Source: an uncultured Gemmatimonadales bacterium (GTDB lineage: Bacteria > Gemmatimonadota > Gemmatimonadetes > Longimicrobiales > Gaopeijiaceae). Taken from it: a stretch of DNA of 64,000 nt. Below, piece by piece: positions 1 through 64,000 of the stretch (the stretch's first letter is position 1; the number at the start of each line of letters is the position of its first letter). The position numbers and the translations under genes are program-made. Location: NCBI GenBank assembly GCA_937919655.1, contig CALFPJ010000020.1, positions 62,001 to 126,000 on the forward strand, given 5' to 3'. The notes beneath the pieces were generated by a model, which searched no databases, was not told where the DNA came from, and saw only the letters and a list, made by a program, of their open reading frames with translations.

Positions 1-1206
1 GATGGCAAGATCACCCTGACGTTCCCCGTTCCGGGTGGCGGGTCGTACGAGGGCACGCGTAACGAGGACGGTTCCGGGATTTCCGGGACGTTCACCCAGG
101 CGGGGCAGGCGTTCCCCATGAAGCTGGAGTTCTCCGGCGCGGCGACCACTCCGCCGCAACGTCCCCAGGAGCCGAAGCCACCCTTTCCGTACTCCGTTGA
201 AAATGTCTCGATCACGAATGCGGCCGCCGACGTCGTTCTGGCAGGGACACTCACCCTGCCACCGGGAAGCGGCCCCTTCCCCGGTGTGGTTCTGGTATCC
301 GGATCTGGCCCGCAGGACCGCGACGAGACTCTGCTGGGGCACAAGCCGTTTTGGGTGCTGGCAGACTACCTCACCCGCCAGGGAATCGCCGTCCTTCGTT
401 ACGACGACCGTGGCGTAGCGGAATCGACCGGGTCGTTCGCCACCGCCACCTCGGAAGACTTCGCGTCCGATGCGACCGCCGGCGTGACCTTTCTCGCCGC
501 CCATGCCAACGTGGCCGCCGACCGGGTGGGTATCGCCGGCCACTCTGAGGGCGGCATCGTGGGGCCGATGGCGGCGAGTCGCTCCGATGCCGTGGCCTTC
601 GTGGTCATGCTCGCCGGCCCAGGCGTAACCGGCCTGGAGATCCTGGTGGAGCAGGGACGACTCATCAATGAGGCCGCCGGAACTCCGGCGGAAATCGTGG
701 ACCTCAACGCGCGCATCCAGAGTTCGCTGGCGGAAATCGTATCGCGGGTCTCCGATCCGACAGCCGCAGCTCCTCTGCTCCGTGAGGCGATGCGCTCGGA
801 GATCGACAAACTGACTCCCGAGATCCGTGAAATGGCGGGAGAAGGATTAGGAGACGCGGCGATCGACCAGACGGTGCAGCAGATGAACTCGCCATGGTTC
901 CGTTTCTTCCTGCACTATGACCCCCGCCCGGCGCTTGAAGCCACCAGAGTCCCGGTTCTTGCGCTTATCGGCGGCAAGGACCTGCAGGTACCGGCAGAAC
1001 AGAATATTCCTGAAATCACGGCTGCCTTCGAGCGAGGGGGGAACAGCGACGCCACCGTGCGCACCCTTCCCGGGCTGAATCACCTATTTCAAGAAGCCGG
1101 CACGGGATCTCCCGCCGAATATCAGCAGATCGAACAAACCATGAGTCCGATCGCGCTTGAAGTCGTCGGAAATTGGATCGTCGAACGCTTCGGTGCACAT
1201 CGGTGA
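1..1206 (+). CDS. alpha/beta hydrolase, 5' end outside window
   Basis: The frame is open from base 1, so the gene starts upstream. About the first 60 visible residues form a glycine/threonine-rich beta domain of the kind that precedes the catalytic domain in exported hydrolases of this group. The catalytic domain then has GHSEGG (nucleophile Ser codon 544-546), a likely acid in GGKDLQVP and a His in GLNHLF. An ATG at 118 is possible but would cut into the beta domain. It ends 3 bases before a PaaX-type regulator on the same strand, so the two are probably co-transcribed. The substrate is unknown; ester hydrolysis is inferred from the fold only. Confidence 0.85.
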   Translation, partial: DGKITLTFPVPGGGSYEGTRNEDGSGISGTFTQAGQAFPMKLEFSGAATTPPQRPQEPKPPFPYSVENVSITNAAADVVLAGTLTLPPGSGPFPGVVLVSGSGPQDRDETLLGHKPFWVLADYLTRQGIAVLRYDDRGVAESTGSFATATSEDFASDATAGVTFLAAHANVAADRVGIAGHSEGGIVGPMAASRSDAVAFVVMLAGPGVTGLEILVEQGRLINEAAGTPAEIVDLNARIQSSLAEIVSRVSDPTAAAPLLREAMRSEIDKLTPEIREMAGEGLGDAAIDQTVQQMNSPWFRFFLHYDPRPALEATRVPVLALIGGKDLQVPAEQNIPEITAAFERGGNSDATVRTLPGLNHLFQEAGTGSPAEYQQIEQTMSPIALEVVGNWIVERFGAHR

Positions 1207-1209
1207 TCC

Positions 1210-2079
1210 GTGAGCGGTAACGGATCGACCCAGCGGCCCCAGGACCTGGTCTTCACGCTTTACGGCGAGTACCTCCTGCACCGCGACGATCCTATCTGGG
1301 TGGGGAGCCTTATCTCGCTCCTTCAGCCCTTCGGGCTTTCCGAGGGCGCGGTGCGCACGGTCCTGTCGCGCATGGCACGCAAAGGTTGGCTCGACGCACA
1401 CCGATTGGGGAAGAATGCGTTTTACGACCTGACGCTCCAGGGGCGCCACCTGCTCGAGGAAGGCCAGGCAAAAATCTTCCATCCGTCATGGGACACCGAG
1501 TGGGACGGAAGCTGGTTCTTGCTGTCCTATTCGATTCCCGAGGACGTGCGTCAGCTTCGTGATCGGCTTCGCGACCGCCTCGCCTGGTTGGGGTTCGGGT
1601 CGTTGGGCAACGGTCTGTGGATTTCGCCTCACGATGTGGAGGAACGGGTCACCGAGATCTCCGGGATGCTGGGCATTAACCAGCACCTCGAGTGCTTCCG
1701 GGCGACTCGGGTCCGCCAAGACAACGTGAGTGATTTGGTCGAGAAGTGCTGGAACCTCCCTGCGATCGACGCCCGCTACATCGACTTTACAGGGCGATGG
1801 CAGCGGGAAATGGACCGCTGCCGCGCGGGCGTCTCGTCAGAAGACGTCACACCCGAGGAGTGCTTCACACTGCGCTTCGACTTGATCCACGAGTTCAGGG
1901 TGTTCCCGCTTGAAGACCCGTACCTCCCGCGCACGCTTCTGCCTGAAGACTGGCACGGCGACGCCGCGCGAGTGCTGTTTCAGGACCTGCATGATCTGCT
2001 CGAGGGTCCGGCCGACAGATACGTGGACGAGATTCTAGCAGTCGGTCCGCCAGCCCCGGGGCTTCCCCAAAAACGGTAA
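1210..2079 (+). CDS. PaaX-family transcriptional regulator
   Basis: The 289-residue product has the full PaaX layout: an N-terminal winged helix (about residues 10-75, including LSEGAVRTVLSRMARKGWL), a central PaaX domain and a C-terminal domain with EEC and HEFRVFPLEDPYLP. In characterised members PaaX represses phenylacetate catabolism and responds to phenylacetyl-CoA. No phenylacetate genes are present here, so the ligand is open. The GTG start at 1210 lies directly after the hydrolase stop, suggesting the regulator serves that operon or acts elsewhere in trans. Confidence 0.85.
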   Translation: MSGNGSTQRPQDLVFTLYGEYLLHRDDPIWVGSLISLLQPFGLSEGAVRTVLSRMARKGWLDAHRLGKNAFYDLTLQGRHLLEEGQAKIFHPSWDTEWDGSWFLLSYSIPEDVRQLRDRLRDRLAWLGFGSLGNGLWISPHDVEERVTEISGMLGINQHLECFRATRVRQDNVSDLVEKCWNLPAIDARYIDFTGRWQREMDRCRAGVSSEDVTPEECFTLRFDLIHEFRVFPLEDPYLPRTLLPEDWHGDAARVLFQDLHDLLEGPADRYVDEILAVGPPAPGLPQKR

Positions 2080-2173
2080 GCACGCCCGGGTGGACCTTCC
2101 ACGGCCTCCGCGGCCTACCTACTGTTCGCGGTCATCGCGCTGCACCTTAATCGCCTCGCACACCAAGACGCTC

Positions 2174-4300
2174 ATGATCCTGAACCGCTCACTTGGCGGC
2201 GCTCGTGCGCCCGAAATAAAATACGGTGACGCACCGAGAGTTGTGATTGCTGCGCTTCTGATCCTCGGCATCGGCGCCTGTACACCTCCCGACCGGGGCC
2301 GACCAAATCGAGTCGCGACGACGTACTTGAAGATCTCGGCGGCCGAAGACTCCCGCCCGAGTGAGGGGCGCGCACTCGAGACGCTGCTGGCGGCCGCTCG
2401 CCTTGATCATGTCTTCCTGAAACAAACGGCAGTTCGCTCCCTGGGACGGTTGCAGAACCCAGACTTGGTAGAAGAAATCGCCAATCATCTTTCGGATCCC
2501 GCGACGGAAGTGCGGGCTGAGAGCGCCGACGCGATCGCACAGGCCGTCCACAGAGCCGACGGGACTCAAGTCCTAGAACTTCTGAGGGGTCGGTTGGCTG
2601 TCGAGTCCGACCCCGGTGTGCGGGGCATCATCGCCCGTTCTCTTGGCCGCTTGGATGTGGATGCGACCGCACGCTCGGCGGTCCTCCAGACACTCCTCGA
2701 TCTTACGAGCGTGGGCACGCTCGATGCACCTATCGAACAGCTCGTCGGGGTTTCGTTGGGCATAGAATCGCTCGTCCGCGCGGGTGTGCCCCTGGGAGAG
2801 CGCGCCCAGGGACGGCTCGCCAGCTTACTCTTCTTCGACTTGATTGAGAGGGACCACGAACCCCAGTCGGGGCAGGTGCGCACGTTGGTACTCTCCGCGC
2901 TTGGTCAGTCCGGTTCCTTGACCGTCCAGCACATCGAACCCGCGCTACGCGACCCTTCGTCTCGCGTCCGTGTCGTGGCGGCGAGCCACCTGAGTGCGGC
3001 TGCGCCTGAGGCCCGAGCAGAACTCATCCGTCGCGGCCTCGGGGACCCCGTGGTCGGTGTCCGCCTCGGCGTAGTGAGGCAGATCCTCAGGGACGGCCGC
3101 AACGAGGTCGGGTGCAGCCGCCTCATTGCCGCGGCGACTCAGGATATGACTCGGGCGGTTCGCATCCTGGCGTTCGACGGCCTTGGCGAGTCATGTGGGG
3201 ACCCTGAGGTGCAGCGCCAGACCCTGATGGAGGCGGCCTCGGCGCTCGGACCCGAGACCGTGGACGACTGGCAGGTGCCGGCTCACGCCCTCGTGGCACT
3301 GGCCACTTTCGACGCCGACCTCGCGCGGCCTTTGGTGCCGGTGTATGTAGCGCACTCGAATCCATTCGTCCGTGCGTACGGGGCTAGGGCAGCCGACCTG
3401 CTTGGAGAGGTTGAGACGTTGCGGGCCCTGACCGCCGATCCGGACGCCAATGTCCGGACGGTCGTCCTCCAGTTGCTCGCGCCCCATGGCGTCCCGCTGC
3501 ACGAGGTTCTCATCAGCCAACTTGCGAGCGATGACCCTCAGCTCTTGATGACCACCGCCCGAATGCTCACTGGCTCCGACTACGGCGTTGTGGCTGCGAC
3601 GGCCACGCTTTCCGCGTTCGAGCGCATCTCTCGCAGCCGTCGCGAGACGTCACGCGACGCCCGCCGAGCGCTCTTGACCCGAGTCGCTGAGTTGGGCGAC
3701 CGCTCGCTCGTGAGCCGACTTGAGCCTTTTCTCACGGACTTCGACGAGGTCATCGCGGGCGACGTAGCGCGCACTTTGCGTCGATGGACGGGACAGGCGT
3801 ATATCCCGCGCCCACAGCCCTTGTCGCACATCGCGCTACCGACTGTCGCCGAACTGAGGGACATGGAGCAGACGACCGTGACCCTCCACATGCGCAGAGG
3901 TGGTCAGATCGTGATCCGCCCACTTCCCTACTTGGCCCTTACGAACGCGTACCGGTTCGTGCGCCTCGCCAAGGAGGGGTACTTCGACGGACTGACCTTC
4001 CACAGATGGGTTCCGAACTTCGTCATCCAGGGCGGGAGTCCGGGCGCGAACGAGTATTTCGGCGATGGCCCTTTCACGCGAGACGAAGTCGGCCTGCTGC
4101 CTCACTGGCGTGGAACTGTAGGTGTTTCGACCCGGGGCCACGATACGGGGGACGCTCAGATCTTCGTCAACCTGATTGATAATGTGCGCCTCGATCACGA
4201 CTACACCGTCTACGGAATCGTGGCCGACGGCATCGAGGTCGTCGACGACGTGGTCGAAGGAGACGTCATTGAGCGGGTCGAGGTTCGTGTCGGGAACTGA
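2174..4300 (+). CDS. HEAT-repeat lipoprotein with C-terminal cyclophilin domain
   Basis: From the ATG at 2174 the 708-residue product begins with a lipoprotein signal ending in the lipobox LGIGAC. The frame extends upstream to a GTG at 2090, but that adds a non-signal stretch. Residues of about 60-540 are repeated helical HEAT-like units (ARSLGRL, VRVVAASHL, VRAYGARAADLL). The last 130 or so residues are a cyclophilin-type peptidyl-prolyl isomerase with FHRWVPNFVIQGG and GDAQIFVNL. The family catalyses Xaa-Pro isomerisation. The lipid anchor and HEAT solenoid suggest a periplasmic or outer-membrane folding factor; the client is unknown. Confidence 0.85.
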   Translation: MILNRSLGGARAPEIKYGDAPRVVIAALLILGIGACTPPDRGRPNRVATTYLKISAAEDSRPSEGRALETLLAAARLDHVFLKQTAVRSLGRLQNPDLVEEIANHLSDPATEVRAESADAIAQAVHRADGTQVLELLRGRLAVESDPGVRGIIARSLGRLDVDATARSAVLQTLLDLTSVGTLDAPIEQLVGVSLGIESLVRAGVPLGERAQGRLASLLFFDLIERDHEPQSGQVRTLVLSALGQSGSLTVQHIEPALRDPSSRVRVVAASHLSAAAPEARAELIRRGLGDPVVGVRLGVVRQILRDGRNEVGCSRLIAAATQDMTRAVRILAFDGLGESCGDPEVQRQTLMEAASALGPETVDDWQVPAHALVALATFDADLARPLVPVYVAHSNPFVRAYGARAADLLGEVETLRALTADPDANVRTVVLQLLAPHGVPLHEVLISQLASDDPQLLMTTARMLTGSDYGVVAATATLSAFERISRSRRETSRDARRALLTRVAELGDRSLVSRLEPFLTDFDEVIAGDVARTLRRWTGQAYIPRPQPLSHIALPTVAELRDMEQTTVTLHMRRGGQIVIRPLPYLALTNAYRFVRLAKEGYFDGLTFHRWVPNFVIQGGSPGANEYFGDGPFTRDEVGLLPHWRGTVGVSTRGHDTGDAQIFVNLIDNVRLDHDYTVYGIVADGIEVVDDVVEGDVIERVEVRVGN

Positions 4301-4373
4301 CGGCGTGGCGCCTCTCTTGGGGCGCACCTACTTTCCCGCCGTCCAAAACAAATACTGACTTGAGGAGAATCGC

Positions 4374-5678
4374 GTGAAGCTTCACACGAAAATCGCCCTA
4401 GGGCTCGTACTCGGTGGGATAGCGGGCGGTGGGTCCAACGCGCTTTTCGCGGACTCACGTTGGTTGGTGATGCTCTCCGACAACCTCATGTATCCCGTTG
4501 GGCAGATCTTCATGCGGATGCTGTTCATGACCGTGGTGCCGATCGTCTTCACCTCGATCGCGCTCGGCGTTGCGGGTATCGGCGACATGAAGACGCTCGG
4601 TCGACTCGGCGGGCGCACCTTCGGCTATTTTCTCTTGTCGACGCTGATCGCGGCCACCATCGGCCTGACCCTGGTGAATACGATCAAACCTGGCGGAGGC
4701 CTCCCGGCAGAGACGCGCGACGAATTGATGGCGCAGTTCGCGGGCAACGCAACCGACATGGCGTCTGCCGGCCCCCCGGACTTCGGTGTATCGACGTTCG
4801 TGAACATCGTCCCGCGGAATCCCGTCGCGGCCGCCGCGGACATGGACATGCTCGCGCTGATCTTCTTCTCCCTGATCTTCGGTGCCGCGCTGACCATGAT
4901 CCCGAAGGAGAAGGCCAAGCCGGTGATCGACGTCCTGGAGGGCATCGGAGACGCCGTTATCGCCATCATCGACATGGCCATGAAGCTGGCCCCATATGGC
5001 GTGTTCGGGTTGATTTTTGTGATCACGTCGCAGTTCGGGTGGTCGATTCTCGCGCAGCTCAGTATGTACGTGGTCGTGGTGATGTTGGGACTCATCCTCC
5101 ACGCTGCGTTCGGAATCTCGGCGCTCGTGAAGATCTTTGGGAAGATGAATCCCATCACATTTTGGAAGTCAGTGGACGCGCCGATCATCACTGCGTTCTC
5201 CACGAGTTCGAGCATGGCGACGCTCCCGACTTCCATCGCCACCGCGGAGAAAGAACTCGACATCCAACCCAAAATTGCGGGCTTCGTGCTCCCCCTGGGG
5301 GCCACGATGAACATGAACGGCACTTCTCTGTTTGAGGGTGTGACAGTCTTGTTCTTGGCCCAAGTATTTGGGGTCGAACTCTCCTTTGGCTCGCAGATCG
5401 TCGTCATAATTCTGTCGGTGCTGACTGCGGTCGGCGCGGCCGGCGTCCCGGGCGGTTCCCTGCCGCTGATGATGCTCGTCATGGCTACGGTCGGGGTGCC
5501 ACCGGAGGGTATCGCGATCATCCTGGGTGTAGACCGGGTCCTCGACATGAGCCGTACGACCCTGAACGTGTGCGGAGACATCTCTGCCAGCGTCTACGTC
5601 GATCGCGTGGACCGGGAGTGGGAGGGTCTGCCGCCAGCCGCGCCCCGAGCGCATAGAGAGGCAGCGGCGGCGGGCTAG
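4374..5678 (+). CDS. dicarboxylate/amino acid:cation symporter (DAACS)
   Basis: The 434-residue protein is a multi-helix inner-membrane carrier of the GltP/DctA family. It carries the Ser-rich hairpin (STSSSMATLP) and the cation/substrate motif ATMNMNGT in the second half, both diagnostic of DAACS. The GTG start at 4374 follows a good ribosome-binding site (GAGGAGA). Members take up glutamate, aspartate or C4-dicarboxylates with Na+ or H+; which one applies here cannot be read from sequence. A strong hairpin overlaps its stop codon. Confidence 0.9.
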   Translation: MKLHTKIALGLVLGGIAGGGSNALFADSRWLVMLSDNLMYPVGQIFMRMLFMTVVPIVFTSIALGVAGIGDMKTLGRLGGRTFGYFLLSTLIAATIGLTLVNTIKPGGGLPAETRDELMAQFAGNATDMASAGPPDFGVSTFVNIVPRNPVAAAADMDMLALIFFSLIFGAALTMIPKEKAKPVIDVLEGIGDAVIAIIDMAMKLAPYGVFGLIFVITSQFGWSILAQLSMYVVVVMLGLILHAAFGISALVKIFGKMNPITFWKSVDAPIITAFSTSSSMATLPTSIATAEKELDIQPKIAGFVLPLGATMNMNGTSLFEGVTVLFLAQVFGVELSFGSQIVVIILSVLTAVGAAGVPGGSLPLMMLVMATVGVPPEGIAIILGVDRVLDMSRTTLNVCGDISASVYVDRVDREWEGLPPAAPRAHREAAAAG

Positions 5679-5702
5679 TGTCCTAGGTCAGACACTAGCC
5701 CG
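5671..5702. terminator. 12-bp perfect hairpin overlapping the symporter stop codon
   Basis: CGGGCTAGTGTC (5671-5682) and its exact complement (5691-5702) flank the loop CTAGGTCA. The TAG stop lies in the left arm. There is no T-run after the stem, so it is either a weak terminator or an mRNA-stabilising hairpin. Confidence 0.55.
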
Positions 5703-5737
5703 ATACGGCTTCTCTTGCGCGCCTCACACATGATCAG

Positions 5738-6778
5738 ATGAAGATCGGACTCGTCGGCTTCGCAGGCTCAGGTAAGACCACTGTCTTCAATGTGATGACC
5801 GGGCTGGACGTGCCAGTCGGCTTCGGAGGGGATGTGCGCCTGGGAACGGTGCGCGTCCCCGACCCGCGTATCACGAAGCTTTCCGAGATGTTCTCGCCCA
5901 AAAAGACGACGTACGCGGAAATGAGCTTCTGCGATGTCCCCGGCGAGCACGGCGCAGACAAGAGGGGCCTATCACCGCGGGGACTGCAGCAAATTCGCGA
6001 TCAGGAAGCTCTGTGTTTAGTGCTCCGCGACTTCGACAACCCGGCGCTCGACGGCGCGCCGAACCCGTTGGGAGACCTAGAGGCTTTTCACGCCGAATGT
6101 GTGCTCGCCGACCTTGAGATCGTCGAGAAGCGCCTGGAGCGGGCCAGGAAGGAGCGCGCCGACGCCGCTGAGATCGCGGCGTTTGAGCGCATGCTGGCGG
6201 TGCTCGAGGCAGAAGGCGTCATCCGCACGATTCCGGAGGCCGACCTCGACCGGAAGCACCTCAAAGGTTTTGGGATCCTGACGGACCGACCGCTGCTTGT
6301 GGCGCTCAACCGAGGGGAAGAACGCGTGTCCGAGCCCATGCCCCCCGCGCTTGCCGCTCGCATCGCGGAGCTGAACGCGGCGGGGCTCACGCTTTCCGGG
6401 AGCGTAGAGTCCGACATCGCGGCGCTGGATCCGGAAGACCAAGCTGACTTCCTCGCGGACCTCGGTCTTAGCGAGTCTGCGCTCACCCGCTTCATCCAGA
6501 CGGCCTACGGCCTGCTCGACCTGATTTCGTACTTCACGGTCGGCGAAGACGAAGTTCGGGCCTGGACCATTCGGAAAGGATTCAACGCCAGGAAGGCCGC
6601 GGGCCGAATCCACTCTGACCTGGAGCGTGGCTTCATTCGGGCCGAGGTGACCCCCTACGACGTCTTTATGGGGTATGGGTCTGAGGCTGCCGTGAAGGAC
6701 GCGGGAAAGCTGCAAGTGGAGGGGAAAGACTACATCGTGCGGGACGGAGACATTCTGCACGTGAGGTTCAACGTCTGA
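5738..6778 (+). CDS. YchF/OLA1-like NTPase, divergent P-loop
   Basis: The product has an N-terminal P-loop (GFAGSGKTT), a switch-region DVPG, a helical hairpin insert (residues ~120-170) and a C-terminal TGS-like DUF933 domain ending in RDGDILHVRFNV. This is the order of the ribosome-associated ATPase YchF. Differences are notable: canonical YchF has a NxGKS/T-type P-loop (GLPNVGKST), here it is GSGKT, and the usual nucleotide-base motif appears as LNRGEE. It is 346 residues, near the family's ~363. It is probably a paralogue or subfamily rather than the housekeeping YchF. It stands alone with about 60 bases upstream. Confidence 0.8.
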   Translation: MKIGLVGFAGSGKTTVFNVMTGLDVPVGFGGDVRLGTVRVPDPRITKLSEMFSPKKTTYAEMSFCDVPGEHGADKRGLSPRGLQQIRDQEALCLVLRDFDNPALDGAPNPLGDLEAFHAECVLADLEIVEKRLERARKERADAAEIAAFERMLAVLEAEGVIRTIPEADLDRKHLKGFGILTDRPLLVALNRGEERVSEPMPPALAARIAELNAAGLTLSGSVESDIAALDPEDQADFLADLGLSESALTRFIQTAYGLLDLISYFTVGEDEVRAWTIRKGFNARKAAGRIHSDLERGFIRAEVTPYDVFMGYGSEAAVKDAGKLQVEGKDYIVRDGDILHVRFNV

Positions 6779-7007
6779 GGCAGTTACGTCTCCTTTGTCC
6801 CCACCACAAATCAAGCTAAGAACTGCCCCAAGACCCTGAAATTGTTAAATCCATTGACCGGATCGACTATTGCCTAGACGGTACCCCCCCCAGACCCGTT
6901 GGCCTTCGCGGCATCCGAGAAAGCCAGTCAGTGTCCTGGTAGCCAGAAAATGCCGCGGCTTTTTCGAGCCCGGCTGTACACTCAACTCAGGCAACAAGGA
7001 ATCGCTC

Positions 7008-8015
7008 ATGAACCGTTTTAGGACGGTGCCTATCGCGCTAGCAGGGGCCCTTCTCCTCGGCGCGTGTGATATCCCAACGGAGGCGCCCATTCTGGAGCAA
7101 CGCTGGGTCATCCCCGTTGAAAAGACTACGCTCGGTGTCGACGAACTACTCCCAGACGGGGTTACCGTCGTGGGGAGCAATTTTTCGGTGTCCGTCGATC
7201 CATTTACGAACAACGAGACACTCAACATCCTCTGCGCCAGTTGCGGCGCACTCAACGGCCTCAGCACCCCGGTTCCTGCGTTCAACGGAAGCTTCAGCCT
7301 CTCTGGTGGTCTCCCGGCAGACGTCTCAGCGACGGTAATCTCCAGCGGTGCGATTTCGATCCAAATCCAGAACGGCTTTTCCTTCGATCCGATCGCGGGT
7401 GGAGGCAGCTTGACCGTGACGCTCCGCGATGGACCTGGCGGCGCGCAACTCGGCCAAACCGTTTTCTCTGGGTCGCTTCCGGCGAACGGCACGACGACGC
7501 AAAGCATCGCGATCTCCTCGGCCACGATCGGGGCGACGCTCTTCGCCTCCATTGACGTGACGTCACCAGGTGGCCAGGTCGCCACCATGGACATCAGCGA
7601 ACGATTGACCGCTACAGCGACCACGACCTCCCTCTTGGGCAGCTCGGTGACCGTGAATGTCGCGAGCCAGGCGGTGGATCTAGACCCGGTAGATCTAGAC
7701 GTGGAAGACATCGATGCAGATCTGACGAACCACATTATCTCGGGATCCGTGATTCTGGATGTGGTCAACCCGTTCGGTGTGTCGATTTCGGGCACGATCA
7801 ACATCGGTCCTACAGCGAAGAGCCTTGCGATTTCAGCGAACGGTACGTCCCAGGTCACGATCAGCTACACGGGCGAGGAACTACGGTCCTTCCTTGGGCA
7901 AGCCAACGTGCAGTTCTCAGGATCCGGAACAGCGTCAGGTGGCTCGGTCACGGTTTCGCCAGGCCAGGAAATGTCTATCGAAGCCACGCTCGATTTCACC
8001 ATTTCGATCGGATAA
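7008..8015 (+). CDS. exported lipoprotein of unknown function
   Basis: The start at 7008 gives a clean lipoprotein signal (MNRFRTVPIALAGALLLGAC) and has AAGGA upstream; the frame extends further 5' but without a signal. The mature part is Ser/Thr/Gly/Val-rich with alternating beta-strand patterns and contains a repeated VDLDPVDLDVEDIDAD acidic segment (about residue 225). No enzyme motif is visible. The next gene, 10 bases downstream, is an outer-membrane barrel, so this is probably its surface- or periplasm-facing lipoprotein partner. Confidence 0.75.
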   Translation: MNRFRTVPIALAGALLLGACDIPTEAPILEQRWVIPVEKTTLGVDELLPDGVTVVGSNFSVSVDPFTNNETLNILCASCGALNGLSTPVPAFNGSFSLSGGLPADVSATVISSGAISIQIQNGFSFDPIAGGGSLTVTLRDGPGGAQLGQTVFSGSLPANGTTTQSIAISSATIGATLFASIDVTSPGGQVATMDISERLTATATTTSLLGSSVTVNVASQAVDLDPVDLDVEDIDADLTNHIISGSVILDVVNPFGVSISGTINIGPTAKSLAISANGTSQVTISYTGEELRSFLGQANVQFSGSGTASGGSVTVSPGQEMSIEATLDFTISIG

Positions 8016-8025
8016 GGGGACTACC

Positions 8026-9315
8026 ATGCGTACGAAAACAAACTTCGCTTCGGTCGCTTTGGTGGCCCTTGCCTCGCTCGGGGTCCTAAAGGCGACCCCG
8101 CTTGAAGCACAACTCGCTAACGCGAGCGCGACGGCGCTCGGCCTTTCGGGAAACAACACGGCGACGGTCCGTGAATTCGGTGCGATTAGTGTGAATCCTG
8201 CCGGACTCGGCATGCCGGGATCCGGGTTCAGTCTCGCGATTCTTCCTCTACAGCTCCGGTCGGGCCTCGACCCGATCACCTTGTCCGACATCAACGACTT
8301 TGCGGGACAAGTGATCCCCTCTGCTACGAAAGAGGATTGGCTCCAGCGCGTGGTCACCGCCGGAGGGCAATCGGGGACGTTCGGCCTCGATGTTTCCGAG
8401 ATCGCCCTGACCATGGGTAATATCGGCCTGCAGTTGTCTACCGTGGTGGGCAGCGACATCAACCTCCCGGCAGGCATGGTCGAAGCAGCATTGTTCGGCA
8501 ATGCTGGCCGGACCGGCTCCGCTGCGGACCTGTCACTCGCTGGTGCCGCGGTCACCGGATTCGCGATTTCCACGGCCGGCCTCAGCTTCGGCATCCCGAT
8601 GACCTCGGCCACTGGCAGCATGGCCTTCGGGGCCACGGTCAAGTACAGCGTCGGACACGGAATGGCCGTTGGCCGGAGCGCGACGGGCAGCGTCCAGAGC
8701 AGCCCCATCCGGGTCGATGTCGATTTTCCCTTGGTAATCACCAGTGAGGACGAAGACCCGATCAACACGGGTAGCGGCATTGGCCTCGACCTCGGTTTCA
8801 TGTTGCAGCAGGATCGACTCTCGATCGGCGCCTCGGTACAGAACGTCGTGAACACCTTTGCCTGGGATGCGGCCAAGCTCGGATATCGACCCATCAGCGC
8901 CGAGTTCAGCCAGGGAACGAGCTCCAGCCAGTCGAGCGAAGAGGCATACTCAGGGGCCCCGGCCAACTTGAAGGCTTTGGTCGAGGCGCAGACGTTCAAG
9001 CCGTCGATCCAGTTGGGAGCCGCGATTGATGTAAGTAGCGACTTCACCGTGTCGGCGGACGTGCATAAGCGCTTCAGCGATGAAGGCATCGCGCTGACGC
9101 CAAACTTCCATATGGGAGCTGGGGCCGAGTTTCGCGGTCTGAAGGTGATCCATTTGCGAGGCGGCGCCGCGATTATCACGGACGGTATTCAGTACAGCGG
9201 CGGAGCCAGCCTCATTCTAGGCCCGTTGAATTTCTCGGCGGCGGCTGCGCTTCAGACCGGTGATCTGGGTGAGAACTTCCTCGGCCAGTTCACGCTTTCC
9301 TTTGGTGGACGCTAG
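8026..9315 (+). CDS. outer-membrane beta-barrel protein (FadL/DUF5723-like)
   Basis: The 429-residue product begins with a Sec signal (MRTKTNFASVALVALASLG...) preceded by AAGGGGA. It continues with an N-terminal segment NASATALGLSGN...AISVNPAGLG, which resembles the FadL-type N-terminal region, and then amphipathic strands to the C-terminus (LGQFTLSFGGR). Transport or surface assembly is the family-level role. It forms an operon with the preceding lipoprotein. Confidence 0.75.
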   Translation: MRTKTNFASVALVALASLGVLKATPLEAQLANASATALGLSGNNTATVREFGAISVNPAGLGMPGSGFSLAILPLQLRSGLDPITLSDINDFAGQVIPSATKEDWLQRVVTAGGQSGTFGLDVSEIALTMGNIGLQLSTVVGSDINLPAGMVEAALFGNAGRTGSAADLSLAGAAVTGFAISTAGLSFGIPMTSATGSMAFGATVKYSVGHGMAVGRSATGSVQSSPIRVDVDFPLVITSEDEDPINTGSGIGLDLGFMLQQDRLSIGASVQNVVNTFAWDAAKLGYRPISAEFSQGTSSSQSSEEAYSGAPANLKALVEAQTFKPSIQLGAAIDVSSDFTVSADVHKRFSDEGIALTPNFHMGAGAEFRGLKVIHLRGGAAIITDGIQYSGGASLILGPLNFSAAAALQTGDLGENFLGQFTLSFGGR

Positions 9316-9389
9316 CCCGTAGGCTCTCTGGCGAACGACGAAGAGGCCCCTGTCCGCCGTTCGGAGCTGGTCAACAACGCGAGGGAGGC

Positions 9390-9902
9390 TCATCTGACCC
9401 CGCCCTGGGCGATCATGCCAGCCGTGAGGCCCTGCCCGACCGTATAAGAAACCATGCCCGCCGCCCAACCGGCGCCGAGTGGTTCGATCATGGCGACCCC
9501 CAAGAGGATGCCGACTACGGTGCCTGCGAGCGATGCCACAATGGATCGAGGTATACTGGCGCCAGCGGCACGGGCGCCCATCCCACTTCCGGCCATCGTG
9601 GTAAGACCGGCTACGATCGCCATCTCAGCGCACGCATTGCACTCGTAGTTGTCTTCGTCCCGAACCGCGAAGTACGCCAGCGTGGCGGCCGCTCCTACTG
9701 CGGAGCCGAGCACGGTCGCGCCGATCGTGCTTCTCGAGGTGCCTAGCTCGGCGAATGGCGGAATCACGTGCTTGCTATCCAGAGTTGGCCCCGACATCTG
9801 GAACGAAGCCCGCTCCGAGTCGGAGCCTAGGCGCTGTGCTGCGGCAGTTTGGGGAATCACCGCCGCGAACATGGCTGCGAGAACTACCGTCTTCTTGAAC
9901 AT
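9390..9902 (-). CDS. small exported glycine-rich membrane protein
   Basis: The 170-residue product has a signal peptide ending in TAAAQ, then three Gly/Ala-rich hydrophobic segments (around residues 60-80, 88-105 and 115-160) reminiscent of glycine-zipper proteins. A CxxC pair (ECNACAE) sits between the first two. I do not recognise the family. It is convergent with the barrel gene and has no obvious partner. Confidence 0.6.
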   Translation of the reverse strand: MFKKTVVLAAMFAAVIPQTAAAQRLGSDSERASFQMSGPTLDSKHVIPPFAELGTSRSTIGATVLGSAVGAAATLAYFAVRDEDNYECNACAEMAIVAGLTTMAGSGMGARAAGASIPRSIVASLAGTVVGILLGVAMIEPLGAGWAAGMVSYTVGQGLTAGMIAQGGVR

Positions 9903-10330
9903 GATGTGCCCTCTCGTACGGGTAGATGCGTCCCTGCGCCTCTACCATACCAAGCACCCCTCTGGACGGGATCTCCGTCATGGATAGCGTACGTAATGTC
10001 ACAATGACGTAGGCCATTTGTAACGAGGCGATGAGCCAGGCGGTCCCGGTCGACAGATTCTGCCGACCCAGGACCACGCTGACAGTACCGGACTGGGCCA
10101 CGAACTTGCTGCTGTATGGGGTGAACCGTACGATCGTCAGATGCGGATCGTGGCCCTTTCGGGGCGTTCGATTATGTCAGGGAGTTCGATCATGCCCCCG
10201 ACCCGTCGCCTCGCGGTCTGTGTCATTCGCCGTGTTCGGGGTGAGCCTCGCGCCCCCGGGCGGCCCAGACGTTGCTGGCGCCCAACGAAGATGATCAAAC
10301 ATGGACCCCAGACGCTGTGATGGTGATCGC
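9903..10330. other. 428-bp stretch without a convincing gene
   Basis: Frames here lack coding-like composition or recognisable protein. It separates the divergent small membrane protein and aminotransferase genes and should hold both promoters, but I see no clear -35/-10 pair. Confidence 0.5.
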
Positions 10331-10384
10331 ATGAGACGCAGAAACTTCCTTCAACGCATGACCGCCGCGGCCGCGACCCCCTGA
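10331..10384 (+). other. Tat-like leader split from its gene by an in-frame TGA
   Basis: An ATG at 10331 opens MRRRNFLQRMTAAAATP, an RRxFL twin-arginine leader, then TGA at 10382-10384. The frame is the same as the aminotransferase that resumes at 10385. The hydrophobic run continues across the stop (AAAATP, then LLGSA), so a single base change probably broke an exported precursor. Confidence 0.7.
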
Positions 10385-11569
10385 TTGTTGGGTTCTGCCC
10401 GTGACGTCTCCGAGTTCCAGGAGACGCTGGCTGCGGTCCCCGACGATGACCAGTTCTGGAAAGAGGTGCGTGCCCAGTTTCTTATGCGGCCTGGCCTCAC
10501 CCACATGAACTCGGCGACGATCGGTGCCACACCCCGTCCGGTCGTCAGTGCGCACACAGATCTTCTCTGGGAGACGGAAAGCGACCCTCAGAATCAGGTC
10601 TTTGGTGCTCCATCTCAGCGCATGGAGGGTGTCAGGGCGAAAGCAGCTGCCTTCCTGGGCGCCACACTAGAGGAGACGGCACTCACACAGAACACCACCG
10701 AGGGAATGAACGCTGTAGCTCAGGGAATCGATCTACGGCCGGGGGACGAAATCCTGACCACAGATCACGAGCACCCAGGTGGCAGCGTGTGCTGGGAGCA
10801 CGTCGCCCGACGCGTAGGCGCGGAGATCGTGAGAATCCCAATGCCAGCTCAGGTCGACAGCGCGGCTCAAGTTCTCGATCTCGTGGCGTCATATCTGACG
10901 CCCAAGACCCGGGTGTGCAGCTTCAGCCATGTGTCTACGATCACCGGACTGGTGATGCCGTTGGCGGACATCTCTGAATTAACGAAGGCCAGAGACGTCC
11001 TGCTTGTATGTGACGGTGCTCAGGCTCCGGGCATGCTGGACGTGGACGTGCGGGCCCTTCGGGTGGACAGCTACGCATCCTCGAGTCACAAGTGGATGCT
11101 GGCGCCGAAAGGCACGGGGCTGCTCTACATTCGCAAAGATGTTCAGGATCGAATTCGGCCCATGTTTCTAGAGTCCGGGTTCGGGGCCTACACGGCTTCG
11201 TCTGGGACGCGCAGCATCGCGACGATCCTGGCGCACGGCGTCGCCATGGACTTCCACGACGCCATCGGCCGGGCGAAGGTAGCCGCGAGGTGTAGTGAGC
11301 TTCGAGTGCGGCTACGCGGTCATCTGGATGAGATGGAAGGGCTCACCGTGCTCACGCCGCGGGACGAAGCCCTGTGCGGTGGAATCCTCACGATCTCGCT
11401 GGACGGGGGTGACTACCGCGAGGTCCGGCGTGTGCTGTTGGAGGATCATGGATTCATGCTCAAGAACGGAAAGGCGGAATACAACGCGATTCGGATTTCC
11501 ACGCACATCTTCAATAACGAGGATGATGTGGATCGGTTGGCTGAAACGTTGGGTGGGGTGTTGGCGTGA
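10385..11569 (+). CDS. class V PLP-dependent aminotransferase-like protein
   Basis: The 394-residue body is complete. It has an N-terminal LTHMNSATIG segment, a PLP aspartate in VCDGAQAPG and the Schiff-base lysine in SSHKWMLAPKGTG, as in isopenicillin-N-epimerase/cysteine-desulfurase-like enzymes. The only start in frame after the upstream stop is TTG 10385, which would give a leaderless protein. The original product was probably Tat-exported. The next gene is a second, Tat-exported aminotransferase. The substrate is unknown. Confidence 0.8.
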   Translation: MLGSARDVSEFQETLAAVPDDDQFWKEVRAQFLMRPGLTHMNSATIGATPRPVVSAHTDLLWETESDPQNQVFGAPSQRMEGVRAKAAAFLGATLEETALTQNTTEGMNAVAQGIDLRPGDEILTTDHEHPGGSVCWEHVARRVGAEIVRIPMPAQVDSAAQVLDLVASYLTPKTRVCSFSHVSTITGLVMPLADISELTKARDVLLVCDGAQAPGMLDVDVRALRVDSYASSSHKWMLAPKGTGLLYIRKDVQDRIRPMFLESGFGAYTASSGTRSIATILAHGVAMDFHDAIGRAKVAARCSELRVRLRGHLDEMEGLTVLTPRDEALCGGILTISLDGGDYREVRRVLLEDHGFMLKNGKAEYNAIRISTHIFNNEDDVDRLAETLGGVLA

Positions 11570-11724
11570 GGCTGAGCCCTTTCTGTCGCACTCTCGGATG
11601 CTGCCGACCTGAGGCCCAAGTTGACCGTACCCTTTCGATCTACCGCCCCTCCACCCCACATTGCCCGTGCGTTGGCAACGCGATTACGCTGCCGAGCGCC
11701 GTGGATTCGAACTCAGGAGGACAG

Positions 11725-12867
11725 ATGGATCGCCGAGGATTCGTAACGACCGGGATGGCTGCAGGGCTCGTAGGTGCCAGTGGCGCGAGCAGCGCGCTCG
11801 CCAACCTTCTCGCCCAATCACCCGGCTGGGGCCCAGGAAAGACACTTGCCAACGGTTCCATCAGGCTGAGTTCTAACGAAAACTCTCTCGGGCTCTCTCC
11901 CGCTGCGCGTCAGGCCGTGATCGACGCGATCCCGAATGCGAACCGGTATCCGGGTGACTTCGCGCCTCCACTCATGGATGCGCTCACCAAGTTCGTTGGC
12001 GTCAAGAAGGAGAATCTCATACTCGGCGCGGGATCGACCGAGGTTCTCCAGATGGCGGTCCAAGCGTACCAGGGACCCAACGTCCCGCTCGTGACCGCCG
12101 AGCCGACCTTTGAAGACGTACCCCGCTACCAGCGGCCCATGTCGTTCAACTTGGTCCAGGTGCCGCTCACCAGCACGTACGAGCACGACCTCGATCGTAT
12201 GCGCCACGCCGCCGAGGGTGCAGGCCGGCCAGCGATCGTGTATTTCTGCAACCCGAACAACCCAACCGGAACCATCACCAACTGCGCGGACATCGACGCC
12301 TGGGTCGCCGATGCGCCGGACACGACGACCTTCCTCATGGACGAGGCCTACTTCGAGTACGCCAACAGTCCGTCGTATTGGTCGTCCCTGAAGTGGATCG
12401 AATCGAAGCCGAACGTGATCGTTGTGCGCACGTTCTCGAAGATCTTCGGGATGGCAGGTATGCGCCTGGGCTACGGCATCGCCCATCCGAAAACGATCGA
12501 ACGCCTTCGCGAGTTCGTGATGCAGAACAACCCGAACGTGCTCGCCGCAGCTGCGGGCGTTGCGTCACTCAACGACCAGGGTCTGATGGCAAGGAGCGTC
12601 GCAGTCAACGAAGCCTCCAAGAAGATCGTCCACGACACCTGTAATGAACTCGGGCTCGAGTACCTACCCACGAACGCGAACTTCATGATGCACCGAATCA
12701 ACGGTGACCTGGGGACGTACATCGCTCGCATGGCCGAAGCTGGCATCCGTGTGGGTCGTCAGTTCCCGCCGATGCTGGAGTGGAGTCGGTTGTCGTTCGG
12801 GTTGCCGGAGGAGCAGGCGCGCTGGGCGGAGACGATCATGGACTTCCGGCGCCAGGGATGGGTATAG
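11725..12867 (+). CDS. Tat-exported class I/II aminotransferase (HisC-like)
   Basis: The start at 11725 follows AGGAGG and yields a twin-arginine leader (MDRRGFVTTGMAAGLVGASG...). The body has the fold-type I landmarks of histidinol-phosphate aminotransferases: SSNENSLG near the N-terminus, CNPNNPTG, the PLP-binding MDEAYFEY and the Schiff-base lysine in TFSKIFGMAGMRLGYG. True HisC is cytoplasmic, so the leader argues for a periplasmic enzyme on another amino acid. It follows another aminotransferase, giving a likely periplasmic pair. Confidence 0.85.
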   Translation: MDRRGFVTTGMAAGLVGASGASSALANLLAQSPGWGPGKTLANGSIRLSSNENSLGLSPAARQAVIDAIPNANRYPGDFAPPLMDALTKFVGVKKENLILGAGSTEVLQMAVQAYQGPNVPLVTAEPTFEDVPRYQRPMSFNLVQVPLTSTYEHDLDRMRHAAEGAGRPAIVYFCNPNNPTGTITNCADIDAWVADAPDTTTFLMDEAYFEYANSPSYWSSLKWIESKPNVIVVRTFSKIFGMAGMRLGYGIAHPKTIERLREFVMQNNPNVLAAAAGVASLNDQGLMARSVAVNEASKKIVHDTCNELGLEYLPTNANFMMHRINGDLGTYIARMAEAGIRVGRQFPPMLEWSRLSFGLPEEQARWAETIMDFRRQGWV

Positions 12868-12875
12868 GGGCGCGT

Positions 12876-13040
12876 TCGTGGGGTCGACCGGCGTGGGTTC
12901 TCTCGGCTAGGGCGCTGCCTCGGGGCTGGGTATTGGGCGTTCCCTGTTAACTACTCCACTCCTCCATATTTTCGGCTCGTTCGCTCCCAGGCGTAGCCTG
13001 GAGCCTAGCCGTGAGAACGCACGCCGGTCGGCCCCACGAC
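12876..13040. repeat. 36-bp imperfect inverted repeat in an intergenic region
   Basis: Left arm 12876-12911 and right arm 13005-13040 are complementary at 33 of 36 positions, with 93 bases between them. A smaller hairpin (CCAGGC/GCCTGG, about 12988-13002) lies inside. The rest of the 380-bp gap, to 13248, has G-runs near 13065 but no gene. It could be a terminator-like RNA structure, a small non-autonomous element, or a structured RNA; no transposase is nearby. Confidence 0.7.
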
Positions 13041-13248
13041 GTTTGGGGGGCAACAACTCTGCGGGGGGGGGCACGGCTGCTCTGGGCTGGCTGCTGGGCG
13101 TCTTCCAGACGGGCTGGGGCCGGGACTGCTGTCGACCTGCCTATCCTCTCTAGCCGTGCGGTCCCAGGGCACTCACATTTCTGAGTCATACCTATCCGGG
13201 ACGGAGCCCTTGCTCGCCCTGGTTTTACTCAGCTTTTGAGGAACCCGC

Positions 13249-16023
13249 ATGTTCGCCATGTCGACACTCGGTCAGGCTCGTCGCCGGCTCACGATCGTCG
13301 CGGCCGCGCTGCTCGCTGTCACGTTTCCAGCCGCGGGGGATCTCACCGGCCAAGATGGGGGCACACGCGCGCTCACGGTCGCCGACTACGCTTCTTGGCG
13401 GACGATCTCAGATGCTCGTATTTCCGACGGCGGTACATGGGTCTCGTGGAGCTATCAGCGGGTCCGGGGGGACGACACGCTGCATGTCGCTGCAGTCGGC
13501 TCAGACGCTGGTCACACGGTGGCGAGAGCGTCCGGAGCGGAGATCTCTCCGGATGGGAATTGGGCGGCCTACTACCTTGAGCTGCCGTATCTGGAGATAG
13601 AGAAGCTCGAGCGCGACGATGACCCGGTGACGAGACAGGCGGGGCTTCTCAAGCTGAACACGGGTGAGACGCTCACGTGGGACGACGCTGACGAATTCGG
13701 CTTCTCAGAGACCTCGAGCCACTTCTTCGTGAAGAAGCGCAAGGTCGATAACAAAGCCGATCATGACGGGACCGACCTGATCCTGCGGAACCTCACAGAG
13801 GGATTCGAGGAGTTGATCGGGAGCGTCGATGAAGCGGACTTCGACAAAGCCGGCACGCACCTCGCATTCACGGTCGACGCAGCGGACAAGGACGGGAACG
13901 GCGTCTATCTCATCAACCTCGACACGGGGGCTCGCCGAGGGTTGGACAATGCCAAGGAGCGGTACGCCCGGCTCACCTGGTCCGAAGAGGGCGAAGCCTT
14001 GGCAGTCCTGCGAGGTGACAAGCCGGAGAAGAAGGTGGAGCGCGAGAATACGCTCTTGGCATTCGCAGACGTGTTGGGCAACCGCGAGGCGCCGGTCACG
14101 TTCACGAGCGCGGACGGCGCACCTGACGGATGGGTGCTGAGTGAAAAAGGCAGCCTAGTTTGGAATGCGGACGGCACGTCGCTTTTTGTGGCCACGAAGG
14201 CGCAGGATGACGAGCTCGAAGACTGGCCGGAGGAGGATCTGCCGCTCGCGGATGTGAACATCTGGCATTGGCAGGACGATCGCATTCAAGCCCAACAGCA
14301 GCAGTCGGCCTCTCGCGACCGCAATCGGACCTATGTCGCTGCGGCGAATCTGGCCACCAAGCGCATCGTGCCGCTCGCGGACGATGAGATGCCACAGGTC
14401 CAGGTCACGCGGGACGGGCGCTGGGGCATCGGCGCCAACGACCGGGCCTACATCTCCGACTGGAAGCCCGATTTCGCGGACTATTACCGGATCGACACAC
14501 GCACCGGTGATCGCGCGCTCTTTCTTGAGGCACAGCTCAACACCCTTGGGCTCAGTCCAGATAGTCAGCACTTCTTATACTGGAAGGACGGTCACGTCTG
14601 GGACTACAGCATCGACCGAAACGAGCACCACAACCTGACCGCCTCTGCCCCGGTGGATTTCACGGATCAGGAATTCGACCACTTCGGCGAACGGCCGCCC
14701 TACGGGGTCGCCGGCTGGACCGAGGACGGCAAAGCAGTCGTACTCTACGATCGCTTCGACATTTGGCTCCAGCCGCTGGATGGGACGTCGGCCACGAACA
14801 TCACAGGCGGCAAGGGCACGGCAGACGAAATCCGCCTGCGCTACGTGCGGACCGACCGCGAAGCACGCACGATCGACCTCACCAAGCCGATTCTCGTCGA
14901 GGGCTACGGTGAGTGGACCAAGAAGGAAGGGTTCTTTGAACTCGACGACAGAGAACTGAAGGAACTCACGTGGGAGGACGCCCAGCTCAGGTTATCCGCC
15001 AAGGCGGAGGATGCCGACCGGTACCTCTTCACGGTGCAAACCTTCCAAGACTTCCCCGACCTGTGGGTGACCGACGGTGACTTCGCGGATCGTGATCGCG
15101 TTACCACCGCGAATCCGCAGCAGGCCGACTTCGCCTGGGGTCACCGCATCCTCTTTGACTACATGGACAGCGACGGCGTCCCCCTGCAGGGCACATTGGC
15201 CATTCCGGACAGCTACGAGCCAGGGCAAAAGCTGCCGATGATCGTGCGCTTCTACGAGCAGTATTCCCAGGACCTTCATCTCTACCCGACCCCGACGTAT
15301 CGACATTCCCCGATGTTCGCGGACTATGTGAGCAACGGGTACTTGGTCATGCAGCCGGACATTCACTTCCGTGTGGGGAGTTCACACTCGGATATGCTTG
15401 AGTCGGTCGAGGCAGCGGTCCAAAAGGTGATCGACATGGGATACGCGGATCCAGCTGCGGTTGGGCTCAGTGGCCATTCCTACAGCGGCGGCGGAGGCGC
15501 GTACATCGCGACTCGCTCCAAGATGTTCGCTGCCGTCGCGCACGGCGCGGCGCCGATCAATTTGGTGAGTGAGTTCAACCAGCTCTTCGTGGGCAGCGGC
15601 CAGAACAACCACTCGTACGACATCTACGGGCAGGGACGCTACGGAACGAATCCGTACGACGACTTCGACACGTACTGGGAGCAGTCACCCATTTCAGGGG
15701 TCGAGACCATGGACACGCCGGTGCTCTACCTGCACGGCGAGGCGGACCCGACGGTGAACTGGGAGCAAGGCCTCGAGTGGTACAACGCGCTTCGCTTCCT
15801 CGGGAAGCCGATCATCTGGCTGTCGTATCCCGATGAAGGGCACGGCCTCCGCAAGCTCCAGAACAGGGTGGATTTCCAGTACCGCCTGAAGGATTTCTTT
15901 GGGCATCACCTCAAGGGTGAGCCGGCGCCGAGTTGGATGACCGACGGGGTGGACTTCCTCGATAAGGAGCGGGCAATGCGGGAGTACACGCCGCTGATCT
16001 TCAGGCCGCGGGTGATCAGCTAG
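13249..16023 (+). CDS. S9-family serine peptidase (prolyl oligopeptidase type)
   Basis: The 924-residue product has a signal peptide, a long beta-propeller region (about 40-640) and a C-terminal alpha/beta-hydrolase domain. The nucleophile motif reads GHSYSGG (Ser744, codon 15478-15480), with the acid in EADPTVNW and the His in DEGHGL. The usual motif is GxSxGG, so the fifth residue is Ser where Gly is normal. Members cleave peptides after proline or basic residues in the periplasm. Two ATGs (13249, 13258) are close; GAGGAA precedes them. Confidence 0.88.
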   Translation: MFAMSTLGQARRRLTIVAAALLAVTFPAAGDLTGQDGGTRALTVADYASWRTISDARISDGGTWVSWSYQRVRGDDTLHVAAVGSDAGHTVARASGAEISPDGNWAAYYLELPYLEIEKLERDDDPVTRQAGLLKLNTGETLTWDDADEFGFSETSSHFFVKKRKVDNKADHDGTDLILRNLTEGFEELIGSVDEADFDKAGTHLAFTVDAADKDGNGVYLINLDTGARRGLDNAKERYARLTWSEEGEALAVLRGDKPEKKVERENTLLAFADVLGNREAPVTFTSADGAPDGWVLSEKGSLVWNADGTSLFVATKAQDDELEDWPEEDLPLADVNIWHWQDDRIQAQQQQSASRDRNRTYVAAANLATKRIVPLADDEMPQVQVTRDGRWGIGANDRAYISDWKPDFADYYRIDTRTGDRALFLEAQLNTLGLSPDSQHFLYWKDGHVWDYSIDRNEHHNLTASAPVDFTDQEFDHFGERPPYGVAGWTEDGKAVVLYDRFDIWLQPLDGTSATNITGGKGTADEIRLRYVRTDREARTIDLTKPILVEGYGEWTKKEGFFELDDRELKELTWEDAQLRLSAKAEDADRYLFTVQTFQDFPDLWVTDGDFADRDRVTTANPQQADFAWGHRILFDYMDSDGVPLQGTLAIPDSYEPGQKLPMIVRFYEQYSQDLHLYPTPTYRHSPMFADYVSNGYLVMQPDIHFRVGSSHSDMLESVEAAVQKVIDMGYADPAAVGLSGHSYSGGGGAYIATRSKMFAAVAHGAAPINLVSEFNQLFVGSGQNNHSYDIYGQGRYGTNPYDDFDTYWEQSPISGVETMDTPVLYLHGEADPTVNWEQGLEWYNALRFLGKPIIWLSYPDEGHGLRKLQNRVDFQYRLKDFFGHHLKGEPAPSWMTDGVDFLDKERAMREYTPLIFRPRVIS

Positions 16024-16055
16024 GGGGCGTTTGACTCCGGTCACGGACCGACCGG

Positions 16056-16081
16056 GCCGGGCGCGCCGAAGCGCGCCCGGC
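16056..16081. terminator. 11-bp perfect GC hairpin with CGAA loop
   Basis: GCCGGGCGCGC (16056-16066) pairs exactly with 16071-16081 around a CGAA tetraloop. It sits between the convergent peptidase and NTF2-like genes, so it probably ends both transcripts, although no T-run follows. Confidence 0.7.
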
Positions 16082-16102
16082 AACCATCAGCACGGTATCG
16101 AC

Positions 16103-16564
16103 CTAACGGGCGGCCCTAGAGGACCAGTGGAACGCCTTGATCATCCACGTCCCGTTCACACGCGCCAAGACAGCGAGTTCAGCTCCCGTGGAGTTGATCT
16201 CTCGCTCGCCCATCTTCCCTTTCGTGACACTGGTCGACCAGGCCCACGCGGCGTCACCCACGACGGTTACCGTGATCTCGCTCCGTTCGCGCGGCACGGC
16301 AGCCGCAAAGCGCATATCCCCAGACAGGTGCCCGCTGCGATAGTGCTCCTTGTTCTCGACGCCACCCGATTCGAGGATCGTCACGTCGTCAGCGAGCATG
16401 GACAGCGCGGTGGTCGAGTCGCCGGACGCGAGCGCCTTGTGATAGGCGTCGATGGTGGCGATGACGGCGGCTTCTGCGGATTGAGCGGAAAGGTCGACCG
16501 CGGGAAGAAAGACGGATGCCGCGACGACGAACGCGCAGGCCATGCGAACTGATGAGAACTTCAT
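16103..16564 (-). CDS. exported NTF2-like (DUF4440/SnoaL-type) protein
   Basis: The start at 16564 gives a signal peptide (MKFSSVRMACAFVVAASVF...) and has GGAG eight bases upstream; longer forms lack a signal. The mature ~130 residues follow the cystatin-like NTF2 pattern: ATIDAYHKALASGDSTTALSMLADDVTILESGG, then beta strands ending in NGTWMIKAFHWSSR. The pocket often binds small ligands but the function is unassigned. It overlaps nothing and sits 41 bases downstream of the PepSY gene on the same strand. Confidence 0.75.
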   Translation of the reverse strand: MKFSSVRMACAFVVAASVFLPAVDLSAQSAEAAVIATIDAYHKALASGDSTTALSMLADDVTILESGGVENKEHYRSGHLSGDMRFAAAVPRERSEITVTVVGDAAWAWSTSVTKGKMGEREINSTGAELAVLARVNGTWMIKAFHWSSRAAR

Positions 16565-16605
16565 TGGGAACTCCATCGAGGGGTGGGTCTGCATGTGAAT
16601 AAGGG

Positions 16606-18057
16606 CTAGTCCGTGTCTCCCGGCTTCCTGCCGCGGAGTGCCATTGCCCAGCCAGAGCCGACCATCACGAGAATCGTGAGTTGAAGCGTGGTCAGCAAAG
16701 CGGTATCGAACCACGGATTTCTGGTGAACCCGAACGTATGATAGGCGAGGAATGGTCCGAACGCTCGCCAGACCGCCGGACGGCGCTGCACCACCTCCCC
16801 GGTGATCTGTGAAATGTGTACGTCGGTTTCGTCTGGATCTGTGAAGCGAAACCGGTAGGTCGGCACGCGGGCGTTAAAGTCCATCCAGTACTCGGTGGAC
16901 TCCGTCCCTGCTTCGGCCGCTTCTCTGAGGACGACCTCTGCTCCGGCGCTAGCCACAAGCTCGGGGGTCAGCCGCTGGAGGGCCTCACCTGACGAGGCGT
17001 CGACAAGCACACCGTTTTCGTTGCGCGCCGTGTAGGCGAGCCAGAAGCGCTGATTTCCGATGGCACGCCATTCGTATCTCTGGATCGGTCGGTCGGCGCC
17101 AAGCATGGGCTCGGGCAGCGCTGCGGCAATCGTGGCCGGCGGCGCGAGCTGCTCATGGACCGAGATTCCACCGGTCCACGCTTTTTGGAACGACCCCTGC
17201 CCTCTGAAGCGAGGCTCGATGAGCCCGAGGTTGAACCAAAGGAACGCACCCACGAGCATCTGAGTGACGAGCAGGAACCCAGCAAACGGCGCAAAGCGCG
17301 CGTGCATGCGACGAGAGGGCCGAACCGCCTCCGTCCACCGCTTGCGTGTGTCACGACGCGTCCACCATAGCGTATAGCCGAGCGTGACAGCAACCGCGAC
17401 AAGCCCATAAAGGAGCGTCGTGAAGAGCGCTCGGCTGTCGCCCCACTGCCAGACGTGGACGCTTTTGTAACCTCTGTCGAACCACGCGGCGAGTGGATCC
17501 GTTCGACGGAGAACGCGTCCGGAAGCACGCGAGAAGACCAACTCAGAGGGCTGCTCTCCCTCCATAGCGATGCGAACAGCAGGAACCCGTTCGGTGGTGT
17601 AGTAGCGGTTGAACTCATCTCCTTCGTGGAGGGCCTCCACGCTCGAGCCCGTGAGCTGTTCGTTGGCTATGGCACGTAACAACGTGTCATCCAGCGGATC
17701 CAACCGGTCCCCGGAACGCGCATCGTACACGTTTTCCAACTCGAGCGGACCCGGTTTCACGATATTCGATGGCCGGCCACCGAGGGACTCGAGGCGCAGC
17801 CAGTAGACCCGATCGACGACGCTCGAAGCTACGCTGGCGAGGATCGCACTCGGAGGAAGAAGCGTCTCATCCTCAAGGGGCACACTCGCGGCGTGATAAA
17901 GCTCAAGCTCGTACACCCCCTGCAGACCGTTCCGGAGGGTGAGTCCGACGCCATGGAGCAAGAAGGACGAGAGAATCCATCCCACGATGGGCACCGTCGC
18001 GAGCATGCCGAGCGAGCGGTGAGTGCGGGAGAGTCGAAGGCGGGCTGACGACTGCAT
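16606..18057 (-). CDS. PepSY-domain membrane protein
   Basis: From the ATG at 18057 the product has ~483 residues: a helix at about 12-35, a periplasmic domain, a helix near 210-235 (ALFTTLLYGLVAVAVTLGYTLWW), another near 262-282, a second periplasmic PepSY-like domain (THISQITGEVV-type ending around 425) and a final helix. This is the PepSY-associated TM family, linked in other bacteria to flavin- or siderophore-iron reduction and metal handling. It is divergent from the multicopper oxidase operon and shares a repeat-bearing intergenic region with it. A longer form from 18180 would run into the inverted repeat. Confidence 0.75.
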   Translation of the reverse strand: MQSSARLRLSRTHRSLGMLATVPIVGWILSSFLLHGVGLTLRNGLQGVYELELYHAASVPLEDETLLPPSAILASVASSVVDRVYWLRLESLGGRPSNIVKPGPLELENVYDARSGDRLDPLDDTLLRAIANEQLTGSSVEALHEGDEFNRYYTTERVPAVRIAMEGEQPSELVFSRASGRVLRRTDPLAAWFDRGYKSVHVWQWGDSRALFTTLLYGLVAVAVTLGYTLWWTRRDTRKRWTEAVRPSRRMHARFAPFAGFLLVTQMLVGAFLWFNLGLIEPRFRGQGSFQKAWTGGISVHEQLAPPATIAAALPEPMLGADRPIQRYEWRAIGNQRFWLAYTARNENGVLVDASSGEALQRLTPELVASAGAEVVLREAAEAGTESTEYWMDFNARVPTYRFRFTDPDETDVHISQITGEVVQRRPAVWRAFGPFLAYHTFGFTRNPWFDTALLTTLQLTILVMVGSGWAMALRGRKPGDTD

Positions 18058-18118
18058 AGTCGGGGTGTTCGGGTGCGAGGATGACAACGATCCTACATCT
18101 CGCCACGTGAAGCGGCCA

Positions 18119-18338
18119 CTAAACAGGTCGTTGAAGAATGGGGGTACCCCGCGCGGATGGGGCTTTCGCGGTTCAGTCAAGGAACGACGACGAGGCGTAG
18201 CATGGCTACTGTGAGGAGGAGAGGCGATGGATCAACTGCGAAGCTACCATCCGCCCAACACCATGGATGACAAGAACTTAGGGTATCGTGGGTTACGACG
18301 TAACGCGGGGTGCCCCCATTCTTCAGCGACCTGTTAAG
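18119..18338. repeat. 35-bp imperfect inverted repeat between divergent genes
   Basis: Arms 18119-18153 and 18304-18338 are complementary at 32 of 35 positions with 150 bases between. Inside are a second inverted pair (GCGGATGG near 18153, CCATCCGC near 18247), a GTAGC/GCTAC hairpin (18197-18209) and a short ORF. No direct target-site duplication is obvious outside the arms. Possibilities are a 220-bp MITE-like element, a large cis-acting RNA fold, or paired protein-binding sites. Confidence 0.75.
18227..18337 (+). CDS. possible 36-residue leader peptide upstream of the copper oxidase
   Basis: The ATG at 18227 is preceded by a very strong Shine-Dalgarno (AGGAGGAGAGG). The peptide is charged and ends NAGCPHSSATC, with two Cys and a His near the C-terminus. 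Its TAA stop lies inside the right arm of the inverted repeat. It could be a metal-sensing leader ORF or simply chance; no homologue is known to me. Confidence 0.35.
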   Translation: MDQLRSYHPPNTMDDKNLGYRGLRRNAGCPHSSATC

Positions 18339-18340
18339 GC

Positions 18341-18401
18341 TTCATGAAGATCTCTTCACCCCGACTTCATCCCCCATTCATGAAGCCCCGACGATTATCA
18401 T
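18341..18401 (+). promoter_or_regulatory. TTCAY direct repeats and -10 of the copper oxidase operon
   Basis: TTCAC at 18355, TTCAT at 18366 and TTCAT at 18377 recur every 11 bases, with a further TTCAT at 18341. The last is 14 bases before TATCAT (18396-18401), a good -10. There is no separate -35, so the proximal repeat occupies its place, as expected for an OmpR-class activator site. Matching arrangements occur at 23904 and 36399. Confidence 0.6.
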
Positions 18402-18447
18402 CCACTCGCTCCCCCCGACGCGTCTCCGACAGGGCCGACCCTCCTCA

Positions 18448-20118
18448 ATGATCGACGAGTCCGAATCGCTGATTCGGCGGCGCGAGTTTATTCGTGTCGC
18501 CGCCGCTTTGACGGTGTCCGCTGGAGTGGGTGGACGGCCTGAGCGCCTATTGGCGGCGGTCGCCGGTCCAGCCGGATCGGCCCTCGCCCCTGTTGAGTAC
18601 GATCTCGTTGTGGACCAACGCGGGGTCCGCTTCGGCGACCGATCGGCCATGGCTCCCGCCATAAATGAAATGATCCCGGGGCCTTTGCTGCGACTGCGAG
18701 AAGGTCAAGATGCCGTCCTGCGCGTCACCAACAACCTCGATGAGGACACGTCAATCCACTGGCACGGGCTACTCGTTCCCACGGACATGGACGGTGTTCC
18801 CGGCTTCAGCTATGAGGGCATCAAACCCGGCGAGACCTTCACGTACCGCTTTAAGGTGCGGCAGGCCGGCACATACTGGTATCACAGTCACTCCGGCGGC
18901 CAGGAACAGCAGGGGATGTACGCGCCCCTCGTCATCGACCCGGCGGCGGACGACCCCGTTCGCTACGACCGCGAGTACACGATGGTCCTGTCCGATTGGA
19001 CGGACGAAGACCCCATGCAGGTGCTCCGCAACCTCAAGGGTGACGGCGCCTATTACAACTACGGCAAGCGCACCCTGCCTGAGTTCGTGGAGGGGCTGTT
19101 TGACGATGCGGGGGCGGTGATCCGAGACAGAACCAGTTGGGGCAAGATGCGCATGGATCCCACGGACATCGCCGACGTCACGGGCGCGACGTATACCTAC
19201 CTCCTGAACGGCACCTCCCCCGAGGACAACTGGACCGGAGAATTCCGGCCAGGGGAGCGCGTCCGCCTCCGCTTCATCAACGCCGCGGCGATGACGTTCT
19301 TCGACGTCCAGATCCCTGGCCTCAAGATGACCGTGGTGCAGGCCGACGGGCAGGATGTGGAGCCCGTTCGCGTCGACGAATTCCGCATTGCGGTCGCCGA
19401 GACCTATGACGTGATCGTCCAGCCGGAGGGCGGCCGCGCCTACACGGTTTTTGCACAAACGATGGATCGCTCGGGTTACGCCCGCGGGACGTTGGCCGAG
19501 CATCCGGGTGTCCAAGGCGAAATCCCCGAGCTCGACCCGCGCCCACTCCGGACCATGGCGATGATGCCGGGAATGGATCACGACATGTCAGGCATGGATA
19601 TGTCGGCGGGCGCTACGGCGGAGCCCATGTCAGAGATGGATCACGCCGCCATGGGTCACACGCCGGCGGCTGGAGGCATGAAGAAACTGAACTACTCGGA
19701 CCTGCAGGCGCTCGAGCCGAACCGGGATGTGCGCGCGCCCACTCGGGACGTCGCGCTGCGACTGACCGGCGACATGGAGCGCTACTTCTGGACGCTCAAC
19801 GACAAGAAGCTCTCGCAGTCGGATCCGATTCGATTGACGGTCGGCGAACGCGTGCGGCTACTCATGACCAACGAGACGATGATGGAGCACCCCATGCACT
19901 TGCATGGTGTCTTCATGGAACTGCAGAACGGTGGACCAGCGGCTTTCGCTCCACGAAAACACACTATCAGTGTACCTCCCAACGAGACCGTCGAGGCGCA
20001 CCTGACGTTCGAGGAGCCGGGCGCCTGGGCGTTCCACTGTCACCTGCTCTATCACATGATGACGGGGATGTTCGTCCGGGTGGAGGTCGCTCCGCGGCCT
20101 GCCACGGAGGGCGTATGA
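18448..20118 (+). CDS. copA: multicopper oxidase, CopA/PcoA type
   Basis: The 556-residue precursor begins with a Tat leader (SLIRRREFIRVAAALTVS). It has all four copper-ligand motifs: HWHG (104-107), WYHSHS, HPMHLHG and HCHLLYHMMTGM (from 530). A Met/His-rich insert (MMPGMDHDMSGMDM and DHAAMGH) is typical of the copper-resistance branch, which oxidises Cu(I) in the periplasm. The ATG at 18448 places the leader correctly though no ribosome-binding site is visible. It is the first gene of a copABCD-like operon; its stop overlaps the next start (ATGA). Not to be confused with the P-type ATPase also called CopA. Confidence 0.92.
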   Translation: MIDESESLIRRREFIRVAAALTVSAGVGGRPERLLAAVAGPAGSALAPVEYDLVVDQRGVRFGDRSAMAPAINEMIPGPLLRLREGQDAVLRVTNNLDEDTSIHWHGLLVPTDMDGVPGFSYEGIKPGETFTYRFKVRQAGTYWYHSHSGGQEQQGMYAPLVIDPAADDPVRYDREYTMVLSDWTDEDPMQVLRNLKGDGAYYNYGKRTLPEFVEGLFDDAGAVIRDRTSWGKMRMDPTDIADVTGATYTYLLNGTSPEDNWTGEFRPGERVRLRFINAAAMTFFDVQIPGLKMTVVQADGQDVEPVRVDEFRIAVAETYDVIVQPEGGRAYTVFAQTMDRSGYARGTLAEHPGVQGEIPELDPRPLRTMAMMPGMDHDMSGMDMSAGATAEPMSEMDHAAMGHTPAAGGMKKLNYSDLQALEPNRDVRAPTRDVALRLTGDMERYFWTLNDKKLSQSDPIRLTVGERVRLLMTNETMMEHPMHLHGVFMELQNGGPAAFAPRKHTISVPPNETVEAHLTFEEPGAWAFHCHLLYHMMTGMFVRVEVAPRPATEGV

Positions 20119-20834
20119 CGGTCCCCCGCTTCGACGGACCCCTGCTGGGGTTCGCCGCGATTCTGGCGACGCTGGTCCTCGCGGTGCCGTCGGCAACCGC
20201 GGCCCAAGAGATGGACAACGCGCTCTTCCACTACTCGCTCTTCGAGGCGGACGTCGCCACCTCCAGCGGCCCAACAGTCGGTCGGTGGAATGGCGCGGGA
20301 TGGATCGGAACGGACTTCGACCGCCTGTGGTGGAGTATGAAAGGGCAGCGGGCAGGTGGCGCCACTGAGGAATTCGAAGCCATGGTCCTCTACGGCCACT
20401 ACGCGCGTCCTTTCTGGGATGTGGTCGTCGGCTACCGGCACGACCTCGAGCCAACCTCTCAGGGCTACCTCACGGTCGGGCTCATGGGCCTCGCACCGTA
20501 TTGGTTCGAGGTCGGGCTGTTCGCCTTCCTTAGTGATCACGGCAAGCCGAGCATCCGCCTCGACGCGGAGAACGACCTTTATCTGACGCAGCGACTCGTC
20601 CTGACGCTCGAAGGCGAAATCGATTGGCTCGTGACCGCAGACTCCGAGCTCGACCTGGCCGCAGGACTCGGCTCGCTAGAACTCGGGCTTCGGACTCGCT
20701 ACGAGATCCGCCGAAAGTTCGCGCCCTATTTCGACCTGACTTGGGTGCGAGAAAGTGACCCCCGCAGCCCTGTTCCAGGCCTCACGGACACCGAAGGGCT
20801 ACGCCTCGGCGCGGGCCTTCGCCTCATCTATTAA
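20115..20834 (+). CDS. copB: outer-membrane copper resistance protein CopB/PcoB
   Basis: The 239-residue protein has a signal peptide and the family's barrel landmarks: GRWNGAGWIGTDFDRLWW, a segment with FWDVVVGYRHDLEP, GLAPYWFEVG and LYLTQRLVLTLEGE, ending in a tyrosine. CopB works with the multicopper oxidase at the outer membrane. The Met/His-rich N-terminal extension of proteobacterial CopB is missing. It is translationally coupled to the oxidase through ATGA. Confidence 0.9.
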   Translation: MTVPRFDGPLLGFAAILATLVLAVPSATAAQEMDNALFHYSLFEADVATSSGPTVGRWNGAGWIGTDFDRLWWSMKGQRAGGATEEFEAMVLYGHYARPFWDVVVGYRHDLEPTSQGYLTVGLMGLAPYWFEVGLFAFLSDHGKPSIRLDAENDLYLTQRLVLTLEGEIDWLVTADSELDLAAGLGSLELGLRTRYEIRRKFAPYFDLTWVRESDPRSPVPGLTDTEGLRLGAGLRLIY

Positions 20835-20879
20835 CCCGGTTCACAAGACCCTCACTTCACCATGACTCAAGGAATGACC

Positions 20880-21272
20880 ATGACCACCAAGATGATCCGC
20901 ACGCTGATGCTCCTGACACTGATGGTCGGCGGCCTCTCCGCCGCGGCGGGATCCGGCCCCGACGCGAAGATCCATTTCGCGCTGAGTAAGTCGGCGCCCG
21001 CCGCAGACACCTCTCTCGAGACGGTGACAGAGATCCGCTTATGGTTCACGGAGGCTCCCTCCGAGGGCACGACCGCGATTCGGCTTATCGGTTCAGACGA
21101 AGAGCCGATTCACACGGGTGAGGTGACCCAGGACCCTGAGGACGACCGAGCCTTCTTCGTTGAGCTGCATGGCGCACTCGCACCGGGGTCCTATTCGGTC
21201 GCCTGGCGTGGGATGGGTGCGGACGGACACGCGGTCAGGGAGACGTTCGTCTTTGCCGTGACGGCAAAGTAG
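20880..21272 (+). CDS. copC: periplasmic copper-binding protein CopC
   Basis: The start at 20880 follows AAGGA at a good distance; ATGs at 20862 and 20874 are alternatives. After the signal, the mature chain has the CopC pattern: HFALSKSAPAADTSLE, LWFTEAPSEG and a C-terminal LAPGSYSVAWRGMGADGHAVRETFVFAV, which holds the DxH copper-site residues. The N-terminal His of the mature form would be a Cu(II) ligand. It feeds CopD, encoded next. Confidence 0.88.
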   Translation: MTTKMIRTLMLLTLMVGGLSAAAGSGPDAKIHFALSKSAPAADTSLETVTEIRLWFTEAPSEGTTAIRLIGSDEEPIHTGEVTQDPEDDRAFFVELHGALAPGSYSVAWRGMGADGHAVRETFVFAVTAK

Positions 21273-21278
21273 GCTCCC

Positions 21279-22184
21279 GTGAGCGGCACATTCAGCGCGC
21301 TGACCGGTTGGCTCCTGTTCGCAGGGCTCGCCCTGCCGATAGGAGCCGCGGTCGCGCGTTGGGCCATCCTGCCGCGCGCCGGCGTCGCGGAGGAGCCTTC
21401 TCAGGAATGGCTTCGACGGGGCGCAGCGCGCGTCGGGTCGGCGGGGGCGATGCTGCTGCCGTTCGCGATGGCCTTCTATTTCGTGCGCCAACTGCAGGAG
21501 TTCCGCGACCCCTTCGCCCCGTGGACCGAGGAGGCCCGCCTGCTTCTGGACGCAACGGCGTGGGGGCGTGCATGGCTGTGGGCCACTGCGGGGTCTTTCG
21601 TGGCAGTGGCAGCTTTTCTGCTGGCGCGCTCCGGGCGAGCTTCGGGGTGGTGGCTCGCCACACCGATCATTCTGGCACTGGGTACTTTCCCGGCCCTCAC
21701 GGGTCACGCCGCCGGAGCGGAAGAACTCCGATTTCTGTCCCTCATGGCAGACACACTTCACGTTTGGGCCGCCGGTGGATGGATAGGCGGGCTGGCCGTC
21801 GTGCTCTACCTTGAGTGGAGATGGCGCCGCGACTCTGGTCCGAACACAAGCTTATTCCCGGAGCTGGTTCCAGCGTTTTCCAGGGTCGCCATGGTATGCG
21901 TGGGGGCACTCGTGGTGACCGGAAGTTTCGCAGCCTGGATGCAACTGGCTGACGTGGGCGCACTGTTCACGACAGGGTATGGTCGGACGTTGCTGCTGAA
22001 GCTCGGCTTCGTTGCTGTCGTGCTTGGGCTTGGCGGCCTCAACTTTCGTGTCCTCACGCCGCGCCTGGGTGACGACCGAGGGAATACGGCCATCCGCAGA
22101 GCTGCCTCTCTGGAGTTGCTCGTAGCTCAGGTCGTCTTGCTGGTTACTGCGGTCCTGGTGCGCTCGTCGCCCGTGGATCACTAG
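21279..22184 (+). CDS. copD: inner-membrane copper protein CopD
   Basis: The 301-residue protein has about eight transmembrane helices and the CopD landmarks: ALTGHAAG, a segment HVWAAGGWIGGLAVVLYL and a final helix region YGRTLLLKLGFVAVVLGLGGLN. CopD with CopC is thought to move copper across the inner membrane. It starts with GTG 6 bases after copC, so they form one operon. Confidence 0.88.
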   Translation: MSGTFSALTGWLLFAGLALPIGAAVARWAILPRAGVAEEPSQEWLRRGAARVGSAGAMLLPFAMAFYFVRQLQEFRDPFAPWTEEARLLLDATAWGRAWLWATAGSFVAVAAFLLARSGRASGWWLATPIILALGTFPALTGHAAGAEELRFLSLMADTLHVWAAGGWIGGLAVVLYLEWRWRRDSGPNTSLFPELVPAFSRVAMVCVGALVVTGSFAAWMQLADVGALFTTGYGRTLLLKLGFVAVVLGLGGLNFRVLTPRLGDDRGNTAIRRAASLELLVAQVVLLVTAVLVRSSPVDH

Positions 22185-22229
22185 CTCGCCTCGTCGGATC
22201 GACCGCCGCGTCTCACAAAGGAGGATCCA

Positions 22230-22700
22230 ATGAACGGACATCTGAAGAAGGTCATGGCCGCCGCCGCATTGTTCGGGATCGCCACGGTCTTAACCGCAGC
22301 AATCGCCCCGGATACGTCACTCGCCTTCCATGAGCGGAAAGAGGTCGCCGGACCCGCCGTGGTATTTGGGGCAGAGCCTGAGCCCGCGCTCACCGAGGAG
22401 ATCCAATTCCTCGCGTGGAAGGTGAATTCGCTGGCCACTGAAGAGCCCTACGCTGATTTCAAAGACGCAGAAGTGACCATCACCCGTGACGGTGAGACCT
22501 TCGGTCCGTTCCCCCTGCGCGGTGTCAGGGGCACGCCAGGCCGGTACCAGACCCGACATATCTTCACCGAAGTCGGGGAGTACGAGTCGGTTCTCAGCTT
22601 TAAGAAGGGTGAAGAGGCGGAGGTCCATTCGGTGGACTTCAAGTTCAACATCAACGACCGCGCCGATATGGAGATTCCGAAGCGCCGCGGCGGCGGCTGA
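22230..22700 (+). CDS. exported protein of unknown function in the cop operon
   Basis: The 156-residue product has a strong ribosome-binding site (AAAGGAGG) and an N-terminal hydrophobic segment (VMAAAALFGIATVLTAAIA). The rest looks like a single beta-sandwich: FKDAEVTITRDGETFGPFPL, then GRYQTRHIFTEVGEYESVLSF-type strands (residues ~85-130), resembling YtkA/FixH-like domains. It lacks Met/His/Cys clusters. It lies 46 bases after copD and just before a strong terminator, so it closes the operon. Role unknown. Confidence 0.7.
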   Translation: MNGHLKKVMAAAALFGIATVLTAAIAPDTSLAFHERKEVAGPAVVFGAEPEPALTEEIQFLAWKVNSLATEEPYADFKDAEVTITRDGETFGPFPLRGVRGTPGRYQTRHIFTEVGEYESVLSFKKGEEAEVHSVDFKFNINDRADMEIPKRRGGG

Positions 22701-22709
22701 TCTACCCCG

Positions 22710-22750
22710 CGTCCCCTGGTCGGTCGGGATACCCGGCCGACCAGGGGACG
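22710..22750. terminator. 14-bp perfect stem, bidirectional terminator
   Basis: CGTCCCCTGGTCGG (22710-22723) pairs exactly with 22737-22750; the loop holds a further CGGG/CCCG pair. It sits between the convergent cop operon and OmpA gene and probably ends both. Confidence 0.8.
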
Positions 22751-22763
22751 TCGGTTCGGGACA

Positions 22764-23672
22764 CTATTTCCCGGGCAGTTGGGTCTGTGCGATGACGTCG
22801 AGGTTAGGCAGCATGACGATTTCGATTCGCCGGTTCCTGCGCCTACTGTCGCGATCGTCGTTGGAAGCGACCGGTTGAAATTCACCAAAGGCGGCACCCG
22901 AAAGGTTCTGGGGTGCAACGCCTTTCTGAGACAGCAGGCGGACGACCGCGAGGGCCCGGGCGCTGGAGAGTTCCCAGTTCGATGGGAACCTGGCCGTGGC
23001 GATCGGCACATTGTCGGTATGCCCTTCGACCTGAAAGCTGCGGTCAGGGAAGCCTGACAACACCGACGCCACTTCCGTGATCACCGATTGCCCTTCCCGC
23101 CCGAGCGTCGCACTGCCGGACTCAAAGAGGACGTCCTGCGGAAGGAGAATCACCAGGCGTCCTCGAACGATGGCTACGCTGAGTTGCCCGCCGTCCATGA
23201 GTGAGCGGAATCTCTCGATTACGCTCTCGTAGATGGCATTCCTGTCCCTCACCTCCCGCTCAACGGCACGAAGGGACTCCAGCCGCCGCTGAAGTGACTG
23301 GTACTCGGATCCCCGTTGCGAGAGGAGCGTCTCCAGCCGGTCTATTTCCCGTCTCGCCTCGTCGAAGCGACCGGCGGCCTCCTGTCGGCGCTGGTCCATC
23401 CGGTCGCGCTCGCCTCGCATTGCAGTCACCTGACCCTCGATGCTGGCCTGGATCGAATCCCGTCGCTGCGCTTCGACCCTCATCTGACTGCGCATCGTGG
23501 ATATTTGGCCTTCCAAAGATGCGACGTCCCGGCGGAGCGTGGTGATATCACTCTCCGCCGTCGCAAGGGTGCTGAGCGTGCCCTGATGAGTGCTTTTCTT
23601 GACACACCCCGACATCAGCAGAACCAGCGTGATGGAGGGAACGAAGCTGAGGTTGACCAGTCTGGGGCGCAT
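22764..23672 (-). CDS. OmpA-family lipoprotein with coiled-coil
   Basis: The 302-residue protein has a lipobox (LLMSGC), a long heptad-rich segment (residues ~30-150, many Glu/Arg/Gln) and a C-terminal OmpA/MotB-type peptidoglycan-binding domain (FESGSATLGREG, VEGHTDNVPI, NWELSSARALAVVRLL, DSRRRNRRIEIV). It would link a membrane to the cell wall. The coiled coil resembles the YiaD/Pal-type or MotB-like spacer. It is convergent with the cop operon and unlikely to be part of it. Confidence 0.85.
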   Translation of the reverse strand: MRPRLVNLSFVPSITLVLLMSGCVKKSTHQGTLSTLATAESDITTLRRDVASLEGQISTMRSQMRVEAQRRDSIQASIEGQVTAMRGERDRMDQRRQEAAGRFDEARREIDRLETLLSQRGSEYQSLQRRLESLRAVEREVRDRNAIYESVIERFRSLMDGGQLSVAIVRGRLVILLPQDVLFESGSATLGREGQSVITEVASVLSGFPDRSFQVEGHTDNVPIATARFPSNWELSSARALAVVRLLSQKGVAPQNLSGAAFGEFQPVASNDDRDSRRRNRRIEIVMLPNLDVIAQTQLPGK

Positions 23673-23817
23673 CGCGTTGCCAGGGCGGAAGATGGAGCGG
23701 GCTAGCGGCCTCCGAGGAGTGGGTTCCGATGCCGCTTGGACTTCTCCTGATACACGTGTCAGCCATTCATGTTGCGAGTAAGCCGATGGACCCGAAGTTC
23801 AAGGGTCACCGGTGAGC

Positions 23818-23850
23818 GACAGCCACCGCGTATTCTGCTGAATGGCTGTC
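23818..23850. repeat. 8-bp perfect inverted repeat in a divergent promoter region
   Basis: GACAGCCA (23818-23825) and TGGCTGTC (23843-23850) are separated by 17 bases. It lies in the 325-bp gap between the divergent OmpA and PCYCGC genes; apart from this and the TTCAY array no gene is visible in that gap. It may be a hairpin or regulator site. Confidence 0.4.
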
Positions 23851-23903
23851 ATGGCCCACCTCCGCTTTCGTATCCCTGAACCACAAGCCAACATGAAGCG
23901 GCC

Positions 23904-23950
23904 TTCACAATACGTTCATGCGAGCGTCATGGTCTCATGCGAGATTTAGT
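23904..23950 (+). promoter_or_regulatory. TTCAY-type direct repeats upstream of the PCYCGC gene
   Basis: TTCAC (23904), TTCAT (23915) and GTCAT (23926) are spaced by 11 bases. The last ends 14 bases before TTTAGT (23945-23950), a possible -10. The same spacing to -10 is seen upstream of the copper oxidase. A direct repeat TCATGCGAG (about 23916 and 23935) overlaps it. Confidence 0.55.
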
Positions 23951-23997
23951 GAGGCAGGACTCACTCCAGAAACAACCAGGCATTCCCGGAGGAAATC

Positions 23998-24465
23998 ATG
24001 GGCCGAGCGGAACAGCGTCGTCAGGCAAGGAGCGGGGGCGACGGGACTCGAGGCAAAAGACGGTCCAAGCGCCCTTTTTGGATTCTCGGGCTGAGCGTCG
24101 GCGCTGCGTTTCTCGTTCTGGCGGTGGCCAGTCAGCAAGGGAGTGCGTCGTCGCACCACCCATCGCCGCGGGTCGTTGAGCTCGCTCCGGACGTTGTGCC
24201 AGCCGCCCGTTACGCCCAGCTGCCCAGGGTGGCCGAAGTCTATTCGATGGCCGCTGCGGTTCCGCAGGTATTGGATGGCATGTACTGCCACTGCGATTGC
24301 TCCAAACACTCTGGGCACTACTCTCTGCTCGACTGCTTCTCCAGCGACCACGGCGCCGGCTGTGACATCTGCATGTCCGAAGCGGCCCTGGCGTACCAGA
24401 TGACCGCGGACGGCGCGGACCTCGACGCGATTCGTGTGGCGATCGATCAGACCTACGGGACGTAG
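23998..24465 (+). CDS. PCYCGC-family cysteine-rich membrane-anchored protein
   Basis: The 155-residue protein has a basic N-terminus, one transmembrane/signal helix (PFWILGLSVGAAFLVLAVAS), and a Cys/His domain (MYCHCDCSKHSGH, LDCF, HGAGCDICMSEA) matching the PCYCGC family known from Bacillota lipoproteins. The conserved Cys/His suggest metal binding. Here there is no lipobox, only a helix. GGAGGAAATC precedes the ATG. The upstream TTCAY repeats tie it to the copper oxidase promoter, so copper or another soft metal is the likely ligand. Confidence 0.8.
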   Translation: MGRAEQRRQARSGGDGTRGKRRSKRPFWILGLSVGAAFLVLAVASQQGSASSHHPSPRVVELAPDVVPAARYAQLPRVAEVYSMAAAVPQVLDGMYCHCDCSKHSGHYSLLDCFSSDHGAGCDICMSEAALAYQMTADGADLDAIRVAIDQTYGT

Positions 24466-24565
24466 CACGAGCAGGGTGACGCCCGCTGGCCACGGGTGAC
24501 CACCTTGGCGTTGAGCGGCACGCACGGTAGGCGGGCAGCCCCGCATTTGGCGATGGCTCATCCCA

Positions 24566-25201
24566 TCACCGCATCTCCCGCAACTCCTGGAAATCACCTT
24601 GGACCCTCAGGGTGACGGTGACGACCTCACCCGTGCGATTCCGCCAGAACCACCCATGCATGCCGTCGAAAGCAGCGGTGATGACGCCCTCGTCTGACGT
24701 CTGGTCCACGCCCTTGCTGTAGCTATGCGTCCCTGCCGGTTGGTCCGTGTGGGTGTCGAAGTTCACAGCGCCCCCGACCGTCCACCATTCGTATTCCACG
24801 CTGGCTCCTGACTTCATGGCCAGCTTGATCTCCTTCCCTTCGTCGGGCTGCAGGACGACCTCAGCCATCTCCAACCTGCCGCCGCTCTCTTCCGGCGTGC
24901 TTTCGGTGGATGCCGCAACCGACGAAGCCACGAAGTTCCTCGCAGCCTCCTCCTCGGCGGCCATCGCGGCGGCATCGGCCGCAGCGTCCGCCTCGGCCTC
25001 GAGCGCGAGCGCCACCTTGATCTCTCCCATCCGCTGTAGGCCAAGGAGCTGCCCTACCCCAGTAGGATCAACCCCGTACTCGGCCGGGAGCACGACCGTC
25101 ACGAGGAGGACGGTTGCGATGGCCAGGGCGACCAGAGTGGAACGCAGAAGCGCCCGGGGCGTGGGAAGCGTATCCGGGTCTGCTGTGGGCGCTTGAAACA
25201 T
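24566..25201 (-). CDS. transmembrane anchor protein of metal-efflux clusters
   Basis: The 211-residue protein matches the family annotated as transmembrane anchor protein: an N-terminal helix (LLRSTLVALAIATVLLVTVV) followed by PAEYGVDPTGVGQLLGL, an Ala/Glu-rich linker (~70-100), and a C-terminal beta domain with VEYEWWTVGGAVNFDTH and FDGMHGWFWRNR. The family recurs next to RND metal pumps and HupE proteins, as here, but its job is unknown. It is the last gene of the long minus-strand operon. Confidence 0.8.
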   Translation of the reverse strand: MFQAPTADPDTLPTPRALLRSTLVALAIATVLLVTVVLPAEYGVDPTGVGQLLGLQRMGEIKVALALEAEADAAADAAAMAAEEEAARNFVASSVAASTESTPEESGGRLEMAEVVLQPDEGKEIKLAMKSGASVEYEWWTVGGAVNFDTHTDQPAGTHSYSKGVDQTSDEGVITAAFDGMHGWFWRNRTGEVVTVTLRVQGDFQELREMR

Positions 25202-25210
25202 GGTCCGTAC

Positions 25211-25984
25211 CTATCCTTGGCTGAAAACGAAGTAGCCCGCGAGTTGATAGCCCATCAGGACGAATCCGGCCGTCATGATGGCAACGTTGGCAGTGTATGC
25301 GTGGCGCGAGAAACCACCTGTGCGGCGCCAGTAGCCCATCACAATCAGAATCGCGCTCAAGGCCAGGAGTTGTCCGACTTCCACGCCGACGTTGAACGCC
25401 ACCAGGTTCGGCACGAGGCCGTCTGACGCCATTTGAAAATCCAGAATCTTCGTGGCCAGACCGAAGCCATGAAACAGACCGAAGATCAATGTGGCCGCCC
25501 GTGTGTCGGGCTGGAACCCGAACAGGACTCGGAAGCCTCCCAGGTTGTCGAGCGCCTTGTAGACCACAGACAAACCGATGATCGCGTCGATCAAGAACGA
25601 TGACACGCTCACGCCGGTCAGCACGCCCAGCAGCAACGTCGTCGAGTGGCCGACGGCGAAGAGCGTGACGTAGAGCGCGACGTCCTTCAGTCGATACAGG
25701 AAGAAGATGACCCCGAGCAGAAAGAGCAGGTGGTCGTAACCAGTCACCATGTGTTTGGCGCCCAGGTACATGAACGGCACCAGCAGCATGCCGCTGCTCT
25801 CCATGATGAAGCCCTTGTCACCCGCTGTGACGCCGTGCGCAAAGGCCTCAACCGGCATCCCCAGGAGTGCCACCACGCCTACCAAGAGGAGCGCGGCCAC
25901 CCGGGCCGGAGTCATCCGGGCCCAGGATGTCGCGCCTCCTATAGTCTCGGTAGTCTCTCTCCTCATTACGGCGGCTACGCTCAT
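25211..25984 (-). CDS. HupE/UreJ-family membrane protein
   Basis: The 257-residue protein has six or seven transmembrane helices and the HupE/UreJ signature of paired histidines and acidic residues: KHMVTGYDHLLFLLGVIFF, FAVGHSTTLLLG, FGLFHGFGLA and FNVGVEVGQL. Members carry Ni2+ or Co2+, though many near efflux operons are uncharacterised. It is nine bases from the anchor gene and belongs to the czc-type operon. Confidence 0.82.
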   Translation of the reverse strand: MSVAAVMRRETTETIGGATSWARMTPARVAALLLVGVVALLGMPVEAFAHGVTAGDKGFIMESSGMLLVPFMYLGAKHMVTGYDHLLFLLGVIFFLYRLKDVALYVTLFAVGHSTTLLLGVLTGVSVSSFLIDAIIGLSVVYKALDNLGGFRVLFGFQPDTRAATLIFGLFHGFGLATKILDFQMASDGLVPNLVAFNVGVEVGQLLALSAILIVMGYWRRTGGFSRHAYTANVAIMTAGFVLMGYQLAGYFVFSQG

Positions 25985-25993
25985 CGTTCTCTG

Positions 25994-26524
25994 CTACCTC
26001 GACAGGTGGAGGTGGGCGATGCGCCAGTTGCCGTCGATCCTTTCGAGGACGGCGCTGCCTCGTCCGAGCACGGGCGCCGGACCGTCGCCGGCGGTGGACA
26101 TCTGCCAGCGGAACGCGGCCCAAGCGATGTTGCCGCGCACAGATGCTTCGATGCCGGTATGGGCATAACGCAGGGACGGGTAGCGCGCCATTTCCGGCTT
26201 GAGGTATTGGTCCCTGTAGTCGCCCCAACCATGCAGCGCCACATCGTCGAGGAGAATGTGGATCCCGGACGGCGCGAAGAGTGCGTCGATATCGCCGAGC
26301 GAGTTGGTGTGGATGCCGTCGGCGAACTCGGTGATGACTGCCATCACCGCCGCGCGGTCCTGGTTGGGCTGTGCGTGTGCCGCTGCAGGAACCAGAATAG
26401 CCAGCGCCAGCATGGCGGAAAGTGCGGGTCTGCGAATGGTGCATCTCCTGAATTGAGGGTAGAACTGAAAGGTGTTTTTCAAGGTGTTTTCCGTGGAACA
26501 CGCTGTTGCCGTGCCCACCCTCAT
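25994..26524 (-). CDS. exported NTF2-like (DUF4440/SnoaL-type) protein
   Basis: The start at 26524 overlaps the stop of the RND gene (ATGA), which favours translational coupling, but it places ~37 residues before the signal segment (MLALAILVPAAAHAQ). The mature part follows the NTF2 pattern: VITEFADGIHTNSLGDIDALFAPSGIHILLDD, then strands ending in IDGNWRIAHLHLSR. It is the third NTF2-like gene in the window. It lies within the metal-efflux operon between CzcA and HupE. Confidence 0.7.
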   Translation of the reverse strand: MRVGTATACSTENTLKNTFQFYPQFRRCTIRRPALSAMLALAILVPAAAHAQPNQDRAAVMAVITEFADGIHTNSLGDIDALFAPSGIHILLDDVALHGWGDYRDQYLKPEMARYPSLRYAHTGIEASVRGNIAWAAFRWQMSTAGDGPAPVLGRGSAVLERIDGNWRIAHLHLSR

Positions 26525-29500
26525 CGGGCGGCACCATGGCGAAGATATAGTACCGGTACCACAACCATATTGAGGGCGAGCGAGGTAAGCAGTCCGCCTA
26601 GAACGACGACGGCCATGGGGCTCTGGATCTCGTTTCCTGGCTCCCCTCCTGCGAGAGCGAGAGGTAACAAGGCAAGCCCGGCCGTCAGCGCCGTCATCAT
26701 GATCGGACTCAACCGCTCCATCGAACCTCTGAGCACGGCGTCATAGAGGGCGACGCCCTCTCCTTGAAGGTGGTTGAAGTGGCTGACCATGAGGATCCCA
26801 TTGCGTATCGCGATTCCGAAGAGTGTGATGAAACCCACGAGGGTGGCAACGTTCAGGACGCCACCGGTGAGCCACACCGCCAAGACGCCTCCGACCAGCG
26901 CCAACGGGAGATTCACCATCACAAGCAGCGCCTGCCTCACGGAGCTGAATTCGACCAGGAGCAGCAAAAACACGGCAGCCACGGAAAGCAGGCTCATGAG
27001 CCCGATCGTGCGAGAGGCCCCCTCCGCCGACTCGAACTGGCCTCCGTACTCGATGAAATATCCCGCTGGCAGGTCGACCTGCTCCTCAACCTGCTGGCGC
27101 AGATCTTCGACAACGCTCCCCACGTCACGGCCGGCCACGTTGGACTGAACCACGATCTTGCGCTGCACATCCTCCCTTGAGATCGAGTTCGGCCCCAGGT
27201 CGAAGCGCACGTCGGCGAGTTGTCCGATCGTGACCTGCGAGCCCACCGGGGTGTTGATGCGCGCGTTCCGCACGGTCTCCAGACTCTTCCGGTGCTCGTT
27301 CGCAAACCGCACGACGAGGTTGAACGTCCTTTGCTGTTCCAGAATCTGGGACACGGCCTCACCAGCGAGCGCTACGTCGACGGCTTCAGCCAGGAAGGCT
27401 GGGGTGACGCCGTAACGGGCCATCGCAGCCCGGTTCATGTCGATGCGGATCTGGGGCACGTCGGCCTGCTGCTCCATGGCCACGTCTACGGTCCCCTGCA
27501 CACCCTGGGCGACCGTCTCGATGTCCTTTGCGATCCGGCGCAACTCATACAGATCCGGACCGAAGATCTTCACGGCGATGCTCGCGCGCGTCCCTGAGAG
27601 CATGTGGTCGATGCGGTGCCCGATGGGCTGCCCGATCGTGATCTGCGTCCCCGGGACCGCGGCGAGGTCCGCCCGCAGCTCCTCGAGGACCACATCGTAG
27701 TCGAACGCGTCGATATCGAGGCGGGCATCGATCTCGGCGGCGTTGACGCCCTGGGCGTGTTCATCGAGCTCCGCCCTGCCCGTGCGGCGCGCGGTCTCGA
27801 GCACCGCCGGGTGGGCGAGCAGGATCTGCTCGATTCGTTGCCCCAGCGCGTCGGACTCGTCTAACGACGTACCAGGGATCGTCAGGGCACTGATCACCAA
27901 CGACCCTTCCTGGAATTCAGGCAGGAACGAACGCCCCAGAAAGGGGAACGCCGCCATGGACAACACCACGAGCACGGCGGCGCCCGCCATGACGGTCGTC
28001 GGGCGGGCGAGGATGGGGACTAGCGTCGCGGCATAGGCCTTCTTGAGGGTGCGCACCACCCAACTCTCTTTGTCCGTGTCGATCGCCTTCGAACGTGGGA
28101 GCAGGTAGACGCATAGAGCTGGCGTGACCGTGACCGCCACGACGAGCGATGCCAAGATCGACACGATGTAGGCAAGTCCGAGCGGCAGGAGCATGCGCCC
28201 CTCGACACCGGACAGGAACAGTATCGGGATGAAGACCACGATGATGATCAGCGTCGCGATGACGATGCTCCGCAGGATCTCTTTGGACGCACTGAACACC
28301 ACGTCCGCCACCGGCACGCGGGCGTCTTCGGGCTGATGCCGGTTCTCGCGCAAACGTCGAAAGACGTTCTCTACGACGATCACCGCATCATCCACCAGCG
28401 CGCCAATCGCGATCGCCATTCCGCCAAGCGTCATGGTGTTGATCGTGATACCGAAGAGCTTGAGCGCGAGTACGGCCGTGATGAGCGAGAGAGGAATCGC
28501 GAGCACGGAGATGGACGTCGTGCGAACACTCCACAGGAACAGGAAGAGGATCAGGACCACCAGGATCGCCCCGTCGCGGAGCGCGACCATGACGTTCCTC
28601 ACCGCAGTCCGAATGAAGTCCGCCTGCCGGAAGATGCCGTGGTTGATCGTCATGCCAGCTGGAAGCGTTTCCTCGATGCGGGCGATCTCTTGATCGATGC
28701 GCTCGGTCAGTTCAAGGGTATTCGTGCCCGGCTGCTTGAGGAGCGTCAGCACGACCGCTCTAGAAGCGTTCGCCGAGCCTTCGCCAAGCCGGGTGGCGGC
28801 CCCAATACGGACGTCCGCGACGTCGCCGATCGTGATCGGCGTGCTATTCCTCGTCGCCACAACGGTAAGCGCGACGTCGTCGATCGACTGAACCCGTCCC
28901 GTAGCCCGTATCAAGTACTCTTGCCCGCGTTCCATGAACACGCCGCCCGACGCGTTCACGTTCGAGCCCTCCGCCGCTCTGAGCACCTCCCCGAGCGTGA
29001 CGTTGAACGCGTTTAAGCGGCTCGGATCGACAAGGACCTGGTACTCGCGCACTTCTCCCCCGAGCGGAATGACCTGAGCCACCCCCGGAATGGCGAGCAA
29101 GCGTCGCCGCAGGGTCCAGTCGGCAACCGAACGCATCTCCATCGGGGTGACCGAACCATCGCCGGTCACCGCGATCAGTATGATCTCGCCCATGATCGAC
29201 GAGATGGGAGCGAGCGCCGGGGTCCCGACACCCCCCGGCAGACCCGCCGCCACGAGTTGAAGCTTCTCGTTCACGATCTGGCGGGCCTGGAAGATATCCG
29301 TGCCCCAATCGAACTCGACCCACACGATGCTGATACCCTGCGACGTCGACGACCTCACCCGCCGCACCCCGGTGGCGCCATTCACGGAGGTCTCGATCCT
29401 GAACGTCACCAGCGCCTCGACTTCCTCCGGCGCCATTCCATGTGCTTCAGTAAGGACCGTCACGGTGGGTGCTGTGAGGTCGGGGAACACGTCGACGGGC

Positions 29501-29604
29501 ATACGCAGGGCCGTGATGGTCCCGCTGATGAGCAGGACGAGCGCGGCCCCCGCTACTAGGAAGTAGTTGCTGATGGACCAACGAATTACTCGGTCTAGCA
29601 TCAT
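26521..29604 (-). CDS. heavy-metal RND efflux permease (CzcA/CusA type)
   Basis: The 1027-residue pump has the family's 12 helices, two large periplasmic loops and the conserved helix-4 motif AIGALVDDAVIVVENVFRR. That motif (VDDA) differs from the Cu/Ag CusA form (VDAA) and the Zn/Co/Cd CzcA form (VDGA), so the substrate is uncertain despite the copper setting. It expels metal using proton flow, with the adaptor and TolC-like protein encoded upstream. AGGAG precedes the ATG. Length and ends look complete. Confidence 0.92.
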   Translation of the reverse strand: MMLDRVIRWSISNYFLVAGAALVLLISGTITALRMPVDVFPDLTAPTVTVLTEAHGMAPEEVEALVTFRIETSVNGATGVRRVRSSTSQGISIVWVEFDWGTDIFQARQIVNEKLQLVAAGLPGGVGTPALAPISSIMGEIILIAVTGDGSVTPMEMRSVADWTLRRRLLAIPGVAQVIPLGGEVREYQVLVDPSRLNAFNVTLGEVLRAAEGSNVNASGGVFMERGQEYLIRATGRVQSIDDVALTVVATRNSTPITIGDVADVRIGAATRLGEGSANASRAVVLTLLKQPGTNTLELTERIDQEIARIEETLPAGMTINHGIFRQADFIRTAVRNVMVALRDGAILVVLILFLFLWSVRTTSISVLAIPLSLITAVLALKLFGITINTMTLGGMAIAIGALVDDAVIVVENVFRRLRENRHQPEDARVPVADVVFSASKEILRSIVIATLIIIVVFIPILFLSGVEGRMLLPLGLAYIVSILASLVVAVTVTPALCVYLLPRSKAIDTDKESWVVRTLKKAYAATLVPILARPTTVMAGAAVLVVLSMAAFPFLGRSFLPEFQEGSLVISALTIPGTSLDESDALGQRIEQILLAHPAVLETARRTGRAELDEHAQGVNAAEIDARLDIDAFDYDVVLEELRADLAAVPGTQITIGQPIGHRIDHMLSGTRASIAVKIFGPDLYELRRIAKDIETVAQGVQGTVDVAMEQQADVPQIRIDMNRAAMARYGVTPAFLAEAVDVALAGEAVSQILEQQRTFNLVVRFANEHRKSLETVRNARINTPVGSQVTIGQLADVRFDLGPNSISREDVQRKIVVQSNVAGRDVGSVVEDLRQQVEEQVDLPAGYFIEYGGQFESAEGASRTIGLMSLLSVAAVFLLLLVEFSSVRQALLVMVNLPLALVGGVLAVWLTGGVLNVATLVGFITLFGIAIRNGILMVSHFNHLQGEGVALYDAVLRGSMERLSPIMMTALTAGLALLPLALAGGEPGNEIQSPMAVVVLGGLLTSLALNMVVVPVLYLRHGAAR

Positions 29605-29610
29605 GTACTC

Positions 29611-31116
29611 CTAGTGCGCGTGGCCGCCGGCAAAGTCGCCGCCGGAGAGGGAGGCGAGCCGCACCTGATAGGGACCCACGCTGACCACCATGTCGCCAGG
29701 TTGGAGCCCTGCGACGACAATGGTCCGCCGTCCGTCCGTCGGGCCTACGGTGAGTATGCGTCTCTCGAAGGTCTCTCCTCCCGCCTGCACGTACACCACG
29801 GGTGTGCCGTTCTCGTCCAGGATCGCGGTATTGGGAATCGCGATCCCCTCCACGACCTCACCGGTTGGCACTGTGGCCTGCACGAACTGGCCGAACACGA
29901 ACCGCCGCTGCCCCGCGGCGACCTCAAAGACCACGGAAACGGTCCGCGTCTGGGGGTCGATGGTGCTCCCCACCGACCGCAGCCGAGCACTAAATGCGTC
30001 TGGAGAATTGTCCACCGTGAAGAGCGACCCCGCACCAGCAGGTAGGCTGTTCGCCGCGGCCGCCGGCACCTGCACCCGGATCCAAGCCTTGGCCGGGTCC
30101 ACGATCGTGAAGAGCGACTCCCCCGCCTCCACCCGTCCGCCGGGCACGAAGGTGCGTTCCGCGATCACGCCCGACATCGGCGCGCGCAGGTTGAGATGGT
30201 AGGCACCATCCGTCCCACCGCCCATGGCCAGCAACTCGGCCTCCGCGATCTCCAGATCATGCCGGGCCTCCTCGAGGCGTTTGGCTGGGATCGCACCAGC
30301 GTCGAGGAGAACCGCATCCCTTTCCACTTCACGTCTCAGCCGCTCCACTCGTCCGCGAGACTGGGCGAAGCCTCCGTCCTGGCCTGTGGGAGCCAAGACC
30401 GCCAGAACCTGCCCCTGCCGGACCGCGTCGCCCACAGAGGGCGCGCCCCGGTTCGCATCCGCCGCGGCAATCCCGTCTACCGGGGCGCTGACACGCACGA
30501 GGGCGCCGTCGGGCGGAACAACCTCGCCCGGCGCCAACATCGTTTGCTGGACCGAGTGCGTTGCTGCCGGTTCGACGGCAAATGGAATCGTCCACTGCTG
30601 TTCCTTCAGGAACGAGATGCCTGCCAGTTCTTCGGCGGCCGCGTAGGCGAGCGCTTCTTCTTCCGTGGCGTGCACCAAAACACCCGACACGACGTGTTGG
30701 CTGCTTACCTGATCACTCACCAGCGTCAGCTCCACGTCGTAGCTGCCTGCCCGGCCAATCGCGGGATCCAGCAAGAAGATGCCGTCGCGGAGTGGCGCAT
30801 CCACGGTGAACGTCTCGGCAGCGGTCCCGGCACTCATGAAGCGGACCGTGAGTGTCCCGGCGCGGATGGGTTGGAAGTCCTCCCTGTCCGTCAGGTGGAT
30901 CGCCCAGTTCCCGGTCTGTTGCCCCATCACGAGGAAGGGGTATTCCAGAAAGAGTTCGGTGCCCTCCACCCACTGGGTCACGACCACCGCGCCGAGCTCG
31001 GGCTCCGCCAGTGTCTCATCGGTGGGCGAGCAGGCTGCGAGTGCCAAGACAAGAGCGACCGAAGCTGCTGCTCGCGATGCGCTCACCTTCCGTGTGTACG
31101 ATCGTTCGCAAGTCAT
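29611..31116 (-). CDS. RND periplasmic adaptor lipoprotein (CzcB/CusB type)
   Basis: The 501-residue protein has a lipobox (LALAAC), an extra N-terminal beta domain (~50-150) seen in some metal adaptors, a barrel-sandwich/lipoyl domain split by a short helical hairpin (LRREVERDAVLLDAG) and a C-terminal beta-barrel. The C-terminus ends GGHAH, a possible metal site. It bridges the pump and outer-membrane channel. Its ATG overlaps the TolC stop (TAATG) and its own stop is 6 bases from the pump start. Confidence 0.9.
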   Translation of the reverse strand: MTCERSYTRKVSASRAAASVALVLALAACSPTDETLAEPELGAVVVTQWVEGTELFLEYPFLVMGQQTGNWAIHLTDREDFQPIRAGTLTVRFMSAGTAAETFTVDAPLRDGIFLLDPAIGRAGSYDVELTLVSDQVSSQHVVSGVLVHATEEEALAYAAAEELAGISFLKEQQWTIPFAVEPAATHSVQQTMLAPGEVVPPDGALVRVSAPVDGIAAADANRGAPSVGDAVRQGQVLAVLAPTGQDGGFAQSRGRVERLRREVERDAVLLDAGAIPAKRLEEARHDLEIAEAELLAMGGGTDGAYHLNLRAPMSGVIAERTFVPGGRVEAGESLFTIVDPAKAWIRVQVPAAAANSLPAGAGSLFTVDNSPDAFSARLRSVGSTIDPQTRTVSVVFEVAAGQRRFVFGQFVQATVPTGEVVEGIAIPNTAILDENGTPVVYVQAGGETFERRILTVGPTDGRRTIVVAGLQPGDMVVSVGPYQVRLASLSGGDFAGGHAH

Positions 31117-32426
31117 TATCGCGTCTCCAGGTCGGTCTCAGAGCCGAGGGCAAAACCACCCGTCGCTCGTTCCAGGTTGTAGTAGGCAATCCACAGGTCC
31201 GCGCGTAGCTGAGCCTGCGCGTTTCGCGCGCCCTTCAGGGCGTCCGCCGCGTCGAGGAGCTCCAGTAGTCCCATTTCGCCGAGGTCGTAGGCCACTTGGG
31301 CCATCTCGAGGAGGTCTGAAGACGCATCCAGTTCATCCCCTGTGAGGAGGTCCGAGCGGCGCCTCGCGCTCTCGTAGCTCTCCACGGCTCGGCGGATGTC
31401 GTTCTCCACTTGGCGCTTCGTCAAGGCAAGGCGCGCTTCCCCCGACTCGGCTCGGGCTTCCGCCCCCGCCAACGCACCCGCATTGCGGTTGAAGAGCGGA
31501 AGCGGGATCGCCACACCAAGAAACGCGCCATTCATGCCGTCCGACTGCCGCTTGAATCCACCGGTGGCCGTCAGACTCGGGACCCGCTCCGAGCGCTTGA
31601 GTCGCACATCCGCAGCTGCGGCCTCGGCGGCCGCTCGTGCGGCGTCGACCTCCTGCCGCCCTGACGCGACTTGCTCAGCGATGACGTCACCGACCGAAGT
31701 CGGCGGTGTCTCCCCATCGAGGCCTGCGACCGTGACCTCCGCGACATCCGACTCAGGCAGGATGAGCAGGGCGAGGTTGCGGCGCGCGGAGGCCGCGCGG
31801 ATTTCAGCGTCTGCCAACAGGTTCTCGTAGCGTGAACGCTCGACGAAGATGCGTTGCAGGTCGTAGCGGGAAATGTCGCCCTGGGCCTCCCGAGTCGCGG
31901 CCGTCCGCGCGGCCTCCCGGAAGACGTCGGTGACGCGTCGGGCCACGCCAAGTAAATCGTCGGCAAGCACCGCATCGACGTACGTCCGCTTCACCTCAAA
32001 GGCGAGCCGGGAGCTGTCTGCCGCCAAGCGCGCCTCGGTCGCCCGTACGGCCCACTGCGCTCCATCCGCGCGTGCGTTCCGCAGACCCGGAAGCTCCACC
32101 ATCTGGCTGAGCGTGACGTATGATTCCGAATAGTCGGCAGTGCCGCCGGAGAGCGGCTCGTGCGTCACGTTCAGCGTCGGGTTGGGAAAGGCCCCGGCCT
32201 GCCTGGCGAGTCCACGGAACTCGAGCGCTTCGAGCCTAGCGACACGGAGGTCGAGGTTGTTTTCTGCAAATAGGCTCAAGGCCTCGTCCAGGCTCACCCG
32301 CCGCGCCTGGCTTTGAGCCGCCGTTTGAGCAACCCCTTGAGCAACCAAAGGGGCGGTCCAAAGTCCACAGGCAATGACGAGTACGATCAATCTGGTGGTG
32401 CGATTCACGAATGGGCTCCAGCGCAT
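31116..32426 (-). CDS. TolC-family outer-membrane channel (CzcC/CusC type)
   Basis: The 436-residue product has a signal peptide, then two repeated outer-membrane efflux domains: DEALSLFAENNLDLRVARLE and AAADVRLKRSERVPSLTATG lead the halves, with long helices and FNRNAGALAGAEARAE. This is the outer part of the tripartite pump encoded with the next two genes. It lacks a lipobox. Confidence 0.9.
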   Translation of the reverse strand: MRWSPFVNRTTRLIVLVIACGLWTAPLVAQGVAQTAAQSQARRVSLDEALSLFAENNLDLRVARLEALEFRGLARQAGAFPNPTLNVTHEPLSGGTADYSESYVTLSQMVELPGLRNARADGAQWAVRATEARLAADSSRLAFEVKRTYVDAVLADDLLGVARRVTDVFREAARTAATREAQGDISRYDLQRIFVERSRYENLLADAEIRAASARRNLALLILPESDVAEVTVAGLDGETPPTSVGDVIAEQVASGRQEVDAARAAAEAAAADVRLKRSERVPSLTATGGFKRQSDGMNGAFLGVAIPLPLFNRNAGALAGAEARAESGEARLALTKRQVENDIRRAVESYESARRRSDLLTGDELDASSDLLEMAQVAYDLGEMGLLELLDAADALKGARNAQAQLRADLWIAYYNLERATGGFALGSETDLETR

Positions 32427-32494
32427 GCCAGGGTCACCACGGCCGAATTTCGGCCGGGGCCGTAGCGTCTACGGTCCGGTGTGTCAGGCTAGGG

Positions 32495-32516
32495 CCGAGC
32501 GCTCGGAAGCGCTCGG
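32495..32516. terminator. 9-bp GC hairpin between the His-rich gene and the efflux operon
   Basis: CCGAGCGCT (32495-32503) and AGCGCTCGG (32508-32516) pair perfectly around CGGA, immediately after the His-rich gene's stop. It may attenuate transcription into the RND operon or process the mRNA; no T-run follows. Confidence 0.5.
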
Positions 32517-32520
32517 ATGA

Positions 32521-32862
32521 CTAGGAAGTGACCGGTGGAGCCCGCGGAGAGGCTGAGGGTGGCGGCCATTCTCGAGGCGCGACGTAGTCGAACCGCGGGG
32601 TTCCGGACTCTGCGATGACAGGCGCGGTGGGCACACTGACCAATCGGGCTGGCACAGCCACACCGGTCGCAGAAGCGCTTGGGAGACGCGTCTCCTGTTC
32701 CGTCAGGATCACCCCATGATCGTGATGATCTGCGGCCGTGATCTCAGCGCCGCCATCTACATCTTCTTCATCATGATGATGCGACGGCAAGCCAGTGCTC
32801 AACGTCATCAAGACGAGAAGCAGCATACCCAGCACGGGCCGGTTGGCAGGAGAGCGTCGCAT
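32521..32862 (-). CDS. small exported His/Asp-rich protein
   Basis: The start at 32862 gives a 113-residue product with an N-terminal hydrophobic segment (VLGMLLLVLMTLSTG), followed directly by SHHHDEEDVDGG and ADHHDHG, two metal-chelating clusters. The tail is Pro/Ser-rich and looks disordered. Similar small His-rich proteins precede metal-efflux operons in other bacteria, where they may bind metal in the periplasm. It is the first gene of the minus-strand metal operon and is divergent from a broken copC. Confidence 0.65.
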   Translation of the reverse strand: MRRSPANRPVLGMLLLVLMTLSTGLPSHHHDEEDVDGGAEITAADHHDHGVILTEQETRLPSASATGVAVPARLVSVPTAPVIAESGTPRFDYVAPREWPPPSASPRAPPVTS

Positions 32863-32921
32863 ACGACATCTTCGTCTGCGCCCACTTGATATGCAAGACG
32901 AACCCCTGACCCATCGCACTT

Positions 32922-33287
32922 ATGAAGCGTCTCCCCATCATCGCCTTCGCCTTTCTGACCTAGACAGCCTTCATCGCGTCGGCCTTCCACTTAGAGCTCG
33001 AGGCTTCATTCCCTGCGGCGGACGGCACGGTTGCGTCAGCACCCTCTGAGATCTGGTTGGAGTTCACACAGGCTCCGGACACGGCGCAGTCGAGCTTTAC
33101 AGTCGAGGGTCCTGACGGTCCCCTGCTACTCGGAGCGATCCACCTGGGCCAGAATGCCGAGACCCTTGTGGCTGCCGTGGAAGGTCCGATGCCAGCCGGG
33201 TCGTACACCGTCTCGTGGATCGGCGCGCCCGTGGACGACCACTCCGTGCAGGGCCGCTACTTCTTCTCGGTGGGCGCCACACGCTGA
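32922..33287 (+). pseudogene. CopC-like gene broken by an in-frame TAG in its signal peptide
   Basis: An ATG at 32922 opens a signal peptide (MKRLPIIAFAFLT), then TAG at 32961-32963, and the same frame continues (TAFIASAFHLELEASFPAAD) into a full CopC domain: FTQAPD, MPAGSYTVSWIGAPVDDHSV and FFSVGA. The body has no other defect. A start at 33057 would make a truncated, leaderless protein. It is a second copC, divergent from the His-rich/RND operon; the intact one is at 20880. Confidence 0.75.
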
Positions 33288-33475
33288 GTCCGGTGGGGAG
33301 GCGCCCAGGGGCGTGGTGTCGCTTTCGGCGCTCCACCATCCATATCCAAGTGGGCACGCCGCCCGTCCACCACCAGCGACAAGTCGCCGACACGGTCCGC
33401 AGCGATCGAATTCTCGTTCACATGGAACGTGCCGTTGATAATCGCAATCCGTACCGCAGTCCCGCTGGGGAGTGC

Positions 33476-33577
33476 CTAAGAATCCATCTTGATGAGCAGG
33501 TCGCGCGCTACGCCCGCGGTAACGAGAAGGGCAGTAATGGCCACGGATAAGGAGAGAGTTCGGATCGTCCGTTTCAT
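33476..33577 (-). pseudogene. signal-peptide-like ORF ended by TAG, possible decayed gene
   Basis: The frame from 33577 reads MKRTIRTLSLSVAITALLV and ends after 33 residues at TAG (33476-33478). Beyond the stop the same frame stays open to about 33284 with coding-like sequence (SGTAVRIAIINGTFHVNEN, DLSLVVDGRRAHLD). This suggests a small exported protein cut by a nonsense change, but no homologue is recognised. Confidence 0.35.
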
Positions 33578-33809
33578 GACGACTCCGTTCAGGGCCTCCG
33601 AACCGGCCCGCACCTAGTCTCTAACTCCTGCCTCGGTCTTCCGCCACGTTTCTCGACCGAAGTCCGTGCCGTGGGGCCGGTTGCGTCGAGGGCCGCCTAA
33701 AGCGGCCCGAGCCGGAGGCCCCTTGTCAACTGACGTTCCTCCTCCCTAAGCCCCTAACTGCAGCATGATACATCACGGTCAACTGAATACGTCGCTAGTT
33801 CGGCGTCGC

Positions 33810-34097
33810 TCAGCCGGCTTCTGGATCAGCTGCCCGGACCGGAGAACTCGCGGACTGAGTGTGTACGATTCTCCACGAACTACCCACCCATCGGAAAAGG
33901 TACGTTCCATGCCCCTGGTTGTGGATGTCCCTTCCGTCCGAGGTCGTGAGCTGAATGTCCGTGTCGACCAGGGCCCAAGCGAAGCCGCCCTCGAAGTGCG
34001 TCTCGATGAGTGAAGTTCCCCAGCCGAGGGTGAAGCCCCGATGACGCAAAGATAAAGAAACCTTCACAGAAGGAGGTCGTCGTACTAGTAGGACCAC
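33810..34097 (-). pseudogene. fragment of an NTF2-like protein
   Basis: About 65 residues (THFEGGFAWALVDTDIQL, GHGTYLFRWVGSSWRIVH) match the second half of DUF4440/SnoaL-type proteins, but the first half is missing. The remaining bases up to 34202 show nothing. From 33578 to 33809 I see no gene either. It is probably a remnant. Confidence 0.4.
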
Positions 34098-34202
34098 ATG
34101 AGAACCCCCATGGCCGGACAGGTCTTTTCGCCGAAAGGCCCGACGGACGGTCCGGTTAGCCCTGGAGTCGAGACGTGAGCGGGGACACCACCTGCAGGCG
34201 CC

Positions 34203-35639
34203 TCATGAATCGTCCGCCTGCTCAATGGACGGCGCCGACGGTAGGTGAACCGAAAACCGGGCACCCCCTTCCGGCAAATTTTCTGCCGTCGCCCGGCCAC
34301 CATGAGCCTCCGCGACCGCCTTGACGATGGCAAGGCCCAGCCCCGTGCCACCCGCTTCACTGCCATGGCTTCGAGCCGAATCGGCGCGGTAGAATCGCTC
34401 GAACACCGTCGCGGGCTCGATCTCGCCAAGCCCCGGCCCACTATCCTTCACGGTGAGCACCACCGAGCCATTCTTCTCAACGATAGAAACCTCGACGCGT
34501 CCACCAGTCGGCGTAAACTTGAGCGCGTTGTCCATGAGGTTCCATGCCACCTGACCCAACAGGCCGGTATCAAACACGGCCACCGCAGCTTTGTCAGCGT
34601 CAACCTTGAGCGAGACGCCTTTCGCCACCGCTCGCGGGCGCAGCCGTTCGGCGATACTGAGGACCACGGCGGCCGCGTCGGCGGATTCCAGGCGTGGATG
34701 CATCGCCCCGGCGTCCGAGCGTGCAAGGGTGAGCAGATCCTCGGTGATCGAGGTGAGTCGCACCACCTCTTCGAGCGTGGATCGCAACACACGGCGGTAT
34801 TCGTCCTGATCACGATCACGCCGCAGCGCGATTTCGATCTCGCCCCGCATGGCGGTGAGCGGCGACCGTAGTTCGTGGCTCGCATCCGCGGCGAACCGAC
34901 GTTGGGTCTCGAACGCACTCTGGATCCGAGCCAACATGGTGTTCAGGACCTCCACGAGCCTCCGGTACTCGACGGTGTCGGCGTAGGCTTGTATCCCTCG
35001 GCCTAGTGATCCCGCCCGAATCTCTTCGGCCTGATCAATGACCGCGTGAATTGGACGTACCGCGCTGCTCGCGAGCCACCACGATCCAGCGAACGTCGCA
35101 CCGGCAAGAACAACCGTGAGGAGCACTAGAAAGTACCCGGCGCGCCCGAGCATCTCGTCGCGGGCACCCAGCGGCGCGGCCACCTGGAGCACATGCGCCT
35201 CGTGCTGGGCGCCCATGCGTTCCAGCGGATAGAAGAGCGTGCGCACAGAGGATCCCTCGAACTCCTGCTCCGCCCACACAAGCTCGCCAGCAGAGGCAAG
35301 TACCAGCGCGTCGGAGTCAGTCGGAAGATCCGATGTCATGTACTGACTGCGTAGCAGGCTCCGTCCGTCGTCAGACCACACCTGCGCGTAACGAATCAAG
35401 TCGCGCACGGATGCCGCCTCGTCGGCGGACAGCTCCCACTCGTGGAAGTGCATCGCCCCACCGGGACCGTCCGCGAGCGAGGCGGCCTGGATCGAGGCTA
35501 CGTTGAGGATCGAGGAGTTCAGTTCCCGATCCAAGAGCGCTTTGAGTGTGATGACCGTCACCGCAGAAAGCGCCGCCAGGCCGACGGCGGCGACGATCGT
35601 CGCCCGCAATGCCAACTGGAAACGAAAGGACCGTGTCAC
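34203..35639 (-). CDS. sensor histidine kinase, heavy-metal type
   Basis: The 478-residue kinase has two membrane helices (about 10-32 and 165-190) around a periplasmic sensor, a HAMP region, the phospho-acceptor His in [17 protein letters not shown], and the N, G1 and G2 boxes ([26 protein letters not shown]). Its arrangement is that of CusS/CopS-like metal sensors. The periplasmic part includes His residues (MHFHEWE). GTG at 35639 overlaps the regulator's stop, so both are translated together. Confidence 0.88.
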
Positions 35640-36316
35640 TTGGGCTCGTCTCGGTGAAGTACGTACCCAACCCCGCGCACCGTATGAACCAAGGGGCCAT
35701 CCCCCGCGTCGCGCAGCTTACGCCGCAGATGGCCGACGTGAACGTCCACCACGTTGCTCATCGGGTCGAAGTGAAGATCCCATACCTTCTCCAGAAGCTC
35801 CGTCCTGCGCACGACCCGCTCAGGGTTCAGCATCAAGAACTCAAGGAGCTGGAATTCCTTAGGGGTCAGATCCAGCCGTGCGCCGCGCCGCTCAGCTCGG
35901 TGCATAACCCGATCGAGTTCGACGTCGTCGTAGATCAGCCGGTCCGGGCGAGAGGCACCGCCCCGCCTCAGGAGGGCTCGAACCCGAGCCAGCAGTTCGT
36001 CGAAAGCGAAGGGCTTCGTCAGGTAGTCGTCCGCACCGGCATCCAAGCCGAGGACGATGTCGTCGCGCGAGTCTCGGGCGGTCAGCATTAGGACCGGCAC
36101 TGTGACCTGATGTGCCCTCAGTTCCCTAACAATCTCGAACCCGCTCTTCCCTGGCAGCATCACATCAAGCAGGAGCAGGTCGTACTCATGGACCCGAGCC
36201 TTGAGGAAGCCGTCCGTGCCGTCATGGGCGGTGTCGACGGAGTACCCTTCCTCGCGGAGCCCCTTCTCAAGGAAGCTTGCGACCTTCTTGTCGTCTTCGA
36301 CTACGAGGATTTTCAA
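35636..36316 (-). CDS. OmpR-family response regulator, CusR/CopR-like
   Basis: The 226-residue regulator has a receiver domain (VVEDDKK, phospho-Asp in [19 protein letters not shown]) and a winged-helix DNA-binding domain ([24 protein letters not shown]). TTG at 36316 is the start that gives MKILVVEDD. It is in one operon with the kinase, and a triple half-site array at 36399 lies upstream, so it may autoregulate. Its probable targets include the cop operon at 18448 and the PCYCGC gene at 23998. Confidence 0.9.
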
Positions 36317-36398
36317 GAGATGCGACCTGATTTAGGAGGTACTGTGGCGCAGGGACGGTGACGCGGCAGCCAACTCATATCAATACCACGCTAGCTCC

Positions 36399-36425
36399 GT
36401 GAATGCATGGTGAATGCCCAATGAA
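36399..36425 (-). promoter_or_regulatory. triple TTCAY half-sites upstream of the two-component operon
   Basis: On the minus strand TTCAT (36421-36425), TTCAC (36410-36414) and TTCAC (36399-36403) recur every 11 bases. A possible -10, TATTGA, starts 13 bases beyond the last. The arrangement matches that upstream of the copper oxidase and PCYCGC genes, where the gap is 14. Confidence 0.6.
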
Positions 36426-36432
36426 GGATGCT

Positions 36433-36954
36433 TCACGTAGCGGTGCTATCATCCCGGGCCAGGGGCCAGGGGAATGGCTCCTCCCCCTCTTCTAGCTCCA
36501 ACACCCCGTCCACCTGTAGCGTCCGAACCCGCCCGTCCAAGTACTCTTTCCAAAGAACGATCCTCCCGTCCTGCACGCGACCGATGATCGCATCGCTGAC
36601 CACAATGCGTCTACCTGATTCCCGTTGCGTGGTCGCGAACTGCCACTCTACCGCAAAATCCGCACCTTCCACAGTGATTTGGTGGATGTAGATGCGAGTC
36701 TCGGTATGATCGCGCGAGAAGTCCGTCAACTCCTTGAGCCAGGCACCTTTATCGAGACGACGTTTCGGGTAGGCCAAGCGCGCTCTGTCGTGCAGGATCC
36801 GCTTCAAGAGCGTGGTGTCACCAGCCTCCCAAGCCCGAGCGTGCTGGCGGATGAGTGCCTCGACCGCCCCTCGTTGGCCGTGACTCTGCGATTGGCCATC
36901 CGGCACGCACGACGTGCCGATCAGGAGCAGACTTAGAGCGAGTACACCGCGCAT
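36433..36954 (-). CDS. NTF2-like lipoprotein
   Basis: The 173-residue product has a lipobox (LIGTSC) and an NTF2/SnoaL-like domain (IRQHARAWEAGDTTLLKRIL, VQDGRIVLWKEYLDGRV). It is the last gene of the Fur-box operon, two bases after the cytochrome-b-like gene. It could bind a small cofactor such as flavin or heme, but that is a guess. Confidence 0.7.
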   Translation of the reverse strand: MRGVLALSLLLIGTSCVPDGQSQSHGQRGAVEALIRQHARAWEAGDTTLLKRILHDRARLAYPKRRLDKGAWLKELTDFSRDHTETRIYIHQITVEGADFAVEWQFATTQRESGRRIVVSDAIIGRVQDGRIVLWKEYLDGRVRTLQVDGVLELEEGEEPFPWPLARDDSTAT

Positions 36955-36956
36955 TT

Positions 36957-37505
36957 CTATGACACCTCCGAGTGGGTAGGGGTTCTGGGAGCGATGGCGC
37001 GCGATCCGATGAGACCCTCAGGGCTTGCTTCCGACGGGACGGCCTTGGGGAGAATCAGTATGGGCAGGGAGCTAGGACGCCGCCGTCGTCGCCCCCGAAC
37101 GAAGAGTCGATGAAGCCCAATCGCGGCGGTACACGCGATGCCGAGTGCCAGGTGAGTCCATCCGAGGAGATCGGCCACGAGTGTCGCCGTTGCCGTTTGG
37201 ATCAAATAGCCGGTCAGCACCAGCGGTCCGAACGAAAGGACCGCCGCGACCCCGGTCCGACGACCGGTCGGCAGCTTGGATCGCAAGCTCCTCCAGATGT
37301 GCTGCGTCGTGATCATTCCCACCGCAAAGAGCATAAGCGGTGCCGCCAGGATGTGAGCCTTCAGCGCCCAGGGCTGCAACGGGTGGTTGATCACCGCCCA
37401 TGGCTCGGCGGGCTCCAAGAAGTGCTTCATCCAGAAGTAGGCGACTCCGCTCACGAAGGCTACGGCCGAACTCCAGTACAGAAACCAACGCTGAAAGCGC
37501 GTCAC
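36957..37505 (-). CDS. four-helix membrane protein, DUF4405/cytochrome-b-like
   Basis: The 182-residue protein has four helices (~8-26, 48-68, 87-110, 115-133) with histidines near their ends: WALKAH, TTQH, WTH and GLH. Paired membrane His suggest one or two b-hemes, as in small DUF4405-type proteins that sit next to FMN-binding domains. A basic C-terminal tail follows. GTG at 37505 overlaps the FMN gene's stop, so translation is coupled. It may carry electrons from the membrane to the flavoprotein. Confidence 0.65.
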   Translation of the reverse strand: MTRFQRWFLYWSSAVAFVSGVAYFWMKHFLEPAEPWAVINHPLQPWALKAHILAAPLMLFAVGMITTQHIWRSLRSKLPTGRRTGVAAVLSFGPLVLTGYLIQTATATLVADLLGWTHLALGIACTAAIGLHRLFVRGRRRRRPSSLPILILPKAVPSEASPEGLIGSRAIAPRTPTHSEVS

Positions 37506-38074
37506 CGTCCACCCTTTCCCATCGGGTCAATCACGTGATGCAGGGCGAGCACCCGACCGACCGCGCCCTTCGCCGCCCTTGTGGTCAGTGTCGCCCCCGT
37601 CATGTTCGGCACGTCGCCCTTCATGGAAAGGTCGTCCTCCCACCCCCGCCCCATGAAGAGGGCCAGCCATCCCTCGGGCGACTTGTAGTCGGGTGGCTCG
37701 GAAAACGCGACGACTTCGACGCGCACGATCCTGTCGTCGGATCCGAGCGCGACCATCAGGACCTCGTTGAGGGTCCGGACGCGATGCACATCGAAATAGG
37801 CCACTCCGATCGGCGTCTCCTCCTGCATCGCGAGGTAATAGGTGACGATCATCCCGTCGGGCTCAGAACCCGTGCGCTCCTCGACGCGCCTGGCCTGTTC
37901 CGCCGTGAGAAACGCGGTCCTGCGCTCAAAGCCGCTCGCCTCCGGGAATGCTAGGGCGAGTGCCTCATTTTGTGTGAGTAACGCTTGAGCGGTCGCCGGG
38001 GTCACGCCACCAGCCACCGAGAGCAGGGGGATCGCACACGCTAGCGCCACAGCGGTCGAGGTACGTCTCGTCAA
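37502..38074 (-). CDS. exported FMN-binding domain protein
   Basis: The 190-residue protein starts at TTG 38074, overlapping the porin's stop (TTGA), and has a signal segment (STAVALACAIPLLSVAGG). Its C-terminal domain has the flavinylation motif DVPNMTGATLTT, where the Thr is covalently loaded with FMN by ApbE. The ApbE gene is in the same operon. It would act as a periplasmic electron carrier. Confidence 0.85.
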   Translation of the reverse strand: MTRRTSTAVALACAIPLLSVAGGVTPATAQALLTQNEALALAFPEASGFERRTAFLTAEQARRVEERTGSEPDGMIVTYYLAMQEETPIGVAYFDVHRVRTLNEVLMVALGSDDRIVRVEVVAFSEPPDYKSPEGWLALFMGRGWEDDLSMKGDVPNMTGATLTTRAAKGAVGRVLALHHVIDPMGKGGR

Positions 38075-39408
38075 AAGAGATATCCAAGCGCGACGCTGAA
38101 CTTGTTGACGCCGGTTTCCGCGGCATTGCTGTGAATCTGATAGTCCATCTTCAACACCACATCTCCAATCGGTCTCCATGCGAGTCCTAGAGACAGGGCA
38201 TTCAGGTCATTGGAAGGATTCGTGGTGAAGCCAGTCGGCACGCTCTCTTGCGTGTTGAGCGCCTCGTAGCGGAAGTACGGCAGGAGCTGGTGCTCAGTAG
38301 CCGTCTGCCAAAGGACATCGTAGCCGAGCTGCACGTACCAGCCACCCATCGAATCGCCCACGGAGTCGTCTCCCGACAGCCCCTTCAGGGTGTTGAGCTG
38401 CTCCGCTTGGTCGAGCGTCGCTCCGGCAACGAGGGCCTGGCCCTCCCACCCATGAGCGAGGTAGCGGCCATGCGCCTCCCAGATCTGGGCCCTGGCGTCC
38501 ACCACTACGCCGTTCAGCTCCCGACCCTGGCCGGTGTTGCCGTAGTACAACGAGCCGCCGAGCATGAGGCCCGCGACGCCGCGATAGTCCACCCGACCGA
38601 CGAGTCCCATGTCCTCGGCCAACGCCTTGGACCCCTTCTGGCGGCCACCCCGCAGCCCCTCGTCGCTGAAGCCCTTCGCCTTCGACGACCCGCCGCCGAC
38701 CCCGTCGAACGAGTTCAAGACGTAGGCACGGTACGACCATTTGTCGCTCTCGCCGAACACGCCGATGCCGGATTCCCGCCAGGTGCTCGGAATGATGCGT
38801 GACTCTGTGAGTGATCGACCTGTCCCCAGGAAGATGGGCGGCTCGTGCATCTCGTTGACGAGCCCCATCGGAACCAGGAGGAGGCCGGCTCGGACACCGA
38901 AGTCTTCACGGATGCGATAATCCACATATGCGAATTCCAGCGACACCTCACCGGCCTGCCCGCTAGAGGCGTGCTCGACCTCGGTCTCCGAGTTGAACAG
39001 GAGTCGGTCGTTGAACTTGTAGCCCACATAAACGATGCCCCGCAGGGCGTCGAGTTGGTCGATTTTCCCGGACGGGGAGCCATTCTCACGGCTGCCGGAG
39101 TAATGGTCGTATAGGAATTCGCCGTATCCTCCGATCGAAACGCCTTCCTGCGCGCGGTATACCTTGGAGGCCGCGGGTGCCAGACCAAACCGAGGGGAGG
39201 CGGCCTCGACGCCACCAGCACCCAAGACAACACCAGCACCCAAATTGAGCCGCTCGAGCTCCTGGGTGACGACATCGAGTTGACGCTCCAGTCGGTCGAT
39301 TCGTGCCGAATCGGTGGGTGACTGCGCGAGGAGGTGTGGAGCCTGCGTGGCCAGCACGGCCACGGCTCCGACGAAAAGATATGTGGAGAAATGCGCGAAG
39401 CGCTTCAT
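38071..39408 (-). CDS. outer-membrane porin (phosphate-selective/OprP-like)
   Basis: The 445-residue protein has a signal peptide, a short coiled coil (ARIDRLERQLDVVTQELERL) and then a barrel with many aromatic-ended strands to a C-terminal Phe (VALGYLF). It resembles the phosphate-selective porin O/P superfamily; substrate choice in this group is poor to predict. It lies in the Fur-box operon between ApbE and the FMN protein. Confidence 0.8.
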   Translation of the reverse strand: MKRFAHFSTYLFVGAVAVLATQAPHLLAQSPTDSARIDRLERQLDVVTQELERLNLGAGVVLGAGGVEAASPRFGLAPAASKVYRAQEGVSIGGYGEFLYDHYSGSRENGSPSGKIDQLDALRGIVYVGYKFNDRLLFNSETEVEHASSGQAGEVSLEFAYVDYRIREDFGVRAGLLLVPMGLVNEMHEPPIFLGTGRSLTESRIIPSTWRESGIGVFGESDKWSYRAYVLNSFDGVGGGSSKAKGFSDEGLRGGRQKGSKALAEDMGLVGRVDYRGVAGLMLGGSLYYGNTGQGRELNGVVVDARAQIWEAHGRYLAHGWEGQALVAGATLDQAEQLNTLKGLSGDDSVGDSMGGWYVQLGYDVLWQTATEHQLLPYFRYEALNTQESVPTGFTTNPSNDLNALSLGLAWRPIGDVVLKMDYQIHSNAAETGVNKFSVALGYLF

Positions 39409-39412
39409 AGCC

Positions 39413-40462
39413 CTAGTGGGTGTTGATGGTTGAGTTGACCTGGGTCCGGCCCAGGATCTGTGCCATGCGAGGGTTCATCGCAGGCGTGAGAGCCCCGTCG
39501 CTGTCTTGGAGGAAGAGCACGCCGACGTCCGCCAAGGAATCGGCAAGCATCATGCCGGCTTGGGGACCCAGTACGAAGAACGCGGTCGACAGGATGTCAG
39601 CCACGAGTGGATCTCGGGCCACTACGGTGACGCTTCCCCAGGGGGGCACAGGCTGACCCATCCTGGGATCAAGGATGTGGCCGAATCTCTGACCGTCGAC
39701 GACAACGTTCCGCTCCCTTTGGCCACTCGTGGCGACAGACGCGTCAGCGATACAGAGGGACATCACTGCCCTCGCTCGATCGCTCGGATGTGCCACGGAA
39801 ACTGAAACTGCCGTGTCACCGAAGACGACGAGCTGGCCACCGAGATCAATGATGGCACTCCGAACGCCACGGGCAGCCAGCGTGTCGCGAGCCGTCCGCA
39901 GCGCGGCACCCTTGCCGAAGCCGCCCGCGTCGATCCATGCGCCTTCCCGGTACCGAATCAGCGCGCCGGACTCCCTTTCGATCCAAGCGCCTCGGTCTCC
40001 TGTCGCTGAAAGCGCTTCCTGCACTTCGGCGCTTGAGGGGTGACGGCCGCTTCCTCTGAGATCCCACGCGTCGATCAGCGCCCCGACGACTGGATGGAAC
40101 GCGCCTCCCGTTCGGTCAGCCCAGCGGGCGACCTCGGCGAGCAGCCCCGCGACCTCAGGCGTCGCCGTTGTTACCTGGCCGACTGGAGCGTGCCCTAGCA
40201 GGCTAAGCTGACTATGGGCATCCCACGTCGAGATTTCACGCTCAAGCTGAACCATAGCGCGCAGCGCAGCCTCGCTTGCGGCCAGAGCGGCACCTCGACC
40301 GCCCGCTTCGACCTCAATGCGCGCGGTCGTGCCCATGACCACCGTCGTCCGACGCACAGACTCCCCTGTTCCCTGATACGAGAGCGCGCGCGTCGGGGCC
40401 ATGAGAAGCAATGCGGCCCCGAGAAGGAGCCGGGTTCCCGAGCAAAGCCCTATGCACGTCAT
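39413..40462 (-). CDS. apbE: FAD:protein FMN transferase ApbE
   Basis: The 349-residue enzyme has a signal peptide, MGTTARIEVEAGG, ISTWDAHSQLS, WIDAGGFGKGAALRTARD, GGQLVVFG and a catalytic/Mg-binding C-terminal GHILDPRMGQP and DPLVADILSTAFFVLG, as in ApbE. It attaches FMN to Thr of the [ST]GA[ST]xT motif, found in the third gene downstream. The ATG at 40462 has GAGG upstream. It is the first gene of the Fur-box operon. Confidence 0.9.
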   Translation of the reverse strand: MTCIGLCSGTRLLLGAALLLMAPTRALSYQGTGESVRRTTVVMGTTARIEVEAGGRGAALAASEAALRAMVQLEREISTWDAHSQLSLLGHAPVGQVTTATPEVAGLLAEVARWADRTGGAFHPVVGALIDAWDLRGSGRHPSSAEVQEALSATGDRGAWIERESGALIRYREGAWIDAGGFGKGAALRTARDTLAARGVRSAIIDLGGQLVVFGDTAVSVSVAHPSDRARAVMSLCIADASVATSGQRERNVVVDGQRFGHILDPRMGQPVPPWGSVTVVARDPLVADILSTAFFVLGPQAGMMLADSLADVGVLFLQDSDGALTPAMNPRMAQILGRTQVNSTINTH

Positions 40463-40494
40463 CGTACCTCGCCCGGGAGACACCCAAAATGAGA

Positions 40495-40549
40495 TTGAGA
40501 ACCATTCTCAACAGAGTTAGACAGTAAGCATCACATATCTACTGGTCAA
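40495..40549 (-). promoter_or_regulatory. promoter with Fur-like box for the apbE operon
   Basis: On the minus strand a -35 TTGACC (40544-40549) and -10 TACTGT (40521-40526) are spaced by 17 bases. Just downstream lies TTGAGAACCATTCTCAA (40495-40511), a near-palindrome fitting the 7-1-7 Fur pattern (TGAGAAC-C-ATTCTCA). A bound repressor would cover the start site, so iron repression of the operon is likely. Confidence 0.65.
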
Positions 40550-40577
40550 TGGGGTGTCCTTGGCCTAGCCGGCCGGG

Positions 40578-41915
40578 GTGGCTTTGACGCGCCGATGGAG
40601 GATGATTCGCGGCTCTCAGGCCCCACTAGCCATGGGCCGCCGCATGTATTTAGCTACTGGCTTTGAGGATGTTTCTACACTGGGGGTTTTCACAGCCCGG
40701 GCAGCGGAAACCGTACTGTTTGGTGCATGCCTCCCCGCTCTCAAGATGCTCATGAACGATCTCAGCGAGCGCGTCCCGATCATGTCGGCACTCCTTGAGC
40801 GCCGGGACCTCCCCCTCCCCACGCGCCGCAGCGTGATCACCGCGCTGTCGGCGGTGGATGGTCGAGACGCCCGCGATGCGCTCCTCAGACTCGCCGACGA
40901 GCCCGCGCCCGGCCCCGCGGCGCTCACGTCGCTGCTGAGGATGCGCGGGGCCGACGAGATCGACGTGGTGGATCCGGCCGCACTTGCTGGGATCGTGGCC
41001 GAGGAAATTCGCAAAGTCCTGATTTTCTCGCTTGTGTCCAGCGGCTTGCGGCGTGCCGCAGCAACGAATCCGCGCAACATGTTCGTCGCAGACGAATTGG
41101 ATAATCTTCGCATGAGGTCTGTGCACCGCGTGGTGCGTGTTCTGGCTCTTTCTTACGACCCCGCGCGCCTTAGCGCCGTCGGAGCCGCGCTCGTGAGCCA
41201 TGACGTTTCGCGCGGCAGTAACGCCCTGGAGCTGCTTGAGGGTTCGATATCAGGGGCGACGGCGGCCATGGTCATGCCCTTCATGGAAATCGCAGCTGAA
41301 GACTTTCCCGAAGGCCCTATTATGGAACAGGTCGCCGATGCGGCCGACGTCATTAAGTATCCGGGCGAACACCTGACGAAAGAGAAAGATTGGTGGCCCC
41401 ACTCACTCGGCCTTCATGTCTTGGGGTGTGACGAAGATATCAGCACCCCGGGCCGCTCAAAGGACCTTTTAGAAAAGGAAGGCACCATGATCCCCTTGAT
41501 CGAGAAGGTCATGATCCTCAAGGGATCCGAGTTGTTCCGTAATTTTCCAGGCGCCGACCTGGCAGGCATCGCGTCGCTAGCGCACGTGGTGCACCTGGAG
41601 GCCGATGAGGTGGTCTTCAACCAGGGCGAATACGGCGATGCCTTTTATATGGTCGTGAGCGGGGGCATCCGCATTACGAGAGGCGTGACCGAGCTCGCGA
41701 TTCTCGGATCGCGAGAGGGGTTCGGGGAAATGGCGATCCTCGACCGAGAGACTCGGTCCGCCACGGCAACCGCCGCAGAGGCGACCACGCTCCTTCGCAT
41801 TGATCAGGACCCATTCGATCAATTGATCGAGCAGAATCCCGCCGTCGCCCGGGGGATCTACAGAGTGCTGACCGAACGGTTGAGAAACACGCTCGCACAG
41901 GTCGCGGCAGGTTGA
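40578..41915 (+). CDS. HEAT-like repeat protein with cNMP-binding domain
   Basis: The 445-residue product has a helical HEAT-like part (~70-290) and a C-terminal cyclic-nucleotide-binding fold (residues ~325-440; NQGEYGDAFYMVVSGG, GEMAILDRETRSATATA). The order resembles the C-terminal half of Npt1/Npt2-type nucleotide transporters fused to HEAT and cNMP domains, but the transporter half is absent upstream. It could be a free-standing regulator or the tail of a truncated gene. GTG 40578 is the earliest start; ATGs at 40596 or later are possible. Confidence 0.65.
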   Translation: MALTRRWRMIRGSQAPLAMGRRMYLATGFEDVSTLGVFTARAAETVLFGACLPALKMLMNDLSERVPIMSALLERRDLPLPTRRSVITALSAVDGRDARDALLRLADEPAPGPAALTSLLRMRGADEIDVVDPAALAGIVAEEIRKVLIFSLVSSGLRRAAATNPRNMFVADELDNLRMRSVHRVVRVLALSYDPARLSAVGAALVSHDVSRGSNALELLEGSISGATAAMVMPFMEIAAEDFPEGPIMEQVADAADVIKYPGEHLTKEKDWWPHSLGLHVLGCDEDISTPGRSKDLLEKEGTMIPLIEKVMILKGSELFRNFPGADLAGIASLAHVVHLEADEVVFNQGEYGDAFYMVVSGGIRITRGVTELAILGSREGFGEMAILDRETRSATATAAEATTLLRIDQDPFDQLIEQNPAVARGIYRVLTERLRNTLAQVAAG

Positions 41916-41998
41916 CCCAACGGCCGTCTAAATCTTCCCGATAATCCAACTCAGGAAGAGCTTAGCGATTCGCTTCAGAATAAGTACCATGCTGCCTC

Positions 41999-44284
41999 CT
42001 ACGGGCGACTTTGACTGAAGGGTTCCTCGACCCCGAGGTTGGCGCGCCTCAATCTGAGGCTATTCCCGACCACGCTGACTGAACTGAATGCCATCGCGAT
42101 CGCTGCGAGGATCGGGTGCAGGGCCCTCAGCATCATCGGCAGGAAGGTGAGCGAAAAGAGCGCTCCGGCGGCAACCGGGATCAGCACGACGTTGTAGAAG
42201 AACGCCCAAAACAAGTTCTGCTCAATGGTGCGCATGGTCGCCCGACTCAGCGCGAGCGCCAGGGGCACGGCACGGAGATCTCCGCGCATGAGCGTGACGT
42301 CTGCAGCTTCCATCGCTACGTCCGTCCCAGTTCCAAGTGCGAGACCCACATCTGCTTGGGCGAGCGCGGGCGCGTCATTGATACCATCGCCGACCATCGC
42401 CACGACTCCCTCTTTTTGGAGACGAACGATCGCCTCCGCCTTCTGGTCAGGGAGAACTTCTGCGAGGACCTCGTCGATGCCGGCTTCCACCGCGATCGCA
42501 CGAGCGGTCGCTTCACGGTCGCCCGTGAGCATGATGACGCGTAGGCCCGACGCGCGGAGTTCCGCCACGGCCTCGCGTGACCCTTCCTTGAGCGTGTCGG
42601 CCACACCGAGGATACCGATCACCTGCCCCTCTCGGGCGACCCACAAAGGCGTGTGGGCGGCTGCCTCGACGTCGCGTTCGACATCGAGCAGATGGGAGGT
42701 GTCCACCTCATTTTGCTCCAAGAGGCGTCTGGAGCCAAGGAGCACGAGGGCGCCGTCGATCGTGGCCTTCACGCCCATCCCCACCGCAGCCTCGAACGCC
42801 GTCGGGTCGGTCGGTGTGACCCCTTCTTCCGCTGCCGCCGCGGTCACCGCAGAGGCGATCGGATGTTCGCTCCGGGACTCCGCTGACGCCGCAATGTGGA
42901 GCAGCGCCAGGCGGTCACCGTCCACCGCATGAACGGAGCGCACGACCGGCTCGCCGCGCGTAACCGTGCCCGTCTTGTCGAGCACGACGATGTCCACTTG
43001 GCGCGCGCGCTCTAGCGCCTCGGAACTACGAAAGAGAATCCCCATGCGCGCGCCCCTTCCCGTGCCGACCATCACTGCGGTGGGCGTGGCGAGCCCCAGC
43101 GCACACGGACAGGCGATCACCAGCACCGCCACCAACCTGATAAGCGCAGGCGTGAATCCCGCGTCGAGGACCAACCACCACACAAGGAAGGTCCCAGCGG
43201 CAAGCACGATCACAGTGGGCACGAAAACCGCCGCAACCCGATCCGCGAGCTTCTGGATGGGTGCCTTACTGCCCTGCGCCTCGCGCACGAGGCGGATCAC
43301 CTGGGCTAACGCGGTGTCTGCTCCGACCTTCGTGGCACTCAGTCGGAACGCACCGACTCGGTTGACGGTCGCGCCGACCACGGTGTCGCCAAGCGCCTTC
43401 TCGACCGGCATGCTCTCTCCGGTCAGCATGCTCTCGTCCACGGTGGAAGCCCCCTCGACGACGGTGCCGTCGATAGGAATGCGCTCGCCCGGTCGAACCG
43501 AGATCACGTCGCCTACGATGACCTCAGCCACGGCAATCTCAAGCTCGACACCATCCCGTACCACACGAGCGGTGTCCGGCTGCAAGCTCATGAGCTGGCG
43601 GATCGCGGCGCTGGTCTCTCCCTTGGCGCGCACCTCGAGAAGCTTGCCGAGTTTGATGAGGGTGATGATAAGCGCCGCTGTCTCGAAGTAGACGTGCTCG
43701 CCAGCCGCGACCGTGCCCAACGTGAGCGCCGCAGCAACTACGACCGAATACACGAACGCCACGGACGACCCCAGCGCCACCAAGACATCCATATTGGCGG
43801 CGCCCGCACGCAGGGACTTAAACGCCCCTTCGTAGTAGTCCCACCCCACGTAGAACTGGACCGGAGCGGCGAGCGCGAACATGAGCCAGTTAACCCACGG
43901 CGCGTGCGCCCAGGCGCCCAGAAGGGCGAAGTCGCGCGACATGCTCAAGAGGAAAAGCGGGCCGGCGAATGCCACACCAACCCAGAACTTGCGCGTCTGG
44001 ACGACGACCTCCCTCGACCGCACCTCCTGCTCTGCGGCTCCCATGTCACCTTCGGCCACGTCAACAACCCCATACCCTACCCGTTCCACCGCCGCCGCCA
44101 GTTCCTTGACCCCAACCGCGTCGTCGCCGAGCTGCACTGTGGCACGTTCGGAGGCATAGTTCACGGACACGCCCGTAACACCGACCGTCTTCTTGAGCGC
44201 CCGCTCGACGGTCGCCGCACAATTGACGCAGGTCATGCCGGTGATGGGGAACGTGACTTCCCGGCCCTTCACTTCAGAGGTCAT
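41999..44284 (-). CDS. copA: copper-exporting P-type ATPase CopA
   Basis: The 761-residue pump has one N-terminal metal-binding domain (GMTCVNC), eight helices, the membrane CPC motif ([11 protein letters not shown]), the phosphorylated [11 protein letters not shown] and [11 protein letters not shown] hinge. The CPC plus trailing Asn/Tyr/Met context fits the Cu(I) class. It exports copper from the cytoplasm using ATP. CopZ and CsoR are encoded directly upstream in the same operon. Confidence 0.93.
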
Positions 44285-44300
44285 GGTTCGTCGCCTGGGG

Positions 44301-44510
44301 TCAGCCTACCGGTGGGTAGTTGATGTCCTTCATCACGTCTTCTATCACCACCCAGTCAGTGGTGTCGGGGTCCCACGATACGGTCACCGTGCGGGCGGCC
44401 TGCTCGGCCTTGACCGCCGTGACGCCGTCCACCTCGGATACCTCACGCTCAATGGTCGCCACGCAGTGCCCGCAGCTGATGCTGGGCACGTTCACCGTCT
44501 TAGTCATCAT
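44301..44510 (-). CDS. copZ: copper chaperone CopZ
   Basis: The 69-residue protein is a lone HMA domain with the metal site SISCGHC and the usual beta-alpha-beta-beta-alpha-beta pattern. It delivers Cu(I) to CopA, encoded 16 bases downstream, and to CsoR. The second alternative start is one codon in (MTKTV). Confidence 0.9.
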
Positions 44511-44525
44511 TTCACTCCCCTGGTT

Positions 44526-44804
44526 TTAAGATTTTCCGGTGGCTTCAAAAACCTGGAGTAACTCTCCAAGCACTTGTTCCTTCTCAGCATCGTCGGTTCC
44601 TCGGATCGCGCTCGTGACACAGTGATGGAGGTGCTGATCCAGAATGAGCCCGCTGACTTTCTTCAGGGCTCGCTGAATGGCCAAAATCTGGTTGACCACA
44701 TCGATGCAATAGGCGCCCTCCCCAACCATGCGCTCGACCCCGCGTACATGCCCCTCGACACTCTTGAGTCGGCGGACCACGTCCGCGGTGCGTTCATCGT
44801 GCAT
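44526..44804 (-). CDS. csoR: copper-sensing repressor CsoR
   Basis: From ATG 44804 the 92-residue product is a CsoR/RcnR helical repressor: RRLKSVEGHVRGVERMV, with the Cu(I) ligands Cys (EGAYCIDVV), then His and Cys in DQHLHHCV. Cu binding releases DNA and derepresses the operon. A matching operator lies 50 bases upstream. It is the first gene of csoR-copZ-copA. Confidence 0.9.
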   Translation of the reverse strand: MHDERTADVVRRLKSVEGHVRGVERMVGEGAYCIDVVNQILAIQRALKKVSGLILDQHLHHCVTSAIRGTDDAEKEQVLGELLQVFEATGKS

Positions 44805-44851
44805 TGACTTCAGAACTCCCTGAGATCTCACATTTTTCCAATTGACACCCC

Positions 44852-44904
44852 TACCCCCCTGGGGGGGGATAGATTGAAGCTAACGACCCCGTGTGGAGCG
44901 TCAA
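44852..44904 (-). promoter_or_regulatory. CsoR operator and promoter of the csoR-copZ-copA operon
   Basis: The near-palindrome TACCCCCCTGGGGGGGGATA (44852-44871) matches CsoR sites. On the minus strand a -35 TTGACG (44899-44904) and weak -10 TAGCTT (44877-44882) are spaced by 16 bases, placing the operator over the start site. A TTGACA at 44842 on the plus strand lacks a -10. Confidence 0.65.
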
Positions 44905-44944
44905 CCGCACTTGTCGAGGCCAACTCATCCGGACATCTTCCGGC

Positions 44945-45598
44945 ATGTCACTCAAGTCCTCAATCAAGACGGTTCTGACGCTCGGCCAAGGTGTGGCCAC
45001 GGGCCTTCCCGACGCGGCCGATGACGCAGACCCCATCGACCTGTTTCGTGCCTGGTTCTCAGCAGCTGAGGAATCCGGGTTGCTCCTCCCTGAGTCCACC
45101 GCGCTGGCCACGGCGACGCCCGATGGTGTCCCTTCGGTCCGTATGGTGCTGCTTAAGGAGGTCGACGAACGCGGTTTCGTGTTCTTCACCAACTACGAGA
45201 GCCGGAAGGCCGACGAGCTCGAAGCGAACCCGCACGCGGCGTTGTGCTTCCATTGGGCTGTGTTACAACGGCAGGTACGCGTGAATGGCCAGGTCGAGCG
45301 TGTCTCGGCGGAGGAGAGCTACGCCTACTTCGCCAGTCGCGGAAAAGGAAGTCGTATCGGAGCCTGGGCGTCGAAGCAGAGCCGCCCGCTCCCTGAGAGG
45401 GAGGAATTGGAGCAGAGGGTCGCCGAGTACGGCAGCACATTCAAAGGCGATGACGTCCCGCTTCCACCTCACTGGGGCGGCTACCTGATTCGCCCCAGCC
45501 AGATCGAATTCTGGCAGGGGCGAGCAGACAGGCTGCACGACCGCCTCGTCTTTACTCGGTCCGGGACCGGTTGGACTACGAAGCGCCTCTACCCGTGA
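44945..45598 (+). CDS. pdxH: pyridoxamine 5'-phosphate oxidase
   Basis: The 217-residue FMN enzyme makes pyridoxal 5'-phosphate. It has PSVRMVLLKEVDERGFVFFT, NYESRKADEL, RVSAEESYAYFASR, ASKQSRPL and the C-terminal IEFWQGRADRLHDR and WTTKRLYP, all typical of PdxH. ATG 44945 gives the usual length; GTG 44891 would add a non-conserved tail. It is divergent from csoR. Confidence 0.92.
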   Translation: MSLKSSIKTVLTLGQGVATGLPDAADDADPIDLFRAWFSAAEESGLLLPESTALATATPDGVPSVRMVLLKEVDERGFVFFTNYESRKADELEANPHAALCFHWAVLQRQVRVNGQVERVSAEESYAYFASRGKGSRIGAWASKQSRPLPEREELEQRVAEYGSTFKGDDVPLPPHWGGYLIRPSQIEFWQGRADRLHDRLVFTRSGTGWTTKRLYP

Positions 45599-45624
45599 TA
45601 GGGTGACCGGTTCGGCGACGCCGT

Positions 45625-47365
45625 CTACGGCCGCATTGCCTCCACTGGATTGGCGCGCGTAGCGGATCGAGCAGGAAGGACCGTCGCAACGAACCCTGCC
45701 AGGCCCAGAGTCACGACGATCAGCCCGTAGACCACAGGATCGCCGCTGTCGACGCCGAACGTGACCACCGAGAGCTGCTTGGCCATAAGGTATCCGAGTC
45801 CGAGTCCCACCCCCATGCCGACGCCGAGTTGCCAGAAACCCCTGCGAAGCACCATGCGAAGAATCGTACCCGGGCCTGCACCCAGCGCCATGCGTACGCC
45901 CAATTCCTGTCGTCGCTGATTCACCGAGAACGACATCACGCCGTAGAGTCCAACGGCTGCGAGAAAGAGCGCGCTGGCCCCAAAGATCGTGAACAGCGAA
46001 CCAAAGAGCCCAAACGCCCACGTCGCCTGCTCGATGCCCTGAGCCAGGGAGCCCACCTGGTAGACCGGAAGGTTGGCGTCGAGTTCAGTCACCGTCCTGC
46101 GTAGCTCACCGGCCAGCGCCAAGGGCGGCCCCTCCGTCCGCACCACAGCTGACATCGTGCGCATGTCGAAGGCACGCGGTACGACGTAGAGCTGTTCAGG
46201 GCGGAGCTGATCGTCTCCGATCCCACCGACCCCGCCACCGACGTACATGTCGGGGACGACACCCACGATTCTGGCAAACGGGTAGGGGAGTCGTCCCGCC
46301 CAATCTTTACGCGCATACCCAGAGGGGGGCGGTCGCCCAACAGGTTACGCACGAAACTCTCATTCACGATCGCCAGCACCTCGGTCTCATCCCACGGCTC
46401 CGTGGGTGCGAAGTCGCGCCCCTTAAGAATGGAGACCCCCAAAGCATCAAAAAATCCAGATTTGATCACCTTTCCGTTGGCGATGGGATAGTCCCGAGGT
46501 GTCGCATAGCTGTCGCCCTCGATCGTCAGGGGCCAAGTGCCCCCCCCCAGGCCCGGCAGGTCGCTGGTGAGCGCTACGGACCGCGCCCCCGGCAGGGCTT
46601 CCAGGCGCATCTAGAGCTCCTCGAAAAATGCGACGCGACCTTGCTCGGTCGGGTAGTCCGCATCGAACAGGCTTACACGCCCTGTGAGCACGGACTCCGC
46701 CTCAAATCCGAGGTCCATTGAGCGCATGTTCGCCACGCTCTTGATCATGAGACCGGCGGCCACGAGAAGGCCGCAAGACACCGCAATCCCGGTGATCACG
46801 AGGGCAGTGCTGAAGCGCCCCAATCGAAACGACGACGAACCGCGCGCCTCGTCGCGAAGCATGTCTCCGAGTCCCATTCCTAACGCCTTGAGGGCAGGAT
46901 ACAAACCAGCTGCGAGGCTGGCGAGCATCGTTACGGTCAGCGCAAAGACCAGAGCACGTCCATCTACATAGATGTCGATCCAGTAAGGCTTCTGAATGTC
47001 TAAGATTGCAGCATTAAAGAGCCTCACTCCGGCGTACGGATGAGCATCCGCACGCCGAACTTTAAATCTGCAAGCAATGACGACATGACCTCGCCCCCCT
47101 CCCCCTCGTTGATTTCCACCCCGCGGCTTCCGCGCGCGATCGCATACCTCAACCCGAGCATGATCGACTCACGCCAGTACCACCGGCGCGCCCGTCGGAT
47201 ACCGCGCCGGGACGCGATATCATAAAATTCTTGATGCAAGTCACCGAGGATCGTGAGCCCTTTCGACCCCGAGGGCAGCGCGCGCTCTAGGAGCGCGTCT
47301 GCCCGGCGCGGCGGTTGCGGAGCGTGGATCACGACGCCATCCCGGTGTGACCGATCACGCCTCAA
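45625..47365 (-). pseudogene. ADOP-family ABC permease (FtsX/MacB-like), multiply broken
   Basis: The TTG at 47365 opens the family's N-terminal region (ILGDLHQEFYDIASRRG, RARRWYWRES, GVRMLIRTPE) and ends at TGA 47027ish. It resumes in another frame at about residue 400 of a normal member (DGRALVFALTVTMLASLAAGLYPALKALG), so ~1 kb of the first half is missing. An in-frame TAG (46611-46613) and a one-base frameshift near 46290 follow, then an intact C-terminal FtsX domain (VGLYGVMSFSVNQRRQELGVRMALGAG). It is clearly non-functional. Its PadR regulator remains intact just upstream. Confidence 0.85.
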
Positions 47366-47684
47366 GAACTCCGTCTAGACCGTCCCAGAGCTTCAGTAGC
47401 GTGTTCCGCGACCTGCGAAGCTCCTCCATCCCCTGGGGCGTCACTGAAAAGTGACGCTGCGGCAGGTTGCTGCGCCCGTCCGCCGGTTCGCGGACTTCCC
47501 ACGTCAGGTAACCCTTCGTCTCTAGGCGATCGAGCGTCGTATAGAAGGCCCCTTTCGACACCACTCGGTCGGCGTCCTTCTCCAAGCCTTGGCGTACCTC
47601 GTATCCGTTCGCTTGACTGCGGCGTTGAAGGATCGCAAGGAGCACCATCTGCTCGAATTCGCCCAAGTAACTCTTTGTGGCCAT
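47355..47684 (-). CDS. PadR-family transcriptional regulator
   Basis: The 109-residue protein has the PadR winged helix (LGEFEQMVLLAILQ, NGYEVRQGLE, KGAFYTTLDRLETKGYL) and a short C-terminal helix. Such small PadR proteins usually precede ADOP permeases and control them. Here the permease is decayed. Its end overlaps the permease start by 11 bases. Confidence 0.85.
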   Translation of the reverse strand: MATKSYLGEFEQMVLLAILQRRSQANGYEVRQGLEKDADRVVSKGAFYTTLDRLETKGYLTWEVREPADGRSNLPQRHFSVTPQGMEELRRSRNTLLKLWDGLDGVLEA

Positions 47685-47701
47685 GCCGCTTCCTATCCGG
47701 G

Positions 47702-47752
47702 TGGTCTACTTGGTGGACCAGGGCGGTATACAATGTGGACCGCTCTCCACAA
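47702..47752 (-). promoter_or_regulatory. padR promoter with operator-like dyad
   Basis: On the minus strand a -35 TTGTGG (47747-47752) and -10 TATACC (47725-47730) are spaced by 16 bases. The dyad TGGTCTAC-TTG-GTGGACCA (47702-47720), 7 of 8 pairs, covers the likely start site, suggesting autorepression. Confidence 0.5.
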
Positions 47753-47885
47753 GGACGAGGCTTTGGTGGATTCGGTTTCAATCCGGGGCCAGTCGGTCGA
47801 GCGCTCAGTTTCGAGCGCTCTTGTCCATCGCCCCTCCACTCGGTCCCTTGTCCGAATCACCGTCTGACCGAACCAGGAGCGCCTC

Positions 47886-48563
47886 ATGGCAGCCACCAGC
47901 CATTTCACCAGACAGACCTTCGTGTTCATGCAGGAGTTGAAGGAGCACAACGACCGCGAATGGTTCGCCGCCAACAAGCAGCGCTACGAGACCCACGTGA
48001 AAGACGCGTCGATGCGGTTCATCCAGGACTTCGCCCCCGCGCTGGCAAAGCTTAGTCCGCACTTCATGGCAACGCCGCGGTCGCTGTTTCGGATCTATCG
48101 TGACACCCGATTTGGGAAGGACAAGAGCCCCTACAAGACGTACACCGGGATCCAATTCAGGCACGAACAGAGCAAGGATGCGCACGCGCCTGGCTATTAC
48201 CTGCACATCCAGCCGGGCGAAGCCTTCGCGGGCTTGGGCATTTGGCATCCGCATCCAAAGGCACTGCGTAAGATCCGCGAGCACATGGTCGCGGAGCCGG
48301 CCGCCTGGAAGAAGGCAACCCGCGGCAAGAAATTCACCGAAGCAGTCGGGTTGACGGGTGATCGTCTGAGCCGACCCCCGAAGGGATTTGACCCCCAGCA
48401 CCCTCTCATTGAGGACCTCATGTGGAAGGACTTTATCGCGGTAAAACAGCTACCCCAGAAATTCGTCACGTCAGCCGATCTTTCCGGGGAGTTGGCCGGT
48501 GTCTTCCGCAGCGGGACGCCCTTCATGCGGTTCCTGTGCGACGCGTTGGGGGTCCCGTTCTAA
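47886..48563 (+). CDS. DUF2461-family protein
   Basis: The 225-residue protein matches DUF2461/TIGR02453: [45 protein letters not shown] and [22 protein letters not shown]. Its biochemical function is unknown; it is widespread and soluble. It lies ahead of, and on the same strand as, a lactate permease, with 28 bases between. Confidence 0.88.
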
Positions 48564-48591
48564 TGGGTGCGGCTTCCGCGGGGATCAAGTC

Positions 48592-50286
48592 ATGAACGCC
48601 GGACTCCAGGCAGCACTCGCATTATTTCCCATCGCTCTGGGCGGCACTCTTCTTGTCGGCTTCCGCGTGCCCGCCAAGAAGGCGATGCCGGCGGCATACC
48701 TGGCGGCGGTCATCGTGGCGCTCGGCGTTTGGCAGATGGAGCCGATTCGTGTTCTGGCCGCGTCCATCCAGGGCCTCTTTCTGTCGTTCGACCTGCTCTT
48801 CATCATTTTCGGGGCGATCCTGCTCCTCCATACGCTCGAGCGCTCGGGGGGTGTGGCCGCCATTCGCCGAAGCTTTCACGGCGTGAGTGACGACCGTCGC
48901 GTGCAGGTCGTGATCGTCGCCTGGTTGTTTGGATCCTTTATTGAGGGTGCTGCAGGGTTCGGCACACCGGCAGCCGTGGCAGCTCCGCTCCTTGTTGCAC
49001 TCGGCTTTCCCGCAGCGGCGGCGGTCATGCTGGGCATGATGGTCCAGAGTACGGCCGTAACCTTTGGCGCCGTGGGCACCCCGGTGTTGGTGGGGATCCA
49101 GGGAGGCCTGGGTGGAGAGGCATTCTCCGCCGACCTCATGGCGGCAGGACTGACGATGACCGACTACCTGCACGCGGTCACCGCCAAAGCAGTTCTTCTC
49201 CACGCCACGGCAGGGGTACTCATGCCGACCTGGATGGTCGTGATGCTCACGCGCTTCTTCGGCGAAAAGCGGTCTTGGACTGAGGGCCTCTCGATTCTTC
49301 CGTTCACGCTCTTCGGTGGCCTGGCCTTCACCGTGCCGTACGTGCTCTTTGGCACATTCTTGGGCCCGGAGTTCCCCTCGCTCCTCGGCGCCCCGATCGG
49401 CCTCGCGATTGTCGTGACCGTCGCGCGCCGCGGGTGGTTACTCCCCGCCGACAGCTGGGACTTTCCGGCACGCGACCGCTGGGACGAGGAATGGACCAGC
49501 GGCCTAGAGCAGGAACTCGCGGACGTTTCCGACACCAAACGCGTCTCGACGGCGATGGCGTGGGCACCCTACGCGTTACTCGGCCTATTGTTGGTGCTGA
49601 CCCGCCTCCCGTCGCTCCCGATCGGCGGTTGGCTCCAGGGACCGGCCATCGAATGGGCAGGCATTCTAGGGTCAAGTATCACCGCCAGGACGACCCCGCT
49701 CTACCTCCCTGGCTTTGTCCTCCTGGTCGTGGTGGGCCTCACCGCCCTACTCCACCGGATGGAAGGCGCGGCGCTGCGCGGCGCCGTACGTTCGTCCAGC
49801 AGGGTACTTCTAGGTGCGGGCTTCGTACTGATCTTCACAGTGCCGATGGTTCGGGTCTACATCAACTCGGACGTGAACGCGGCGGGACTACTCTCCATGC
49901 CGCTGGCGATGGCCGAATGGGTGGCTGGCAACGTCGGACAGGTGTGGCCCTTCTTCGCGGGCATGACGGGTGCGCTGGGCGCTTTCATCGCCGGGTCTAA
50001 TACCGTGAGCAACCTGATGTTCTCAGCCTTTCAGTATGGGGTCGCGGAACGCTTAGCGATGCCCACGGTCATGATCGTAGCGCTGCAGGCCGTGGGTGCC
50101 GCAGCGGGCAACATGATCGCCATTCACAACGTTGTCGCCGCGTCTGCCACGGTTGGGTTGTTGGGTAAGGAGGGCTCGACGCTGCGAAAGACGATTCTAC
50201 CGACCATCTATTATTTGTTAGTGATCGGGGTGCTGGGATTGCTCGCGGTTCACGTATTCGGCGTCACCGATCCGGGCGTTTCGTGA
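48592..50286 (+). CDS. lctP: LctP-family L-lactate permease
   Basis: From ATG 48592 the 564-residue protein has about 13 helices with family motifs [40 protein letters not shown] and [19 protein letters not shown]. LctP carries lactate and glycolate with protons. The upstream in-frame extension has no membrane pattern, so 48592 is preferred. Confidence 0.9.
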
Positions 50287-50377
50287 TTCTTATGTGGCCC
50301 TGGGGCTCCCGATGCACGTACTGCTAGGAGGGGCTCGCAAACGCCCTACCGCACAATTCCGCCCTGGAGCGCAGACC

Positions 50378-50782
50378 ATGGCCAGAATCATGGTCATCGA
50401 CGACGACCCGAACATCTGCTCCGTTTTGGCACGAGTCCTTATCCGCCATGGGCACGAGGTAGATGTTCACCTTGATGGTCACTCGGCCCTGCGTGCCTTC
50501 CGCGTGTACGGAGCTGATTTGATCGTGACGGACGCGTGCATGCCAGAGACGAACGGGATCGAGCTCTTGTTGGCAGTCGACGAACTCGCACCGCAGGTCC
50601 CCGTTGTCGTGATGTCCGATGGAGGCATCGCTTCCCTGGAATCGGTGCTGACGGACACCCACGACTTCGGTGCCGTGCTCACCCTCGCAAAACCCATCGA
50701 AGTCGACGTATTTCTTGCCGCCGTGCGTAAGGCGCTGTCCGGTCCCACGAACGCCATCGGCGGGATGGCTAGCGCCGGCTAG
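50378..50782 (+). CDS. single-domain response regulator (CheY-like)
   Basis: ATG 50378, with GGAG before it, gives 134 residues: a receiver domain with acidic pocket (VIDDDPN), phospho-Asp in LIVTDACMPETNG, Ser in VVMSDGG and the conserved Lys in LAKPIE. No output domain. No kinase is adjacent. It overlaps the convergent glycosyltransferase by 14 bases. Confidence 0.85.
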   Translation: MARIMVIDDDPNICSVLARVLIRHGHEVDVHLDGHSALRAFRVYGADLIVTDACMPETNGIELLLAVDELAPQVPVVVMSDGGIASLESVLTDTHDFGAVLTLAKPIEVDVFLAAVRKALSGPTNAIGGMASAG

Positions 50783-51869
50783 CAGACTGTTGAAGAAGTC
50801 CAGCCAACAGGGCCGCCACGGCGCCTGCTCCTCCGCCTGACCTCGGTGTGCGCGGCATCTGGAGCAGCTCGTCGAGGCGTTCGATCCATGCCCCTTGGGC
50901 GAACGCTTCGGGCGCGATCTCGAAGCCCTGCAACTCGCGGTTAATGAAAGCCTCGAGTGGGGGCATTTCCCTGAAGTCCGCCCGGCTTACAAAGCCGAAG
51001 GGGATGCCTTCGCGCCAAACCTCCGCAACCATGCCATAGCCGATCTTGGCGACAACCGCGTCGGCGGCGCGTAGCAGGTCAGGCATGAAGATCGGAGCCC
51101 GATTACTGAAAAGGCGAAGGTTTTCGACCCGCTCGGTCTCATGCGCTCCGGTAATTAGAAAGGTGATCTCTGGCCGCGCACGGAGCGCATCAAGGAAGGA
51201 CATGTCTTCGCCGTATCCGCCCATGGTGATGACGACGACTTTCTGCTCTCGGCCCACGCCGAGCGCTTCGCGTGTCCGGGCCGGGTCCGTGCGTGGCTCG
51301 CGGCTGATGGGGTCTACGAACACCGCAGCCGGCTCGCGCTCACAGAGCGGCTCCGTTTGTACGAGCACGGTCGCGCGGGCCCGCCAAGCCGCAAGTTCGG
51401 CAGAGAATCGTGCGAGTTCCGGGACCTCGTCCCAATACGGCTCGTAGAGCCAGGACCAGGTAAAGTTTTCGAGCAGGACGGACGGGACTCCTGCCCTTTC
51501 TGCCACGGCGATCCCCATCGGGGCGATGTCACAAAGCACGGCGGAGCAACCAGACACGGTGACCACGTCAGCCAATGCCTGGACCTGCCCAGCATCGAAA
51601 GGCAGCATGTCGTCGAGGGCGGCTACCGTCGCCGGGATATCCACCACCAGAGCGGAGGCCTGCCGGAAGCCGACATCGCACGCCACTTCGTGGTAGTTGA
51701 ACAGGCCGGACAAGGATTCCTCGAAGAACCAACGCGGCGCGGTTGTGAAGATCTCGAATTCAGCGCCGTTCGCCTGGTGGAGCGCCTCCATCACGGCTGC
51801 GCTCCTCGCGGCATGGCCGTACCCATGGGGCGACACGAAAGCCGCATAGCGTGGGGGAGTGACAGGCAT
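50769..51869 (-). CDS. glycosyltransferase-like protein (GT-B fold)
   Basis: From ATG 51869 the 366-residue protein has an N-terminal HGYGHAARSAAV loop, typical of GT-B enzymes and of the transferase-like part of L-arabinokinase proteins, and a C-terminal nucleotide-sugar half (VVITMGGYGEDMSFLDAL, PDLLRAADAVVAKIGYGMVAEV). Substrates are unknown. It lies 20 bases downstream of the creatininase gene. A start at 51941 would overlap that gene. Confidence 0.72.
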   Translation of the reverse strand: MPVTPPRYAAFVSPHGYGHAARSAAVMEALHQANGAEFEIFTTAPRWFFEESLSGLFNYHEVACDVGFRQASALVVDIPATVAALDDMLPFDAGQVQALADVVTVSGCSAVLCDIAPMGIAVAERAGVPSVLLENFTWSWLYEPYWDEVPELARFSAELAAWRARATVLVQTEPLCEREPAAVFVDPISREPRTDPARTREALGVGREQKVVVITMGGYGEDMSFLDALRARPEITFLITGAHETERVENLRLFSNRAPIFMPDLLRAADAVVAKIGYGMVAEVWREGIPFGFVSRADFREMPPLEAFINRELQGFEIAPEAFAQGAWIERLDELLQMPRTPRSGGGAGAVAALLAGLLQQSASRR

Positions 51870-51889
51870 GTGCGGCTGAGCCGACTGGC

Positions 51890-52651
51890 TCAGGAGCCCA
51901 TCAAGTCCGACGCAATTCCTTCCGCAGCGTTGCGAATGCACCGCTCCCCAATCGCCTTACTCATGCCACGGGCATCACCCAGGATCCCGTTTGGCGTCAC
52001 GGAACGGAACCCGTCGCGGAAAATCCGCTCGGCGAGCGCGTCATCGAAGTGCGCAACGAGTCCCTCTTCGGCACGATCCTCGTGGACGAGGTCCGGGCGA
52101 ATACACAGCATCTCCGAACTCTCGGCGATGTCCGCGTGCCCCCCCACCCGACCTTCAAGCCCTGGGGACTCAGCAGCGACGGCTTCCTGCCAGAAGCCCA
52201 TGAATCCGATCAGATTCGTGTAGGCGTGGACCGTACAGTCAGGGGCCACCGCGGCGCGGAGATCGTCCAGCATATCCGCCAGAGGTCCGAAATTTCCACC
52301 ATGCGACGGTACGAAGTACACGTTACGGAATCCATGACGCGCGAGGCTCACCGTGTAGTCCAGACAAATGGCTTCCAATGTTTGCCGTCTGAGGGACAGC
52401 GTGCCCGCGAAACTCATGTGGTGCTCGGAGCAGCCGATGCGAATCGTCGGCGCGACCAGCGCACCTCCAATGAGTTTCGCGACCTCGACCGCCAACCGGT
52501 CTCCGCGGGCTGCGTCAACCAACAGGGGTAAGTGCGGTCCGTGTTGCTCAACGGCCCCCACGGCGATGACCACCGAGGTAACCCCTGCGGCGAGCGCGGC
52601 CGCGACTTCGGGGGACGTCATCTCTTCCAGGAGTAGGTTCCGTTGGGTCAT
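51890..52651 (-). CDS. creatininase-family amidohydrolase
   Basis: The 253-residue protein from ATG 52651 has the metal-binding motifs of the family: GAVEQHGPHLPLLVDA, FVPSHGGNFG and VGGHADIAESSEML. Members hydrolyse cyclic amides such as creatinine, or formamides in cofactor synthesis (MftE, ArfB). Nothing nearby fixes the substrate. The frame extends upstream to 52858 with no conserved sequence. Confidence 0.85.
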   Translation of the reverse strand: MTQRNLLLEEMTSPEVAAALAAGVTSVVIAVGAVEQHGPHLPLLVDAARGDRLAVEVAKLIGGALVAPTIRIGCSEHHMSFAGTLSLRRQTLEAICLDYTVSLARHGFRNVYFVPSHGGNFGPLADMLDDLRAAVAPDCTVHAYTNLIGFMGFWQEAVAAESPGLEGRVGGHADIAESSEMLCIRPDLVHEDRAEEGLVAHFDDALAERIFRDGFRSVTPNGILGDARGMSKAIGERCIRNAAEGIASDLMGS

Positions 52652-52781
52652 GCGGGAAAGTACGGCAAGACTCACGGACCATCCAGGCGGCCCGACCCTG
52701 CAAAATTGCGCAATGGTGAGATATGCCATTGAATGAGCGATGTTTCGATTAACGACCAGGCAGTTCCCGACGGAGGGCAAT

Positions 52782-53732
52782 GTGATTCGTGTAAAGAATG
52801 GAGTCGCGATCCACGGAGGCGTGGGTACGATCCCCGCTGACGACATGACCGCTGACATGGCGGCGGCATACCGAGAAACGTTGCGCCAATCGCTGCTCGC
52901 TGGCCACGCGGCGCTTCAGGGGGGCGGCTCTTCAGTGGATGCGGTTGCTGAGGCAGTGGCTGTCATGGAGGACTCGCCGCTCTTTAACGCCGGACGCGGT
53001 TCCAACCTGGACGAGCACGGCGTGGTGACGATGGACGCGTCCATCATGCGCGGCTCAGACCTGGACGCAGGGGCAATCGCCGGCGTGACCGATGTCCGCA
53101 ACCCGATCACGCTCGCGCGTTTGGTCATGGAACGGTCACCGCATCTTTTCCTGATCGGTGGGGGGGCTGAAGCCTTCGCGCGCGCCCAGGGCATCCCATC
53201 TACAGAGAACTCCTGGTTTCACACAGAGCGGCGGATCGCTGAACTGCACCGGGCCCGTGAACGCGGCGGCGCGCGCCCTGCAGAAGTGCTTGGGGACGTG
53301 AACCCGATCGACCAGGCAGGCACGGTGGGCGCGGTCGCCATCGATGCATCGGGGACGCTCGCCGCGGCAACGTCGACAGGCGGGATGGCGAACAAGACGG
53401 CCGGCCGGGTCGGCGACTCTCCGATCATTGGGGCGGGCACATACGCGAGTGACCTGTGCGCCGTCTCCTGCACCGGATGGGGTGAGTACTTCATACGCAA
53501 CGCTGCGGCCTTCGACGTGCACGCCCGCATGCGCCACGCCGGGGTCTCTCTGGACGCGGCCACGCACGGCGTAATCTTCGAAACCCTAGGGGCCCAAGTG
53601 CCGCGCTCGGGTGGAATGGTGGCCATGGACGCTCATGGGCACGTCGACTTCTGCTTCAATACGCCCGGGATGTACCGCGGCTGGGTGAATGAGCACGGCA
53701 CGGTCTCGGTGGGGATCTACGCGGGGGATTGA
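52782..53732 (+). CDS. isoaspartyl peptidase/L-asparaginase (Ntn-hydrolase)
   Basis: GTG 52782 follows GGAGG; ATG 52740 is an upstream alternative. The 316-residue precursor has HGGVGTIP at the N-terminus, NAGRGSNLDEHG, the autocleavage/nucleophile site DQAGTVGAVA (Thr) and TSTGGMANKTAGRVGDSPIIGAGTYA. It would self-cleave into alpha and beta chains and remove beta-aspartyl residues or hydrolyse asparagine. It is divergent from creatininase. Confidence 0.9.
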   Translation: MIRVKNGVAIHGGVGTIPADDMTADMAAAYRETLRQSLLAGHAALQGGGSSVDAVAEAVAVMEDSPLFNAGRGSNLDEHGVVTMDASIMRGSDLDAGAIAGVTDVRNPITLARLVMERSPHLFLIGGGAEAFARAQGIPSTENSWFHTERRIAELHRARERGGARPAEVLGDVNPIDQAGTVGAVAIDASGTLAAATSTGGMANKTAGRVGDSPIIGAGTYASDLCAVSCTGWGEYFIRNAAAFDVHARMRHAGVSLDAATHGVIFETLGAQVPRSGGMVAMDAHGHVDFCFNTPGMYRGWVNEHGTVSVGIYAGD

Positions 53733-54302
53733 AGGCACACCGGCGCGGGCTCCGGAGGCCCGTTTGAATCGCAAAAAGAAGTCGATGTCCTCGGCGAAGC
53801 TGAGCCCCTCGCCGTAACCGCCTACAGAGTCGAAATCCGCCTTCCTGCAAAAGACAACTCCGCTGTCCGCTCCAATCAGATAGAGGATGGGGTAGATGAC
53901 CGCGAGAGACGCTCCGATCCCGAGAGACATTCTGCTCATCGTGACGCCTGTGGCGCCGAAAATCACGTCCTCGGTGAGCGTGCGCTCGAGGACGTTGAAG
54001 GTCTCCGGATGGATGAGGGAATCCGCGTCGACAAAGGCAACGACCTCCCCGCAGGCGATTTTGGCGCCCCCATTCCGGGCTGCTGCAATCCGTCTCAATT
54101 CGACCGTGGCGACCCGACAACCTCGCTCGCGAGCGATCTCGGCAGTCCGATCCGTGGACGCGTTGTCGGCTACGATGACCTCGATCCTGTCCGCGCCTCC
54201 TCCATAGCAGCCCCGAGCCTTGTCGACCGTGTCTAGGAGGGGCGTGAGGTACTTCTACTCATTGAACGCAGGGATGACGAGCGATATGTGGGGATGCTTC
54301 AC
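53733..54302 (-). pseudogene. family-2 glycosyltransferase, decayed
   Basis: GTG 54302 opens KHPHISLVIPAFNE then TAG (54255-54257) where related proteins have Glu. The same frame continues: KYLTPLLDTVDKARG, IEVIVADNASTDRTAEIA, AARNGGAKIA and VVAFVDADSLIHP (the DxD site). It also has FAEDIDFFLRFKR, but the C-terminal part is lost where it runs into the asparaginase gene end. Both faults make it non-functional. Confidence 0.75.
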
Positions 54303-54365
54303 GCTGGATCGTTCCTCTTCGCCGGGGTCCCCGTTGTGGGCGACGAAGTCGCCCAGGAGGGCAAG

Positions 54366-55430
54366 TTAGGACCTAGCGTTCCGAGACTCCATGCGAAAGC
54401 CACGCCCCACAAAACCCATCTCCACCGCGAGTTCGGCATTGGCGATGCAGGCACCGGCGGCACCTCGCACGGTAGTGTGCACGAGTATCGTCAGCGCCAA
54501 GCCATGCGGTGGTGATCTCCGGACCTGGGCCACGGTGACCGTCATGCCCCCACCCCGCCCGACGTCCAAACGTGGCTTTGGCCGATCGTCCTCGCGGCGT
54601 AGATACAGCGGCGCATCAGGCAGCGACGCCAACGATGCACATGGCTCCGGTCCACGAAACTTCTCCAGCTCCTCCTCGACCTCCTCGGGGTGGGCTGCGC
54701 GATCAAGGTCCAGAAACACATGCGCGACGTGACCATCCAACACCGGGACACGGTTCACGGCCACACTCCAAGTGGCCGTAATTCCAAGGATCCGATTCAG
54801 CTCAAGCGGGATCTTCTCGGCCTCCCCCTCGATGTGTGGGACGACGTTCCCCGACATGCAAACCGCGCTCGGACCATTGGCTCCGGCACCTGACATCGCC
54901 TGCAGGGTGACGATGACACCCCCCCTCACGCCCCACCTCTTCTGAATAGGAGCAAGTGCCAGGGCGAGACCAGCCACCACACAGTTGGGGTTCGCGATGA
55001 GCGCCCCCGCCTGTGCTCGCCAGGGCTGCTCTCGCACGAGCCGCATCATGCCGGGGTTCACCTCCGGCACAATGAGCGGCACGTCGGGCCGCATGCGGTG
55101 GGCGGACGCGTTCGTGCACACGACATGACCCGCCTCGACCAGAGCAAGCTCGACGGTCGCGGCCACATGACCCGGCAACGCGGAGAGCACCAGGGCCGAC
55201 CCAACTTCCTCACCCGCCCCCTTTAGCCGCATGTGTCGCAGAGAATCCGGCATCTCCTCCGGGAGCGCCCAGTCGGTTACCCCCCCATAGTCCGACTCCT
55301 CAGCCCGTGCCGAAGCGACGACCTCGGCGACCACGAGTCGGGGGTGCGACGCCAAGCGCTGCACGATGCGTTGGCCTACGAGCCCGGTGGCCCCCAGCAC
55401 GGCGACTGGAATACGGCGTCCGAAGGTCAT
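54366..55430 (-). CDS. asd: aspartate-semialdehyde dehydrogenase
   Basis: The 354-residue enzyme makes aspartate semialdehyde from aspartyl phosphate. It has the NADP loop VAVLGATGLVGQRIVQRL, the catalytic Cys in IANPNCVVAGLALALAPI, and a His/Glu-bearing LDGHVAHVFLDL. Its layout is closer to the archaeal/fungal-type Asd than to E. coli Asd. ATG 55430 overlaps the aspartate kinase stop (ATGA), so the two are coupled. Confidence 0.9.
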   Translation of the reverse strand: MTFGRRIPVAVLGATGLVGQRIVQRLASHPRLVVAEVVASARAEESDYGGVTDWALPEEMPDSLRHMRLKGAGEEVGSALVLSALPGHVAATVELALVEAGHVVCTNASAHRMRPDVPLIVPEVNPGMMRLVREQPWRAQAGALIANPNCVVAGLALALAPIQKRWGVRGGVIVTLQAMSGAGANGPSAVCMSGNVVPHIEGEAEKIPLELNRILGITATWSVAVNRVPVLDGHVAHVFLDLDRAAHPEEVEEELEKFRGPEPCASLASLPDAPLYLRREDDRPKPRLDVGRGGGMTVTVAQVRRSPPHGLALTILVHTTVRGAAGACIANAELAVEMGFVGRGFRMESRNARS

Positions 55431-56260
55431 GGGGTCACCTCGACGGCTAGCGGCGAGGCCTGGGTCGGCGTGACTGGGGCGGCCTGCGTCGTGGTGACCG
55501 GGGCGGCACGTTCGGCGCTTTGCCCCACGACTGTCCCGCGACCTCCCGGAGCCGCCACACGGAATACTATTCCGGCCGCCTCGGCAAAGAGCAGCGCCTT
55601 GTCCTAGACCACGCTGTTGCCGATCTCCCGCACCTGCCCCCACGTCGCGGAGGGCAACGGCAGCTGCCCGGGAAATCCCCGTTTGGGGTCGACCTCATAG
55701 ACCCCGTCCACGTCCTTGATGAGGCGCACTTCTTCCGCAGAAAGCGCATGCGCCAAATAGAGGGCCGTCAGGTCAGACCCTCCGCGCCCCAACAGCGCGG
55801 GTGCCCCAGAACGATCCCAGCCGACAAAACCTGGCACGACCACGACATCGTGCGCCTGAACGGCGTCGAGCAATCCCTCGATATCAAACCCGACGGGTTC
55901 GGCGTCATCGAGGGGCCCCGTTGTTTGTAGTCCGAGCGCGCGCGTCGCGAGACAATGGGCGTTCACGCCGCGCGCGGTAAGCGCGATCCCAAGGAGTGCG
56001 ACGGATGCGTCTTCGCCCGTCGCGAGAAGCTGAGCAGTGAGTCCCGCTGCAGCGCGCGGCGAAACGCAGCGTGCGACCTCCAAGAGTCGATTGGTCGTTT
56101 CGCCCATCGCGGATACCACCGCCACCACACGGCGGCCTGACGCGACTTCCAGCACGATCTCCTCCGCCGCAAACCGGAACCCTGCCTCGTCACCGAGAAC
56201 CGACGATCCGAACTTGAGCACGGCGACCCGATCTGCCTCGACACGACATGCGCCGGTCAC
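55427..56260 (-). pseudogene. lysC: aspartate kinase (catalytic domain) with in-frame TAG
   Basis: From GTG 56260 (or ATG 56272) the chain has the kinase motifs VLKFGSSVL, VVAVVSAMGETTNRLLE, PGFVGWDRSGAPALLGRGGSDLTA and IKDVDGVYEVDPK, then EIGNSVV and TAG (55604-55606). The frame continues unbroken (DKALLFAEAAGIVFRVAAPGG) to a stop that overlaps asd by ATGA. Related enzymes have Gln/His at the stop, so CAG to TAG fits. Beyond is an APVT-TTQ-rich tail and no ACT domain, so it would be feedback-insensitive. Expression depends on read-through. Confidence 0.8.
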
Positions 56261-57444
56261 ACGGGAGTACATGCGACCTCCTCGGCCTTGGTGAGCGCAT
56301 TCTGGAGGTCTGCGACCAGGTCATCTGCGTCCTCGATGCCGACGGACAGCCGCAGCAGGCCATCGTGTATTCCAGCGACACGTCGCCCCTCCTCGTCCAT
56401 GGACGCGTGTGTCATGGTCGTGGGATGGCTCACCAAACTCTCCACGCCGCCCAGTGACTCGGCCAGCGTGAACAGCCTCAGCTCGCGCAGAAACGCGTCG
56501 ACCGCCGGCCGCCCTCCGGCGAGTTCGAGGCTCACCAGGCTACCCCAGCCGCTCTGCTGCCGCGCAGCGATGTCGTGTCCACCGTGCGTCGCCAAGCTCG
56601 GGTGGTACAGACCCGTGACCGTGTCGTGCGTCGCCAGAACATCAACCACGCGCAGCGCGTTTCGCTCGTGTACCGCCGAGCGCGCGAAGAGGGTGCGTAG
56701 CCCCCTCAAGGCGAGATAAGCATCGAAAGGCGCACCGGCGACGCCCAGACAGTTCGTCCACCACGCAAGCTGATCGAGCAGTGCGGGGTCCTTCGCTATG
56801 ATCGCTCCAGCCACCACATCGCTGTGTCCATTGATGAACTTGGTGGCCGAGTGGACCACGAGGTCGGCCCCGAGTTCCAGTGGGAGCTGGTTGGCCGGCG
56901 ACAGGAACGTGTTGTCGACCACGCTGACGGCGCCGATGTCGCGCGCGAGATCCGTCCATCGGCGGATGTCGGTGATGCGCAGGAACGGATTGCTCGGCGT
57001 CTCGATCCAGATCACACGCGGGCGCCGGGCCCTCGCGATGTCGAGCGCCTGCTCGGAGGTCTGGTCGACGAAAACGGTTTCGTAGCCGACACGGCGGCCT
57101 TCTGCGGTGAACAGCCTGTAGCTGCCACCGTACCCGTCGTGAGGCGCGAGCAAAGTGTCGCCACACCCTAGGAGTTGAGTGACCACGGATATGGCAGCCA
57201 TGCCCGAGGCCGTGATGATCGCGCCGCAGCCACCCTCGAGATCCGCGAGCGCCTCCGCGAGATGGTCGCGCGTTGGATTTCCGGAGCGTGTGTAGTCGTA
57301 GCGTCCGCAAACGCCTGGAGACTCGAAGACGAAATTCGCAGATAGATACAGCGGTGGGACCACCGCTCTATGCGCCGTATCGGACCCGATCGCGGCCCGC
57401 ACGGCCCGCGTGGTCGACGTGGTCGCAGTGCCTTGGGCGCTCAT
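56257..57444 (-). CDS. Cys/Met-metabolism PLP enzyme (cystathionine gamma-synthase/sulfhydrylase type)
   Basis: The 395-residue protein from ATG 57444 has the family's YDYTRSGNPTRDHLAEAL, ASGMAAI, VVDNTFLSP and the PLP Lys in VVHSATKFINGHSDVV. With MetX it would put sulfur onto an activated homoserine: cystathionine gamma-synthase (MetB) or sulfhydrylase (MetY). The sequence alone does not separate these; the S-P-N-Q-x-P region and length favour the MetB side. It is coupled to metX by ATGA. Confidence 0.85.
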   Translation of the reverse strand: MSAQGTATTSTTRAVRAAIGSDTAHRAVVPPLYLSANFVFESPGVCGRYDYTRSGNPTRDHLAEALADLEGGCGAIITASGMAAISVVTQLLGCGDTLLAPHDGYGGSYRLFTAEGRRVGYETVFVDQTSEQALDIARARRPRVIWIETPSNPFLRITDIRRWTDLARDIGAVSVVDNTFLSPANQLPLELGADLVVHSATKFINGHSDVVAGAIIAKDPALLDQLAWWTNCLGVAGAPFDAYLALRGLRTLFARSAVHERNALRVVDVLATHDTVTGLYHPSLATHGGHDIAARQQSGWGSLVSLELAGGRPAVDAFLRELRLFTLAESLGGVESLVSHPTTMTHASMDEEGRRVAGIHDGLLRLSVGIEDADDLVADLQNALTKAEEVACTPV

Positions 57445-58496
57445 CGTGCCACCTCCGCGGACGCCGGAGTATCGGAGGAGGACGACCAACGGATCGCGAG
57501 CGCATCCGTGATGGCCGCGGACACGGGGCCAGGCTCCTTGAGGAAGGCGTCGTGACCAAACGGCGAACCGAGCCTGACGTGGCAAACGGGGCCGGGCAGA
57601 GCTTGGGCCAACTCTTCCACCAACCAAGTGGGTACCAGCCGATCCGTATCGAAGGAGACGAGCGAGGTGGGCGCCGTGACTTGAGACGGATCGACATCGT
57701 GCAGATCGATTGACTCAGAGAGACTGACGAACGCTTCGGTGCCGAACGTGGCGGCGAACGCGTCACCCCTCGCTGTGAGATAAGCCTCGACCGGAAAACG
57801 AGCGCCGCCGCCAACCTTAGGGCGAAAGTCGAAGCGCTCAGCGAATTCGAATTCCGAACGGTAGGTCGTCATGGCCAAAGCCCGTCCGAGGGAAAGGCCG
57901 CGCCGCTCATCGCCCACCTCGGCGCCGAAACGGACGATGTCTCGCTGGATCGCGCGCCAGGCAGTCGCCATGGGGTGCGGACGGTGCGCTGCGGCAACGA
58001 GCACGAGTGATATGACGTGTTTGGCGTCGAGGGCCGCCAGGGCGAGCGACACCATGCCGCCGTATGACGCGCCCACGAAGGAGGCCCGGCGCACGCCGAG
58101 AACACTCAATACCTGACGGACAACCTCAGCCTGATCCCTCGAGGAGATGCGCGTGCCCGCCGGTACGGCGGCCTGCGGCCCGCCGAGGAAGTCGATGCCA
58201 ATCAGACGCTGGCGCGTGGGGTCGAGCGCCAGGCCTGCACCCACGACGCCAGGCCACCATCCGGGCGAGGGATCGCCTGCCGTGGGCGCCAAATGACGCG
58301 ACGCAGAGATTCCCCCGAGAACTACGACCGCCGGGCCGTACGCTGGCCCGTGAACCTCGTAGCCGACACGTGTGTCGACATGACCGCCGAATTGGAGATC
58401 GACGGAAACTGTGGTGTGGCCCGTAACGCCCGGAGAGGTGCCGGTGCAGCAAAACGCCTCGACGTGTGCCGGGGCCGCTGCGGAAAGTTGGGTCAT
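57441..58496 (-). CDS. metX: homoserine O-acyltransferase MetX
   Basis: ATG 58496, with GGAG six bases upstream, gives a 351-residue alpha/beta-hydrolase acyltransferase: VVVLGGISASRHL, the nucleophile in GASYGGMVSLAL, the acid in FDTDRLVP and His in GHDAFLKEP. GGISA is typical of MetX; whether acetyl or succinyl is used cannot be read with confidence. Two earlier ATGs (58508, 58592) lie inside the riboswitch hairpin or lead. It is first in the operon metX-metB/Y-ask-asd. Confidence 0.9.
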   Translation of the reverse strand: MTQLSAAAPAHVEAFCCTGTSPGVTGHTTVSVDLQFGGHVDTRVGYEVHGPAYGPAVVVLGGISASRHLAPTAGDPSPGWWPGVVGAGLALDPTRQRLIGIDFLGGPQAAVPAGTRISSRDQAEVVRQVLSVLGVRRASFVGASYGGMVSLALAALDAKHVISLVLVAAAHRPHPMATAWRAIQRDIVRFGAEVGDERRGLSLGRALAMTTYRSEFEFAERFDFRPKVGGGARFPVEAYLTARGDAFAATFGTEAFVSLSESIDLHDVDPSQVTAPTSLVSFDTDRLVPTWLVEELAQALPGPVCHVRLGSPFGHDAFLKEPGPVSAAITDALAIRWSSSSDTPASAEVAR

Positions 58497-58497
58497 G

Positions 58498-58541
58498 CGA
58501 TTCTCCATAAGATTGGCCCACAACGGACCCCTGGAGAATCG
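58498..58541 (-). promoter_or_regulatory. ribosome-binding-site-sequestering hairpin of the metX leader
   Basis: CGATTCTCC (mRNA 58541-58533) pairs exactly with GGAGAATCG (58506-58498), which contains the metX Shine-Dalgarno GGAG (58503-58506). This is a 9-bp stem between the SAM riboswitch and the start codon, so the switch probably acts at translation. Confidence 0.6.
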
Positions 58542-58587
58542 ATCGCCCCTATACAATACGGCATCCACACAAACGTGCGGCGGGCGA

Positions 58588-58700
58588 CTCATCTCTCGAT
58601 GGACTTACGTCCATCGCAGGAGTTGGCACCTTGCGGAATTGCCACATTCCGTAGGTTGCCCCGGCGTCTAAGGGCCTATCCCTCAGCCGGTCTCGATGAG
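58588..58700 (-). promoter_or_regulatory. SAM-I (S-box) riboswitch upstream of metX
   Basis: Read 58700 to 58588, the RNA has P1 arms CTCATC/GATGAG, the kink-turn/SAM core GAGGGATAGGCCC, CCGGGGCAACC, a CGGAAT/ATTCCG P3 hairpin, AAGGTGCCAACTCC, and a P4 hairpin GATGGAC-GTAA-GTCCATC. These are the conserved SAM-I blocks in order. It senses SAM and would lower MetX and the downstream genes when SAM is high. Confidence 0.93.
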
Positions 58701-58716
58701 GCTATGTGGACGGAAG

Positions 58717-58744
58717 GGTATACACGTGTGGCCTGGGAGGTCAA
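58717..58744 (-). promoter_or_regulatory. metX promoter
   Basis: On the minus strand -35 TTGACC (58739-58744), 16-base gap, -10 TATACC (58717-58722). The inferred start, about 58709, is a few bases before the riboswitch P1. Confidence 0.65.
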
Positions 58745-58833
58745 CGGGGGCGTTGATTTAGCGCCCGGGTCTTGAGCGACGGTCACGATTGTGGCACCGT
58801 ATCGACACCGATCCTCGTTTCTGGGAATTGAGC

Positions 58834-59280
58834 GTGAGCCAGGACTGCCCCATCGATCACGAAGCCGCCGAACGCGTCGCGGAGCGACTCCCTGGGCCAG
58901 TGCGTCGTGGCATGTACTTCTCAATTGGGGCGGTGAGCGTCGTGGCCGGAGTCATTGGCATCTTCGTGCCCCTCTGGCCGACCACCTGCTTCCTACTGTT
59001 GGCAGGCTGGTGCTTCGCCCGCAGTTCGCCTCGCGCCGAGCGGTGGCTGCACGAGAATCGGCTCTTTGGTCGTTACCTCGCGGACTACCGTGAGCGGGGC
59101 ATCGTCTCACCGCGGGCGCGGCTAACCTCGGTCATCACGTTGTGGGTATTTATTGGGGTTTCGGCATTTATGCTGGGGAGCCGTGTGTGGGTCGTGGCGC
59201 TCCTCCTGCTCGTCGCAGGGGCCGTGACGGCCCATCTTTATTCGCTCCCCACTGAAGCGACGGACGAGTCAGCGGCCTAG
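58834..59280 (+). CDS. DUF454 (YbaN-like) inner-membrane protein
   Basis: The ~148-residue protein has the DUF454 pattern: a first helix (FSIGAVSVVAGVIGIFVPLWPTTCFLLLAGWCFARSS region), HENRLFGRYLADYRERGIVS and two C-terminal helices. Function unknown. GTG 58834 is preferred; TTG 58789 would add 15 residues. It is divergent from metX and its end overlaps the CPBP gene by 12 bases. Confidence 0.8.
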   Translation: MSQDCPIDHEAAERVAERLPGPVRRGMYFSIGAVSVVAGVIGIFVPLWPTTCFLLLAGWCFARSSPRAERWLHENRLFGRYLADYRERGIVSPRARLTSVITLWVFIGVSAFMLGSRVWVVALLLLVAGAVTAHLYSLPTEATDESAA

Positions 59281-62200
59281 AGCCGAAATCTCTGGACGGC
59301 CGAGTTCTTTCGACCAACGCCACGCGAGCCCCGCGATCACCATGATCGCCAAAAGTTGGCCAGGGGTACTGCCTGGGTACGCGCCCGCGAGCAGCGCCTC
59401 CACGGCACTGAGCACCATCATCGTGCCGAAGATCATGGGTGCCAGGGCCGGGCGGTTGCCGATCAGCCGTGTCAAAGCCCACATCCCGGCAGCGGCCACA
59501 AACGCGCTAGCGACCCAGATGACCGGCGAATCTTGCAACGCGGATGGCACCAGCACCGCGCCCAACGCCACAATCGCAAAGCCGGTGACGCTACCCAGGA
59601 ACGGGTGCCCTCGGAACCGCTGTGTCGCAACCGCCAGCAGGAGCATTGCCCCGGTAAGAAACAGTAGTGGGACGACGGCACCAAGAGGCGCGGAGAGTGT
59701 GGGGACGAGTTCTCCCGCCGCGCTGTAGTCCGGAAGCCCAGGGACCCCACCCGACAGTTCGCCAACGAGGCTACCCGCCCCCGCGATCAGAAGCCCGATC
59801 GACGGACCAACTAGGATGGAAGTGGCGACTCGGCTGCGAGCCTGCGCCCATGAATGCCCGAGCGCGATCACGAGACCGATAGCGGCCCCGCCGATGAGGG
59901 CCACCAGGAGCAGCCCGAATGCTGCCCCGCCGGCCTGAAAGCCGAATGGCTGGGCAGTAGAGAACACCGCAATGGTCGCGGGCCAAGCGTTTGCAGTGGA
60001 AAGCGCCAACGCGGTACAGCCGACGGCTGAGCCGATCCAGAGCGGGCGGGTCTCGAGACCCCGTCGACTCCACACCACAATCGCGACCACTGCGCCAACA
60101 CCAAACATGAGGATCAGCACGAAGATGAGCCCCAGTGAAATCACAGATCGTCGGCTGGCCGCCTCTCGTTGCGCCCGAGCCCACTCCTCCGGCACGTGCA
60201 CGAAGCGGCGAACGTTGCCGACCTCGTTACCGCTCACCGTGATCGACGCCCGCCCCTCGCCGGCTACTTCTGTGAGTACGGACGGATCCCGGAAGGTGAA
60301 GTCCCAATCGGTCCGGCTCTCGTGAGCAGACTCCTCGGCACTGACTTCTTCCCAGCTGCCGGGCGGGAGCGCACGACGGGCCAGTTCCCTTGCCGAGGCT
60401 TCGTCCAGAACCGCGCCCGCCCTTCCCTCAGGCAACTGATGGACTGCGCGCCGGACCGTGCCATCGACCGAGATGTTCACGAGGAACTCCTCCACCCGCT
60501 CCTCTGGGGAGGCATTCCAATCAACGAAACGCACGATCCACTGTGGCGGCGGCAAGAACTCCCCGAACAACGCCTGATACTCCTCCTCTCCCGCTTCCTC
60601 GAACACGTATTCGTGCCCACTTGAAACCCCGTCGTCCGTAAACGCAGAAGGGGTCCATCCGTCCAAGGCGAAGCCCCGCTCTAGGACCCGGGCCTGGGCG
60701 ATCTCCACGGCCTCGCCGCGCGTGACACCCAGCCTCGGCGGTGCTTCGCCCATCAGGAGAGTCCCGACCCAAAGAGCGAAGCCCACAGCGCCAGCCGCGC
60801 CAAACACGCCCACCGAGAACGGCAGGCGCGTCGCGGCTTCAGGTGCGACATCCGTGGCGACACCCCCAGGTTCATTCGCCAACTCACCCCCCGCATGGCT
60901 CCGGCGCAGCCCTGTGGACAGACCCGATGGTGGGTCAATCGAGTCACCGCTTGATTCCTCTTCGGACGCACGCGTCGGCGCGCTCACAGCAGCCGGAAGC
61001 GGAGGCGCCGACCAGGCCCGGTTGAACGACCACTCAGGTGAGGTGCTCGTGCCACGTCCGCCTCGGCGTGCCCACAACACCACGAGCAAGGGGATCGCGG
61101 CCACACCGACGATCACACCCTGGTCGATCATCGCATCTGAGGCGAACAAGACGCTCGAAATCAGGGCCAGGTCGTACAGGAAGTGCGCGAGAATCGTGGG
61201 GACGAGGCCGAAAAATACGTATACCGCCCCCCAGGCGAATGCCGGAATCGACAGTTCCACCACCCGCGCGTAGGCCGGCTGCTGGGGATAGTTGGCGTGC
61301 CCCGCCGCGAACACGACCGCCTGAAAGGCGACCATACCCCAAACCCACATGTTCCTGCGCCCGTAGCGCGCCCCGATCAGAGCCGCACAGGCGAGCGGAA
61401 CTGCCCGGAAGATGCTCTCCTCCCACAACGCGGCGAACAGCGACGTCGAAACGGCCTGTAGCCAGGGGAAATACGTCGCGAGCAGATCCGGCTGAACCAG
61501 GGCATCGGCCGGGGACCACCAACCCTCCAGTCGTGAAGTGCCCATGTAGAAGAGCACCACATATCCCACCTGGAGACCCACAAAGAGGTACGCGCCAACC
61601 GTGATGCCGAGCGCTGAATTGGAAGCGGCCACCTCCGGTGACCAAAAGCGCCACTGCTGCAGGTGGTCAGGAAACGCCTTTCGGCCCAACGACTCTCCGG
61701 CCAGGAAGAAGAAGGCCAGAATCGGAGCGCCAAGAATCGCGATCGCTCCTGCGCTGGCGATGTTCTGGAAGATGAAGAGGTTCGCCGATACCGCAGTGTC
61801 GTAGGACATCCACGAGAGCGGCAGCGCGTTGATGGCGTTCAATCCGAAGAGCGTCGCGGTCACCGCGCCCCAAGCGAGCGCGGTCCGCCACTCGATCCAG
61901 CGCTTTCTGAGCAGAAGCGCGCTTCCGACCCCAGCACCTAGGAGCACATACAGCAGTAAAAATATCGACTGCGAAACCAGCGCAATCGAGTCGTTCGTGG
62001 ATCGCATATCCGCGTAACGTCGCGAGAATGCCTCGGGCACGAATACAAAATGGGTAAGCTGCGAGAGTCGATTCCCCGAAACGACGAGCCTGAGCCTGAA
62101 GCGCGCATCGGCTAACGTGATGTCGCCTCGTTCGTAGACGAACGTGTGGTCGACCCGCCCGCCTGGGAGGGTCTCACTCGACGACTCGACTAGGTCGTAC

Positions 62201-62694
62201 GGGGTCAGGTCGAGCGGCCAGGCAGCCACGGCCTGCGCGGCCGCGAACTGCGCTTCTGGAGGCGTCAGGTTGCCGGGGCCCGCATCGTCCTCGGCGAGAC
62301 GGAGTCGAAAGCCGTAGGGGGTACCGGCAGGGGAGAAGCTGACCGAGGTCTCCTCGACCTCACCCTCCGCAAAACGCCTCACCCGCCATTGATACGGTTC
62401 ATACACTCCCACATCCATGAGGCCCTGGAAGGCATCACGCCCGCCGCCTTCCAACTCGACATAGGTCTGGACTTCTGAATCGACCTGCCCGAACGACGCC
62501 GCGGAACGGGCGTCTTCCGGTCCCCAGCCCAAACGATCGGCGAGGGCTGCCGCCTCGGCCATGGCCGCTTCTCGGTCCATCGTGATGTCTACCGAAACGT
62601 TCGGCAGCGCGACCGTAAAGAGCTGGAGCGCTGTGACCGCGCCAGCCAGGCCAAGGGCGCCCAGAACGATCCAAAAAATGGGGCGGCGCGTCAT
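59269..62694 (-). CDS. large CPBP-type membrane protease, internally duplicated
   Basis: The 1141-residue protein has two similar halves. Each has a periplasmic PepSY-like region (RRFAEGEVEET..., VSGNRLSQLTHFVFVPE; and VRFVDWN..., VSGNEVGNVRRFVHVPE), followed by many helices. In the first half a CPBP (CAAX-protease-like) motif is seen: LWEESIFRAVPLA (EExxxR) with FAAGHANY. The second half lacks those Glu, Arg and His, so it is degenerate. A Pro/Ser-rich linker (~580-640) separates them. It might cleave in the membrane; the substrate is unknown. Confidence 0.75.
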   Translation of the reverse strand: MTRRPIFWIVLGALGLAGAVTALQLFTVALPNVSVDITMDREAAMAEAAALADRLGWGPEDARSAASFGQVDSEVQTYVELEGGGRDAFQGLMDVGVYEPYQWRVRRFAEGEVEETSVSFSPAGTPYGFRLRLAEDDAGPGNLTPPEAQFAAAQAVAAWPLDLTPYDLVESSSETLPGGRVDHTFVYERGDITLADARFRLRLVVSGNRLSQLTHFVFVPEAFSRRYADMRSTNDSIALVSQSIFLLLYVLLGAGVGSALLLRKRWIEWRTALAWGAVTATLFGLNAINALPLSWMSYDTAVSANLFIFQNIASAGAIAILGAPILAFFFLAGESLGRKAFPDHLQQWRFWSPEVAASNSALGITVGAYLFVGLQVGYVVLFYMGTSRLEGWWSPADALVQPDLLATYFPWLQAVSTSLFAALWEESIFRAVPLACAALIGARYGRRNMWVWGMVAFQAVVFAAGHANYPQQPAYARVVELSIPAFAWGAVYVFFGLVPTILAHFLYDLALISSVLFASDAMIDQGVIVGVAAIPLLVVLWARRGGRGTSTSPEWSFNRAWSAPPLPAAVSAPTRASEEESSGDSIDPPSGLSTGLRRSHAGGELANEPGGVATDVAPEAATRLPFSVGVFGAAGAVGFALWVGTLLMGEAPPRLGVTRGEAVEIAQARVLERGFALDGWTPSAFTDDGVSSGHEYVFEEAGEEEYQALFGEFLPPPQWIVRFVDWNASPEERVEEFLVNISVDGTVRRAVHQLPEGRAGAVLDEASARELARRALPPGSWEEVSAEESAHESRTDWDFTFRDPSVLTEVAGEGRASITVSGNEVGNVRRFVHVPEEWARAQREAASRRSVISLGLIFVLILMFGVGAVVAIVVWSRRGLETRPLWIGSAVGCTALALSTANAWPATIAVFSTAQPFGFQAGGAAFGLLLVALIGGAAIGLVIALGHSWAQARSRVATSILVGPSIGLLIAGAGSLVGELSGGVPGLPDYSAAGELVPTLSAPLGAVVPLLFLTGAMLLLAVATQRFRGHPFLGSVTGFAIVALGAVLVPSALQDSPVIWVASAFVAAAGMWALTRLIGNRPALAPMIFGTMMVLSAVEALLAGAYPGSTPGQLLAIMVIAGLAWRWSKELGRPEISALGR

Positions 62695-62813
62695 CGTCTA
62701 AGTCTCATGAACAACAACATGGCGCGCCGCCTAACCGACCACCATTGCCTGAAGGACGACCGTTGGTTTGGTTAATTTTTTAGCGTGCTATCCAATGCCT
62801 TCACGACCGGACG

Positions 62814-64000
62814 ATGACTCTCATGAAGCCCTCTACTTCGACCTGGACGATTGTCCTCGCCGCCGCTCTACTCACCGCTTGTGGCGGGACGGGGGCCGAC
62901 CCGGAAATGCCGACGCCTCAGGGCGCGAGTGGAGACCGACCGTCAGCGCGCGCAGGTCGTGGCGCGGGTTCCAATGCCGACGAGAAGAGCTACGCCGAGT
63001 TGATCGAAGACGCCGCCAGCGACGACGGCCTCTTCACGGTGCACGCCAAAGAGGGTGACTACTTCTTCGAGATCCCAGATTCCCTGCTGAATCGGGATAT
63101 GTTGCTGGTCAGCCGCGTCTCTGGGAAACAAGACGGCCTGGGAGGCTTCTCTCCCGCAGGTGTGGCATCGAATCGCCAGATGGTGCGCTTCGAACGACGC
63201 GACGATCGCATCTTGTTGCGGAAGTATTCAGGAGAAGCGGTCGCGGACGACACCCTAGCCATCGCGCTCTCGGTCCAGGCGAACTACTTCGCGCCCATCC
63301 TGGCTTCGTGGGACATCGCGGCACGTGGAACAGACAGCACCACGTCCGTTGTCGACGTCACCGATTTCTTCGGTGGAGACACGCCCGCGATCTCTGGTCT
63401 CAGCCCTGCCCAGCGACGCACCTATCAGGTCCGGCGTCTGGACGCGAGCAGGAGCTTCATCGGCCAGGTCCGCAGCTACCCGCTCAACGTTAACGTGCGC
63501 CACACGCTCACCTACGACGCCGGCGCACCTCCATCTGACGAGCGCGCCAGCACGATCTCGCTCGAGATGAACCAGTCCTTGATGCTCCTCCCCAAAGAGC
63601 CGATGCGGGCGCGCTACGCTGACGCCCGCGTAGGCTTCAACAGCATCGAACGCATCAACTACGGGCTCGACGAACAAAAGGCCGAGACCGAGACCTTCAT
63701 TCGTCGATGGAGGCTCGAGCCGTCCGACCCGCAGGCCTACGCCCGCGGCGAGGTGGTGGACCCGGTGCAGCCGATCACCTACTACATCGATCCTGCGACG
63801 CCGGCGCGGTACGTGGAAACGGTTCGCCGCGGCGTTGAGAACTGGCAGGTCGCGTTTGAGACTGCGGGCTTCAGCAACGCGATCGTGGCGCTCGACCCGC
63901 CCTCGCGGGACGAGGATCCCGACTGGGACCCCGAAGACGTGCGCTACTCGGTGGTGCGTTGGTCCGCGAGCATGACCCGGAACGCTCAGGGGCCGAGCAC
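62814..64000 (+). CDS. zinc-dependent metalloprotease-like protein (DUF5117/5118 type), 3' end outside window
   Basis: The frame from ATG 62814 (or 62823) stays open to the window end, 395 codons. It has a lipoprotein signal (ALLTACG), then SYAELIEDAASDDGLFTVHAK, then LLNRDMLLVSRVSG and SWDIAARG-type blocks, VRSYPLNVNVRHTLTY, and ITYYIDPATPARYVETVRRGVENWQVAFE, as in the DUF5118-DUF5117 N-terminal region of secreted metalloproteases. The HExxH site would lie beyond the window. Function is inferred from architecture. Confidence 0.82.
   Translation, partial: MTLMKPSTSTWTIVLAAALLTACGGTGADPEMPTPQGASGDRPSARAGRGAGSNADEKSYAELIEDAASDDGLFTVHAKEGDYFFEIPDSLLNRDMLLVSRVSGKQDGLGGFSPAGVASNRQMVRFERRDDRILLRKYSGEAVADDTLAIALSVQANYFAPILASWDIAARGTDSTTSVVDVTDFFGGDTPAISGLSPAQRRTYQVRRLDASRSFIGQVRSYPLNVNVRHTLTYDAGAPPSDERASTISLEMNQSLMLLPKEPMRARYADARVGFNSIERINYGLDEQKAETETFIRRWRLEPSDPQAYARGEVVDPVQPITYYIDPATPARYVETVRRGVENWQVAFETAGFSNAIVALDPPSRDEDPDWDPEDVRYSVVRWSASMTRNAQGPS

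Follow-up and report, generated by a model that had tools for sequence, protein, structure and literature searches.

Prokaryotic CPBP proteases are described as common and mostly unexplored (PMC11980579). The CPBP/Rce1-type glutamic intramembrane proteases (PF02517), for example MmRce1 and MrtX, are reported to carry EExxxR, a histidine in the second helix, and HxxxN/D (PMC11980579, PMC6588880), and MrtX is given as 239 aa in length (PMC11980579). Other CPBP-type membrane proteins appear to work by protein contact. Abx1 (PMC3578759) and SpdC (PMC5854430), both CPBP/Abi-domain proteins, are described as controlling histidine kinases through membrane contacts. They act in trans as separate proteins, and SpdC is reported to have 8 predicted helices and to self-associate (PMC5854430). 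A CPBP-related membrane unit is also described within a protease complex, APH-1 of gamma-secretase, which retains QExxR and histidines (PMC6588880).

The window, the whole stretch of 64,000 nucleotides that was analysed, contains a gene (59269..62694, minus strand, ATG start) that encodes a tandem CPBP protein of 1141 aa. Unlike MrtX, this protein consists of two units of 10 helices, each with a large periplasmic domain. Its first half (A) possesses the catalytic residues of the Rce1-type proteases, and its second half (B) does not. Like SpdC and Abx1, the protein is a CPBP-type candidate for work by contact, but here one chain joins a catalytically dead unit with a catalytic one. Unlike APH-1, which serves another protease type, B has kept no catalytic residue at the aligned positions, and its fusion partner is its own paralogue. 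The iRhom pseudoproteases, too, are described as intramembrane-protease relatives that are inactive and have regulatory roles. They belong to the rhomboid superfamily, not to CPBP, and are separate polypeptides. Searches of the open-access literature, judged by title or abstract start, gave no paper describing active and inactive CPBP copies in tandem. A fused active/dead pair holds in one chain a partnership that is usually guessed between separate proteins, and this makes a pseudoprotease role testable with halves and point changes.

Two homologous halves and one intact catalytic signature

The original prediction was that the protein is built from two copies, and the halves do align. Within the window protein, residues 1-560 match residues 561-1141 by blastp (43.9 bits, E 1e-8, 28% identity, 235 columns) and by phmmer (E 4e-11). 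Profiles of 47 A halves and 47 B halves align with hhalign at a probability of 99.9 (E 2e-33) along 304 columns that span the periplasmic domain and the first four helices. The periplasmic profiles alone give E 4e-24. The membrane parts give E 4e-9 with a match limited to the first helices, and the catalytic-core regions alone give no direct alignment (E 0.08). Direct alignment of the halves thus bears out the two-copy build for the periplasmic domain and TM1-4. The common periplasmic ending that had been proposed, VSGNxLxxLxxFVxVPE, is exact in A (VSGNRLSQLTHFVFVPE), while B reads VSGNEVGNVRRFVHVPE, with V at both quoted L positions.

Structural comparison was also attempted. The A and B halves were modelled separately with AlphaFold, each with 12 relatives (mean pLDDT 43.9 for A and 57.2 for B). 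Foldseek with these models gave no match at E 0.001 or better and no Rce1 entry among the best 50 rows for either half. The models were poor, the Foldseek matches were taken as noise, and both were kept out of the evidence.

All of the following features lie on the minus strand. One 10-helix layout suits both halves, and the charge pattern (K+R) places each loop on the same side in A and B. The A half covers approximately residues 1-555 (61030..62694), as judged from its PF02517 match, the family motif counts, and the A/B profile alignment. Its periplasmic domain, residues 27-236 (61987..62616), lies between TM1 and TM2, as indicated by homology to the B domain and by loop charges. Helices TM2-TM10 occupy residues 237-542 (61069..61986) according to family-mean hydropathy and K+R alternation; their boundaries were placed by eye and the TM8/TM9 border is arbitrary. 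A linker of residues 543-626 (60817..61068), which varies in length across the family, is predicted to be cytoplasmic. The B half, approximately residues 612-1141 (59272..60861), was delimited by motif counts, the A/B profile alignment, and the tree. It contains a periplasmic domain at residues 649-850 (60145..60750), placed by the profile alignment and loop charges, and helices TM2-TM4 at residues 851-945 (59860..60144), which are homologous to TM2-TM4 of A. TM5-TM10 and the tail, residues 946-1141 (59272..59859), are the probable site of the lost catalytic core and are conserved between both B subfamilies (E 6e-9).

PF02517 has a single match in the window protein, at residues 410-509 (E 8.5e-9, 36 bits against a curated cut-off of 22.4). 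Three motifs fall in this region and are invariant across 47/47 A halves. These are EESIFR (EExxFR; residues 425-430, 61405..61422), with E, E, F, and R each in all 47; FxxxH (residues 462-466, 61297..61311), with F and H each in all 47; and HxxxD (residues 504-508, 61171..61185), with H in all 47 and a last position of D in 30 and N in 17. The catalytic residues are also invariant in the 8/8 single copies. The membrane part carries EExxxR in none of the 47 B halves. Stray matches were found in ten of them ([FWY]xxxH in nine and HxxxD in one, never together), and the B columns aligned to the catalytic residues of A carry other residues. The earlier claim that EExxFR and the histidine motif occur in the first half alone was therefore upheld, as was that of a pseudo-enzyme half fused to a half with intact motifs, an arrangement conserved in many genomes. 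NCBIfam models, sorting CPBPs included, matched the window protein in 0 families at E 1. The window protein also gave no match in a search of solved-structure sequences. There, the single-copy profile had one weak match and the periplasmic profile seven (best E 0.013), all judged to be unrelated proteins.

Distribution and evolutionary history

Matches were found in 60 of 395 Gemmatimonadota genomes. Both single and double copies exist, as the proposed homologue search was meant to reveal. There are 44 one-frame doubles (including G308, whose frame leaves the contig near the end of B), five doubles that are split or cut at contig ends, and eight catalytic singles. The remaining three comprise a marginal match (G148, E 4.7e-4, residues 410-516 only), left out of doubles and singles, and two genomes cut at contig ends where the B half was not seen (G130 and G206), put in neither class. 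When the 395 phylum genomes were searched with the B profile, no B half on its own was among the matches listed. In three genera the module occurs in a catalytically dead form as a fusion to Ser/Thr kinases, in one of them with a broken frame. These fusions are rare (3/395 genomes).

In a 58-row tree, A, B, and the singles each form one clade with 100% bootstrap, and the same two large subclades appear within A and within B. This pattern points to one old duplication. A single duplication and fusion early in Gemmatimonadota, followed by catalytic loss in the downstream copy, is the best explanation of the sequences. The ancestor would have had 10 helices and, in the first loop, a periplasmic domain, a build that the single-copy relatives of today still show. 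The kinase-fused modules group with the singles in the best tree (100/99), not with B. The AU test does not reject a topology that joins B with the kinase modules (p 0.237), and the branch of L130 is long. B and the kinase modules may thus have lost catalysis in one event or separately.

Possible role and origin of the second half

The protein can be read, with moderate confidence, as a single-chain pseudo-dimer in which a CPBP (CAAX/Rce1-type) glutamic intramembrane protease carries its own pseudoprotease regulator. A would cleave a membrane-embedded substrate and B would regulate A. Both periplasmic domains would sense or bind something outside the inner membrane, and the signal would reach A via the membrane helices, by gating or substrate presentation. 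The active/dead arrangement is kept in many Gemmatimonadota, which suggests the dead half as regulator of the live half. The kinase fusions suggest a regulatory role for B by analogy and are an independent hint that the module may be an input domain, but their rarity and their place beside the singles in the best tree speak against this reading. The idea of periplasmic sensing thus gained indirect support. Tentatively, the periplasmic domain with its dead CPBP unit could be a protease-derived receptor module, wired to an active paralogue in cis or to a cytoplasmic Ser/Thr kinase. If so, intramembrane proteolysis and kinase signalling would use one kind of sensor in Gemmatimonadota.

Selection differs between the halves. 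B has a dN/dS of 0.18-0.375 and A of 0.085-0.167, with B faster in all 14 pairs listed of 476 kept, pairs that are not independent as near-identical relatives recur among them. For the closest pair, the C-terminal part of B alone gives 0.98 from few changes. Both halves are under purifying selection, relaxed on B. Faster evolution would also fit a possible partner-binding surface. B could then be a scaffold or substrate-docking half, not a sensor, that places a partner or substrate for A, much as SpdC, a CAAX-protease homologue, is reported to scaffold the hydrolase SagB (PMC10581084). This is somewhat unlikely. Automatic ORF clustering of 70 loci found no widely conserved neighbour gene; recurring clusters, and with them any candidate partner, are confined to one closely related group, bar a few in 3 loci, although a partner could be encoded elsewhere.

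The last six helices of B are probably a degenerate CPBP core. It is unlikely that the duplication was restricted to the periplasmic domain and TM1-4 and that helices 5-10 of B were recruited from elsewhere, even though the lack of a direct core alignment would agree with this. The CPBP core scores no better than E 0.068 in B halves, and the single-copy profile, 577 positions long, breaks off there between positions 345 and 405, except in one case at 452. Permuted controls equal the real score in 6/28, 10/28, and 1/32 cases for three of nine profile pairs. Against recruitment, A and B have equal helix numbers with every loop on the same side. The B-half profile is collinear with the A halves and reaches at least position 538 of 553 in 21/44 by our count. 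In column-order tests of the B core, the real order outscores 36/36 controls with the A profile (266.0, the best control reaching 265.7) and 34/36 with two other profiles. The kinase-fused relatives share homology with the singles over 512 columns (E 8.5e-37) and form a weak bridge to the C-terminal part of B (E 2e-5, 176 columns), which 0/32 controls reach, the best being a near-tie (37.5 against 37.7). Together these results are suggestive of CPBP ancestry for TM5-TM10 and the tail.

Alternatively, the whole protein might not work by proteolysis at all but be a membrane regulator that needs no catalysis, or a different enzyme built on the CPBP fold. Abx1 is reported to function with its catalytic residues replaced (PMC3578759), so intact motifs in A are no proof of proteolysis, and LnsB is reported in a two-component acyltransferase (PMC7387801). 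This seems quite unlikely, since residues that are invariant in A and the singles, yet lost in the duplicate copy, point to active-site chemistry in A. That B is a functionless, decaying leftover is highly improbable and largely refuted by its conservation, for although its identity to the same 12 relatives is lower (38-41% versus 62-69% for A), it has invariant residues, a low whole-half dN/dS, and a shared frame with A in 44 genomes of two old subfamilies.

The YcdB/YcdC repeated domain PF16244 was also compared and did not reach its curated cut-off. It did not match the periplasmic domain of the window protein and was not found elsewhere in its genome. It matched 4/31 pieces (best E 7e-4), 4/8 singles (best E 4e-4; one shown has 20.4 bits against a cut-off of 27), and 1/10 pieces scanned individually (E 0.11). 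Beyond the phylum set, a scan of genome contigs gave 13 loci, 4 of them labelled Gammaproteobacteria, labels that we infer to be misnamed. Viral contigs gave no match. The window protein had no match among plasmids, and a single-copy relative had one, confined to the core region.

A tandem protein with altered motifs in one half

The gene at 59269-62694 on the reverse strand is a single open frame that encodes P0001, a tandem CPBP protein of 1141 amino acids. Its upstream half, A (residues 1-555), and downstream half, B (residues ~612-1141), are joined by a linker whose length varies across the family. PF02517 (Rce1-like) is the sole Pfam domain of the protein (residues 410-509, E 8.5e-9, 36 bits, above the cut-off of 22.4), and no NCBIfam model was found for the whole of P0001 at E 1. 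There are four places in the organism's own genome that match PF02517, this gene included. A ten-helix drawing, with helix limits placed by eye from hydropathy, fits both halves, and lysine and arginine are enriched in the loops expected inside.

The original prediction placed the catalytic motifs in the first half only, and this was confirmed across the family. A total of 47 doubles (proteins with both halves) were analyzed, 44 from a phylum set of 395 Gemmatimonadota genomes and three from named records. E425, E426, F429, R430, F462, H466, and H504 are each present in 47/47 A halves; at position 508, 30 halves carry D and 17 carry N. The EExxxR motif was found in the membrane part of none of the 47 B halves. 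Stray motifs in B, [FWY]xxxH (9/47) and HxxxD (1/47), never occur in the same sequence. Other residues occupy the catalytic columns in the 25 aligned B rows, and when a profile built from the cores of A halves and single-copy proteins was run against the B halves, no match was significant (best E 0.068). P0001 is a real, conserved tandem CPBP protein, with one half predicted to be active and the other inactive.

Relationship between the two halves

The halves had also been expected to align with each other, and they do so over roughly the initial two thirds of each half. In P0001 itself, one half matches the other at E 1e-8 (blastp) and E 4e-11 (phmmer). Profiles of A and B, made from 47 full-length relatives each cut in two, match at E 2e-33 over 304 columns that span the periplasmic domain and TM1-TM4. 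The periplasmic domains by themselves match at E 4e-24 and the membrane parts at E 4e-9, with the local match restricted to the first helices. The core regions do not align directly (E 0.08).

The sequence relation of B's membrane part to the CPBP unit is suggestive, not conclusive. With its real column order, the A profile scored against B above 36/36 permuted controls, narrowly (266.0 vs 265.7), and the single-copy and combined profiles above 34/36. Comparison through relatives fused to a kinase was mixed. Of nine profile pairs, six had a real score above every control, and in the other three 6/28, 10/28, and 1/32 controls reached it. By this route the best match to B spans 176 columns at E 2e-5, and its best control scores almost as high. 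It is unlikely that B's helices 5-10 were recruited from elsewhere instead of being a degenerate CPBP core, and slightly less likely in view of a B-half profile (23 rows) that matches A halves in collinear order and in 21/44 extends at least to position 538 of 553. Two B subfamilies (n = 25 and n = 22) match in the region of B's last helices at E 6e-9 over 177 columns, so the C-terminal membrane region of B is conserved.

History, selection, and distribution

An unrooted tree of the periplasmic domain and TM1-4 was built from 58 rows: 25 A and 25 B from representatives of the 47 doubles, and 8 singles (single-copy catalytic relatives). A, B, and the singles each form one branch with 100% bootstrap, and the same two large subclades appear within A and within B. 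A single duplication and fusion, together with a single loss of catalysis by B, explains the tree. B has dN/dS values of 0.18-0.375 and A of 0.085-0.167, with B higher in 14/14 pairs, these being the 14 lowest-divergence pairs among the 476 kept, with sequences shared between pairs. For B's C-terminal part alone, the values range from 0.06 to 0.98 across pairs. By these ratios, B is under constraint, but a looser one than A.

Matches to P0001 were found in 60 of the 395 genomes. Doubles lie in one open frame in 44 (in G308 the contig ends while the frame is still open, close to the end of B) and are split or ended by the contig in five (G029, G032, G112, G285, and G360). Eight genomes have single-copy proteins (open frames of 558-628 codons), G130 and G206 were assigned to neither group, and G148 has one marginal match. 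No lone B half was among the matches listed when the 395 genomes were searched with the B profile; the weaker matches were A halves, the 8 singles, and one paralogue. With a single-copy profile, further single-copy relatives were identified at loci L124, L125, L126, and L127; they are more distant and keep the motifs intact (EELGYR, H, HLTxD). Such relatives are present in G128, G196, G206, and G235, alongside a double or cut double. By title, the 13 named-record loci belong to Gemmatimonadetes/Gemmatimonadota, to one BD2-11 clade bacterium, and, for 4/13, to Gammaproteobacteria.

Kinase fusions, possible role, and gene neighborhood

Ser/Thr kinases fused to a catalytically dead version of the periplasmic and CPBP membrane module seen in P0001 were found in three genera of one family. 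In G213 (L128 4764-7562, reverse strand), a 933-codon frame matches PF00069 (protein kinase, E 7e-44) ahead of this module, in which every catalytic column is altered. The 868-aa protein of G128 (L130 1498-4104, reverse strand) has the same layout (kinase E 2e-36); its module is 29% identical to that of G213 and its catalytic columns are altered as well. The third fusion, in G119 (L142 423-2778, reverse strand), has a frame that breaks after the periplasmic part, ahead of the helices. The G213 and G128 modules align with the single-copy family over 512 columns (E 8.5e-37). A profile of these two modules matched 15/395 genomes, comprising 3 kinase fusions, 8 singles, and 4 doubles. In the best tree the kinase-fused modules group with the singles (100/99), but an AU test did not reject their grouping with B (p 0.237); these modules and B may have lost catalysis together or separately.

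A membrane-bound kinase requires an input; the inactive CPBP unit, together with the domain it carries outside, would be the natural candidate for it. These fusions are the main support for a possible sensing or regulatory role of the module, and a sensing role for P0001 is plausible by analogy. In some family members the periplasmic domain bears a weak resemblance to PF16244 (YcdB/YcdC repeated domain) that in every case stays under the cut-off, and P0001's own periplasmic domain did not match that model. The outside domain may be akin to PepSY domains.

A would be a glutamic intramembrane protease and B a regulator of A, built into the same chain. Proteolysis by A stays putative because Abx1 is reported to function without its catalytic residues (PMC3578759). 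The ancestral protein may have functioned as a homodimer, the sole support being SpdC, another CPBP-type protein, which is reported to self-associate through its helices (PMC5854430).

The genes neighboring P0001 at 54366-58592 (reverse strand) match a semialdehyde dehydrogenase, an amino acid kinase, a Cys/Met PLP enzyme, and an alpha/beta hydrolase. We take them to resemble a methionine pathway. A DUF454 membrane protein (58789-59280, forward strand) is convergent to the CPBP gene and overlaps its end by 12 bases. On the other side, a divergent 836-aa ORF (62814-64000, forward strand) extends beyond the window and contains HEIGHAIGLPHN, presumably a zinc-metalloprotease-like motif. A related ORF adjoins the CPBP gene in G001, a genome of the same genus.
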